The notes under the pieces are model-generated. The model was not told the origin of the DNA, searched no databases, and was given only the letters and a program-made list of their open reading frames with translations. Source: Planctomycetota bacterium (GTDB lineage: Bacteria > Planctomycetota > Planctomycetia > Gemmatales > Gemmataceae). From it: DNA of 46,073 nt. A program made the translations under genes and the position numbers. This document shows, piece after piece, positions 1-46,073 of this stretch. The stretch is from the NCBI GenBank assembly GCA_003669555.1, contig QWOS01000007.1, positions 1 to 46,073 on the forward strand. The letters are read 5' to 3'. Position 1 is the stretch's first letter. Every line of letters starts with the position of its first letter.

Positions 1-1269
1 CCTGTCATGGGAAGTGCCGTCACGGCGGGTGGGGCGGGGCGAGCGGCTTTTCATGCCAATGCCCTTGCGATTATCACGCTTGCGAAAACGCGTGCCTCGC
101 GTGCCTCGTTTGGGTATGATTTCGTCAGACCCAACTATCTCCTCAATAGGATCCTCTATTTCCTCGCCCTGTTCAAGTGCCGATTCATCCATGGGAATGG
201 GGCGCAATTCCATTTGCTTATCCACCAGCAGCACCGTGTAGCCCCGATTCATGATGGCATCGAAGGTGGGGAACAAGGTGGCCATCACTTCGCCGGCGGC
301 ATCGGGCTGTCGGGTCACCAGGTAGAACCGGCCGCCAGGCTTCAGCATGTTTGCAGCCTGCTCCACAAAGCGCACCGCAATGCTGCCAGCCGCAAAGTAG
401 GGAGGATTGGCCAGCACCACATCGAAGGAATTGGCTCCCAGGGGTTCCAGATCAGCATTATCGGCGGCCAGCACCGTGGTGAAATTGGTCAGGCCAGCCG
501 CATGGGCATTCAACTCAGCCAGACCCAGAGCGCGGGCGTTGCTGTCGGTGAACACGATATGCCCCTTGGGGCCGGTGGTGATGCCAGCGAAAACACCCAG
601 GGTACCATGCCCGCAGCCCAGATCCAGGACTCGGTCACCCGGTTCCACCCGGGCGATTTCCGCCAGGGCGCGGGAGCCATCATCCATCTTGCCATAGGAG
701 AAAACACCCGGCCTGCAGATGAAGTTCTGCGAGGGGTTTTGCCCCACTCTGGCGTGGAAGTTGAGTTCATGGCGGCGGCGCGGACGGTCGTCGCCATCCT
801 GGCGAACAGCCCACAGTACCAGATCCTGGCGGCGCGTGTGGGCATGAGTCTTGCCAAAAAAACGCTTGAGCAGGCCTGGGAAAAGGGAGTCATCCACTGT
901 GGGGCACCACACAACGATGCGTCCCCCCGGGGAGATGGAATGGAACCCCTGATCCACCAGATCGATTTTCAGCTCGCGCTCGCCACCCATTTGCGAGAAG
1001 GTGAGCAAAGTGGCCTGGCCATGATGCATATCCCAGAAATCCTTGACCACTTCCACGCGGGCCGTCACCCCACGGGCTTCGAGGTCGGCCTTCAACATTC
1101 TGGCCTGGTGCAAATCAAGCTGCAGGCACAGTGCATCGGGCAGCTTGAGCTGCTCAAGCAGGTTGCCCACCTCGCTGGGTGAGCCCATCAGCACCACCAC
1201 CGGGCCGCGAACGGCGGCAATGAGTTCAGGAGGCACCTTGCGGCGCGAAAGGGGAACGGGTGTCTTCAT
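1..1269 (-). CDS. RsmC/RlmG-like class I SAM methyltransferase (partial)
   Basis: The frame is open from ATG 1269 down to base 1, so the C-terminus lies outside the window. The first half is a degenerate methyltransferase-like domain. The second half carries the SAM-binding motif VLDLGCGHGTLG and the catalytic NPPYF motif, the arrangement of the RsmC/RlmG family of guanine-N2 rRNA methyltransferases. After the domain comes an acidic stretch and then a basic, Arg-rich tail (KRGTRGTRFRKRDNRK), unusual for the family and plausibly RNA-binding. The start overlaps the epimerase stop in an ATGA, so the two genes are co-transcribed. Family assignment is firm; which rRNA base is modified is not shown. 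Confidence 0.85.
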   Translation of the reverse strand, partial: MKTPVPLSRRKVPPELIAAVRGPVVVLMGSPSEVGNLLEQLKLPDALCLQLDLHQARMLKADLEARGVTARVEVVKDFWDMHHGQATLLTFSQMGGERELKIDLVDQGFHSISPGGRIVVWCPTVDDSLFPGLLKRFFGKTHAHTRRQDLVLWAVRQDGDDRPRRRHELNFHARVGQNPSQNFICRPGVFSYGKMDDGSRALAEIARVEPGDRVLDLGCGHGTLGVFAGITTGPKGHIVFTDSNARALGLAELNAHAAGLTNFTTVLAADNADLEPLGANSFDVVLANPPYFAAGSIAVRFVEQAANMLKPGGRFYLVTRQPDAAGEVMATLFPTFDAIMNRGYTVLLVDKQMELRPIPMDESALEQGEEIEDPIEEIVGSDEIIPKRGTRGTRFRKRDNRKGIGMKSRSPRPTRRDGTSHDR

Positions 1270-2285
1270 GTGATCTCCCAGGCCATCACCGCGCGGAAAC
1301 TGCCGCTCGGTTGCAATTCCAAAAGTCCATCCGGCAGGCCGCGCCCGCGCATGTGCGGGGCATCCGTCACACAGGTGTAAGGTTCGATGCAGACGCTGGC
1401 ACGATCACCAGGTGTGAAGACCACTACATGCTGGAAAATAGGGTCAGCTTTCACGGTCAGGGTGGGGCCGCCATTGGCATGCCGCAAGGCACCGCATTCG
1501 GACAACCCGTGGGTGTCAAGATGGCCACCGGGCAGGCCCGTGAGCACATCGTCAAGTTGCAGTCCCGGTACATCTTTCCATTGTTGCAGGGAGCGCCCTG
1601 GCGGCAATGGGGAAATGATGCCCGTGGGCAGGCAATGTTCCAGCTCCCAGGCCGAAGTTGCCGGCACACGAATCTGGAGCAGCGAATCTTTCAGGCTGTC
1701 ATGCCACACCGCACTGAAATAGGGATGGTATCCCAGGCCAAAGGGAAGGTCGCGGGTATCGGGATTGATCACTTGCGCCTCAAAAGCGAGGCGCCCGGCC
1801 CGGAGCCGGCAAGTGACCCGCAGGATATGGTCAGCCGGCCAGAGGAACTGGGTCTCGGGTTGATCCCGAAAGCCGTGATATTCCGCAGTAACAAAGGCTT
1901 CCTCTGCACCTGCCCCGGTGGCGATAACCTGCCAGGGATTACGGCAGGCGAATCCATGGATGGCGCTGGTGCCATGATCGCCGTTAAGAGGCAGCTTGAA
2001 TGGACGACCAGCCCATTGGAAAGCCCCACCCCTGATGCGATTGGGGAAAGGAAAAAGGATGGGGTTTCCCGACCGGGTGGGAGGGCTACCCGCCATCAGG
2101 TCAGGATCCTGGTGGACCAGATTGAGCGATTTTCCCTGCCAGACGCTGGTCCATCGAATGCAATTGAAACCCAGCGCGGGCCACAAGACGGCTTCACCAC
2201 CCGCACCATCGCTGAGAACCACCACTTCGGGGTCTAGCCCGGCGGGGAAAACGGGAAGTCTCTGGCGGGTGACTGTGCAGGCCAT
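1266..2285 (-). CDS. Aldose 1-epimerase (galactose mutarotase) family protein
   Basis: A beta-sandwich mutarotase-like protein of about 339 residues that would interconvert alpha and beta anomers of a hexose. Visible hallmarks are an active-site His in SAIHGFACR, a second His in GLGYHPYF, and a C-terminal Glu in CIEPYTCVTDAPH. The ATG at 2285 (MACTVTRQ) is preferred over an in-frame TTG at 2321 because it has an AGG-type ribosome site and the extra residues have no family counterpart. It is the first gene of a two-gene unit with the methyltransferase. The natural sugar cannot be read from sequence. Confidence 0.85.
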   Translation of the reverse strand: MACTVTRQRLPVFPAGLDPEVVVLSDGAGGEAVLWPALGFNCIRWTSVWQGKSLNLVHQDPDLMAGSPPTRSGNPILFPFPNRIRGGAFQWAGRPFKLPLNGDHGTSAIHGFACRNPWQVIATGAGAEEAFVTAEYHGFRDQPETQFLWPADHILRVTCRLRAGRLAFEAQVINPDTRDLPFGLGYHPYFSAVWHDSLKDSLLQIRVPATSAWELEHCLPTGIISPLPPGRSLQQWKDVPGLQLDDVLTGLPGGHLDTHGLSECGALRHANGGPTLTVKADPIFQHVVVFTPGDRASVCIEPYTCVTDAPHMRGRGLPDGLLELQPSGSFRAVMAWEIT

Positions 2286-2422
2286 TGGGCACCTAAGGAA
2301 AGAAATTGACGAGTAACACAAGGTCCACCACCCTATAGTCTAGGGCATGGGGCGCCATCCGGAACCACCAACCAGGTTTCTGGACCCGCATTTTTCTGTT
2401 GCCAGACGGGCTGTGACGATCT

Positions 2423-2444
2423 AACCTTAGATTATAACAAGGTT
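2423..2444. promoter_or_regulatory. Inverted repeat in the promoter of the metal ABC genes (possible Zur/Fur-type operator)
   Basis: AACCTT and AAGGTT form a 6+6 inverted repeat around a 10-base AT-rich core containing TATAAC, 34 bases before the binding-lipoprotein ATG. An operator over a -10 element ahead of zinc-uptake genes would fit metal-responsive repression. The match to a known Zur consensus is loose, so the regulator is an inference. Confidence 0.35.
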
Positions 2445-2477
2445 TTACTGGATTTCTGGAATAAGTAGGGAAGTCAA

Positions 2478-3452
2478 ATGCCATTCAAGCAACTGGCTTT
2501 GGTCGCCATGGCGGTTTTTTCCCTGTTTTTTTCTGGGTGCTCCCGCATTGAAGACCCGTGGAAAGGCGTGCAGGGGCAACCTCGCGTGCTGGTAACCTTC
2601 CCGCCTCTTTACAGTATGGTGCGGCAGATAGCAGGTGACGAGGCCGCGGTGCAGTGTCTATGTACCACCACGGGCCCACATCACTATGCCTTCAATGTGC
2701 GCGATGCGCTCCTGCTGAAAAATGCCGACCTTTTTTTTAGTATAGGTCTCACGCTCGACGATCATTTTGTATCCCGGATGCTGGCCGCTGATTCCAGATA
2801 TCAGCCAAAGCATGTGGCATTGGGTCAAGCCTTGGTCGCCAAGAACCTGTGCCGGATCAATACCGGGTCCCATGACCACGACGAGCACGAAGAGGGCCAC
2901 GATCACCAGCATGGCGACATGGATCCTCATGTGTGGCTGGGAGCCAGGCAAGCCAAGGCGATGGCTCAGGAAATCGCCGTTCACCTGGCCGAATTGACTC
3001 CTGGCAAAAAGGAACAATATGAGGCTAATGCGCGCGCTTTTGGCGAACGGATGGATGCGCTGCAAAAGCGTGGCCGCGAAGAACTGAAAACCAAAATGGA
3101 AAACAGGCTGATCAGCTTCCATGGAGCTCTGGCCTATATGGCCGATACTTTCGCCTTGCAGATTGTCGACACCATCCAGATCAATCCGGGAGCCGAACCC
3201 GACGCGCACCGTCTCGCCACCCTTATCGACAAGTGTGTGAAGGAAAATGTGCGTGTGCTGGCGGTGGAACCCCAGTACCCCACAACCTCGGCCAGCAAGC
3301 TGATCCTGGAAGAATTGAAGCGTAAAGGTGTGAACGCCCGGATGGTGGAAATCGACCCTCTGGAAACAGCGCGTATCAACGAGCTGTCCGGGAGTTGGTA
3401 CGAGGAAAAAATGGCAGCCAACCTGAAGGCTCTGATGGAGGCCCTGCCGTGA
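2478..3452 (+). CDS. Zinc/manganese ABC transporter substrate-binding lipoprotein (ZnuA-like)
   Basis: Cluster A-I periplasmic metal-binding protein, 324 residues. It has a lipoprotein signal peptide with lipobox FSGC (Cys about residue 21). A His/Asp/Glu-rich loop at about residues 133-152, rich in HDHDEHEEGHDH, is the feature that marks zinc-specific ZnuA proteins. Candidate metal ligands are the His in GPHHYAF, MDPHVWLG and ISFHGAL. The start ATG lies behind a modest ribosome site. The stop overlaps the GTG of the ATPase gene, so translation is coupled. Zinc is favoured over manganese because of the His-rich loop. Confidence 0.9.
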   Translation: MPFKQLALVAMAVFSLFFSGCSRIEDPWKGVQGQPRVLVTFPPLYSMVRQIAGDEAAVQCLCTTTGPHHYAFNVRDALLLKNADLFFSIGLTLDDHFVSRMLAADSRYQPKHVALGQALVAKNLCRINTGSHDHDEHEEGHDHQHGDMDPHVWLGARQAKAMAQEIAVHLAELTPGKKEQYEANARAFGERMDALQKRGREELKTKMENRLISFHGALAYMADTFALQIVDTIQINPGAEPDAHRLATLIDKCVKENVRVLAVEPQYPTTSASKLILEELKRKGVNARMVEIDPLETARINELSGSWYEEKMAANLKALMEALP

Positions 3453-4198
3453 CTTCGGGCACCAAGGCTCCGGCACCCGTGATCCGATCTCTGGTGCGGC
3501 TGGAAAATGTGGGCGTGAAGCTGGGCATCACCACGGTGCTGCGGGATGTGACCGCGGCGATTCCGGTTGGCAGGATCACGGTGGTGATGGGAGCCAATGG
3601 CACTGGCAAGAGTACGCTTCTGAAGGTTCTTTTACGCGAGATCCCGCATAGCGGGTCTGTGATATTCACCTGCGGGCACGATCATTCCCGTCCGTCACCC
3701 CGGCAAGTGGGTTATGTGCCGCAGAAACTGAAGGTGGAGGCCAACTTGCCTCTCACCGTGCGCGATCTTTTCGGGCTGGCCTTGTCACGAAGGCCGTGGT
3801 TCTGGCCAGGGGGCGGGTTGACAGATGATCATTTGCGGGGGCTTTTGTCGTCTGTCCGGTTGCATGGGGATTCATTGGGCAAGCAGGTGGAAAAGCTCTC
3901 CGGGGGTGAGTTGCAGCGGGTGCTGCTGGCGCTGGCGCTGGAACCCCGGCCAGAGTTGTTGCTGCTGGATGAACCCGCCAGTGGCATCGATTTTGTTGAC
4001 AAAGCGCTCTACCACCAGCGAATCGCCGAGATTTGTCAGGAGCGCGGCACCACGGTGGTGCTTGTATCGCACGACCTCGAACTGATCCGCTTGCACGCCC
4101 ATCATGTGATGTGGATCGAAGACGGCAAGGTGGCGGCAGAGGGACCCCCCGAAACGGTCCTGACAACAGATCGCATCGCCAGAGGCCGGGTGGGCTGA
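3449..4198 (+). CDS. Metal ABC transporter ATP-binding protein (ZnuC-like)
   Basis: ABC ATPase of 249 residues with Walker A GANGTGKST, signature LSGGELQ, Walker B LLLLDEPASG and the H-loop His in LVSHD. The GTG at 3449 overlaps the binding-protein TGA (GTGA) and sits behind GATGGAG. A longer in-frame reading from 3395 lies inside the upstream gene and is rejected. Together with the lipoprotein it supplies the binding and energy parts of a zinc importer. The membrane permease that should follow is absent here; the next gene is convergent. Confidence 0.88.
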   Translation: MTSGTKAPAPVIRSLVRLENVGVKLGITTVLRDVTAAIPVGRITVVMGANGTGKSTLLKVLLREIPHSGSVIFTCGHDHSRPSPRQVGYVPQKLKVEANLPLTVRDLFGLALSRRPWFWPGGGLTDDHLRGLLSSVRLHGDSLGKQVEKLSGGELQRVLLALALEPRPELLLLDEPASGIDFVDKALYHQRIAEICQERGTTVVLVSHDLELIRLHAHHVMWIEDGKVAAEGPPETVLTTDRIARGRVG

Positions 4199-4238
4199 CC
4201 TTTGGGTACGCGCCCAGCCCCGTCAGAAATAGTACCTC

Positions 4239-5534
4239 TCAACCCAGAATCCGGTCCCAGCGAGCGCGTTGCCAGGCCACCTTTTCTCCAGGTGTCATCT
4301 TTGAAAAATCAGCCTGTTCCACTGGGCGAATCTGCGGACGCGGGGCTGGTTCTGGTGTTTTTGCCGGCGGTTTCGGTGGCGTGCCAGCCTGGGCTTTTGC
4401 AGCGGGTGCCACAATCGGCGTCCTGGTGGGCAGGGCCTGCAGGGGTTTGGGCTGGCCGATCGGGGCCTTCCCGGGCGGCACCGAGATCACTTTGGAACCG
4501 CCATAGCTCATCACGCCGGTCTGAAGCACCATATCGTCTGCAAGGATACGGTTGGGGGTGAGTCCCAGGGCCTGCAATACCCCATGATAGGCTTTTACGG
4601 CCTCCTCGGGCTGGATCTCGCCATCGGCGATCAGCCTCAGGAAGTGGATGAAAGCGAGCTGGTTTTCAGCCTGGTTGATCTTGCGGCCAAAAAGGGCGAC
4701 CCGGCCGCCATACTTTCTGGATTCGGCCAATAATTTGAAGGCATCGTAGGTGGTGCCGGCCGAACCGCCGAGGATTCCCACCACCAGGTGGGGATCGTAG
4801 GCCACCAGTTCTTCCATGGCACGCGGGCCGTGGTAGACGATCTTCAGGAAATCGGGCCGTCCGGAGGAGGTCACACCACCCAGGGTGCGGACGATGGCAT
4901 CGTTGATGAAACCACCCAGATGTTCGGGGGCGACCATACCTTCCACATTAGGGTCGAAAACCTCGAGGAAATGGCGGAAACCTTTTTCTTCGGCCTCGAG
5001 GCGGAAGGAATTGTAGGCCAGCAAGGCCTCACGATCCCGGACCGGGTCGTTGGTGTAGGTGATGCTGTACAAACCCAGATTGGCACCCAGGTGCCTTTCG
5101 GAAGCCTGGCATCTCAGCTTGCCACACTGGATATGGTCGATGGTTGCTGTACGGAATGGGAGGGAGGGCAGGCCGGGAGATTTTCCGCCCCGGTAGACAT
5201 GGATGTCGGTGGTGTCGTTGGCGCGTGCCGCCGGACTGACCCCGCTATCATCAAAGAGCCGCTTCCGAATGGTGAGTTCTTCGGAGGTGCTGGCTGACAT
5301 GAGCATGATGTCAACCAGTCCCTGCCGGACGATCTCCTCGATGATGCGACGGTATTCAGCCAGAGTGCGGTGCCTGGGTTGCCCATCGGGCCAGCGCTCT
5401 CCCGAAAGCCCGGTGGCACCGATCGACAGGGCCATGTCGGCGTCCTTGGCATCCGCCAGGATGAAATCCCGCGCCCCTGAGGGGTCGCTGTGGATGCGTT
5501 TCAGTTTTTCATCCAGCGTTTTTGTTCTGCTCAT
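4239..5534 (-). CDS. TIM-barrel aldolase-like protein at the end of the BMC operon
   Basis: A 431-residue protein that I recognise only at fold level. The core (about residues 20-340) looks like a DeoC/FbaB/LacD-type beta/alpha barrel, with strand-like segments VDIMLMSAS, FLKIVYHG and VVGILGGSAGTTYDAFKLL; the last Gly/Ser-rich loop would suit phosphate binding. The C-terminus is a Pro/Ala-rich linker of roughly 45 residues followed by a short helix (DFSKMTPGEKVAWQRARW), the layout seen for encapsulation peptides. As the last gene of the BMC operon it is likely involved in sugar-phosphate handling. No catalytic lysine can be assigned with confidence, so the enzyme activity is inferred. Confidence 0.55.
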   Translation of the reverse strand: MSRTKTLDEKLKRIHSDPSGARDFILADAKDADMALSIGATGLSGERWPDGQPRHRTLAEYRRIIEEIVRQGLVDIMLMSASTSEELTIRKRLFDDSGVSPAARANDTTDIHVYRGGKSPGLPSLPFRTATIDHIQCGKLRCQASERHLGANLGLYSITYTNDPVRDREALLAYNSFRLEAEEKGFRHFLEVFDPNVEGMVAPEHLGGFINDAIVRTLGGVTSSGRPDFLKIVYHGPRAMEELVAYDPHLVVGILGGSAGTTYDAFKLLAESRKYGGRVALFGRKINQAENQLAFIHFLRLIADGEIQPEEAVKAYHGVLQALGLTPNRILADDMVLQTGVMSYGGSKVISVPPGKAPIGQPKPLQALPTRTPIVAPAAKAQAGTPPKPPAKTPEPAPRPQIRPVEQADFSKMTPGEKVAWQRARWDRILG

Positions 5535-5606
5535 GGGTGCTTATCGTGCTTTCTGGGTGACTTGGGATTGTTTGCCAACCCTGTGAACAACGCGGCCCTG
5601 TCAGGT

Positions 5607-5873
5607 TTAAGTTTCGGAGTCGTTATCCAAATCTGCAGTAAAGTAGTCAGAGCCTAGCTTGCGGGCATGCCGTTTGTCCACAAAGAATTTCACGGCCGCT
5701 TCAGCACTTTTGAATGACTTGTCACGGAGTTCTGTTTCGTCGCCCACCGTCATTTCATATTCCACCTGGAAGTGGTTTTCCGAAAGCCTGCAAATGGACA
5801 ACCCGCCAGGCAGGCTCACCTGGTATTCGGCGGGTAGATCGATAACGCGGGCCAGAATCTCCATCTCGTTCAT
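5607..5873 (-). CDS. Small hypothetical protein in the BMC operon
   Basis: An 88-residue acidic protein with no signal peptide or membrane segment and no recognised domain. ATG 5873 follows a strong GGAGGAA ribosome site, and the gene lies between the dehydrogenase and the terminal aldolase-like gene on the same strand. The pattern of alternating short hydrophobic stretches (YQVSLPGGLSICRL, HFQVEYEMTV) suggests a small beta-rich fold. Function unknown. Confidence 0.7.
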   Translation of the reverse strand: MNEMEILARVIDLPAEYQVSLPGGLSICRLSENHFQVEYEMTVGDETELRDKSFKSAEAAVKFFVDKRHARKLGSDYFTADLDNDSET

Positions 5874-5920
5874 CGCGATTCCTCCGTGAATGGCAAAGTA
5901 CTGTCCGGACGATGGGGGCT

Positions 5921-6961
5921 TTACCGGGAAGGCTGCCAGGTGCTGCGGGGGATAACCCGCTGACCCTCGGCTGGCCTGGTGACCGGCGCTGCCGGCGTGG
6001 CTGATGGTGCCGACGACCTACCCGATGCCAGACGGGTCCGCACCATGTCAAGCGTTTCTTTCAGCACCCGGGCGGAATTATGCAGAGCCACCTGCTCGCG
6101 TGGGGCAAGGGATACCTCCACCTGGGCCATGGCGCCACCAGCGCCCAACACGGTGGGGACGCTCAGACAGATATCGTGCAAGCCATACAGGCCTTGCTGC
6201 AGGGTGCTCACGGGCAAAACCTTGCGACTATCGAGAAGGATTGATTCCACTACCTCGCGGATGGACACTCCCACCGCGAACCCCGAGCCGCCTTTCAGCT
6301 TGATCATGGTGGCACCGGCGGTCTTGGTTTCTTCAAAGACCTCCTTTTCCATCTGTGCGTTGTAGCCCGGCCATTGGGCCAAGGGCATGCCGGCTACTGT
6401 CGCACTCGACCAGATGGGTACCATGGAATCGCCATGTTCTCCCAGCAATAAAGCGCGCACCTGGGTTGCCGGAACCTTCAGGCGGCGGGCCAGGTGGCTA
6501 TTCAGGCGTGCAGTGTCGAGCTGTGTGCCCAAGCCAATCACATGGCGCCAATCGAGCCCCGATCGCTCCACTGCCAAATGGGTCAGGATGTCGACAGGAT
6601 TGCTGACCACAACCAGCGTGGCACCGGGCTTCCAGCCGGCCTGGCGGAGTTTGGCCAGTAAGTCAAGAAAAAGGTCGGTATTGCGATTGATGAGGTCGAG
6701 TCTGGATTCTTCCGGCTTGCGGCGCAGGCCAGCGGTCACCACCACCACATCGCTGTCAGGGATCTGTTCCTGAATGGGACCGGACACCACCCGTTGGTCG
6801 GCCACCAGGCTCGTCCCCTGTAAAATATCAAGCGCCACACCCTGAGCTACCTGCTCGTTGGCGTCAACAATGGCAATATCACTGGCCACCCGGCCCAGGT
6901 GCAGGGCATAGGCCGCCATGCTGCCCACCAAACCACCCCCGCCAACCACGCTCACCTTCAT
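5921..6961 (-). CDS. Lactate/malate dehydrogenase family oxidoreductase (BMC-associated)
   Basis: NAD-dependent 2-hydroxyacid dehydrogenase fold, 346 residues. The N-terminal Rossmann motif is VVGGGGLVG, followed by the Arg/Asn motif SRLDLINRN, the substrate-binding SNPVDILTHLA segment and the catalytic His in LLGEHGDSMVPIWS. The residues after about 310 are a Pro/Ala-rich tail absent from ordinary LDH/MDH. In PVM BMC loci a gene of this family accompanies the aldolase and aldehyde dehydrogenase and probably regenerates NAD by reducing lactaldehyde or a related carbonyl. The substrate is inferred from context, not from residues. Confidence 0.85.
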   Translation of the reverse strand: MKVSVVGGGGLVGSMAAYALHLGRVASDIAIVDANEQVAQGVALDILQGTSLVADQRVVSGPIQEQIPDSDVVVVTAGLRRKPEESRLDLINRNTDLFLDLLAKLRQAGWKPGATLVVVSNPVDILTHLAVERSGLDWRHVIGLGTQLDTARLNSHLARRLKVPATQVRALLLGEHGDSMVPIWSSATVAGMPLAQWPGYNAQMEKEVFEETKTAGATMIKLKGGSGFAVGVSIREVVESILLDSRKVLPVSTLQQGLYGLHDICLSVPTVLGAGGAMAQVEVSLAPREQVALHNSARVLKETLDMVRTRLASGRSSAPSATPAAPVTRPAEGQRVIPRSTWQPSR

Positions 6962-7019
6962 GCTGTGCCGTTCCCTTCTGTGTGTGTCTGCCGGGTTGCT
7001 CCCGGTTTATTTATTCCAA

Positions 7020-7325
7020 TCACCTGGCCGGTTTGGTCTCGGCGACCTTCTGGATCTCGTTGACCTGCCTGGCCACGGCAGTGGCATTCCGCTGCCGGGC
7101 TTTCATCTGGAAGCGGAAAATACCAACCCGCACCAGCACACTAATGACCAGCATCACCCAGGCGCATCCAAGCACGATCCGGATTGGCAGGCTGTAATAA
7201 TCCCAGACACCCCGGCTCAAGCCCATGAAAAGCATCACCAGAGTGGCGATGACACCCGCAGCCAGAATGCCACCCAGAACCAGGGTCATGACGAAGCCGG
7301 CTTTATCCTTGCGGTAATTGAACAT
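7020..7325 (-). CDS. Small two-TM membrane protein in the BMC operon
   Basis: About 101 residues from ATG 7325 (MFNYRKDK), which has a GAGGCAGG ribosome site. An upstream in-frame start at 7367 lacks one. Two hydrophobic segments are clear: about residues 12-34 (FVMTLVLGGILAAGVIATLVM) and 48-68 (IVLGCAWVMLVISVLVRVGIF), followed by a basic, probably cytoplasmic tail. No domain recognised. It lies between the aldolase and dehydrogenase genes on the same strand. A membrane protein in a BMC operon might link the shell or its substrates to the membrane, but nothing in the sequence proves that. Confidence 0.7.
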   Translation of the reverse strand: MFNYRKDKAGFVMTLVLGGILAAGVIATLVMLFMGLSRGVWDYYSLPIRIVLGCAWVMLVISVLVRVGIFRFQMKARQRNATAVARQVNEIQKVAETKPAR

Positions 7326-7437
7326 GTCCTGCCTCGTTTGACAATTGACCCGGGCGGGGGCCGTCATCAGAATCCACCCGCGCTGTCTGCTGATTTTTCA
7401 ACCCAGCATCAAATATCGGTTGCAATGAGTAGCTGGA

Positions 7438-8325
7438 TCAAGCCGACTGCAGGTTACGCATCACCTGGTCAGTGATGGTTCGCACCAGAACATCGAAACC
7501 AGGTTCGTCCAGGCTACCCAAACCTCCGGAGCTCGCCAGATCGTCCGGGCCAATACCGGTGGCAGAATCGTTGCGGAAGGCATACTGCCGGGGCTGGAAT
7601 TTCGAGAATTTCTCATCGAAGCTTGATTCACCGCACATGGGGGATTCGGGGTAGTTGAATCGCACATCGTCATATCCGAGTTTTTTCTTCAGGGCGAGCA
7701 GTTCGCGGGTCTGCTGCTCGGTGAAGTAATTCACCCGGCCGAGTTGGCGTGCGAGGATGAGGATACGGCAGTAAGAATCGATGATTTCCGTATTGAAGTA
7801 GGCATTTTCCAGGTCCGGCCCAAAAGTGATCGTGCCGTGGTTGGCCAGCAGGATGGTATTGCAATCCTTGGCATAGGGCAGCACTGTATCCGCGAATGAC
7901 TGGCCGCCCGGTGTTTCGTAAACTGCAATCGGCACCTCACCCAAAAACACCTCAACCTCGGGGAGCACGCATTTGGGAATGGGTTCGTGCGCCACCGCGA
8001 AGGCTGTGGCGTGGGGTGGGTGGCAATGAACCACCGCATTGATGTCCGGGCGCTGATTGTAGATGGAAAGATGCAGCAGCACCTCGCTGGTCCGTTTGCG
8101 TTTACCGGCGAGCTGGTTGCCCTTGGTGTCAACCCGGCAAATGTCCTCAGGCTTCATGTAGCCTTTGGAGATCATGGTCGGTGTGCAGAGGAACTCGCGT
8201 TCATTCAGGCGAATGGTGATATTGCCATCGTTCGCGGCTGCGAAACCTTTGGCGTACAACCTTCTGCCAATTTCGCAGATCAGTTCTTTGAGTTCGTATT
8301 CGCTCTTGTTGCCATGTCCAGCCAT
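7438..8325 (-). CDS. Class II aldolase, L-fuculose/L-rhamnulose-1-phosphate aldolase type, with C-terminal encapsulation peptide
   Basis: Zinc-dependent class II aldolase/adducin-family protein, 295 residues from ATG 8325, behind AAGGAGG. Hallmarks are NDGNITIR near residue 35, the zinc-binding HCHPPHATAF, and a third His in LLANHGTITFG. It would cleave fuculose- or rhamnulose-1-phosphate to DHAP and lactaldehyde, the entry reaction of the PVM microcompartment. The catalytic domain is followed by a Ser/Gly/Asp linker and a terminal amphipathic helix (FDVLVRTITDQVMRNL), which matches an encapsulation peptide. Which of the two sugar phosphates is used cannot be told. Confidence 0.9.
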   Translation of the reverse strand: MAGHGNKSEYELKELICEIGRRLYAKGFAAANDGNITIRLNEREFLCTPTMISKGYMKPEDICRVDTKGNQLAGKRKRTSEVLLHLSIYNQRPDINAVVHCHPPHATAFAVAHEPIPKCVLPEVEVFLGEVPIAVYETPGGQSFADTVLPYAKDCNTILLANHGTITFGPDLENAYFNTEIIDSYCRILILARQLGRVNYFTEQQTRELLALKKKLGYDDVRFNYPESPMCGESSFDEKFSKFQPRQYAFRNDSATGIGPDDLASSGGLGSLDEPGFDVLVRTITDQVMRNLQSA

Positions 8326-8375
8326 CGTCAGGCCTCCTTGAAAGCATACTTCGGGTAAAAAAAAATAAAAAACCA

Positions 8376-8669
8376 TCACCCATCCAGACTGTCGATCAAT
8401 AAACCAGCATAAGCATCCACCGGTTTTTTCAGCGGGATGTAAGGCATTGGGGCCTCGCCCCCTTCGCTGAAAGCGATAATCTGCCCCACTCCGGCTCCCA
8501 CTCCATCAGCCACCACCAGATCTTCACCAGAGGCTTCCAGGTGCTCGAGGCCATTCGCGGCTTCGATGGCAGCCAGATCACACGGACCAATTACCAGCCA
8601 GCGAATCCCCACCAGCTCCGGAACCACACGGCTGAGCGTCACAGTTCCCAGCACCTTGCCAACGCGCAT
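8376..8669 (-). CDS. BMC-P shell vertex protein (EutN/CcmL family)
   Basis: 97 residues, full length for the pentamer-forming EutN/CcmL family that caps microcompartment vertices. It begins MRVGKVLGTV, the family's first strand, and contains the conserved VVADGVGAGVGQIIAF turn. A C-terminal extension of about 15 residues (KPVDAYAGLLIDSL) follows the core and may face the lumen. It is one of three BMC-P genes in the operon, as expected for PVM loci. The start ATG at 8669 sits 4 bases after the preceding stop. Confidence 0.93.
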   Translation of the reverse strand: MRVGKVLGTVTLSRVVPELVGIRWLVIGPCDLAAIEAANGLEHLEASGEDLVVADGVGAGVGQIIAFSEGGEAPMPYIPLKKPVDAYAGLLIDSLDG

Positions 8670-8673
8670 CGGT

Positions 8674-9288
8674 TCAGCCTCCCAGCCCGGCCACGAGAAG
8701 CACCATGTGCCGCACCTCGAATAATGTCCGTCCAGGCATTTCCACCGCCAAAACCCGAGGCCGCACCGAAGTCATTACCCGCGTCGCCTGTGCCACGGTG
8801 CTGACCGAAGCGGCGGGCACGCCCCAGACGAGCATCGCCACGCTTGCCACCTGTTCGGGTAACGGGCCAAAATGCACCAGCTTGCGTTCTGCCCGCGCAT
8901 GCAGCCACTCGCCCCAGCCGGCGGATTTAAGTTCCCAAGGCCCGCAATCAAGTTCAATCCCGGTGCTGGCCATTCTCCTGGCCACTTCGCCTTTTGCCTG
9001 TTCAACCACTTCGTATCGAACCTGACCTGCTACCAGCAGACCACAACCCTCTGCCTGGCCAGAATTCATGGGGCTGGACACGGCGCTTACCGGGTTCAGC
9101 ACGGATCTGGCGGCTGGTTCCGGATTCTCGCGTACCAGGGGAATTCCAGCACTGGCCAACATTTCCAGCACCAGGGGCGAAACCAGGGTTGCCGGACTCA
9201 CCACCACTTGATCGATACCCCCAAGCCGCCTGGGCAGGTGCCCGGTGGCCAGCAGACTTCCACGGTGTAGCCATCGCCCGGCACTCAC
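8674..9288 (-). CDS. BMC-associated protein of unknown function
   Basis: 204 residues starting at a GTG that overlaps the stop of the upstream BMC-P gene (GTGA). No family recognised. An N-terminal stretch, VVVSPATLVSPLVLEMLASAGIPLV, has a strand-loop-helix look. The C-terminal half has a strongly hydrophobic pattern (VASVAMLVWGVPAASVSTV, VLLVAGLGG) with no clear signal peptide. Being translationally coupled between two shell vertex genes, it is probably a shell-assembly or lumen component, but this is inference from position only. Confidence 0.7.
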   Translation of the reverse strand: MSAGRWLHRGSLLATGHLPRRLGGIDQVVVSPATLVSPLVLEMLASAGIPLVRENPEPAARSVLNPVSAVSSPMNSGQAEGCGLLVAGQVRYEVVEQAKGEVARRMASTGIELDCGPWELKSAGWGEWLHARAERKLVHFGPLPEQVASVAMLVWGVPAASVSTVAQATRVMTSVRPRVLAVEMPGRTLFEVRHMVLLVAGLGG

Positions 9289-9542
9289 TCGTCCACTACC
9301 CCCACTGTCAGCCAGCGAACTGGCGAATCCTTGGCGCCCACCAACTCGCGGGCACCCTTGCCGTCGCTGGAGATCAGCACTCGCATCCCGACACCGGCCC
9401 CCAGGTTGTCAACCACTAGAACCGGTTCACCATCCGGGCCGCCGGAAGCGTCGTAAGCCTGCACAAGCAGAAGTTTCACGCCCTGGAAGCTGCGGTGTTT
9501 CATGGTTGAGATGGCGCGGCCCACCACTTTGCCGATCAGCAT
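9285..9542 (-). CDS. BMC-P shell vertex protein (EutN/CcmL family), second copy
   Basis: About 85 residues beginning MLIGKVVGRAIST, the canonical EutN/CcmL N-terminus, with the conserved VVDNLGAGVGMRVLI turn and C-terminal VRWLTVGVVD. Start uncertain: an in-frame TTG at 9584 has an AGGA site and would add 14 residues, but the family begins at the methionine chosen here (GGAG nine bases upstream). It follows the aldehyde dehydrogenase directly and overlaps the next gene by four bases. Confidence 0.9.
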   Translation of the reverse strand: MLIGKVVGRAISTMKHRSFQGVKLLLVQAYDASGGPDGEPVLVVDNLGAGVGMRVLISSDGKGARELVGAKDSPVRWLTVGVVDE

Positions 9543-9591
9543 GCTTGTCCACTCCATCGGGGGTTGCGCCAGTTCCTGACGCAACTGCTTC

Positions 9592-11109
9592 CTAAATCAC
9601 CCGCATTGAACCCACAGTGCTCGATCTGCGCTTGCGACAGAAGGTCAGGGGGGTGGTAACACCCTCGCCCGTGGGTGTGGCGATACTGAAGCTGGCATAC
9701 CCTTCGCCACCCGCGCCCAAACCGGCCACAGAGGGACCGTTTTGCACGAAGAGTGTGGTCCCCATGCGGCGGCCCATCCGGGTGATGGTGTCGAGGTTGC
9801 GGGAATGGATAACTCCGGTGTGTCCATATCCGTGCTCATGGATCACGGCCATGTCGATGGCATGGTCCACGCAGCGAGCCCTGACGAACGGCACGAAAGG
9901 CATCATCTGCTCGTGCGAGACAAAGGGGTTGGATTCATCGGTTTCCGCAAAAAGCAGGGGGGTGGAAGCTGGGACATCCAGGCCCGCATGACGGGCCAAC
10001 ACGGCAGCATCCTGGCCGATAAGGTCTTTGTTGACCATCAGTTTGCCGTTTTCACCCGTTTTGAAAGCCACCGAGCACAGTCTGTCGACCTGGGACTTGT
10101 CCAGTCGCACCGCCCCATGACGCACCATCCATTCGCAAAGCTCGTCGAAGATATCATTGGTAGCAAAAACCTCTTTTTCGCCGATGCAAAGAAGATTGTT
10201 GTCGTAGGAGGCGCCAGCTATTATCCCCGCGGCGGCGCGCGACAGGTCGGCCGTGCCATCCACCACCACCGGTGGGTTGCCGGGGCCAGCCACCACCGCC
10301 CGTTTGGGGCTGCGGAGGGCGGCACGGGCCAGGGCTGGCCCGCCTGTGACGCATAAAAGTTTCACATCACGGTGATCAAATATCGCCTGGGCGCTTTCCA
10401 GGGTGGGGGTCTCGATAATGGTCAGCAGGTCGCTGATGCCAATGGCCTCCTTGAAAGCCCGGTTGAAAAGCCGGACTCCTTTGGCCGCTATGCGGGCCCC
10501 GGACGGGTGCGCGTTGAACACCACCGTGTTACCGCCAGCCAGCATGTTGATGGCGTTACAGGCCAGAGTGGGCAACGAATGGGTGACAGGGGTGATGGCG
10601 CCAATGACCCCGAAAGGCGCGTATTCCTCCAGGGCGATGCCGTCCTGGCCGCTGAATGCATCGGTCTTCAGCCATTCCACCCCAGGGATGCGATCGGCGA
10701 CAATACGCAGCTTGTCAATTTTATGATCAAGCTTGCCGATCCGGGTCTCCTCAAACTCCTCGCGACCCAGCGTTTCGGCTTGGTCACGGCAGATTGCGCG
10801 GATCCGGTCGATCACTTTTTTGCGCTCGGGGATGCCCACTTTGGAGAATTCCACCAGAGCCCGTGAGGCGGCGGCGACAGCCTCGTCGGCGGTGGCGTAC
10901 ACGCCATCACCTTTCTGCCCGGATACCGGGCGCGCCTGGATTGGGGCGACAGTCGTGGCCGGGGTGGATAATGCCGATGGACGGCCCACCTGGATCTGGC
11001 GCAGCACCTGCTCCACCACGCCGCGGATCATCTGGTCGGTGGGAAGAGTTTTGAGGGCGGACATCGTTGCGGGTTCCCGTTGCTTGGTTGTCGAGGAAAT
11101 ATAACCCAT
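9592..11109 (-). CDS. CoA-acylating aldehyde dehydrogenase (PduP/EutE type) with N-terminal encapsulation peptide
   Basis: Signature core enzyme of the BMC, 505 residues. It would oxidise an aldehyde (lactaldehyde or propionaldehyde) to the acyl-CoA with NAD. The catalytic Cys is in NNLLCIGEKEVF, and the ALDH nucleotide-binding region is visible around AFGVIGAITPVTHSLPTLACN. Residues about 24-40 (TDQMIRGVVEQVLRQI) form an amphipathic helix followed by a Pro/Ala/Thr-rich linker, a typical encapsulation peptide. ATG 11109 has an AGGATAA ribosome site; the in-frame ATG at 11064 (MSALKT) would put the peptide nearer the N-terminus and remains possible. Confidence 0.93.
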   Translation of the reverse strand: MGYISSTTKQREPATMSALKTLPTDQMIRGVVEQVLRQIQVGRPSALSTPATTVAPIQARPVSGQKGDGVYATADEAVAAASRALVEFSKVGIPERKKVIDRIRAICRDQAETLGREEFEETRIGKLDHKIDKLRIVADRIPGVEWLKTDAFSGQDGIALEEYAPFGVIGAITPVTHSLPTLACNAINMLAGGNTVVFNAHPSGARIAAKGVRLFNRAFKEAIGISDLLTIIETPTLESAQAIFDHRDVKLLCVTGGPALARAALRSPKRAVVAGPGNPPVVVDGTADLSRAAAGIIAGASYDNNLLCIGEKEVFATNDIFDELCEWMVRHGAVRLDKSQVDRLCSVAFKTGENGKLMVNKDLIGQDAAVLARHAGLDVPASTPLLFAETDESNPFVSHEQMMPFVPFVRARCVDHAIDMAVIHEHGYGHTGVIHSRNLDTITRMGRRMGTTLFVQNGPSVAGLGAGGEGYASFSIATPTGEGVTTPLTFCRKRRSSTVGSMRVI

Positions 11110-11171
11110 AGAAATTATCCTGCTTGCCGAATCAGCCGATTTTCACCAGCTTTTTTTTCGGGCTGATCCGG

Positions 11172-11492
11172 TCAGCCGCGATCATTGCGGGCATCGAAGA
11201 CCGTGTTGTCACCGACCTGCACCGTATCGACGATGCCGATAATGGCAGTGTCAATCGGCAGCTTCTCGGTTTGCGGGGTGAGGCGGGCGCTGGACCCTTG
11301 CACAATCAGCACAATCTGTTCGGATCCAGCCCCGACTGAGTCAACCGCCACAAAACTGCGACCTGTGCCAACCAGTCTGGAGCGGTCCAGGGGATCCACC
11401 CTGAGTGGTTCCACAATCAGGAGTTTTTGCCCCGTCATGGATAGGGCTTTTTGGGTGGCAACGATGCTTCCTGTCACGCGGGCTAGAAACAT
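11172..11492 (-). CDS. BMC-P shell vertex protein (EutN/CcmL family), third copy
   Basis: 106 residues beginning MFLARVTGSIVAT, with the family features FVAVDSVGAGSEQIVLIVQGSSAR and a C-terminal strand IIGIVDTV. It has a GAGGGGTA ribosome site ahead of ATG 11492. The GSSAR loop is characteristic of EutN/CcmL pentamers. It lies between the selenoprotein gene and the aldehyde dehydrogenase. Three distinct vertex proteins suggest functional division among vertices, as in other PVM loci. Confidence 0.93.
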   Translation of the reverse strand: MFLARVTGSIVATQKALSMTGQKLLIVEPLRVDPLDRSRLVGTGRSFVAVDSVGAGSEQIVLIVQGSSARLTPQTEKLPIDTAIIGIVDTVQVGDNTVFDARNDRG

Positions 11493-11544
11493 GTCTTGTA
11501 CCCCTCACCCCGGTTTGGCCGGGACAGTCCTTCAGGCCGAAAAA

Positions 11545-11775
11545 TCACTTCAGAAGGGCCTCAAGTTTTTCAACAATTTCCTTGTTGGCAGGGAACCGGT
11601 GTTCCTTGTCTTTGGAGAAGAGAAGCTGGCCATCCGCCTCCACATCAAAAATGCCGCCCGAACCGGTTTTGGTTTCCACCTCGACCTGGGGCAACTTGCC
11701 TCGCACTGCGGCCGCCAAACTGGCGGCGAAGTTGCGATACCCTCAAGAGGTGCAATAAGTGATCAACAGTTTCAT
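11545..11775 (-). CDS. SelW/Rdx-family selenoprotein with in-frame UGA (Sec) at codon 11
   Basis: Reading through one TGA (11743-11745) gives a 76-residue thioredoxin-like protein that starts MKLLITYCTS-Sec-GYR and ends EKLEALLK. The C-x-x-U motif followed by GY, right after the first beta strand, is the active site of SelW/Rdx proteins. The downstream GGIFDVEADGQLLFSKDKEHRFP matches the family's G-x-F-[DE]-V ... hxG ... h[FH]SK pattern, and the length is that of bacterial SelW. ATG 11775 has a textbook GGAGGAA site 7-8 bases upstream. A SECIS-like hairpin follows the UGA. The gene sits between ackA and a BMC-P gene on the operon strand. Family role: thiol/selenol redox. Its BMC role is inferred. 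The only Cys is the C8 of the motif. Confidence 0.88.
11701..11737 (-). promoter_or_regulatory. Bacterial SECIS-like hairpin downstream of the Sec UGA
   Basis: On the minus strand, UCGCA (11737-11733) pairs with UGCGA (11705-11701). After a symmetrical 5x5 internal loop, GCCGCC (11727-11722) pairs perfectly with GGCGGC (11716-11711) around the loop AGUUU. The apical loop begins 21 bases after the UGA and has G as its second base. Both fit the known bacterial SECIS rules: a hairpin just 3' of UGA, a loop 16-37 bases away, and a G among the first two loop bases, for SelB binding. Confidence 0.75.
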
Positions 11776-11822
11776 CTGTCATTCCTCCAAATTGTTTGAT
11801 TGAAAAAACCTGTCAGACACAG

Positions 11823-13001
11823 TCAGGGACCGGCCAGCAGGGCACTTGCCTGCCGGGCCACCACGATCTCTTCGTTGGTGGGCAGGATCCATATCTGGGC
11901 GCGGCTGCCAGTCTTGTGGATGGCCACTTCACCTTTGGCGCCGGTATTGGCAGCCAAATCGAGTTCAATCCCCATCCAGCCAAGGGCGCCACATACTTTC
12001 TCGCGCAGGAGAGCAGAGTTTTCACCGATGCCGCCGGTGAAGAAGATGCCGTCGAGGCCACCCAGGAGGGCGATGTAGCCCCCAAGATACATCTGGATGG
12101 AATGAAAAAAGACATCCAGGGCGGCTATTGCCCGGGTATCACCCGTATGGGCGGCCTTTTCAATATCTCGCATGTCCCGAAGGCCACAGAGGCCTTCAAG
12201 ACCTGAGCGGTTTGCCAGTTCGTCGAGCAGTTGCCCGAGGGAAAGCCCCGTGGCCTCAAGCAAGACTGGCAGGGCGAAAACATCAAAATCGCCCACCCGG
12301 TTGTTATGTGGCAGGCCGCTCTGGGGACTCATTCCCAAGGTGCAGGCAATTGATTTTCCAGCCCTGATGGCGCAAAGGGAATTGGACCCACCCAGGTGGC
12401 ACGAGATGATCCGGGCCTCGGGATTATCCAGCAATTCTGCGGCCCGGCCGGCAATGAAGCGATGGCTGGCCCCGTGGAAACCCCATTTGCGTACCCCGTG
12501 CTTCTCGGCCCACTCGTACGGGATGGCGTACAGGCTGTTGCCCGGCGGAATGGTCTGATGGAAACCTGTTTCAAAAGCGGCCACCAGCGGAATGGCGGGG
12601 AACTCCCTGGCCAGCAGGCGCATCGCTGCCACATAGGGCGGGTTATGCGCTGGTGCTACTGCGGAGTAAGCTTCCATGGCAGCAAGGACAGCCGGAGTGA
12701 CCCTTTGCGCGCCAGTGACCCCGCGGGCATGAACCGCCTTGAAGCCGATGGCACCCAGATCACTGGTATTTTTCAGGCAACCATGACGGGACAGATGTTC
12801 CAGACAGGCGCGCACCGCCACAGCGTGATCCGGAGCCTGCAGGCTACCCTCCTCACGGACTGCGCCGACCTCGATGAACCAGGGGGATTCCTTTCCGCCG
12901 ATCCGTTCAAAACCACCTTTTGCCAGCAACAGCTCGTTCGCCATATCGAACAGGCGATACTTGAAGCTGGTGCTGCCCAGATTGGCGACAAGAACCTTCA
13001 T
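11823..13001 (-). CDS. ackA: Acetate kinase family protein (BMC-associated)
   Basis: ASKHA-fold acyl kinase, 392 residues from ATG 13001 (MKVLVANLGSTSFKYRLF). Family motifs are the N-terminal N-x-GS-[ST]-S-x-K-like strand, AHNPP, AAFETGFHQTIP, GFHGASHRFI and a C-terminal GGIGEN. It would transfer phosphate from acetyl- or lactyl-phosphate to ADP, the last step after aldehyde dehydrogenase and PduL. The motif that is usually GTRSGDIDP reads HNNRVGDFDV here, so the protein is divergent, perhaps tuned to a larger acyl phosphate such as lactyl-phosphate. The region before 13001 is open but has no family counterpart. Confidence 0.88.
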   Translation of the reverse strand: MKVLVANLGSTSFKYRLFDMANELLLAKGGFERIGGKESPWFIEVGAVREEGSLQAPDHAVAVRACLEHLSRHGCLKNTSDLGAIGFKAVHARGVTGAQRVTPAVLAAMEAYSAVAPAHNPPYVAAMRLLAREFPAIPLVAAFETGFHQTIPPGNSLYAIPYEWAEKHGVRKWGFHGASHRFIAGRAAELLDNPEARIISCHLGGSNSLCAIRAGKSIACTLGMSPQSGLPHNNRVGDFDVFALPVLLEATGLSLGQLLDELANRSGLEGLCGLRDMRDIEKAAHTGDTRAIAALDVFFHSIQMYLGGYIALLGGLDGIFFTGGIGENSALLREKVCGALGWMGIELDLAANTGAKGEVAIHKTGSRAQIWILPTNEEIVVARQASALLAGP

Positions 13002-13086
13002 GGTTGAGTATCCGCATCCGTGAAAGGATAAAAAGAAATCTTCGGGCGACCGGGCGGGCGTCTGCCCGCCCGGCATGCCAGACGAA

Positions 13087-13371
13087 TCAGCGACCGAGGA
13101 AAGCCTCCAGCACCGCGGGTTCAGGGCGGGGGATGACATGAGCGCTGATCAGCTCACCATGTTCGCTGGCGGCCTTGCCACCCGCATCGACTGCTGCCCT
13201 GACACTGCCCACATCGCCACGCACGAAGGTGACAATAAAAGCGTTGCCGATCTGCACCTGGCCGGCATAGGACACATTCGCTGCCTTGCACATGGCGTCA
13301 GTGGCAGCGATTGCGGAAATAAGTCCCTTGGTTTCAACTATTCCCAAGGCTTCAGACTTGATGGCGGACAT
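13087..13371 (-). CDS. BMC-H hexameric shell protein
   Basis: 94 residues, a single BMC (PF00936-type) domain: EALGIVETKGLISAIAATDAMCKAANV, then VQIGNAFIVTFVRGDVGSVRAAVDAG and the C-terminal strand SAHVIPRPEPAV. It forms the facets of the microcompartment as hexamers. ATG 13371 has an AGGAG ribosome site. Together with the neighbouring paralogue it makes up the two BMC-H genes expected in a PVM locus. The residues after HVIPRP form a short C-terminal helix. Confidence 0.96.
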   Translation of the reverse strand: MSAIKSEALGIVETKGLISAIAATDAMCKAANVSYAGQVQIGNAFIVTFVRGDVGSVRAAVDAGGKAASEHGELISAHVIPRPEPAVLEAFLGR

Positions 13372-13408
13372 TGGCTATTGCTCCTGTGTTTGGGTGAAGG
13401 AAAATGAA

Positions 13409-13708
13409 TCAGGCGGCTGGCTTGCCGGGTTTCGGCAGCACATCTTTCAGGTCACCATGAGGGCGGGGAATTACCTGAATCCCGACCACTTCGCCAACGC
13501 GGGAGGCGGCTGCCGCACCCGCATCAACCGCGGCTTTCACCGCTGCGACATCGCCCGCCACCATTGCGGTGACCAGGCCACTGCCAATTTTCTGCCAACC
13601 CAGCAGGGTGACATTGGCGGACTTCAACATCGCGTCACAGGCCTCGACCAGCGCCGTCAGCCCCTTGGTTTCGATCATCCCCAGCGCTTCCAGGTTACCC
13701 GCCGACAT
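13409..13708 (-). CDS. BMC-H hexameric shell protein, second copy
   Basis: 99 residues, one BMC domain with [51 protein letters not shown] and VIPRPHGDL. It is clearly a paralogue of the neighbouring BMC-H, differing most in the pore-region strand and in a Lys/Pro-rich C-terminal tail (LPKPGKPAA). ATG 13708 sits behind a near-perfect GGAGGTGATT ribosome site, the best in the operon, consistent with high expression of the main shell protein. Confidence 0.96.
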
Positions 13709-13816
13709 GAATCACCTCCGTTTGCCAGGACCGCCCGGAGACCCCTCCGCCGATCCAAACTTTTTTCCAGCCCCATTCCGAACGCGCCCAGCGTCGGAAA
13801 CCTCCAACGCCCGGTC

Positions 13817-14512
13817 TCAGCGAAACAGCTCGACCCGTTTCGCCTTCGACAGGTTCACCGCGTTGCCTTCATCGGTGTCGATGTGCACCTCGAGCTTTGC
13901 TCCGGCACTCACCCTCACCAGAACCTCCTCCAGAACAGCGGGACAATCGCTTGCCACTCGCAGATTGAGGAAGTCCCCATCCTTGACTCCATAGTGATCG
14001 GCCTCGCGCTGGCACATATGCACATGGCGCTGATGGCGGATTACTCCACGCTCGAGATGGATCATGCCTTTGGGGCCCACCAGATAGGCTCCCGGTGAAT
14101 CACGGTGATCGCCGCTCTTGCGAACGGGCACATCGAGGCCCATCTGGATCGAGTCGGTGAAGGCAAGCTCCACCTGGCTATGGTCCCGGCAGGGGCCAAG
14201 GATTCGCAAATTGTTGATCACACGCTGACGCGGCCCAACAAAGGTCACCGTTTCTTCCGCGGCAAAAAAACCGTCCTGATACAGCATCTTGAAGGGCGTC
14301 AGTTTATGCCCCGTGCCAAACAGCCTCTCAAGATCCGACTGGGTCACATGGGCGTGACGAGCCGAAACATTCACCAGCAGCCGAGGCTGGGCGGGGGCTG
14401 CTGGCTGAGTGGGCTCACCCGGCTGACTGCAGCCGGGCCGCAATACATTACGGAGGGCCCCGCGCACCAGTCGTTCTATTTCCAGTCGATCCAGACCTGT
14501 CGTGGCAATCAT
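13817..14512 (-). CDS. pduL: PduL-type phosphate propanoyl/acyltransferase with N-terminal encapsulation peptide
   Basis: 231 residues from ATG 14512 (MIATTGLDRLE), overlapping the regulator stop (ATGA). PduL converts acyl-CoA to acyl-phosphate inside the lumen. The two zinc-binding His motifs are SARHAHVT and RHVHMCQREA, with the two beta-barrel repeats around them. Residues about 8-24 (DRLEIERLVRGALRNVL) form an amphipathic helix followed by a Pro/Gln/Ala-rich linker, the standard encapsulation peptide of BMC PduL. It links the aldehyde dehydrogenase to the kinase and recycles CoA in the lumen. Confidence 0.94.
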   Translation of the reverse strand: MIATTGLDRLEIERLVRGALRNVLRPGCSQPGEPTQPAAPAQPRLLVNVSARHAHVTQSDLERLFGTGHKLTPFKMLYQDGFFAAEETVTFVGPRQRVINNLRILGPCRDHSQVELAFTDSIQMGLDVPVRKSGDHRDSPGAYLVGPKGMIHLERGVIRHQRHVHMCQREADHYGVKDGDFLNLRVASDCPAVLEEVLVRVSAGAKLEVHIDTDEGNAVNLSKAKRVELFR

Positions 14513-15294
14513 GTTGAATACCCCCCACGCCGCGCCGCCACATGCAGGCGAACGCCAGCAACCTCCAGCCATTTCCGTTCCAGATCAGTCATCCGATCGT
14601 CGACCACCAGGTCGTCGATGTCATCCAGGCCGCACAGCCAGGTCAGGGCCCGCCGACCCAGCTTGGTGTGATCGGCCACCACCACCACCCGTTCGGCGCG
14701 ACGCATCATGGCCCGCTCGGTTTCCACCAGCAGCAGGTTGCTGTTGAAAAGCCCCTCACTGGTGATGCCACTCACGGAAAGTATCGCCACATCGGCATGT
14801 AAATCTTCCACCATGCGGATGGTGTTGCTGCCAAGGGCCACTCCGGTGCGCGGGTAAACATACCCGCCGAGCACCACCAGGTCGCTGGCCGGGTTGGCGG
14901 CGAACATCTGGGCAATGGGGAGGCTATTGGTCACAACCTGAACCCGGCGGCCGCTGGCAAGGATATTGCTCGCCACCTCGAGGGTGGTGGTGCCGCCATC
15001 GAGCAGTACTGTGTCACCTTCACGAATCAGTGTTGCGGCCAGTTCGCCAATCTGAATCTTCTCTTCCAACTGGCGGCCGGTCCGTTCCTCGAGCGGCGGG
15101 AGAGGCGCACCATCCTGGTTCCATATGGCGCCCCCGTGGGTGCGACGCAGATAACCCATCTGGTGCAGATGCTCCAGGTCTCGGCGGATGGTGGATTCGG
15201 AAACATCGATGGCGCGTGCCAGATCCTGCAGACTGGCAAAGCCATGGGTGCTGACGAGACTCCTGAGTTTTTGCCGGCGTTCCTCAACCAGCAT
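14509..15294 (-). CDS. DeoR-family transcriptional regulator of the BMC operon
   Basis: 261 residues from ATG 15294 (MLVEERRQKLRSLV), behind GGGAGG. The N-terminal winged helix-turn-helix is FASLQDLARAIDVSESTIRRDLEHL followed by GYLRRTHGGA. The C-terminal sensor domain of the ISOCOT/sugar-phosphate type shows DTVLLDGGTTTLEVA and VVVADHTKLG. DeoR regulators usually respond to a phosphorylated sugar and repress catabolic operons. As the first gene it is likely autoregulated, and palindromes lie at the promoter just upstream. The open frame up to 15396 lacks family similarity and is not taken as coding. Confidence 0.93.
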   Translation of the reverse strand: MLVEERRQKLRSLVSTHGFASLQDLARAIDVSESTIRRDLEHLHQMGYLRRTHGGAIWNQDGAPLPPLEERTGRQLEEKIQIGELAATLIREGDTVLLDGGTTTLEVASNILASGRRVQVVTNSLPIAQMFAANPASDLVVLGGYVYPRTGVALGSNTIRMVEDLHADVAILSVSGITSEGLFNSNLLLVETERAMMRRAERVVVVADHTKLGRRALTWLCGLDDIDDLVVDDRMTDLERKWLEVAGVRLHVAARRGGYST

Positions 15295-15402
15295 GAAAAC
15301 CTCCCGTCGGCCTCCCGGCGCAATCATCATTCCGTGCTGTCCGCCGGAAGAGGTGGATGAAGGTCTGGTTGATATCTGCCAGATTCTTCCACACATGCTG
15401 CC

Positions 15403-15431
15403 AGTTTATGGCTGAATATTTGACCTGTCAA
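15403..15431 (-). promoter_or_regulatory. Predicted sigma70-type promoter of the BMC operon
   Basis: On the minus strand a perfect -35 TTGACA (15431-15426) is followed, after exactly 17 bases, by TAAACT (15408-15403) as a -10. This is about 110 bases before the deoR-type ATG. It is the best promoter match in the gap on this strand. Confidence 0.55.
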
Positions 15432-15456
15432 CCCTATCATGCCTGAATTATCAGGC
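15420..15456. promoter_or_regulatory. Two palindromes at the BMC promoter (candidate DeoR operators)
   Basis: TTGACCTGTCAA (15420-15431) is a perfect 5+5 palindrome overlapping the -35 box. GCCTGA-ATTA-TCAGGC (15441-15456) is a perfect 6+6 palindrome ten bases further upstream. Either could be bound by the DeoR-family regulator encoded next door; binding is inferred. Confidence 0.4.
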
Positions 15457-15614
15457 CGGGGAGTGCCAGATGCTTCCCGGAATCTGCCAAAATCTCTCGC
15501 TGGCCCTGCTGTTTCAGCCAGATCCTTCCATTTCATACAACCGGCTTTTCCGGGCCGGACGATATGTCTGGCCCCATGCAGCTGCATTTGTCTGGATTCC
15601 CTGTTGAAAACTTT

Positions 15615-15649
15615 TTGGGAGTGCGTGTTGTTCCGCTATAATGGAACAA
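15615..15649 (+). promoter_or_regulatory. Predicted ilvB promoter with an inverted repeat around the -10
   Basis: A consensus TATAAT (15637-15642) has a -35-like TTGGGA 16 bases upstream (15615-15620). The -10 is enclosed by a perfect 7+7 inverted repeat, TTGTTCC ... GGAACAA (15628-15634 and 15643-15649), as an operator would be. It lies about 90 bases before the chosen ilvB start. Confidence 0.45.
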
Positions 15650-15738
15650 GCTGCGGTCCAGGATCACGGAAGCTGGAATCACCGCAGGGTTTGGGGTGGA
15701 GTAAAAGGCTGTTTTTCAGTTTTTTACCTCGCCGGACA

Positions 15739-17550
15739 ATGCCCAAAAATGACTTCCACCAGAGACATCTCGCAATGGCACCTTCAGCGCAATCCACCGA
15801 CCAAATCCAGCCCGGAACCCTGCAAAGCGGTGCTGATATCTTCGTGCAGTGTCTTCTCAACCATGGCGTGGACACCATTTTTGCCTATCCAGGTGGGGCC
15901 AGCATGCCCCTGCACCAGTCTCTCACCCGTGTCGCCGACAAATTGCGGACCATCCTGCCCCGTAATGAGCAGGGCGGTGGATTCGCAGCCCAGGGTTACT
16001 CCCGAAGCACTGGGAAGGTGGGCCTTTGCATGTCCACCAGCGGACCGGGCGCCACCAATTTCGTCACCTGCCTTGCAGATGCCAAAATGGACTCTATTCC
16101 CATCATCGCGATCACCGGCCAGGTGAGCACACCCGTTATTGGCACCGACGCTTTTCAAGAGACGCCTATCGTTGAAGTCTGCCGCGCCGTGACCAAGCAT
16201 CATTATCTGGTCACACGCACGGAAGACATTCCCCGTGTGGTCAAGGAGGCTTTTCATCTGGCTGTGACTGGCCGACCCGGGCCGATCATCATCGATTTGC
16301 CAAAAGATGTGCAACTGCGCCAGATTGTCCCTAACTACGATCCCCCCATGAATCTGCCTGGCTACAAGCCCGAGAGGCGGGCCAGTCGCAAGGAACTCGA
16401 GCAAATTCTGGAACTCCTGCGCGGTTCATCGCGGCCGATCATTTATGCGGGTGGAGGTATCATTCAGTCGGGGGCTTCGGACAGCCTGAGGGCTTTCGCC
16501 GAAAAGGCTGGCATTCCTGTGGCCATGACCTTGCTCGGATTGGGTGGTTTCCCGAACGATCATTATCTCAGCCTGCACATGCTTGGTATGCACGGTACCG
16601 TCTATTCGAACTATGCAGTCAATGAGGGTGACCTGCTGCTGGCTTTTGGCGTGCGCTTTGACGACCGGGTGACAGGCAAGCTCTCCGAGTTCGCCAAACA
16701 TGGCAAAATTGTCCATGTCGACATCGACCCTTCCGAGCTGAACAAGAACAAGAAGGCTCATCTCCCCATTCATGGCGATATAGCCCAGGCTTTGCAGGAT
16801 CTGGTGCGCATGATTGACGCCAGACCCCAGGGGAGCCCTCCCCTCACTCAGGATCTACGCCCGTGGATGCGCCAGATCGATACCTGGCGCGAGACCGAGC
16901 CGATGCGCTTCAGCGACCGCAGCGATGTCATTTTGCCGCAGCATGCCATCAAGCGCCTCTATGAGATCCTCCGTGATCGTGGTCGCCTCGACGATACTAT
17001 TGTCAGCACGGGTGTTGGCCAGCACCAGATGTGGTCCGCCCAGTATTTCGGATTCAACAAACCCCGGACCTGGCTGACCTCGGGTGGCCTGGGCACCATG
17101 GGATTTGGCTTGCCGGCGGCGATGGGGGCCCAGGCTGCCCACCCCCTGAAAACCTGTATCGACATCGATGGCGACGGCAGTTTCCTCATGAATGTCCAAG
17201 AGTTGGCCTGCTGTTTCACCGAAAAATTGCCAGTGAAAGTGTTGCTCCTTAATAACCAGCACCTGGGCATGGTCGTCCAGTGGGAAGACCGGTTCTTTGA
17301 AAGCAACCGTGGCCACACCTATCTGGGTGCGGGCCTCGACAAGCCTCCGTACCCCGATTTTGTCACCATTGCCAAGGGTTTTTCCTGTCATTCGCGTCGT
17401 GTGACTGATAAAGATGATCTCGATGAGGCGCTCATCGAGATGATCGACTCCAAAGGACCTTACCTTCTCGATGTCATGGTTCCTCACCAGGAGCATGTGC
17501 TGCCCATGATCCCCAGCGGCATGACGGTCCGGGACATCATCAAGGCCTGA
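15739..17550 (+). CDS. ilvB: Acetolactate synthase, large catalytic subunit
   Basis: Thiamine-diphosphate enzyme of branched-chain amino acid synthesis that condenses pyruvate to acetolactate. The three TPP-family domains are in order: PYR with the catalytic Glu in [16 protein letters not shown] and GTDAFQE; the central FAD/transhydrogenase domain; and PP with the Mg/TPP motif [13 protein letters not shown] ending [12 protein letters not shown]. About 603 residues from ATG 15739, slightly long at the N-terminus; ATG 15775 is an alternative. NEQGGGF replaces the more usual HEQGAAHAA, a mild divergence. No regulatory subunit (ilvN) follows. Confidence 0.92.
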
Positions 17551-17594
17551 AAAAGCGGTGCGATTTTCTCCAGCTCTCTGCGTGACAGCCTAAA

Positions 17595-17625
17595 ATGCAC
17601 CATGGGAATCGTTCCCATGGTGCAT
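17595..17625 (+). terminator. Perfect 14-bp hairpin after ilvB
   Basis: ATGCACCATGGGAA, loop TCG, then the exact complement. It lies 45 bases after the ilvB stop. There is no T-run on the plus strand; the minus strand has TTTTA. It may still end the ilvB transcript or protect its 3' end. Confidence 0.5.
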
Positions 17626-17650
17626 CTGGCTTTGACGGGAGGGGGTTGCG

Positions 17651-18523
17651 ATGCCTGCCAGGCCCAGAAACGGTTTCACGCTGATTGAACTGCTGGTGGT
17701 GATTGGCATCATTGCGGTGCTGATCGGATTGCTGGTGCCTGCGGTGCAAAAAGTACGCGCAGCCGCCCTGCGCATGCAATGCGCATCCAATCTGAAAAAC
17801 TGGGGCCTTGCCTTTCACAACCACCTGACCACGGCAGATGGTTTTCCTGCCATATGGACGCGGAGGCCGAGCCTACATGCCTGGATTTTGCCGCTTTTGC
17901 CCCATGTGGAGCAGGAGGCGGTCTTCAGGCTGGTTAACCCGTCGCAAGACTGGAACAGCTCCGCCAATCTGCCTGCCGCTGCCGCTCGCATCCCCCTCAT
18001 CACCTGCCCGGCAACACCTTCCGGGCGTGATGCCACGCTGGCTTATGACGGGGTGACGCTCGGGCCGGGCGATTACCTGCCCATGCGGGATGTGGATGAG
18101 AATTTGTTCCTTGCAGGTATCCTGAAGCGCCCACCGGGTGCCACGCCAGGCGCGCTGGTCGAGCAAATTTCCACCCGAATCGCTGATATTACCGATGGCA
18201 CCAGCAACACGGTGCTTCTGGGTGAGGATTGCGGGCGCAGTACTCAGTATGTGAATGGCAAGGTGCAGGCGCAACCATTCGAAGCGGTGGGGTGGGCTTA
18301 TCCTCTGCCGTGCGCCAACTTCGACGGGCAAGATGCCCAAGGCAACATCCTTGGGTCCCGTTCCATGAATGGCAACAATTATTTTGAGTATTACTCATTC
18401 CATGGTGGCGGTTGCAACTTTCTTTTCTGTGATGGTTCTGTCCGTTTCCTGGCCGAAAATCTGCCTATTGCCACCATGGCTGCTCATGTCACCCGTGCCG
18501 GGGGTGAGATTCCCCCGGATTGA
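17651..18523 (+). CDS. DUF1559 family pilin-like protein
   Basis: 290 residues with a type IV pilin-like N-terminal methylation motif, [26 protein letters not shown], preceded by a short basic leader (MPARPRN), then the DUF1559 globular domain. The C-terminal H-X9-DG segment is present ([20 protein letters not shown]). This family is hugely expanded in planctomycetes and is exported and membrane-anchored, probably as pseudopilin-like surface components. The start has GGGAGGGGG upstream. The gene appears to be a single transcript between ilvB and the esterase. Confidence 0.95.
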
Positions 18524-18801
18524 CAGTGCTTTATGGGCAATGACGCAGTGGGCTCATGGTACTATTGCCCCTGGAAGCATGGGGGCCCGTTCTGTTGGTC
18601 CTCTATACCGGGCCAGCAAGCGAGGAATTCTTGAGCCATTCACCAGCAGTACCCGCCAAAGTTCGGAAATACGAAGGCGACAAAATGAAGTTCCCCGCGA
18701 CAGGGGTGGGGGTTGAGCGGGCTTTGGTCCAAAACTCCGGCCCGACTCTTGGGAGGGCCAGTCTCGATACCGATCCAGGGCTTGAAATACCAAGAGCGAT
18801 T

Positions 18802-20304
18802 ATGGCGCGATACTGGGTCACTATTTCTCTTATAATGGCATTTTCCCTGTTTCGCAACTCGCCCCTTTTGGCCAAAGCCACGCTGGCGCCTGTTTTCAGT
18901 GACCATATGGTTTTGCAGTGTGGCCAGCCTATTCCGGTTTGGGGGATCGCTTCCCCGGGAGAGGCGGTCACAATTACCCTGGGCAAGGAAACGCTGCGAA
19001 CCGTTGCCGATCCAGCCGGTCATTGGCTGGTGCGTTTGGCGGCCAGGCAGGCCACCGATCAGCCTGCCACGCTGGTGATCACGGCGTCAAATACCTTGTC
19101 GGTTGGCGATATCCTGATCGGCGAAGTCTGGATTTGTTCGGGCCAATCAAACATGCACTGGCCGCTCAGGCTGGCAGCCAATGGTGAGAAAGAGGTGAAT
19201 TCGGCCCAGTTGCCGAATTTGCGGTTGCTCAACCTGCGTGGCAGCCCTTACCCGAGTGGTCGGGAATTCTCCCCGCGAGATCGGGAAAATAGTGTTCCCA
19301 GAAAATACCAGACTGGTGGCTGGGCGGTCTGTACGCCCCAGACCATCCCGGAATTTTCGGCCGTGGCATTTTTTTTCGGGCGTGAATTATACGGCAAGAT
19401 GAATATTCCTATTGGCCTGATCCATAATTCGGTTGGGGGGACCCCCACTGAGTCATGGATCAGCCGCTCGGCACTCCTGGCCGATCCGGCCCTCAGGCCA
19501 ATACTGTCCAACTGGCCGGAAAACGAGCTGATCAGCAGTTTTTGTCGCAAGCGCGCGGGTATGAATCTGGCTGGATTCACCCAGGGACTGGCTGGAGGCT
19601 CGATGTGTCACCCGTATCAGCCAGGCTTCATGTATGAGTCGGCGATCGGCCCGCTGGCGCCATTCGCGATGCGTGGCGTGATTTGGTACCAGGGAGAATC
19701 GAACACGCACAACCCGATGCTGCACGACCGGTTGTTTTCCACCCTGGTTGGGCAATGGCGGGAGGTTTGGGGGCAGGGCGATTTCCCTTTCCTGTTTGTG
19801 CAACTGCCGAATTTGGCGGGTGCTGAAGACTGGCCCGGGTTCCGCGCCAGCCAGCTTCGCGCCCTGCGTATTCCCAATACCGGGATGGCTGTCACGATTG
19901 ATATCGGCGACCCGGGGGATGTGCATCCCCCAGCCAAGGAGGAGGTTGGACATCGCCTGGCGTTGCTTGCCAGAGATATTGCCTATGGAGAAAAGATCGA
20001 ATCATCAGGGCCGATGCTCCGCGATATCAAGGCTGCAGGGAAAGATTTGCGCCTGGGTTTTTCGCGGGTGACGGGTGGGCTGGCCACGCGGGACAAAAAG
20101 GACCCAACCGGCTTTGAAGTGGCCGGAATTGACATGAAGTTCGCTCCGGCCATGGCCCGGATTGAGGCGAATGAGATTGCTGTTTTCAGTCCGGGGATCG
20201 CTGAACCTGTGGCCGTGCGCTATGGATTTGCCCCCAATCCCCGCTGCACGGTGGTGAATGGTGCTGGGCTACCGGCCTCACCATTTGAGGCCCATGTGAA
20301 ATAG
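18802..20304 (+). CDS. Sialate O-acetylesterase-like SGNH hydrolase, secreted
   Basis: About 500 residues from ATG 18802, beginning with a signal peptide (MARYWVTISLIMAFSLF ... LLAKA). The SGNH/GDSL nucleophile is in EVWICSGQSNMHWPL, the Gly/Asn block in GVIWYQGESNTH, and the C-terminal catalytic Asp-His pair in DPGDVHPPAKEEVGHRLA. It removes O-acetyl groups from sialic acid or, more likely in planctomycetes, other acetylated polysaccharides outside the cytoplasm. Residues after about 400 form a beta-sandwich-like C-terminus. The longer frame from 18556 has no signal sequence and is rejected. Confidence 0.88.
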   Translation: MARYWVTISLIMAFSLFRNSPLLAKATLAPVFSDHMVLQCGQPIPVWGIASPGEAVTITLGKETLRTVADPAGHWLVRLAARQATDQPATLVITASNTLSVGDILIGEVWICSGQSNMHWPLRLAANGEKEVNSAQLPNLRLLNLRGSPYPSGREFSPRDRENSVPRKYQTGGWAVCTPQTIPEFSAVAFFFGRELYGKMNIPIGLIHNSVGGTPTESWISRSALLADPALRPILSNWPENELISSFCRKRAGMNLAGFTQGLAGGSMCHPYQPGFMYESAIGPLAPFAMRGVIWYQGESNTHNPMLHDRLFSTLVGQWREVWGQGDFPFLFVQLPNLAGAEDWPGFRASQLRALRIPNTGMAVTIDIGDPGDVHPPAKEEVGHRLALLARDIAYGEKIESSGPMLRDIKAAGKDLRLGFSRVTGGLATRDKKDPTGFEVAGIDMKFAPAMARIEANEIAVFSPGIAEPVAVRYGFAPNPRCTVVNGAGLPASPFEAHVK

Positions 20305-20346
20305 CAACCCTGCGGAGCCATCAGGCAAGGGGGCATATCAAAAGAA

Positions 20347-20375
20347 ACACCCCCCGGAAATTTCCCGGGGGGTGT
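20347..20375 (-). terminator. Rho-independent terminator of dnaK
   Basis: ACACCCCCCGG and CCGGGGGGTGT form an 11-bp stem with a 7-base loop. On the minus strand it is followed by TTTCTTTT and lies 24 bases after the dnaK stop. The stop of the convergent esterase gene is 43 bases away on the other side. Confidence 0.8.
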
Positions 20376-20398
20376 CAATTAACGGCGGTGAGAAGCAG

Positions 20399-22342
20399 TT
20401 ACTTCTTCACCTCGAACTCGGCGTCGACGACATCGTCAGCGGCACCGGCACCACCAGGAGAGGCCGCGCCATCGGCTGAGTGCCCTGCGGCCCCTGTGTG
20501 CTGCAGGGCTGCGTTGTAGGCGGCCTCAAGCTCTTTGGTGGCGCGCTTGATGGCTTCGGCGCTATCGCCCTTCGCCTTCTCGCGGGCGGAGTTGATAGCC
20601 GCCTGAAGGGGCGCCTTGTTCTGGTCGGTGAGCTTCGCCTCGTTGTCTTTCAGGTAGCGCTCCACCTTGTGGGCCATGTGGTCCGCCTCATTGCGGGCGT
20701 CAATGGTTTCCAGCTTGCTCTTCTCGTCCGCGGCATGGGATTCGGCATCTTTGCGCATGCGCTCGACATCGTCCTTGCTCAGGCCCGAAGAGCCCTTGAT
20801 TTCCACATGGGCCTCTTTGCCAGTGCCAACATCCTTGGCGGTGACCTTGAGGATGCCGTTGGCGTCGAGGGCGAAGGTGACCTCAATCTGCGGCTCGCCC
20901 CGGGGCGCGGCACCGATACCGTCGAGGTTGAATTCGCCTAGTAGCCGGTTCGACGGGCTCTTGGCAATTTCGCTCTCCCCCTGGAAGACGCTGATGGTAA
21001 CGGCTGTCTGGTTGTCGGCGGCAGTGCTGAATGTCTGCTTTTTCTCCGTGGGAATCGAGGTGTTGCGCTCGATTAGCCGGGTGAGCCGGCCTCCCATGGT
21101 CTCAAGGCCCAGCGAGAGCGGGGTGACATCCACCAGCAGCACATCCGACTTGCTGCCCAGCAGCAGTTGCGCACCCTGAATGGCGGCGCCGATCGCAACC
21201 ACTTCGTCAGGGTTCACGCCGCGGTGCCCTTCCTTGCCGAAAACTGATTTCACCAGTTCCTGAACGGCGGGCATGCGGGTCATGCCACCCACCATCACCA
21301 CTTCCTGGATATCGGCTGGCTTCATGCGTGCATCCTGCATGGCCTTCAGCACGGGTCCCTTCAGCCGCTCAATAAGCGGATGACAGAGTTGCTCGAGCTT
21401 GCTGCGCGTGAGATTGAGCAGCAAGTGCTTGGGGCCTGACGCATCAGCCGTGATAAACGGCAGGTTGATATCGGTGGTGGACTGCTGGCTGAGGTCTTTC
21501 TTTGCGCGTTCAGCGGCTTCCTTCAGGCGCTGCAGGGCCATCTGGTCCTTGCGGAGGTCGATGCCTGACTCTTTTTTGAACTCGTCGGCGATATGGTCGA
21601 TGATGACCTGATCGAAATCGTCACCACCAAGATGGGTGTCGCCGTTGGTGGCCTCCACCTTGAAGACGCCGTCGCCCACATCGAGCACGCTCACATCGAA
21701 AGTGCCGCCTCCCAGGTCGAACACCACGATCTTCTCGTTGACCTTCTTGTCCATGCCATAGGCAAGGCTGGCAGCGGTGGGCTCGTTGATGATGCGCATC
21801 CGCTGCTTGGTTTTTTTGCCTGTTTTTGGATCTTCAATTTCCCACTCGGTATCGAAGCCGGCGATTTGCGCCGCCTCAATGGTGGCCTGACGTTGGGCAT
21901 CGTTGAAATAAGCAGGCACGGTGATCACGGCCTTGCGCACGGTGTGACCGAGGTAAGCCTCAGCCGACTCCTTGAGCTTGCGCAGGATCATGGCGGAAAC
22001 TTCGGGCGGCGTGTAGTTCTTGCCGTCGATGTCAACCTTGGTCAGTTCGTCGCCAGTGCCCACAATCTTGTAAGGAACCAGCTTCTCTTCACCTTCCACT
22101 TCCTTGCGGCGGCGACCCATAAAGCGCTTGATGCTATACACCGTGCGGCGCGGATTGGTCACTGCCTGGCGCTTGGCAGGATCACCCACCAGCCTGTCGC
22201 CCTTGTCTGTAAATGCCACCACGCTGGGTGTGATGCGGTTGCCCTCGGCGTTGGCAATGACTTTTACTTCGCCACCTTCCATCACGGCGACCACGCTGTT
22301 GGTGGTACCCAGGTCGATGCCGATGATTTTCTCTTCTGCCAT
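20399..22342 (-). CDS. dnaK: Chaperone DnaK (Hsp70)
   Basis: 647 residues from ATG 22342 ([21 protein letters not shown]), usual DnaK length. Visible are the ATPase phosphate-1 motif [25 protein letters not shown], the phosphate-2 motif [16 protein letters not shown], the adenosine motif [15 protein letters not shown], the substrate-binding domain [14 protein letters not shown], and the Gly/Ala-rich C-terminus ending [11 protein letters not shown]. It refolds proteins in the cytoplasm with DnaJ and GrpE, neither of which is adjacent. No CIRCE element (TTAGCACTC-N9-GAGTGCTAA) is seen upstream. An open extension to 22528 is not family sequence. Confidence 0.98.
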
Positions 22343-22844
22343 GATCGATGATCTCCCAGACTCCGGTGCCTTGGCTAAACGCCAAATCCGGTGGTGTTTT
22401 GATTGTCCACAACCGGAACCACGGCCCACTATGGGCCAGGTTAACCGAATGCGATCGAGTGACTCCTTGCCCGTGCCAATAGTCCGGTCAATCAAATAAG
22501 CAATAGCCGTGCCAGTCGGTTCACCCAAAGGATGATTGATCGTAAGATCTTAATTTTAAGAGGTTTAGGGCATTATTTTCCTTGATTGCCTATGGTGGGT
22601 TACTGCTTCGCTGTCAATTTGTCAGGGCCATGTGGGAGGTGGTTGCTGGGCTCGGTGTCATTTTGGCAGTAGGCCGTTGCCGCATCGCTGGAGACAGCCC
22701 AGCTACCCGGGATAATGCAGCATCCAGGCGATTCGTAGTCACCTTTGATATACTTGTGATGGAATCAGGCTGCGGTTAATGCAGTATCCCGGAAGGTTTT
22801 TTGGCGGGGGTGGTTGTGCCAGGGGTGCGTTGGGAGGGTAAAAC
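22343..22844. other. 500-base intergenic gap between dnaK and the small secreted protein gene
   Basis: The divergent promoter region of dnaK (-) and the gene at 22845 (+). I see AT-rich stretches around 22540-22580 (TAATTTTAAGAGG) but no convincing promoter, CIRCE inverted repeat, RNA gene or conserved ORF. Confidence 0.5.
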
Positions 22845-23228
22845 ATGATTGGTTTGCTGTGTTTGGCGGTTGGTGCGGTGATGGGGCAAGGTCTGGATCT
22901 GGCACAGTTGCAGCACCACTGGGTGCATGCGCGGGAGGAGGACAGTCAGGAAGGGAAGGAGAAGGGGTTGCTGGTGTATTACCCCAAGGGCTCACGCGAA
23001 TTCCGACCCAGCCGGTTCCGGATGGAATACGATCTGCAAGCCGGAGGGAAATGTCGCTGGATGGAGTTGTCTCCCAGCGATGCCCACCAGCTTCAGCCAG
23101 GCTCCTGGAGGGTGCGCTCCGATGGGAAGGGGGCCGTACTGGAGATCCGGGAAGGCAAAATAACCAAACGGTTCGAGGTGGTGGAGTTGAAGAAGGACAA
23201 ACTCCGGCTCAGATCCCTTGCCGATTAG
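22845..23228 (+). CDS. Small secreted hypothetical protein
   Basis: 127 residues with a short N-terminal hydrophobic segment (MIGLLCLAVGAVMGQG) resembling a signal peptide, then a charged, beta-rich domain (LQHHWVHAREED, AVLEIREGKITKRFEVVELKKDKLRLR). The layout resembles planctomycete TIGR03067-like lipocalin-fold proteins: an opening LxxxW, then a strand ending in a residue count near 110. The match is weak. It overlaps the frame of the next gene's upstream region and is probably co-transcribed with the carotenoid oxygenase. Confidence 0.65.
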   Translation: MIGLLCLAVGAVMGQGLDLAQLQHHWVHAREEDSQEGKEKGLLVYYPKGSREFRPSRFRMEYDLQAGGKCRWMELSPSDAHQLQPGSWRVRSDGKGAVLEIREGKITKRFEVVELKKDKLRLRSLAD

Positions 23229-23244
23229 CAACCGGGAGGCCGCG

Positions 23245-24681
23245 ATGCCAGAGCTTTCTTTGAACCCGTCCCGCCGGACTGCGCTACTGGCTGGTTTGCG
23301 TCTGGCCCTGCCCAACGAGGCGGATTCTCCTTTCCTGCGTGGGGTGTATGCTCCGGTTGTGGGGGAAATTTGTCAGGCCCGCCTCGAAGTGGAGGGGAGG
23401 ATCCCCGATCACCTGAGTGGATCCTATTTGCGCAACGGGCCCAACCCGCGGTTCAAGCCAAAGGGGAGGCACCACTGGTTTGACGGCGATGGCATGATCC
23501 ACTCTGTCAGCCTCAGGCCCGGCGAAAAAACGGCTAGTTACCGCTGCGCTTATGTGCGAACCGCCGGCTTTTGTGAGGAGGAGCGGGCTGGCAAAGCCCT
23601 TTATCCCGGTCTTTTGGAGCTGCCGGATCTGGGCCGCATGGCGGCCGGCCTTGACGGGTACAAAAATTCGGCTAATACGGCTCTCCTGATGCACCATGGG
23701 AGGTTGCATGCGCTGTGGGAAGGTGGCTGTCCTCATCTGGTGAATCCAGCCACTCTGGAAACCCAGGGGGCCGAACAGTTCCAGGGAGTATGGAAGGGGG
23801 CTTTCACCGCCCACCCCAAGGTGGATCCTGTCACAGGAGAACTGGTTTTCTTTGGCTATGGTTTATCCAGACCCTATTTGCGTATGGGGACTCTGGATTC
23901 CAAAGGCAGGGTGGGACGCCTTTTTGAGATTGAACTGCCACGGCCTGTGATGATGCACGATTTTGCCATCACCCGGGATTATGCGGTCTTTCTTGACATG
24001 CCCCAGACTTTTTCCCTAGCCAATCTGGCCCGGGGCAGGGGGGTATTTGCCTGGCAACCAGAGCTGGGTGGGCGTATCGGGCTGGTTTGCCGGAAGACGG
24101 GCAAGACGACCTGGTTCGCTGTTCAGCCAGGCTCGGTTTTCCACACTCTCAATGCCTGGCAGGATGCAGACACAGTCGTGCTGATCGCTTGTCGCATGCC
24201 CCGATTCCCAACCGAAGCCCTGGATGGATCCGCCACCAACCAGCCCTTGGCGGAAAGGCCCCGGCTATGGCGCTATGAGATGGGGATACGGAATGGAAAA
24301 GTGCAGGAGGAGCCCCTGGATGATCCGGGTTCCGATATGCCTCGTCTCCGGGAAGATCTGCTAGGTAAACCCACCCGCTTTGCTTACACCCTGGAGACTG
24401 ATTTTTGCGGCTGGCGCAAGCACGATCTAAAAGCGAAAACCACCCGTCGTTTGCAAGCTCCAACGGGCTGGGCATGCGGCGAAGCGGTCTTTGTCCCAAG
24501 ACCTGGTGGTACCTGTGAGGACGATGGCCACTTGCTGGCTCTGGTGCAACCACCAGGCAATGAACCGGGCCGCCTGTGGGTGATGGATGCGGCAACATTT
24601 GCGGCGGAGCCGGTCGCCCGGGTCAGACTGCCGCGCCGGGTACCTGCGGGTTTTCACGGCTTGTGGGTGGCGGGTGTTTGA
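23245..24681 (+). CDS. Carotenoid cleavage oxygenase (RPE65/CCD family)
   Basis: 478 residues from ATG 23245, behind GGGAGG. Seven-bladed propeller, non-haem iron dioxygenase that cleaves carotenoids or related polyenes to apo-aldehydes. The four iron-binding His appear in order in TAHPKVD, MMHDFAIT, FHTLNAW and the C-terminal GFHGLW. The N-terminal GSYLRNGPNPRF and HHWFDGDGMIH blocks are family hallmarks. The length is normal for bacterial members. No carotenoid biosynthesis genes are nearby, so the substrate is unknown. Confidence 0.93.
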   Translation: MPELSLNPSRRTALLAGLRLALPNEADSPFLRGVYAPVVGEICQARLEVEGRIPDHLSGSYLRNGPNPRFKPKGRHHWFDGDGMIHSVSLRPGEKTASYRCAYVRTAGFCEEERAGKALYPGLLELPDLGRMAAGLDGYKNSANTALLMHHGRLHALWEGGCPHLVNPATLETQGAEQFQGVWKGAFTAHPKVDPVTGELVFFGYGLSRPYLRMGTLDSKGRVGRLFEIELPRPVMMHDFAITRDYAVFLDMPQTFSLANLARGRGVFAWQPELGGRIGLVCRKTGKTTWFAVQPGSVFHTLNAWQDADTVVLIACRMPRFPTEALDGSATNQPLAERPRLWRYEMGIRNGKVQEEPLDDPGSDMPRLREDLLGKPTRFAYTLETDFCGWRKHDLKAKTTRRLQAPTGWACGEAVFVPRPGGTCEDDGHLLALVQPPGNEPGRLWVMDAATFAAEPVARVRLPRRVPAGFHGLWVAGV

Positions 24682-24756
24682 GGGGGTGGGCCGAAGGAAA
24701 CGGCAGGCCAAAGAATACTGCAACACGGTCGAATCGGCTAGGGAACCTGGGGTTTT

Positions 24757-26250
24757 TCAAGGGCCACGCCGGGCAAGCCACCGCACCCATCTTCTGGTGA
24801 TGGGGGACTTCCCAAAGCGGTTGCCTCGCCAGATCTGGGCAGCCCGTGTCCAGATCTCCATGCGCGCGGGATAGGGTAGCACCAGACCCAGCAAACTGCG
24901 CAGGCCTCGGCCCGAACGCATGAGGTCCAGGGCGGGGAAGAGCAGTTCTCCCGCCTGCTTTCCGACTACAGTTGCACCCAGCAAACGGTCCGAACCAGGG
25001 GACAGCACCAATCGCAGGAAACCGGGCTCGTTTTCCAGCTCGAGGCGATCCACGTGGATGGCAGGAACTGTCAAAATTTCATGGGGAATCGCGGCACTCA
25101 GGGCTTCCTCAGCGGTCAGGCCCACCTGGGCAATTGCCGGATCAGTGTGCAGGCAGCGGGGGATCAGTAACCTGTCAGCCCTGGCTTTGCCGAGGCCCAG
25201 GGGGTGGGGGAACAGGGCATTTTGTAATAGCACCGCGGCATGCGCACCAGAACGATGTGTGAGGTAGGGGGGGCCTGTGGCGTCTCCGGCAACAAAAACC
25301 CTGGGGTTACTGGTTTGTAAATGGCAATCCACCACGGGCAAGTCGCCGGCAGTCTGGATGCTGGCCAGGTCGAGCGACAAGTTTCCCAGGTTGGGTTTCC
25401 TTCCTGTGGCTGAAAGCACCCCTTCCGCGGTCAGCAATCCGGGACCGTTTGGGCTATGCAGGTGCAGTGTCACCCCAGCACCTGTCAGTTCAGCGCGAAG
25501 GACCCGGGTACCGGTGCATAACTCCACCCCATCTTTGATCAGGGCCTGGGTTACCTGCTGGGCGGCTTCGGCGTCCTCCCGACCCAGTAGCGCCTGGTCC
25601 CGTTCGATGAGGTGGACTTTGCAACCAAGCCGACTCAGCGACTGTGCCAGTTCGCATCCCACAGGACCACCGCCCAGGATAATGATGCTGGAGGGTAGCC
25701 GGTTGAGGTCAAAAAATGAGGCGGTGGTCCATGGTTGGCAATCGGCCAGCCCGGGAATGGCTGGTATCACCGGTGAGGCCCCCACACAGAGGGCCGCGGT
25801 GCGGAATCGCAGCAGCAGCCCTTCAACCTGGGCACTGGCGGCGGAAGCGAATGCACCCTCGCCGAAAAACAGATCCACCCCGGACCGGCTTAGCCGATCA
25901 GCGGAGTCATTGGGTGCCAGCCTGGCGCGTGCTTTGCGGAAGGCGCCACGGGCGTCTTCAAGTCGCTCCACCGCATTTGTCCCGCTGGCGTGACGGGCAA
26001 AAGCGGCTAACGCCTTGGAGGGAACACAGCCGGTATTGAGGCAATCGCCCCCTAATCTGTCACGCTCGACAAGGGCCACGCGGGCTCCCATCCCAACCGC
26101 GCCGAAAGCTGAAATCAGCCCGGCGGCCCCCCCCCCCAGCACCACCAGGTCGTAGAAGGGTTTGGGGTGGGGATTGGACCAGCCGGCTGGCCTCACCAAT
26201 GGCAGAAGGAACAGATCGTCTTCCAGCGCGAATGCCGGGCCCATGTTCAT
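24757..26250 (-). CDS. FAD-dependent pyridine nucleotide-disulfide oxidoreductase (mercuric reductase-like, class I)
   Basis: 497 residues. FAD-binding LVVLGGGAAGLISAFGAVGMGA is followed by the redox-active disulfide GGDCLNTGCVPSK, an NAD(P)-binding IIILGGGPVGCELAQSLSRLG, and VFVAGDATGPPYLTH. The dimerisation domain at the C-terminus contains IPHEILTVPAIHVDRLELENEPGFLRLVL. The N-terminal 30 residues are extra. It lacks the paired vicinal cysteines at the C-terminus of true MerA and has no lipoamide context, so the substrate is open: a general disulfide or soluble pyridine nucleotide reductase. The ATG overlaps the lactonase stop (ATGA). Confidence 0.88.
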   Translation of the reverse strand: MNMGPAFALEDDLFLLPLVRPAGWSNPHPKPFYDLVVLGGGAAGLISAFGAVGMGARVALVERDRLGGDCLNTGCVPSKALAAFARHASGTNAVERLEDARGAFRKARARLAPNDSADRLSRSGVDLFFGEGAFASAASAQVEGLLLRFRTAALCVGASPVIPAIPGLADCQPWTTASFFDLNRLPSSIIILGGGPVGCELAQSLSRLGCKVHLIERDQALLGREDAEAAQQVTQALIKDGVELCTGTRVLRAELTGAGVTLHLHSPNGPGLLTAEGVLSATGRKPNLGNLSLDLASIQTAGDLPVVDCHLQTSNPRVFVAGDATGPPYLTHRSGAHAAVLLQNALFPHPLGLGKARADRLLIPRCLHTDPAIAQVGLTAEEALSAAIPHEILTVPAIHVDRLELENEPGFLRLVLSPGSDRLLGATVVGKQAGELLFPALDLMRSGRGLRSLLGLVLPYPARMEIWTRAAQIWRGNRFGKSPITRRWVRWLARRGP

Positions 26251-27140
26251 GGGGCCGCGAAGCGATGGCCGGGGACCAGCAGCTCCACCTGATAAAGCGA
26301 AGTGCGGGCCGTGACATAGAGGGTCTTGTTGGCCTGGCCCCCAAAGGAACAGTTGGCTGGCGCTTCTGGGAAAACCAGGGTTCCCAGCATTTTTCCCGCC
26401 TGAGAATAGACCTGCACGCCCGTGCCAGAAGTGATGTAGAGATTGCCCCGGATGTCCACTGCCAGGCCATCACCGCCGCCGTTTCCCTGGGGATCTTTTT
26501 GGGCCAGTTCGCAAAACACGCGGCCCACTCCCAGCTTGCCCGGGGTTTCCACCGGATAGGCCATCATCTGCTTCTGGCTGCTGGGAATAACATACAGGGT
26601 CTTCTCATCTGGCGAGAGGATGACGCCGTTAGGATTGGGCAGATTGTCGAGTAGACGAACAGCCTTGCCAGCTTTAGGCAAGTAGTAGACGCAGGTTTTC
26701 ACCTGAGGCAAGGGGCTTTTTGCGCCAAACATCGGGTCGGTGAAATAGATGCCATCCTGTCCGTCGATAACCAGATCGTTGGGGGCATTGAATGGCTTGC
26801 CGTTATATTGGTCTGCCAGAACGGTGCGGTTTTGGCCGTCGGCGGAAAGGGCAACCACGGCGCCGCCCATTTCGCAAGCAAGCAGGCTGCCATCTCTGGC
26901 CACCATCAATCCATTGGATTTGTTCGACTGGCTGCGGAAGATCGAAATTTTGCCATCAGCGTCAAGGCGGTGGATACGTCCGTTGGGAATATCGCTGAAA
27001 TAAAGGTTACCTTTGCCATCCGAGGCCGGACCCTCGGTGAAAGCGAATCCGCCTGCCACCTTTTTTACCGGGCCCATGGGGCCAATGCCTGAAATAAGGT
27101 CTTGCCCAAGCAGACAACCGAGAAGCGACATGAGCAGCAT
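26247..27140 (-). CDS. SMP-30/gluconolactonase family protein, exported
   Basis: 297 residues with a short N-terminal hydrophobic leader (MLLMSLLGCLLGQ), then a six-bladed beta-propeller. Metal-site motifs are FTEGPASDGKGNLYFSDI (Glu), NGKPFNAPNDLVIDGQDGIYFTDP (Asn/Asp), NGVILSPDEKTLYV and GGGDGLAVDIRGNLYIT (Asp). The family hydrolyses sugar lactones with a divalent metal. The start has AGGAAAA. It is followed directly by, and overlaps, the flavin oxidoreductase, so the two form an operon. Confidence 0.9.
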   Translation of the reverse strand: MLLMSLLGCLLGQDLISGIGPMGPVKKVAGGFAFTEGPASDGKGNLYFSDIPNGRIHRLDADGKISIFRSQSNKSNGLMVARDGSLLACEMGGAVVALSADGQNRTVLADQYNGKPFNAPNDLVIDGQDGIYFTDPMFGAKSPLPQVKTCVYYLPKAGKAVRLLDNLPNPNGVILSPDEKTLYVIPSSQKQMMAYPVETPGKLGVGRVFCELAQKDPQGNGGGDGLAVDIRGNLYITSGTGVQVYSQAGKMLGTLVFPEAPANCSFGGQANKTLYVTARTSLYQVELLVPGHRFAAP

Positions 27141-27323
27141 GATGGATTTTCCTGGGGATCTGGATACCGGGGATCAGGCATGGGAGGCACCAAACCTGAC
27201 TTGGCTGAAGGGTCGGGCTTGACCCGGCAACCTCTATCGGGGCAGTCTACTGATCAAAATACCCGATTGGATGCCCGGAGTTGCAAACCTGGGGCGTCGG
27301 TGCTTTTTTTTTGTGAGGAATTC

Positions 27324-28277
27324 ATGCGTATTCCATTAATCAATTGCCTGGTTCTAGCGCTGCTGGCAACTGGTGCTTCCGGTCAGGATGTTGGCCGACT
27401 GGAAGGGACCTGGGAGATCATTTCCCTGATCGACAACGGTCAACTGGTTGGTTCCCAATCCATCAAAGAGCAGTTTGCAAGTGATAGCAAACTGGTGTTC
27501 AGAAAGAACACTATCACCGTCAATAATCCGGGAAAAAAACAGCAGGTGGCTTATGTGATCGACTCCACAGTGCCGGGCACCATCGATCTGGCTGGAGTGG
27601 AGAAGTTGGGTTCGAAAGGGATTTACGCACTCAATGGTGATATTCTTACGCTGTGCTTTGGCCCACCAGAATCGTCACAAAGGCCTACCAGCTTCACTTC
27701 GGGGGTTGGCGGTCAGCGTCTCATGGTGGTGCTGCATAAAGTGACGCCCCCAGCCGCCCTACCGGTAAGCCTACCCGCCAACACGGGCACCGAAACTATC
27801 ATTGGGCCCAACGGTTCGGTTACTACGGTAGCAGCTGGTTCCACTATAGTGGTGCTGCAACCCCAATCCAGCCCATCGCCTGCACCAACCATGCCCACAC
27901 CCCCAGCACCGGTGGTGCGCAGTATCCCGTTCCTCCCCACAGCCGCGGCGCCGGTATTCACCCGGGAGCAAATCATTGGTACCTGGGGCCATCAGGACAA
28001 CGAACGGATCGAGACGATCACCTTCAATCCCGACAATTCATTCAGCGGTTCCATCACCTGGAAACCAGGTTTCCTTCGGACTTTCCGCCAGCCTGAAAAA
28101 CATAGCGGTACCTGGCTGCTGACCGATAAAACCATCACCCTCCGCATCACAGCCAGCACGGACGCCAAGCACGAGAACAACCAGGTGCTTTCCATGCGGC
28201 TGGACAGGATCAACGAGTATGAGATGCTCTTCCTTGACCAGGAAGGTAAAAACCGCATTGAGTGGAAGGTGCGTTGA
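27324..28277 (+). CDS. TIGR03067-like secreted planctomycete protein
   Basis: 317 residues from ATG 27324, behind GTGAGGAA. Signal peptide MRIPLINCLVLALLATGASG, then a lipocalin-like domain starting GRLEGTWEIISLIDNGQ with the family's second half GIYALNGDILTLCFG, a Pro/Ser/Thr-rich linker (about residues 190-225), and a second lipocalin-like domain (IIGTWGHQDNERIETITFNPDNSF ... GTWLLTDKTITLRI). TIGR03067 proteins are planctomycete-specific. The double-domain form is uncommon. Ligand unknown. Confidence 0.75.
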   Translation: MRIPLINCLVLALLATGASGQDVGRLEGTWEIISLIDNGQLVGSQSIKEQFASDSKLVFRKNTITVNNPGKKQQVAYVIDSTVPGTIDLAGVEKLGSKGIYALNGDILTLCFGPPESSQRPTSFTSGVGGQRLMVVLHKVTPPAALPVSLPANTGTETIIGPNGSVTTVAAGSTIVVLQPQSSPSPAPTMPTPPAPVVRSIPFLPTAAAPVFTREQIIGTWGHQDNERIETITFNPDNSFSGSITWKPGFLRTFRQPEKHSGTWLLTDKTITLRITASTDAKHENNQVLSMRLDRINEYEMLFLDQEGKNRIEWKVR

Positions 28278-28520
28278 TACCAGTTTGAGTCACCAGAAAA
28301 GCAGGGGGATACTGGCCTCCACCAGACCTGGAATACTACTGGAAAAGTCGTCTTTAGGTGTTTGGGTTGCCTGGGCAAAAGGCGGGAAAGGGGACATCCT
28401 TTTCTGCCTTGGATTTTGAGTTTTTCCAGTATATTGTGAAAAATTGATGGTGATTCGCAGGCAAAGGGGTTAAAGTTTTAGCAGTCGTTTCAGGCGTTGG
28501 CACTGCACAGGTGACGCCAT

Positions 28521-29387
28521 ATGTGGATTTCAGGCGTGAAAATAGGGCAACTTTTGCGAGTCAGTTTCCCCAACGCACTCACTTTGGGGAATGCGGCGTG
28601 TGGTTTTGCGGCTATCGTGTTTGCCAGCAAGGCAGAACCAGGTGAAGCTGCTGCTGTCGGTTATCTGGCCAACGCCGCCTGGCTTTTGTTTGCAGCAATG
28701 GTCTTCGATCTGCTCGATGGCATGGCTGCCCGCCTCGTGGGTTCCTCCAGTGAATTTGGTTGCCAACTCGATAGCCTCTGCGATGCGATCAGCTTTGGTG
28801 TAGCACCTGGTTTTTTGCTATACGCGCAAGCCCGGCAGTGGTCAGATACAGCTGGGCAACTGGCCTCCCTGGTGGCTGTATTGTATGTTTTGTGTGCGGT
28901 GGTGCGGTTGGCCCGCTTCAATGTCAGCCCTTCCACGCCGTTAAAAATACCCGGCACCCTGGGGCACCATTTCACCGGATTGCCCTCGCCCGTGGCTGCT
29001 GGCTGCGTGGCTTGCTTTGCGCTGATTGGTCATCTCGATCTGTTGGGTCGTTGGGCGGAGGCAGGCGGCTTTCCTGAAGTGCAGCCCTGGATGCTGCCCG
29101 GTTGCCTGCTTGCAGCGCTGCTCATGATATCGCCTTTCCCATACGCCCATTTGGCTAAAGATATCATGCGTCCTGGTAGTCGCCTGCGGATGCTGATACC
29201 GGCAATTCTGGCGGTGGTTCTAGCCGCTTTCTCGCCGCCTCTGGCTTTGGCTATCATTTTTTGGGCCTACGCCCTGCATGCCCCACTCAGAGCGATATTC
29301 CTGGGTTTGCGACGGGCCCAAAGGTCTGCCCGCAATAAAATTGACCGAATCGAAGATAGCTCTTCGGGATGGCATGACGATCAATAG
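28521..29387 (+). CDS. pssA: CDP-diacylglycerol--serine O-phosphatidyltransferase
   Basis: 288-residue integral membrane CDP-alcohol phosphatidyltransferase. The catalytic D-G-x2-A-R-x8-G-x3-D-x3-D motif is complete (FDLLDGMAARLVGSSSEFGCQLDSLCDAIS), and the N-terminal FPNALTLGNAACGF is typical of PssA. Several hydrophobic helices follow. It makes phosphatidylserine for phospholipid synthesis. ATG 28521 has AGGTGA upstream. A GTG nine codons downstream is an alternative start. Confidence 0.92.
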   Translation: MWISGVKIGQLLRVSFPNALTLGNAACGFAAIVFASKAEPGEAAAVGYLANAAWLLFAAMVFDLLDGMAARLVGSSSEFGCQLDSLCDAISFGVAPGFLLYAQARQWSDTAGQLASLVAVLYVLCAVVRLARFNVSPSTPLKIPGTLGHHFTGLPSPVAAGCVACFALIGHLDLLGRWAEAGGFPEVQPWMLPGCLLAALLMISPFPYAHLAKDIMRPGSRLRMLIPAILAVVLAAFSPPLALAIIFWAYALHAPLRAIFLGLRRAQRSARNKIDRIEDSSSGWHDDQ

Positions 29388-29643
29388 CTTTGGTTGGCAT
29401 AGTCGTGCGCGCCAGGGGCTTTTCTCGAATGGGGCGACTCTCAAGCCGCAATGAGGGTTAAACCGGTCGCTGGGTCCGAAGTGAAGGCCTTTCCTGGGTG
29501 CCTGCTTCAATCCAACAGCCAGTCGGTGGGCCTTGTTGTGTGGGCTTCTTTTTCTTCGGGCCGCACCTGCGAAAAACCGGTGAAACCGCTATCATTTATT
29601 AAATGAGCTGGAATAATCCCGCTTTGTAGAGAATGTTTGTGCC

Positions 29644-30255
29644 ATGTTCACGGGGCTGGTTGAGGGAATGGGGACGGTTAAAAATGCCGAGGCCGAAGGC
29701 CCAGGCTTGCGCTTGGGTATTCAGACCCCTTTCCAGTCACCTGTGGCTGCGCTTGGATCCAGCTTTTCTGTTGCGGGTGCCTGCCTGACAGTGGTGGGGC
29801 TGCAAGGTGGCTTGCTGGATTTTCAGGTAGGTGCCGAAACTTTGGCGCGTACCCATCTGGGCCAACTTCAGCCTGGATCACAGGTCAACCTGGAAAGGTC
29901 ACTCAAACTGGGGGCCGAGATGGGAGGCCATTGGGTGCAGGGCCATGTCGATGGCACAGGCACTCTCGCTTCCCGTGAATCCGACCGCGACTGGGATATG
30001 ATCTGGTTCAATTGCCCGGCAGAGTTGTCCCGGGACATGATCCGCAAGGGGTCAATTACGGTCGATGGGGTGAGTCTGACCCTGGTGGATGTTCGCCCTG
30101 GCGGGTTTTCGGTAATGCTTATCCCACACACATTGGCTGCCACCACCTTGGGAAGTACTCCCGTTGGCGCTTCTGTTAATATAGAAATTGATATTTTGGC
30201 CCGCTATGTACGCAATGCGGTATCTCAGATGCAACCCGAACGGAATGCCCAGTGA
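29644..30255 (+). CDS. ribE: Riboflavin synthase, alpha subunit
   Basis: 203 residues beginning MFTGLVEGMGTV, the invariant N-terminus of riboflavin synthase. There are two tandem lumazine-binding beta-barrel repeats, the second starting at GAEMGGHWVQGHVDGTG and containing ITVDGVSLT. It dismutates two 6,7-dimethyl-8-ribityllumazine molecules to riboflavin. No FMN riboswitch is recognisable in the 256-base leader. Its stop overlaps the GTG of rsmA. Confidence 0.95.
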   Translation: MFTGLVEGMGTVKNAEAEGPGLRLGIQTPFQSPVAALGSSFSVAGACLTVVGLQGGLLDFQVGAETLARTHLGQLQPGSQVNLERSLKLGAEMGGHWVQGHVDGTGTLASRESDRDWDMIWFNCPAELSRDMIRKGSITVDGVSLTLVDVRPGGFSVMLIPHTLAATTLGSTPVGASVNIEIDILARYVRNAVSQMQPERNAQ

Positions 30256-31178
30256 AACAGCAGGAACCACCTAATCCCCGCCAGACCCTGGCTTTCCTGA
30301 TCAAGCTCTTCCAAAAGCATAACTTGGGTGCCAAGAGCAAGTTGGGCCAGAACTTTCTTATCGACCTCAACCTCGTTGATCTGGTGGCTCGCTCCGGAGA
30401 TTTGTCACCGGAGGATGCGGTTTTGGAAGTTGGCACCGGGACTGGCAGCCTGACTGGCCGCATGGCCCTCGAGGCTGGTTCGGTCACTTCCGTGGAGATC
30501 GACCCCGGCTTTGCGCGCATGGCTCGTGAACTGCTTGGGGCTAATCCCAAGGTCCGGCTGGTTGAATCAGATGCGCTTCTGAACAAAAATACCATGGAAC
30601 CCACGGTGCTTGCCGCCTGGCGCGAGATGGCTGCCAAGACTGGCTGTACCCGCCTGAAAATGGTGGCCAACCTGCCGTACTCGGTTGCTGTGCCGGTGCT
30701 CACCAATTTACTGATTGAAGGCCCTGTTCCTGTCCGGATGGTGGGGATGGTGCAGTGGGAGATAGCCGAGCGGATGATGGCAACCCCGGGGCACAAGCAG
30801 TTTGGTTCGCTGGCGGTGCTGATTCAGGCCCTATCCAAAGTGACCGTCATCCGCCGCATTCCGCCGCGATCCTTTTTCCCGGCTCCGAAGGTGGATTCGG
30901 CTATCGTGCAACTCGATCCCGATCCCGCCATGCGTGCGGAAGTAGACAAACTGGCAACCGAAAAGGTGGGTGGGCCCCGTCGGCTGCGTGATTTTTTGCG
31001 AGACCTGTACTGCCATCGCCGCAAAAACCTTCGGGGAGGTCTGGTGGCAATGCAGGGCCGTGACCTGACCAAAAAGGTCGTGGATGAGCGATTGGCAGCC
31101 ATGGCTTTGCCAGGTGAAATCCGCGCCGAGGCCCTGGATGTGGCCACTCATCTCCGGTTATGTGCTGCCTTTGGCTAA
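30252..31178 (+). CDS. rsmA: 16S rRNA dimethyladenosine transferase RsmA/KsgA
   Basis: 308 residues starting at a GTG that overlaps ribE (GTGA). SAM-binding motifs are LGQNFLIDLNLVDLV, VLEVGTGTGSLTGRMA and the acidic VTSVEIDPGF. The catalytic NLPYSV and the C-terminal RIPPRSFFPAPKVDSAIVQL are diagnostic. It dimethylates the two adjacent adenines in the 3' terminal hairpin of 16S rRNA. An insertion between the acidic motif and NLPY (NKNTMEPTVLAAWREMAAKTG) is a lineage feature. Confidence 0.95.
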   Translation: MKQQEPPNPRQTLAFLIKLFQKHNLGAKSKLGQNFLIDLNLVDLVARSGDLSPEDAVLEVGTGTGSLTGRMALEAGSVTSVEIDPGFARMARELLGANPKVRLVESDALLNKNTMEPTVLAAWREMAAKTGCTRLKMVANLPYSVAVPVLTNLLIEGPVPVRMVGMVQWEIAERMMATPGHKQFGSLAVLIQALSKVTVIRRIPPRSFFPAPKVDSAIVQLDPDPAMRAEVDKLATEKVGGPRRLRDFLRDLYCHRRKNLRGGLVAMQGRDLTKKVVDERLAAMALPGEIRAEALDVATHLRLCAAFG

Positions 31179-31238
31179 GCCCACCTTTTTTGGGACAACC
31201 GGCTTGGAATCTGCAAGGCATGGACGCAGCAGCAAGTC

Positions 31239-31694
31239 TCAGGGCTCCACACGCAATTCCCGCACCAGGCTGTTGATGCGCTGCATGCACTCGTTGGTAC
31301 CCTTCTCGTCTTTGGCGGTGGCCAGGCCGCGTAACACTGTGGCCTGCTGGCCAAGTAGCAGGCTAGTGTCATGAATAGCCTTTTCCCGGGCTACAGGCAC
31401 CCCTGTCGCTTTGCCGACCAGGCTGCTGGTTTGCTGGAGTACCTTGGCGGTTTCTTCCAGTTCAGCCCATTTATTGGCGTAGAACGATTCGTCAGCGGCC
31501 CGGGCCTGGAAGCGTGCCCGCACCACCAGATCCCGGTAGGGCATCGGGGGCGAGTTTTCCGGTAGAGGGACCAGATTGGTGCTTTCCTGGATAGCCTGGC
31601 AACCGGACAGTGCCAGCAGGGCCAACGTCAACCAAACGCAAGGTAAAGCATTTGGAAGGAATCTGAAGGGGAAACGGCGAATAAAGGAAATCAT
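31239..31694 (-). CDS. Hypothetical lipoprotein
   Basis: 151 residues with a basic N-terminus, a hydrophobic segment and lipobox LSGC (Cys about residue 32). The rest is a helical domain rich in Ala/Glu (YANKWAELEETAKVLQQTSSLVG, LVRELRVEP), resembling small four-helix proteins. GAGGCG precedes ATG 31694. It follows another small lipoprotein gene by 42 bases, and the pair is probably one transcript. Function unknown. Confidence 0.75.
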   Translation of the reverse strand: MISFIRRFPFRFLPNALPCVWLTLALLALSGCQAIQESTNLVPLPENSPPMPYRDLVVRARFQARAADESFYANKWAELEETAKVLQQTSSLVGKATGVPVAREKAIHDTSLLLGQQATVLRGLATAKDEKGTNECMQRINSLVRELRVEP

Positions 31695-31736
31695 GGGTGC
31701 GCCTCAGTGGAGCCGACCCAAAGGAGACCACCGCTT

Positions 31737-31973
31737 TCAACGGCCGTGTACCCCGGGCCTTTCAAATTCTGTGGTCGGTCCAGCGTCGGGCAAGGGAGCC
31801 GCCAACCTGTCCCGTTCGAGCAAATGTTGCTCGGCCATGGACCGGCCGCGTTGATCGATGCGCACCGGATTCCCCCGGTGTTTCCAGGGACCGACCACAT
31901 CACAACCTGATAGCAGAGTGACCCCGCCAACCAGGCAACCTAGCAAACCCGTCAGGATTCCGATCTTCATCAT
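31737..31973 (-). CDS. Small hypothetical lipoprotein
   Basis: 78 residues from ATG 31973: MMKIGILTGLLGCLVGGVTLLSGC is a lipoprotein signal with lipobox LSGC, followed by a short polar, Arg-rich body with no recognised domain. The start ATGATG has GGAG about 11 bases upstream. It is probably cotranscribed with the following lipoprotein. The short body makes it less certain than its neighbour. Confidence 0.6.
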   Translation of the reverse strand: MMKIGILTGLLGCLVGGVTLLSGCDVVGPWKHRGNPVRIDQRGRSMAEQHLLERDRLAAPLPDAGPTTEFERPGVHGR

Positions 31974-32172
31974 TATCACAGTTGGCTCCGAGTCAAGGAA
32001 GCCCGCATCCTCCATATTGGCAAAAAAAACAAGGCAAAGTCGTCACAATCCAACGCGCTGATTGATTGAACGCTGGTTCTGTTCCTTGAGAAATAACCCT
32101 AAGACTGGTAAAACAGGAAAAGGCCGGCTCGAATAAGATAAGCTTGGCCTCGCACCCCCAGGATCAGCTCCC

Positions 32173-33270
32173 TTGGACCTATTGGGCGATTCCGACGAAT
32201 ATTTTGCAAAAACACGCATGTCCTTCGGGGAACACCTGGAGGAGTTGCGTATCCATCTGTGGCGCGCGATTCTCTGGCTGATTGGTGGAATGACCCTGGC
32301 TTTTTTCTTTGGCAAACCGATTCTTGGTTTCATCACGGCGCCAGTGCAGAGAGAGTTGGCCAACTACCGTGAGTTTCGCCTGGTTGAAACAGAAAAATCC
32401 CTGGATCAGGGGGTTGTTCCCACCGACCTGCAGGGGCTGGACAAGCCCACTCCTTTTCTTGAGCTTCTGGTTCCGCGTCAGGCACTCGAAGCGGTAATGG
32501 GAGGGCGAAATCCTGGCCAATTTGCCTGGCTACCCGAAGAGGGCAAAGCTTTGGCGGAAGGGGTGCAGCCTGTCGAAATCGCAGACATGGTTCGGTTGCC
32601 GGTGGCCTTTGCCGATCCTGTCAGGACCGGTTTGGCCATGAATCGCGCTCTTTCGAAGATCAACGGTGATGACCAACTCACTACCCTGAGTATTCAGGAA
32701 CCGGCGCTGGTGTACATCAAAGTCTCGATGGTGGCGGGGTTCATTCTTGCCAGCCCGGCAATTTTTTGGGAAATCTGGTCGTTCATCGCCGCGGGTATGT
32801 ACCCGCATGAAAAAAAATATGTGTATGGCTCGCTCCCTGCCGCCCTGGGCCTGTTTTTTGCAGGGGTGCTGCTGTGTCAGTTTTTGGTGATGCCCGTGAC
32901 CATTAAAGGCCTTCTCTACTTCAATTACTGGTTTGAATTGCGGCCCGACCCCCGACTGAACGAATGGCTTTCCTTTGCCATCCTGATGCCTCTGGTTTTC
33001 GGTCTTGCCTTCCAGACTCCCCTGGTGATCATCCTGGTGGAGCGCCTGGGATTGGTGGATTACGAAATGCTTAAAAAGCAGCGTAGAGTCGCCTGGTTTG
33101 TCATGGCTTTTCTGGCCACTGCCCTTACCCCCACAGCGGATCTCACCTTCCTCATGTTGCTTGTTCCCATGGTGATCCTTTTTGAGATCGGCCTGTATAT
33201 CATTGGCCAGAAATCTCGCGGTGAACTGAATGTCGAGGCCCCTGAGCGCGACGAGATGGTGGGGGCGTGA
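32173..33270 (+). CDS. tatC: Sec-independent protein translocase subunit TatC
   Basis: 365 residues from a TTG at 32173 with AGGA upstream. The N-terminal SFGEHLEELRIHLWRAI is the twin-arginine-signal-binding region. The remaining helices are recognisable from IQEPALVYIKVSMVAGFILASPAIFWEIWSFIAAGMYPHEKKY (with the functional Glu) to the final LLVPMVILFEIGLYI. Between helices 1 and 2 there is a periplasmic insertion of about 120 residues absent in E. coli TatC (258 aa). TatA/B are not in the window. The stop overlaps the GTG of the cobA-hemD fusion. Confidence 0.93.
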   Translation: MDLLGDSDEYFAKTRMSFGEHLEELRIHLWRAILWLIGGMTLAFFFGKPILGFITAPVQRELANYREFRLVETEKSLDQGVVPTDLQGLDKPTPFLELLVPRQALEAVMGGRNPGQFAWLPEEGKALAEGVQPVEIADMVRLPVAFADPVRTGLAMNRALSKINGDDQLTTLSIQEPALVYIKVSMVAGFILASPAIFWEIWSFIAAGMYPHEKKYVYGSLPAALGLFFAGVLLCQFLVMPVTIKGLLYFNYWFELRPDPRLNEWLSFAILMPLVFGLAFQTPLVIILVERLGLVDYEMLKKQRRVAWFVMAFLATALTPTADLTFLMLLVPMVILFEIGLYIIGQKSRGELNVEAPERDEMVGA

Positions 33271-34829
33271 GGGGAGTGTCTACCGACTGGATTGCGGGCT
33301 TTGAGCCCCTCGTGGCCCTGGTGGGGGCCGGCCCTGGTGATCCTGGCCTGATCACCGTTCGTGGAGCTGAGCTGCTTGCCCGGGCAGACCTGGTGCTTTA
33401 CGACCGGCTGGTTGCCGCCGAGCTCCTGCAACTGGCGCCCCCCGGTGCGGAACGCCTTTGCGTTGATCAGCTGCCTGGCTGTCAGCCCGACCGTATCGGA
33501 GCCATCGCCCTGTCCATGGGTGTGGCTGCCAGTCAGGGACGCCGTGTGGTGCGGCTGAAGGGGGGCGATCCCATCCTTTTCGGGCGATGCCTGGAAGAGC
33601 TGGAGCCACTGATTGCCCGCGGCATCCATTACGAAATCGTGCCCGGGGTGACGGCTGCGCTGGGTGCGGCTGCTTGTGCTGGCATCCCGTTGACGGATCG
33701 ACGCCTGGCCAGTGCGGTGGCTTTAGTCACCGGCCATGAGAATCCAACAAAAAGCGAGGGAATGCTTGACTGGGAAGCATTGGCCCGCTTTCCTGGCACG
33801 CTGGTTTTCTATATGGCTGTTACCCGTATGGACAATGTGGTGGCGCGCCTGTTGGCGGGTGGCAAGCTTGCCGCCACACCCGCCGCGGTGGTATCCCGGG
33901 CCACCTTGCACAGCCAGAAAGTGGTGCAGACCACTTTAGGCGAAATGGTGGACCATTGCCGTCAGGCCAACCTCCAGCCACCTGCCATTTGTCTAATAGG
34001 ACAGGTGGTCGATTGCCGGGCCACCCTGTCATGGTTTGATCGGCGGCCTTTATTTGGTCGCCGGGTGCTTTGCTGCCGTCCAGCGGGGCAGGAATTGCCA
34101 CTTCTGCGCTGGGTCCAGCAGGCTGGGGGCTGGTTCTGCAACATCCCCACCCTGGAGATTCAGCCGGTGGGGCCCGGGCAACCGCTGCCTGGATTTCCTG
34201 CCATCGGTGCATTGCCTGCCTGGGACTGGGTGGTTTTCAGCAGTGTACCCGGCGTGCGCTTCTTTTTTGATCATCTGGCTGCCTTGGGGCTGGATGTCCG
34301 GGCCCTGGGGGGAGTCAGGGTGGCTGCTGTGGGGCGGGAAACGGCACAGAGCCTTGCCCACCGGGGAATAGTGCCAGATTGCGTACCAGAGAGCTTCCAG
34401 GCAGAGGCGCTTGCCGCTGCCCTGCTACCCAAAATAAAAGGTTTGCGTGTGCTGCTGCCGCGGGCCGACAGGGGACGGGATGTCTTGTCCCGGGCCCTGG
34501 GGGAGGTGGCCTGCGTGACAGAATGGATTGCCTACAGGCAGGTAGACCGGTCTGGACTCGATGAGAGTGAGAGGGCCTGGCTGGCGGAAGGCCAGGTGGA
34601 CGCAGTGCTTCTCACCAGTGGCAATATTGTGCGGGCCCTGGCCAAACTGGCTCCGGATTATTTACGGGAAGACCTGCGGTCGGGGCGTACCGCTATTTTC
34701 AGCCTGAGCCCGGTGACCACTGCGGTTATTGTTGAACTGGGTTGGAAAGTGGCAGGTGAGGCCGATGAAGCCACATCGGTAGGCCTGATGAAGGCCCTGC
34801 AAGTTTGGGGGAAGCGGTTGGCTGACTGA
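33267..34829 (+). CDS. Fused uroporphyrinogen-III C-methyltransferase / uroporphyrinogen-III synthase
   Basis: 520 residues. The N-terminal half (about 1-250) is a SUMT/CobA methyltransferase: VALVGAGPGDPGLITVRG, VVRLKGGDPILFGRCLEE and GIPLTDR are its SAM and substrate motifs. The C-terminal half (about 260-520) is HemD-like: FGRRVLCCRPAGQE, WDWVVFSSVPGVRFFF, VAAVGRETAQSL and LTSGNIVRALAK. The fusion makes uro'gen III and methylates it to precorrin-2 for sirohaem or B12. HemD is a divergent family, so the second half rests mainly on pattern. GTG start coupled to tatC. Confidence 0.9.
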   Translation: MRGVSTDWIAGFEPLVALVGAGPGDPGLITVRGAELLARADLVLYDRLVAAELLQLAPPGAERLCVDQLPGCQPDRIGAIALSMGVAASQGRRVVRLKGGDPILFGRCLEELEPLIARGIHYEIVPGVTAALGAAACAGIPLTDRRLASAVALVTGHENPTKSEGMLDWEALARFPGTLVFYMAVTRMDNVVARLLAGGKLAATPAAVVSRATLHSQKVVQTTLGEMVDHCRQANLQPPAICLIGQVVDCRATLSWFDRRPLFGRRVLCCRPAGQELPLLRWVQQAGGWFCNIPTLEIQPVGPGQPLPGFPAIGALPAWDWVVFSSVPGVRFFFDHLAALGLDVRALGGVRVAAVGRETAQSLAHRGIVPDCVPESFQAEALAAALLPKIKGLRVLLPRADRGRDVLSRALGEVACVTEWIAYRQVDRSGLDESERAWLAEGQVDAVLLTSGNIVRALAKLAPDYLREDLRSGRTAIFSLSPVTTAVIVELGWKVAGEADEATSVGLMKALQVWGKRLAD

Positions 34830-34864
34830 AGTTTTGGGGCATTCAGCACCATTGACCCCAGACT

Positions 34865-35047
34865 TCAGGACAGGTCCTTGTAAGCATCGAAACCAAGATA
34901 CCCCACCAGCCCTGACGCCAGGAGGCCGAGGATATCAACGACCATGCTGGTGCCGCCAAAGGGTGTCGCGACAGCTATGTCGAGGACAAAGAGCAGGCAG
35001 AGCAAGCCTGCCACTCCCATGGAACCCAAGCAAAACCATTTTTCCAT
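34865..35047 (-). CDS. Small membrane protein, hypothetical
   Basis: 60 residues from ATG 35047. Two hydrophobic stretches (MGVAGLLCLLFVLDIAVATPF and VVDILGLLASGLVGYLGFDAY) are joined by a Gly-rich turn, ending in a short charged tail. No ribosome site better than GGGGC. It resembles small planctomycete membrane proteins of unknown role. Confidence 0.6.
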   Translation of the reverse strand: MEKWFCLGSMGVAGLLCLLFVLDIAVATPFGGTSMVVDILGLLASGLVGYLGFDAYKDLS

Positions 35048-35453
35048 GAAAAAAGCCCCGCGTATCGGCTCGCGCTTGCAAGATGAGGGGCGTCCCCGCC
35101 ATCCAGCCATTTTGGCGCGGAATCACTCCGCGATATTCCACCATGCTAGAAAATTCTGGGCAAGCGTGCAGGGGCAAGACCTTACAGATCCATAATTAAT
35201 TGTTTGGATTCATCCGCGAAACCGGCAGAATCCTCCAGGAATCCCCATACGAAGCCGCTGTGGCGTGCTGAATGCAGTCATTTGGCCTGGGTAAGAAAAA
35301 AATAGCGGGGGCGAGGATTTTTCTCGCCCCCGCCATGGAATCATGCGGGCGGTGCGCCGGATTGTCCCGCCCGGATTCCATGCCCTATGTCCCAATGGGA
35401 CATGACTGGGCCTGCAAAAAAAACGCTTTGGAGCGAATTTATTTAAGCAGGTT
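35048..35453. other. Gap between two minus-strand genes
   Basis: About 400 bases. It holds a strong hairpin (listed separately) and, beyond it, a short inverted repeat TGTCCCA-ATGGGACA near 35387. No ORF with a ribosome site and no RNA gene was recognised. Confidence 0.5.
35305..35333 (-). terminator. Rho-independent terminator
   Basis: GCGGGGGCGAG and CTCGCCCCCGC form a perfect 11-bp stem with a 7-base loop. On the minus strand the stem is followed by a T-run (ATTTTTTTCTT). It lies 120 bases downstream of the zinc-ribbon gene stop. Confidence 0.75.
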
Positions 35454-35720
35454 TCAGAAGTGGTCGTGGTATTCCGGCGCCTCTCCAGTGTCCTTCAGGC
35501 TGGATTCGCAGAGCGAAACGGGTAGACCGCATTCGGAGCAGTAAATGGCCCCTTGTTCCAGCAATGTGGAATGGATCATGTCCTCAAAGGTGGCCCCATC
35601 CTCCAGGAAAAACCAGTGCCCGCAGGGACTGGCTATGGCCTCCTGAATGAAGGGGGCCGGTGTTTCGGGCGACGCCTGAAAGCGGTCGCCGCAGTGATCA
35701 CAGCAAAGTTCGAGAGCCAT
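35454..35720 (-). CDS. Small zinc-ribbon-like hypothetical protein
   Basis: 88 residues with two CxxC pairs (CDHCGDRF and CSECGLPV) plus single cysteines and histidines (SPCGHWFF, EYHDHF), consistent with a structural zinc site. ATG 35720 sits behind AGAGGAG. No further domain seen. It may be a small regulatory or assembly protein; function unknown. Confidence 0.7.
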   Translation of the reverse strand: MALELCCDHCGDRFQASPETPAPFIQEAIASPCGHWFFLEDGATFEDMIHSTLLEQGAIYCSECGLPVSLCESSLKDTGEAPEYHDHF

Positions 35721-36115
35721 GGCGGAGCTCCTCTTGACGGGTTGCCATCAGATGTGCGAAGGAGTTGTTTGCAAAGCCCGTACCAGCCGCCGCCATAAAA
35801 GGTGGAAAAGATAATTTGGTTCGTAAGTCGTTGTGAATAAAGATGTTGGGTGTTTGGGGTGTGGGTTGCCGGGGCTGGGCTGGCACATGGAAAAGTCTAC
35901 AAGCCCCTCCCTCTGGTGAAAAACCTGAGGCAGGGTGAAGGTTTTACAAATCTGGCACCTGAAAATCTGCAATTTTTACACAACCATGCGTACCTGAACC
36001 AGCTTGCGGACCTGTTCCTGACGGGTGGGGGTTGTGGCCCGATGCGTGGGGATGCTAAAACCCGTGCCTGACCCACTTGGGAAGCGCGCCTGATGGGCGC
36101 AGGGGTGATCTGTCC
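35721..36115. other. Intergenic gap upstream of the ABC exporter
   Basis: About 395 bases between a minus-strand and a plus-strand gene, so it should hold divergent promoters. I see AT-rich stretches near 35800-35850 and 35940-35985 but no clear -10/-35 pair and no conserved small gene. Confidence 0.45.
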
Positions 36116-38194
36116 ATGCGTAATTTCCTCAGAGCTTTGCGGCATGCCTGGCCATACCGTGGCAGACTGGCCTTATCGCTGGTATGCGCCATCCTGGCTG
36201 CCATGCTGTGGGGGCTCAATTTTACAAGCATCTACCCGATTTTGAAAATTCTGGGTAGCGAGCAGTCGCTGGTTCAAGAAATCGACTCGCGCATTGCCAC
36301 CACCGAAAAGGAGATCGAGGCGGCTGAGGGGGACTTGGAGCGTTTTGGCGTCAAGGCCCGCGAAATGGTCGGCGTGCCCTCCACTTCGCAAGTCGAGCAA
36401 CGGCTGCGGGACATCACCCGAGATCAGGTGAAGCGCGAGGCTCGGGTGGAGTCGCTGCGCAGGACAGTATACCACTGGCGCGTTGCCCGCAAGTTTGTGG
36501 TGGACTGGCTCCCTGCGGATCCTTTCCATGTTTTGGCAGTGCTGCTGGGGTTGGTTTTAATTGCCACCATCCTCAAATGCTGTTTCGAATTTTTGCAGGA
36601 TTGGCTGGTGGGGAGTGTGGTGGGCCGCAGCATCTATGACCTGCGCAACCGTTTTTACCAGCAAGTGCTTCGCCAGGATGTGAACCAGTTTTCCGAGCGC
36701 GGCACCGCTGATCTCATGTCGCGTTTTACCGTGGATATGGAAGCTTTGGGAACCGGCACGAAAACCCTGTTTGGCCGGGTGGTGGCGGAGCCACTCCGGG
36801 TGATCACCTGTGTGGTGCTGGCGGCGATGATCAGTTGGAGATTGACCCTGCTTTTCCTGGTGATGGTTCCAATCGCCGGATTTTTGCTGGGCAAGATTGG
36901 CCGCACCATGAAGCAGGCCACCCGCCGGCTCCTGGAGCGCATCTCCACTATTTACAAGATTCTTCAGGAATCGTTTTCTGGCATACGGGTGGTGAAGATC
37001 TACACTATGGAGCCTTATGAGAGGCTGCGATTCCGGGATGCCACTCGCGATTACTACAAACGGGCCATGAAGGTGGTCAAGATTGACGCAGTCGCCGGGC
37101 CAACCATCGAGGTTCTTGGGATTGCCGCCGTGGCTGTTGCCCTGCTGGTGGGGTCTTACCTGGTGTTGCGGAAGGAAACCTCGATCTTCGGGCTGAAGTT
37201 CACCGAACAGCCATTAGAAACAGAAGAATTACTGCAATTGTATGTGTTTCTGTTGGCCATTGCCGATCCAGTCCGCAAGCTCTCCAGTGTTTTCACCAAG
37301 ATTCAGGCTGGAGAAGCCGCCGCTGATCGCATCTACCAGTGCATGGACCGCATGCCGCGTATCAGCCCCAATCCGGAAGGAGCCTGGGTCAGTCGCGACA
37401 GGCTGGGGCGCTTAGTGATGGATCCGGTCGCAAGCAGGCCGGTCCATGGCGGCGAGCATCCTTTCCTTGAGTTCCGGGATGTGTGTTTTTCTTACGATCC
37501 GGGGCGTCCGATCCTGAGTCATATCTCATTGGAGGTTCGTCGTGGTGAGGTGCTGGCTGTGGTGGGCGGCAATGGTTGCGGCAAATCCACACTTCTTTCA
37601 CTACTACCAAGGTTTTATGATCCGGATCACGGCAGCATTTTCATCGAGGGGATCGATCTCCGTACCATCCACCTGAGATCTTTCCGCCAGCAAGTGAGTA
37701 TGGTCACTCAGGAAACGGTGTTGTTTGATGACACCATTCACAACAATATCGCCTACGGCGTGCGTAACGCCACCACCGAGCAGGTTGAGGCTGCGGCCCG
37801 CAAAGCTTACGCCCATTCTTTTATCAGTGCCTTGCCGCAAGGTTATCAGACGCCCGCCGGGGAATGTGGTGGCAAGCTGTCGGGTGGCCAGAAACAGCGG
37901 ATATGCCTGGCACGGGCCATTTTGCGTGACCCGGCCATTCTGATCCTGGATGAGTTCACCAGCCAGACTGACACGGAGAGCGAGGCGCTCATTCATAAGG
38001 CACTGGCTGATTTCCTGCCCGGGCGTACCGTGCTGGTTATCACGCATCGCCTGCATACTCTGGAAATCGCCGACAGGATTCTGGTTTTGGATAATGGACG
38101 GGTGGCGGCGTTGGGCAAGCATAACGAGCTGATGGATTCTTGTCCTGTGTACCAGCGCCTGCACGAGCATGGCGGATCGCGCCATGCAGCCTGA
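36116..38194 (+). CDS. ABC transporter fused permease-ATPase (MsbA-like exporter)
   Basis: 692 residues from ATG 36116, behind AGGGGTGA. Six transmembrane helices, with a coiled-coil-like periplasmic insertion between TM1 and TM2 (about residues 45-120, rich in Glu/Arg: EKEIEAAEGDLERFG), then an ATPase with Walker A GGNGCGKST, signature LSGGQKQR, Walker B ILILDEFTS and H-loop ITHR. It likely flips a lipid or lipid-linked saccharide outward. The downstream glycosyltransferases suggest lipid A or glycolipid export. The insertion is not standard for MsbA. The stop lies within the next gene. Confidence 0.9.
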   Translation: MRNFLRALRHAWPYRGRLALSLVCAILAAMLWGLNFTSIYPILKILGSEQSLVQEIDSRIATTEKEIEAAEGDLERFGVKAREMVGVPSTSQVEQRLRDITRDQVKREARVESLRRTVYHWRVARKFVVDWLPADPFHVLAVLLGLVLIATILKCCFEFLQDWLVGSVVGRSIYDLRNRFYQQVLRQDVNQFSERGTADLMSRFTVDMEALGTGTKTLFGRVVAEPLRVITCVVLAAMISWRLTLLFLVMVPIAGFLLGKIGRTMKQATRRLLERISTIYKILQESFSGIRVVKIYTMEPYERLRFRDATRDYYKRAMKVVKIDAVAGPTIEVLGIAAVAVALLVGSYLVLRKETSIFGLKFTEQPLETEELLQLYVFLLAIADPVRKLSSVFTKIQAGEAAADRIYQCMDRMPRISPNPEGAWVSRDRLGRLVMDPVASRPVHGGEHPFLEFRDVCFSYDPGRPILSHISLEVRRGEVLAVVGGNGCGKSTLLSLLPRFYDPDHGSIFIEGIDLRTIHLRSFRQQVSMVTQETVLFDDTIHNNIAYGVRNATTEQVEAAARKAYAHSFISALPQGYQTPAGECGGKLSGGQKQRICLARAILRDPAILILDEFTSQTDTESEALIHKALADFLPGRTVLVITHRLHTLEIADRILVLDNGRVAALGKHNELMDSCPVYQRLHEHGGSRHAA

Positions 38195-39833
38195 GGCATC
38201 CGGGCACTTTGGAGCATCTCAAAAAGGGCAGACGCCGAAACTGTCATGCTGGATTCTGGGTTTGGTTCTGGCATTGGCAGCTTGCTGGACCTTGCTGCAA
38301 CAGCTCGGCCAGCGGGATCTGCTGGCAAGCCATGAAGCCCGGGCCGCTCTCAATGCCAAATGGTTCCTGGATCATTGGGGGCCAGGTCCCTCATCCCTGC
38401 CCGATGGCACACTGGAGGCTCAAAAGCCTCCTGCTTATTATTGGGCGGTGGCCTGCTATGCCCATTTGGCTGGACAGATCACTCCAGATGCGTGGAGTGT
38501 GCGTTTGCCTGCGGCATGTGCCGGGTTGGGCATGTTGTTAGCCCTGAGTCTGGCTTGCTGGCTGAGCGGCCATGCCGCGGAAGGATTGTTGGCCGCTGGA
38601 TTCTTGCTGGGAATGGCTGCATTTGTCTGGGTTTCCCGGCTGGCTCGTACTGATATTCCACTGGCTTTTGCAATAACATGCGGGCTTTTGGCTTGGGAAT
38701 TGGCCCGCGGAGTGATGGGCCCCCGTCGCTGGGCCTGGTTTGCGCTCGCGTCGGTTGGTTTCATGGTGGGATGGCTGGTGAAAGGGCCCATGGCAGTGGT
38801 ACTTCCTGCTGCGGTGCTGTTGACTCGCTGCTGTCTGGAGTGGAACAACCCGGGGGGCAGGCGGTGGTTGCTGGGCTGCGCGGCGACTCTGGTGGCTGGA
38901 AGTGCCCTTGCCTGGCCTTGGTTTTGGCAGGCAGACAAGCTGACGCAGGGTGCATTTGGCACGGAATTTTTTGGGCTGCACCACGTGGGGCGGGGCATGG
39001 GGGGTAGCCGGTTGCGCAGTCACCCGGCGTGGTTTTATTTGGCCCAACTTCCAGTTAGTGCCTTGCCCGCTAGTCTGTTGCTGCCTTTCGCGGCTTTTTT
39101 GGCCTGGCGATACCCACCCCGGGGGCAGACCACCCGCGGTTGGTGGCAGCTGGGGCTAGCCTGGACTATGGGTGGAGTGGGGCTGTTGAGTTTGGCCCGG
39201 TTCAAGCGGGCAGATTACCTCATGCCGGTATTGCCTGGCTTGGCATTACTGCTGGCATTTTCGATGGCTGAGGGAAGGGAAAGGCTATGGGCCTGTCTCA
39301 ACAAGCCCAGGCGGCGATTGGTGTTGGCCAATTGTGGATTGGCCCTGGTGCTGGTGCCCATGGGCTGGCAAATACATGGAAACCGGGCGCTGCCAACTGG
39401 GGAGGAGACCCAATACCGTGACTTGGCCAGCAATATCACTGAAAAAATCTCGCCACAGGATCATCTGGTATTCTTTCAGGTGGAAGACCATTTGCTGGCG
39501 TACCATTTGAATCGGCCTTTTACCACCCGGGTGATGTGGGCCAGTTTGCTGGAGGATGCCAGCCGGCCGGGTGGTGTGGTGGTGGTGACAGAGACTGCGC
39601 GCCTGCTCGAAGGGTATTTTGTGCACCCTGACATGCGGGTGGAAGATCTGGACATGCGGGTGGAAGATCTGGCGGATGGGGGGCTGGACGGCCCCGGTAA
39701 CAACCTGGCTTGCGTGCGGCTTCGGCTTTCACGGGGGCTGGTAAATTGGCAGGAAGTGACCCATGCCCCAGTTCCACCCGTTGCCCACCTTGGAGCAGAC
39801 CGCTTTTTCCCTGGTGGTGTCCCCAGCCCCTGA
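38169..39833 (+). CDS. ArnT/PMT-family membrane glycosyltransferase
   Basis: 554 residues, overlapping the exporter gene by 26 bases. GT-C fold: about 10-12 hydrophobic helices, with the catalytic acidic/His motif in the first loop as DLLASHEARAALN and the conserved KPPAYYWAV and RLPAACAGLGMLL that follow. Such enzymes transfer a sugar from a polyprenyl phosphate to lipid A or another lipid at the periplasmic face. The C-terminal soluble part contains a tandem duplication (MRVEDLD twice). An alternative ATG is at 38184. Confidence 0.87.
   Translation: MADRAMQPEASGHFGASQKGQTPKLSCWILGLVLALAACWTLLQQLGQRDLLASHEARAALNAKWFLDHWGPGPSSLPDGTLEAQKPPAYYWAVACYAHLAGQITPDAWSVRLPAACAGLGMLLALSLACWLSGHAAEGLLAAGFLLGMAAFVWVSRLARTDIPLAFAITCGLLAWELARGVMGPRRWAWFALASVGFMVGWLVKGPMAVVLPAAVLLTRCCLEWNNPGGRRWLLGCAATLVAGSALAWPWFWQADKLTQGAFGTEFFGLHHVGRGMGGSRLRSHPAWFYLAQLPVSALPASLLLPFAAFLAWRYPPRGQTTRGWWQLGLAWTMGGVGLLSLARFKRADYLMPVLPGLALLLAFSMAEGRERLWACLNKPRRRLVLANCGLALVLVPMGWQIHGNRALPTGEETQYRDLASNITEKISPQDHLVFFQVEDHLLAYHLNRPFTTRVMWASLLEDASRPGGVVVVTETARLLEGYFVHPDMRVEDLDMRVEDLADGGLDGPGNNLACVRLRLSRGLVNWQEVTHAPVPPVAHLGADRFFPGGVPSP
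39630..39671 (+). repeat. Tandem 21-bp duplication inside the ArnT-like gene
   Basis: Two exact, adjacent copies of a 21-base unit starting GACATGCGGGTGG. They encode the heptapeptide DMRVEDL twice in the C-terminal soluble part, keeping the frame. The exactness points to a recent duplication or an assembly artefact. Confidence 0.9.
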
Positions 39834-40626
39834 AGGTTTCCCTGCGCCCACTTTGCGGCAATGGACTGATTGGCTTGGCACAGTTCCCCCTGAATTACCG
39901 ATCCACCAGGTCATTACCGCCAGCGGATTGAAGCAACAAGGTCACCACCCCGTTTTGCCTGGTTCGGGTTTCCAACCCGAATTCCTGGACATCGAGGACC
40001 CGGAAAAGCTAGGGCCATGGCTGGGCCATGCCATGGCCCTTTCCAGGTGCCCGCGAATACTGGTGGTGGATGGGCGCGGCCCCCTTCCCGACCCTGGTTT
40101 GCTAGCTGAAATGGAGCGACAGCTCCGCAAGGCCCATTTCGTGCTGGCACCTCGGCCCCAGTCAGGCTGGAGCTGGCCGGGGCTAGCTGTTTACCAGATG
40201 GTTCAATGGCTGGGTGGTGTATTGTTGGCTCTGGAACCCGGGAGGCAACCTCGCTGGCCAGGCTGGTCTGGCTGGTTTCGCCGCCTTTCTGTGCGCTGGG
40301 TGATGGGTGCGCCAGGGAATGATCCTGAAACCCCAATCAGGGCCATGCGTTCTGAATGGGTTGGTGCATTGAACCTGCAGTCTGCGGGAGAATTTGCCTG
40401 GGCGGAAATGCTGGCGAAGGCAACCTTTCTGGGGGTGTTGATCGAGGAGTTGCCAACCCCTTGTCTGGCGGCAGGACCCGGGAAGCTGGCCCCCGGCGCC
40501 CCTGGGCGTGGCTGGTGGCGTGATTTTCGCGAAGTGGCATCCCGGCCAAAATTCGGCTCCCCCTGGAGCCCGCCTGCCCCGTGTGGCCTGGAACCTTGGG
40601 CTGAATCACCCGAATGCCCGGTTTAA
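39763..40626 (+). CDS. Degenerate GT2-like (dolichol-phosphate-mannosyltransferase-like) protein
   Basis: 287 residues, starting inside the ArnT-like gene with AGGAAGTGACCC upstream. A GT-A-like pattern is present: a family-type nucleotide-sugar strand CPRILVVDGRGPLPDPGLLAEMERQL, then FVLAPRPQSGWSW and PIRAMRSEWVGAL, resembling the DPM/GT2 metal and acceptor regions. The N-terminal P-x-Y-N-E motif is missing and DxD is replaced by DGRGP, so activity is doubtful. One hydrophobic segment (VYQMVQWLGGVLLAL) is central. It could prepare or regulate the polyprenyl-sugar donor for the upstream enzyme. Confidence 0.6.
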   Translation: MPQFHPLPTLEQTAFSLVVSPAPEGFPAPTLRQWTDWLGTVPPELPIHQVITASGLKQQGHHPVLPGSGFQPEFLDIEDPEKLGPWLGHAMALSRCPRILVVDGRGPLPDPGLLAEMERQLRKAHFVLAPRPQSGWSWPGLAVYQMVQWLGGVLLALEPGRQPRWPGWSGWFRRLSVRWVMGAPGNDPETPIRAMRSEWVGALNLQSAGEFAWAEMLAKATFLGVLIEELPTPCLAAGPGKLAPGAPGRGWWRDFREVASRPKFGSPWSPPAPCGLEPWAESPECPV

Positions 40627-40663
40627 CACCTTCGCACTAAGGGGACACGGCGTAACCCTTCGC

Positions 40664-40692
40664 TTGACGAATGTACCTCCCAGAGGTAATTT
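40664..40692 (+). promoter_or_regulatory. Possible tRNA-Leu promoter
   Basis: TTGACG at 40664-40669, then 17 bases, then TAATTT (40687-40692), with the tRNA starting at 40702. The -35 is good (5/6) and the -10 weak (3/6), but the placement and spacing fit a tRNA promoter. Confidence 0.35.
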
Positions 40693-40701
40693 AATTACAC
40701 A

Positions 40702-40785
40702 GCCGAAGTGGCGGAATTGGCAGACGCGCTAGCCTCAGGAGCTAGTTCTCGCAAGGGAGTGGAGGTTCGAGTCCTCTCTTCGGCA
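40702..40785 (+). tRNA. tRNA-Leu (anticodon CAG)
   Basis: 84-base tRNA with a 7-bp acceptor stem GCCGAAG/CTTCGGC, discriminator A (as leucine tRNAs require), anticodon loop CTCAGGA in a GCTAG-type stem (anticodon CAG, reads CUG), a long variable arm and a GGTTCGAGTCC T-arm. The 3' CCA is not encoded (ATTTTA follows). The long variable arm is expected for Leu. It stands alone between glycosyltransferase and exopolysaccharide genes. Confidence 0.97.
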
Positions 40786-40945
40786 TTTTATTAGGTTGTT
40801 TGGTTTTAAGAAAAATTGGTAAAAAATAGATTAGAAGTTTGACTGCAGACTGATTTGTGACCTAAGCTTGCCTGTTATAATCAAATTTCTGGTTTCCCCG
40901 ACCAGATATTGATTGTTGGCCCGTCCCAGAGGTCCTTGTCAGCGT

Positions 40946-41506
40946 ATGCCGATTTTGCCCGAAGAACCAAGCGTTCATCCCAATAATTTGTTTGATGGTG
41001 ATTTGCTGGTGCCTGATACCGGGCGCTGCTGGAGGGTAATGCATACCCGGCCCCGACAGGAAAAGATGCTAGCCCGTTTTTTGCTGGCCAGGGGCGTGCC
41101 TTATTTTTTGCCATGCTCGCAGCGTCGTCATCTCATACGCGGCAAAATGTATACCTCGTTTTTACCGATTTTTTCTGGTTACCTCTTTCTCTATGGCAAT
41201 GACGAGGAACACCATCTGGGAGTTACCTGCAGGCATACCGCATCGATCCAGATGGTTGCGGATCAATCCCGTTTTGATTCTGAGATTCGCCAAATCCGCA
41301 CCTTGATTTCGTGCGGGGCGCCGGTCACCGCCGAAGCCAAGCTCGAACCGGGCATGTTTGTGGAGATCCAGCAGGGGCCTTTGAAAGGCTTGCAGGGGAC
41401 CATCCACTCCAGTGCCTCCGGGAGGAGATTTGTGGTGCTGGTGAACTTTTTGCGTCAAGGTGCGTCTGTAATGCTGGATGATGTGATGCTTGCTAAAGTT
41501 TCTTGA
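40946..41506 (+). CDS. NusG/RfaH-like transcription antitermination protein
   Basis: About 186 residues from ATG 40946. The NusG N-terminal domain is RCWRVMHTRPRQEKMLARFLLARGVPYFLPC ... PIFSGYLFLYG, and the C-terminal KOW domain is LEPGMFVEIQQGPLKGLQGTIH. Specialised NusG paralogues such as RfaH, UpxY and LoaP sit at the head of polysaccharide clusters and suppress early termination in them. Here it precedes WecA-like and Wzc-like genes, consistent with that role. TTG 40913 in frame is not favoured. A GAGG site lies 13 bases before the ATG. Confidence 0.88.
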   Translation: MPILPEEPSVHPNNLFDGDLLVPDTGRCWRVMHTRPRQEKMLARFLLARGVPYFLPCSQRRHLIRGKMYTSFLPIFSGYLFLYGNDEEHHLGVTCRHTASIQMVADQSRFDSEIRQIRTLISCGAPVTAEAKLEPGMFVEIQQGPLKGLQGTIHSSASGRRFVVLVNFLRQGASVMLDDVMLAKVS

Positions 41507-41515
41507 GGGTTTGCA

Positions 41516-43024
41516 ATGCTTTTTTTGGCGGAAACAGCTCAGGGAGGCGCGGCGGAACTGGTTTGGCCATTCCTCTGCTCGCTGATTACCGCCCTGTCGC
41601 TCACGCCGCTTTTTCGTCGCATGGCAGGTCCCTTGGGATTGGTCGATAAACCCGATGGCCACCGCAAGATTCACGCCGACCCGGTTCCGAGGGTTGGTGG
41701 GCTGGTGCTCATGTGCGGTCTGACTCTCACCACGGCGCTCTGGATTTGGTGGCAGGTGGTGACCAATTCCGGTTTATTGCCGCCAGTGGGGCGCATGGCC
41801 AGTCTTTTGGGTGGTGTCGCGGTTCTGGTGCTGGTTGGGGTGGTGGATGACCGTTTCGACCTCCGTGGCCGACACAAGCTGTTTGGTCAGATTCTGGCAG
41901 TGACGCTGGTGATTTTGCCCGGTGGCCTGCAAATCAACCAGATCGAATTCATGAACCGGTCCATTCCTTTGGGCCCTTTGGCAATACCCTTCACCTATTT
42001 TTTATTTCTTGGTGCCATCAATGCAGCCAATCTGCTGGATGGCATGGACGGTTTGCTGACCAGCGTCGGGCTGGTTGGGGCGATCACCCTGGCGGTTCTG
42101 GCTTACCTGACAGGGCAGCAGATCACTTTGGTTCTGGCGGTGGCAATGGCCGGAGCTTTGCTCGGTTTTCTCACCTACAATCGCCCGCCCGCCAGTGTGT
42201 ATCTGGGAGATAGCGGCAGTATGTCGGTGGGGTTACTTCTCACCATGATGGCGGTGAATCTGGAACGCAAGAACGACGCTCCCCTGCCTTTGGCTTTGCC
42301 GGTTTGCCTTTTGTTTTTACCGATACTCGACACCGCCGCCGCCATTATCCGTCGCAAGCTCACCGGCAAGAGCATCTACACCGCCGATCGGGGACACCTC
42401 CACCATATTCTGGCAATGGCGGGTTGGTTGCCGGCTCATGTGATGTTGCTGGTGGCAGCCCTTGGGCTGGTGACATCAACCGCCCTGATTTTGGCTTTAC
42501 GATGGCAAGATGACCGGGTGGCTTGGCTGACCCTGGTGGTTATGGGTTTGGTGATTGTCGGACTCGATCTCTTTGGTAAATCCGAATGCAGGCTGGTGCT
42601 GGCCCGAGTAGGGCAGGCTTTTCGGTACCCGGGGCAAACGGGTATGGAGTCTGGAAAAAGTGGCATGTTCATCTGCCTGCAGGGGAGCGGGCCGTGGAAA
42701 GAAATATGGCAGGAATTATTGACCCAAGCCGGGGAACTGAACCTTCAGGCTGTTTTCCTGGATGTGAATATGCCTGTGGTCCATGAATCCATTCACGCCC
42801 GCTGGACCAAGGCGGGGGGAAGTCTTGCAACCGGCACATGCTGGAAAATTGAACTGCCTGTGCTACAGCTTGGCATGGTGGTGGGGCGGGTGACCCTGCA
42901 GGGGGACCCGCAGGATGAAGAGGTTTGGCGGGTTTTAGCGCGTATGCAGCCGCTTCTGGCAAAATTTGCGGCACTGATTCAGGCCCAGCAGCCTGTGTTG
43001 CCGCCAGTGCGCCAGTTAGCATGA
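41516..43024 (+). CDS. WecA/TagO-type undecaprenyl-phosphate sugar-1-phosphate transferase with C-terminal extension
   Basis: 502 residues. The polytopic MraY/WecA core (about 1-350) has the motifs HRKIHADPVPRVGGL, VGVVDDRFDLRG, GAINAANLLDGMDGL, NRPPASVYLGDSGSM and the catalytic HLHHILAMAGW. It attaches a sugar-1-phosphate to undecaprenyl phosphate on the inner face, starting polysaccharide synthesis. After about residue 360 a soluble domain of roughly 140 residues (GMFICLQGSGPWKEIWQELL ... LQLGMVVGRVTLQGD) is unlike E. coli WecA. GAGGG precedes the ATG, 9 bases after the antiterminator stop. Confidence 0.92.
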   Translation: MLFLAETAQGGAAELVWPFLCSLITALSLTPLFRRMAGPLGLVDKPDGHRKIHADPVPRVGGLVLMCGLTLTTALWIWWQVVTNSGLLPPVGRMASLLGGVAVLVLVGVVDDRFDLRGRHKLFGQILAVTLVILPGGLQINQIEFMNRSIPLGPLAIPFTYFLFLGAINAANLLDGMDGLLTSVGLVGAITLAVLAYLTGQQITLVLAVAMAGALLGFLTYNRPPASVYLGDSGSMSVGLLLTMMAVNLERKNDAPLPLALPVCLLFLPILDTAAAIIRRKLTGKSIYTADRGHLHHILAMAGWLPAHVMLLVAALGLVTSTALILALRWQDDRVAWLTLVVMGLVIVGLDLFGKSECRLVLARVGQAFRYPGQTGMESGKSGMFICLQGSGPWKEIWQELLTQAGELNLQAVFLDVNMPVVHESIHARWTKAGGSLATGTCWKIELPVLQLGMVVGRVTLQGDPQDEEVWRVLARMQPLLAKFAALIQAQQPVLPPVRQLA

Positions 43025-43102
43025 GTGATGATTGAATGAATGGGTGAGTGCCGTGAGCAGCGGTAGTCACCGGGTTTGACCGTTTGAATAAGGGGTGTCG
43101 CG

Positions 43103-45652
43103 GTGTCCACAAGCTTGCAGCCCAGAGCCACAGAGCAGGGTCTGGATCGAATGTCCCAGGAGGGCGGTCGCCTCCCTGAGGATGCGATGAACATCTTCCG
43201 GATGTTGCAGCAGCGCATGGGACTGATCGCAGTGCTGGCGGTGCTGGGTCTGGTGGCAGGTGGCTTGTTCACCTTGCGCATGTTGCCCGCCTATGCGGCT
43301 TCGGTGGATGTGATGGTGGTGAAAAAGAAAGGGGCTATGGCATCAGATTTTCGTACCGCCATGCTGGATGATTATGTTGCCATTCAGGTAACGATTATCA
43401 AAAGTGACCGGGTTTTAAGGGAAGCCGCACAATTGTTGCAGCAAGGTGAAATAGCCGGTGGCGTTGCTCAGGCGACTGATACGGCGGGGGCGCCCAAAAC
43501 CGATGCCCCCACGGGAACTGTGTCGGCTACGGTGAATCGTTTTCAGGGGAAGGAAATCCAGGATCTGATTGATTACCTTCGGGCAGGGGTGGGTATTATC
43601 AAGGCCAAGGAAGCCGGCAGCACCACTGCATCCAACAATGTCCTGAAGGTCAGCTTCCAAAGCGGCTCCAGCACAGAGTGTGTCCAGGCTCTAAAGGCGG
43701 TGATCAAGGGGTACAAGAACTACCTGGACAAGGAATACAATCTGGCCGACGACCAGTTCATGACACGCCTCGAGCGTTCTTCCACGGTGGCCAGGCGCGA
43801 GGCGCAGCAACTGCGCGAGGACCTGCGCCTCATAGAAGAGCAGTTGCAGAAAAACACCACTTCGGGTGTGGTTAATCGGCAGAAATTGCTGCAAGAAAAA
43901 AGCAACGGCCTGATGAATCGGCTCGACCGGGTCAGAGCCCGCCAGGAGGAGTTGACAGACCAGATGCGTTTGGCTGGCACCCTCAGTCAAACTGATTTGT
44001 TGCCGGGGGTTGGTGATAGCCCAGCTTCGGAGGTGAACCTGACCCGTAATCAGGAAATCCGCATCCTGGAGCGCAAGGTAAAGCAACTTGCCCGTACTGG
44101 GCTGGGTAAAGACCATCCGGATGTCAAAAATCTGAATGATGAGATCAAGGATATTCGCGAATATATTGACCAGATGGCCAAGGGTATCGTGCCCAAAGGC
44201 CCTGATGGCAAAGCTTCTTCCCTTTTAGGATTGGGTGAGGATGAAATTTTCAGCAACAAGGCCCAAGGCTTGCTGAAACATTATTCTGAACGCATCGAAG
44301 AGCACGAAACGGAGCTGGCCAAGGTGAAAGACGAAAGTCAATCCTTGCAGGAGGAATTGGACAAACACAAGGCATTGGAAAACCGGAAACTGGAAATGTC
44401 CCGTAGGCTGGAGCAGTTGACCCGGGATTCGGAAACCATCGAATTCAACAAGCAGCAGTATGCGATGACCAAGGATCACGGCGGCTACGATGCCCAGGAA
44501 CTGGGGCGTATTCCGGAACTGGGTGGCGAGGTGCCGTCACGCAAATCCCTGATCGTGGTGGCGGGTGGTATTTTCGGGGTGGCGATCGGCGGAGGCCTTG
44601 CCTGGCTGATGGAGCGCGCGGACCGTACTTTCCGCTCTCCCGACGATATCCGAAAACGCCTGGGAATCCCAGTTTTGGGTCATTTGCCACTTTTCCCGCC
44701 CATGGACGAGGAAGAAAAGGCGCTTTGCAAGGTAGACCCCACCCTTATCTGCTTCCACAATCCAAAAAGCCAGGAAGCGGAGTTTTTCCGGGGCCTGCGT
44801 ACAGCCCTGTACTTCAGTACCCAAGGGCATGGGCACCAGGTACTGCAAGCCACCAGCCCCGTCGCTGGTGATGGTAAATCCACTACGGCAGCCAATTTGG
44901 CCATTTCCATAGCCCAGTCAGGGAAAAAAATAGTTCTCCTGGATGCCGACTTCCGCAAGCCGCGTGTTCACAAGATCTTCAAACTGGATCAGCCCGAGGT
45001 GGGTTTGGCCAGTGTGGTCAGTGGTGATGCCACCTTGCAGGAGGCGATCCACACCTGTGCGGTCCCGGGGTTGCACCTCATGCCGTGCGGACCCCGGCCA
45101 GCCAATCCGTCCGAGTTGCTCACTTCTCCGAAGTTTGTGGAGGTGATTGATGAGCTGCGGAAAATGTATGACATCGTTCTGATCGACACCCCCCCGATTT
45201 TGGCGGTGAGTGATCCCAGCATTGTTGCTCCCCGTGTCGATGGCGTGCTGCTGGTGATGCGCATCACCCGCAATGGCCGGCCAGCCGCCGAACAAGCCGC
45301 CGAGGTACTGGGAACTCTGGGTGCCAAGGTTTTGGGCGTGATTGTCAACGGCTATGACCCGCGTGAAAGCGACAAATATGGTTACGGATATGGCTACGGC
45401 TACAAGTATAGCTACGGTTACAAATACAGTTACGGTTACAAATATGGTTACAATTACTCCGATTATTCCTCGTATACCGACGAGGAAGGCGATGGAGAAG
45501 GCGACGATGGCAAGGGTGGTTACGACGATCGTCCTCGCGCCCCTTCTCTGGGGTCTCGGGTTCTTCCCAATGTGCAGCCGCGTGTGCGGACCAAGCGTTT
45601 GACGGGTGGTTCTCCCCCCCAAAATGTGCCCGGCGATGGCGAGCCTGAGTGA
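43103..45652 (+). CDS. Wzc-type polysaccharide co-polymerase / bacterial tyrosine autokinase with Tyr-rich tail
   Basis: 849 residues. An N-terminal Wzz-like segment with TM1 (about 35-55), a long periplasmic coiled coil (about 200-440, rich in Glu/Arg/Gln), TM2 (LIVVAGGIFGVAIGGGLAWLM) and a cytoplasmic BY-kinase domain: Walker A SPVAGDGKSTTAAN, Walker A' IVLLDADFRKPR, Walker B VLIDTPPILAVSD. The C-terminus holds an autophosphorylation cluster of 16 Tyr in 33 codons (45377-45475). It controls chain length and export of the exopolysaccharide made by the neighbouring WecA-like start enzyme. GTG 43103 has an AAGGGG site. Confidence 0.93.
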   Translation: MSTSLQPRATEQGLDRMSQEGGRLPEDAMNIFRMLQQRMGLIAVLAVLGLVAGGLFTLRMLPAYAASVDVMVVKKKGAMASDFRTAMLDDYVAIQVTIIKSDRVLREAAQLLQQGEIAGGVAQATDTAGAPKTDAPTGTVSATVNRFQGKEIQDLIDYLRAGVGIIKAKEAGSTTASNNVLKVSFQSGSSTECVQALKAVIKGYKNYLDKEYNLADDQFMTRLERSSTVARREAQQLREDLRLIEEQLQKNTTSGVVNRQKLLQEKSNGLMNRLDRVRARQEELTDQMRLAGTLSQTDLLPGVGDSPASEVNLTRNQEIRILERKVKQLARTGLGKDHPDVKNLNDEIKDIREYIDQMAKGIVPKGPDGKASSLLGLGEDEIFSNKAQGLLKHYSERIEEHETELAKVKDESQSLQEELDKHKALENRKLEMSRRLEQLTRDSETIEFNKQQYAMTKDHGGYDAQELGRIPELGGEVPSRKSLIVVAGGIFGVAIGGGLAWLMERADRTFRSPDDIRKRLGIPVLGHLPLFPPMDEEEKALCKVDPTLICFHNPKSQEAEFFRGLRTALYFSTQGHGHQVLQATSPVAGDGKSTTAANLAISIAQSGKKIVLLDADFRKPRVHKIFKLDQPEVGLASVVSGDATLQEAIHTCAVPGLHLMPCGPRPANPSELLTSPKFVEVIDELRKMYDIVLIDTPPILAVSDPSIVAPRVDGVLLVMRITRNGRPAAEQAAEVLGTLGAKVLGVIVNGYDPRESDKYGYGYGYGYKYSYGYKYSYGYKYGYNYSDYSSYTDEEGDGEGDDGKGGYDDRPRAPSLGSRVLPNVQPRVRTKRLTGGSPPQNVPGDGEPE

Positions 45653-45688
45653 TGTTACCCCTTCCTGGTTACAAATCCTGAGATCAAA

Positions 45689-45727
45689 GAAGGCCGCCCG
45701 GGATCGCTCCCAGGCGGCCTTCTTTTT
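45689..45727 (+). terminator. Rho-independent terminator of the Wzc gene (repeat copy 1)
   Basis: GAAGGCCGCCCGGGA and TCCCAGGCGGCCTTC form a 15-bp stem with one C/A mismatch and loop TCGC, followed by TTTTTT. It lies 36 bases after the wzc stop. The same hairpin recurs 255 bases further right. Confidence 0.9.
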
Positions 45728-45750
45728 TGAGCCAGCCAGCCTGGCCTCGG

Positions 45751-45942
45751 TCAAGGGAGGCAGAAGCCGTTCAGGTTGAGAACGCCGCTCAAGGTGCTTT
45801 CAGTTAGAAGAGGAGACATCAATTCGGATCGGGGCTTGCTGTCGAAGTAATTGATGATGGCGTCGGCCGGGGCTGCTGCATCACCACCCTGTCGGTGGGC
45901 AAGAGGCGGATGCGTTGTGATGTTATCTCTTGCTTCTATCAA
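45751..45942 (-). CDS. Short ORF with LNLNGF-type C-terminus (repeat copy 1)
   Basis: An open frame of 63 codons from TTG 45942, or only 22 from ATG 45819 (MSPLLTESTL ... LNLNGFCLP). No ribosome site is visible for either. Its last 22 residues align without gaps with a partial ORF at the window's right edge (…SLDGIINLNGFGPP), and the codon aligned with Met 45819 there is NTG. It could be a tiny peptide gene or the remnant of a duplicated gene end. Function unknown. Confidence 0.35.
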   Translation of the reverse strand: MIEARDNITTHPPLAHRQGGDAAAPADAIINYFDSKPRSELMSPLLTESTLSGVLNLNGFCLP

Positions 45943-45943
45943 A

Positions 45944-45977
45944 GAAGGCCGCCCAGGATCGCTCCTGGGCGGCCTTC
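45944..45977. terminator. Perfect 15-bp terminator hairpin (repeat copy 2)
   Basis: GAAGGCCGCCCAGGA, loop TCGC and its exact complement, followed on the plus strand by TTTTTT and on the minus strand by TTTGAT. No plus-strand gene precedes it, so it most likely ends the minus-strand ORF that begins beyond the window. It is offset 255 bases from copy 1 with compensating changes in the stem. Confidence 0.75.
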
Positions 45978-46005
45978 TTTTTTGAGCCAGCCAGCCGGGC
46001 CTCGG

Positions 46006-46073
46006 TCAAGGTGGGCCGAACCCGTTCAGGTTGATAATGCCGTCCAAGCTGTCCTCTCTAATGATACGCGACA
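46006..46073 (-). CDS. Partial ORF, C-terminus only (repeat copy 2)
   Basis: Only the last 21 residues and stop are in the window (SRIIREDSLDGIINLNGFGPP). It is the paralogue of the ORF end at 45751-45819 and is followed, after the same spacer, by the same hairpin. The gene's start lies beyond base 46073. Confidence 0.4.
   Translation of the reverse strand, partial: SRIIREDSLDGIINLNGFGPP

Follow-up and report, generated by a model that had tools for sequence, protein, structure and literature searches.

Selenocysteine (Sec) forms of SelW-like proteins are described as common in bacteria (PMC1088965, PMC1794560). A redox role has been proposed for the family on the basis of its CxxU motif, and an interaction of SelW with glutathione has been observed (PMC1088965). 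Among bacterial microcompartments (BMCs), the PVM locus type, named for Planctomycetes and Verrucomicrobia, has been linked to the aerobic degradation of fucose and rhamnose by way of lactaldehyde (PMC4207490). Selenoproteins and microcompartments have until now been catalogued separately. The main texts of two BMC catalogues contain neither "selen" nor "Rdx" (PMC4207490, PMC8217296), and a literature search, mostly at the level of titles and listings, brought up no publication that places a selenoprotein in a BMC operon, in line with the preliminary description of this DNA, which knew of no such locus. Here, we analyze a selW-like gene within a planctomycete BMC locus. The window is the whole stretch of 46,073 nucleotides (GCA_003669555.1, contig QWOS01000007.1) in which this locus lies.

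A selW-like gene predicted to be read through an in-frame TGA

The selW-like gene occupies 11775..11545 on the minus strand, starting with the ATG at 11775 and closing with a terminal TGA that ends at 11545. It comprises 76 codons plus the stop and opens with MKLLITYCTS-TGA-GYRNF. The sole interruption is the TGA at codon 11 (11745-11743, minus strand), which as the predicted Sec codon would complete the active site CTSUGY (CxxU). A Shine-Dalgarno sequence, GGAGGAA (11788-11782, minus strand), lies six bases upstream of the ATG. The gene begins 47 nt past the stop of ackA and ends 52 nt before the start of a BMC-P gene. The start, the ribosome binding site, the 76 codons with one TGA and the position between ackA and BMC-P had all been proposed in the preliminary description, and each was recovered here. 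Its further claim that the gene is hidden holds in part. The piece after the UGA is present in databases as short proteins of 53-60 aa, some of those from relatives (P0003, P0007, P0010) named SelT/SelW/SelH and the window's own (P0016) without a name. Gene callers cut selW at the UGA, so ORF-based catalogues would miss the gene or list a fragment.

The assignment to the SelW/Rdx family, also made earlier from the CxxU-GY motif, was borne out by profile searches and by the predicted fold. The read-through protein scored 68.7 bits against Pfam Rdx (PF10262, cut-off 22.6) and 66.2 against TIGR02174 (SelT/SelW/SelH, cut-off 34.2), and it did not reach the cut-off of 88 of the narrower family NF041051 (75.3). 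An AlphaFold model built from 18 rows had a pLDDT of 95.2 and a pTM of 0.82. With this predicted model as query, the best PDB matches from Foldseek were SelW-related (2fa8, 2obk, 2ojl, 2oka, 2p0g, 3dex), with TM scores of 0.87-0.93 against 2fa8, 2obk and 2ojl; the best PDB match by sequence was 2ljk (C17orf37/MIEN1). In the model, C8-T-S-U11 follows strand 2-8 of a thioredoxin-like fold. The Rdx domain fills almost all of the 76 residues, and no encapsulation extension was seen.

Homologues with a predicted Sec and with a Cys at the active site were both found. Fourteen other orthologues at the locus carry the TGA, and one Cys version of the BMC-type protein, P0002 (79 aa, CTSCGY), lies on a 565-base ENA contig without context. 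Five further database SelW homologues (P0023, P0038, P0044, P0050, P0052) show Trp at the Sec position, probably because the TGA was called with a Trp-reading code.

A predicted bacterial SECIS stem-loop spans 11703..11735 on the minus strand, with the loop G at 11720 and the upper stem and loop, CCGCC-AGUUU-GGCGG, at 11726-11712. The bacterial SECIS model, as outlined in PMC13188914, has a 3-9 nt loop on a 4-16 bp stem, an MFE of -7.5 kcal/mol or lower, a G within the first two loop positions and 16-37 nt from the UGA to the loop, and all 15 selW sequences fall within every one of these bounds. Each hairpin has a five-pair stem plus an A-U pair and a G as the first or second base of the loop (15/15), with a U-G pair in one of them. 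The UGA-to-loop distance is 21-22 nt and the UGA is separated from the last C of the 5' arm by 20 nt, again in all 15, and the MFE of codons 11-25 ranges from -13.5 to -20.0. Ser19 is AGT and Leu20 is TTG in every sequence, both codons building the hairpin with its AGUUU loop; in the locus genes, AGT accounts for 10% of Ser codons and TTG for 19% of Leu codons.

Two hairpin pairs show double changes. Columns 22 and 32 pair as G-C in nine sequences and as A-U in six. On the tree of the loci, the A-U form is found in genera g15 and g23 and is missing from g1, which is sister to g23, a pattern that we read as requiring two or more double changes. The pair 12-42 takes three forms among the 15 sequences. 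Compared with random synonymous recodings, the folding z was below zero in 15/15 (-1.25 to -2.98; the sequences are related and not independent), and for 45 control stretches taken from these genes z was negative in some and positive in others (-2.57 to 2.11). In only 10 of the 15 sequences did under 5% of the recodings fold as stably, which we count against our best explanation.

Purifying selection acts on both sides of the TGA, as shown by codon comparisons in six pairs that gave pN/pS values of 0.13-0.29 for the whole gene and 0.14-0.37 for the part 3' of the TGA.

The microcompartment locus and the spread of selW within the family

The locus genes share the minus strand with selW. In order, they are a DeoR-family regulator (14509..15396; best matches under their equivalog cut-offs), a PduL-type phosphotransacylase (pduL, 13817..14572), a BMC-H shell protein (13409..13708) similar to the next gene, an EutM-like BMC-H shell protein (13087..13371), and the acetate kinase gene ackA (ORF 11823..13139, the true start probably internal), which adjoins selW upstream. 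Directly downstream of selW come a BMC-P shell vertex protein of the EutN/CcmL family (11172..11492), a BMC aldehyde dehydrogenase of the CoA-acylating type (9592..11109; PRK15398, over cut-off), a second BMC-P (9285..9584), a 204-aa protein without an NCBIfam family match (8674..9288) and a third BMC-P (8376..8669). The order continues with a class II aldolase (7438..8379; PF00596), the PVM signature enzyme, a small conserved ORF (7020..7367), a lactate/malate dehydrogenase family protein (5921..6961), an 88-aa ORF without a Pfam match (5607..5873) and a conserved 431-aa protein with weak aldolase-like matches only (4239..5534).

The PVM set is present, with the PF00596 aldolase beside shell genes, the aldehyde dehydrogenase, ackA, DeoR and the lactate/malate dehydrogenase. 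Judged by this gene content, the locus is a PVM-type microcompartment, and the profile matches agree with the planctomycete microcompartment operon first proposed. The host organism would be expected to use fucose or rhamnose. TGA is the normal stop of 12 of the 15 locus ORFs, so this codon is not generally reassigned.

The 88-aa ORF occurs in all 12 selW-bearing loci that reach its place and in none of the 31 other loci compared, of which 24 extend across this position; this distribution points to a gain in the same clade as selW. Profile matches to the small conserved ORF were obtained in 13/15 selW-bearing and 6/31 other loci. The 204-aa protein evolves fast, with 54-55% identity in two congeners and 32-44% in the eight other selW-bearing loci where it was found.

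A survey of 95 genomes of the family recovered the locus-type SelW in 15, all at 126 bits or more, the next match in the family scoring 54.8. All 15 copies, from genera g1, g15, g20, g23 and g29, have a single internal TGA, at codon 11. This TGA, recurring in orthologues from separate genomes, is hard to read as the sequencing error that the preliminary description had allowed for. In 15/15 loci the next gene downstream of selW is this BMC-P gene, with 10-59 nt between the selW stop and BMC-P. selW follows ackA in all 14 loci whose contig reaches that far, the remaining one (L049) beginning 8 bases before selW. A Shine-Dalgarno sequence precedes the gene in 14 loci and the fifteenth is at a contig end. 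Given the constant TGA, the constant BMC-P neighbor, the pN/pS values and the retained hairpin, selW is, on this comparative evidence, neither a sequencing error nor a pseudogene. We regard 11775..11545 as almost certainly a Sec-encoding gene of the microcompartment operon.

BMC genomes were counted by the aldehyde dehydrogenase at E 1e-60 or better (39/95), to which G003 adds one copy cut by a contig end, giving 40. selW is present in 15 of these 40 genomes and the other 25 do without it, a point that we also count against our best explanation. No Rdx gene was present in the 13 loci fetched from those 25 genomes, nor in any of the 37 selW-less loci compared. ackA is followed by BMC-P in 30 of these 37; two have a BMC-H in between, three have ackA elsewhere and two stop short of this position. 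The 15 selW loci group together, with an SH-aLRT of 99, in a concatenated tree (quick method, one model) of 45 loci. This single clade, together with the lack of Rdx genes in the other BMC loci examined, is most simply read as one gain of selW at the BMC locus, kept since, with losses elsewhere possible.

At the level of the phylum, the aldehyde dehydrogenase was found at 1e-100 in 47 of 392 genomes drawn, the window's own assembly (G000) included. A SelW search of a draw of equal size (392) gave a best match besides G000 of 78.8 bits. We also looked for other BMCs that might have acquired a SelW independently, and rejected this idea: among 87 SelW places outside G000, the 20 neighborhoods looked at, mostly those heading the list, held no BMC genes, and their sole match to the window's locus genes was one weak DeoR. 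Five genomes of the phylum draw with both a SelW match and the BMC dehydrogenase (G375, G416, G424, G453, G170) carry the two on different contigs or at least about 248 kb apart.

Selenocysteine machinery in the genome and its relatives

The preliminary description would have been undermined by a genome without Sec machinery, and on this point the window's own assembly (3.43 Mb, 59.7% complete) gives a divided answer. No selA, selB or tRNA-Sec exceeded the cut-off in this metagenome-assembled genome (MAG), which counts against our best explanation. selD is present and itself carries a TGA in frame, within the motif CAGUAGK (L053 9229-10500, contig C61), and a second SelW-like gene with a TGA lies 120 bases upstream of the selD match. 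Among the relatives, selA and selB occur in all three congeners (G001, G002, G003), and the 93%-complete G001 has selA, selB, selC and selD, its tRNA-Sec bearing the anticodon tca. tRNA-Sec was not found in G002 (56% complete) or G003 (89%), where a 50-bit candidate proved to be a tRNA-Ser; these two absences likewise count against our best explanation. Across the eight selW-bearing genomes searched, selD was found in 8, selA and selB in 7 and tRNA-Sec in 5. The best reading is that the genes lacking in G000 fall in sequence absent from its assembly; selA and selB lie within a few kb of each other on contig C194 of G001, so two missing places would suffice.

Four other relatives that are 75-92% complete (G005, G014, G033, G042) have no selB over the cut-off, through gaps in their assemblies or for another reason, and carry a TGA-bearing Rdx gene of the other type; this too is counted against our best explanation. 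In one genus, tRNA-Sec adjoins the end of the BMC locus (L052 16571-16668 in G017, 278 nt past the last gene match, and L074 664-761 in G102); the stretch examined of a third genome, G103 (L077, L099), held none.

Proposed role, alternatives and known systems

SelW is likely a selenol/thiol reductase that keeps cysteine enzymes of the predicted lactaldehyde pathway reduced; for this explanation as a whole, we estimate a probability of roughly 55%. SelB, Sec-tRNA and the hairpin would insert Sec at codon 11, and selW would be translated along with the operon during sugar use. The selenol would then attack an oxidized cysteine or a mixed disulfide of an organelle enzyme and Cys8 would resolve the intermediate, so that Cys8 and Sec11 alternate between a selenenylsulfide and a selenolthiol. 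A cellular thiol system would re-reduce SelW. The site of action could be inside the shell, or the cytosol, on newly made cargo. Among the locus proteins, candidate substrates are cysteines that have become oxidized or caught in mixed disulfides, for example the nucleophilic Cys of the acylating aldehyde dehydrogenase. Enzymes of this family use a cysteine nucleophile, the aldehyde dehydrogenase of these loci has conserved cysteines, and we infer that in a pathway handling aldehydes aerobically it would be the natural client. The part of the explanation that assigns SelW to the organelle enzymes as their reductase is tentative.

The cysteine content of the locus proteins did not reveal such a target, which leaves as a conjecture the proposal of the preliminary description that the protein protects the aldehyde enzymes or controls shell or enzyme cysteines. 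Among 14 locus proteins, compared as ORFs not trimmed to their start codons and between groups that differ by ancestry, no cysteine column was present in all selW-bearing loci and absent from the selW-less ones; the 88-aa ORF was left out, having no row on the selW-less side. The nearest columns were in AckA (14/14 selW-bearing versus 18/27 selW-less), the aldehyde dehydrogenase (14/15 versus 15/29) and BMC-H (11/14 versus 10/26). In 12 of the 14 comparable proteins, the mean number of cysteines was also lower in the selW-bearing loci. With no unique column and fewer cysteines, no target is visible, which speaks against the reductase reading.

These results, together with the missing lumen-targeting tail, leave a fair share to the main rival, in which a general cytosolic selenoprotein came to lie in the operon by chance, is simply transcribed along with it and has no substrate particular to the BMC. 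The single origin of the locus-borne gene, the absence of an encapsulation extension and of a co-evolving cysteine, and the commonness of TGA-bearing SelW-like genes elsewhere in planctomycetes, with no BMC genes in the 20 neighborhoods examined, would all suit such a passenger. We nevertheless consider it unlikely, given that the same place has been kept in 15/15 genomes of five genera with frame and hairpin intact, and that a further SelW-like gene is found on a different contig in 12 of the 15, so the locus copy is not simply the only one in the cell. It is improbable, going beyond the reductase reading, that the fucose/rhamnose organelle of this clade is selenium-dependent as such, with a lumenal or shell-bound SelW as a dedicated component running a private selenol redox cycle for the aldehyde enzymes, and with the UGA, upstream of the vertex and aldehyde dehydrogenase genes, making the amount of organelle depend on selenium supply.

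A regulatory role of the UGA, tying organelle assembly to selenium supply, appears very improbable. Without selenium, ribosomes would stop at codon 11 and polarity would lower translation of the downstream BMC-P and aldehyde dehydrogenase, and the position of selW upstream of both on one strand, with its gap of 10-59 nt, would permit this. Yet the downstream genes have their own starts, and the conserved SelW protein sequence indicates that the product itself is selected. Hardly credible is a TGA acting as a true stop, with the gene a remnant or encoding a 10-residue peptide only. The selA, selB and tRNA-Sec that did not pass the cut-off in the MAG would fit it; purifying selection past a TGA retained in 15/15, the SECIS-like hairpin, the Sec machinery of the congeners and two more in-frame-TGA genes in the same genome (the SelW paralogue and selD) argue against it.

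The case offers a redox protein gained, within a single clade, by the operon of an aldehyde organelle. It opens to experiment the question of how a shell's acylating aldehyde dehydrogenases and further cysteine enzymes stay reduced, and the 15 selW-bearing loci with their close selW-less relatives constitute a natural experiment.

Redox-carrying microcompartments of the glycyl-radical types resemble the window's locus in encoding a redox helper with the organelle. To our knowledge, they have no selenoprotein, and we know of no relationship between SelW and their flavin or iron-sulfur proteins. Bacterial SelW-like/Rdx selenoproteins (PF10262, TIGR02174) share the CxxU place, fold and size of the window's SelW, which differs from them in being encoded within a microcompartment operon. 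Its motif is CTSUGYR, versus CxxUNY in the second SelW of the same genome and in 15 of 20 other planctomycete copies examined. With the PVM microcompartment as presented in PMC4207490 and PMC8217296, the locus has in common the aldolase, aldehyde dehydrogenase, PduL, ackA, lactate/malate dehydrogenase and DeoR, and likewise more BMC-P (three) than BMC-H (two) genes. It differs from the other PVM loci examined in carrying selW and the clade-specific 88-aa ORF. SelW selenoproteins and PVM organelles are each already known; their combination in one locus is, as far as we found, new.
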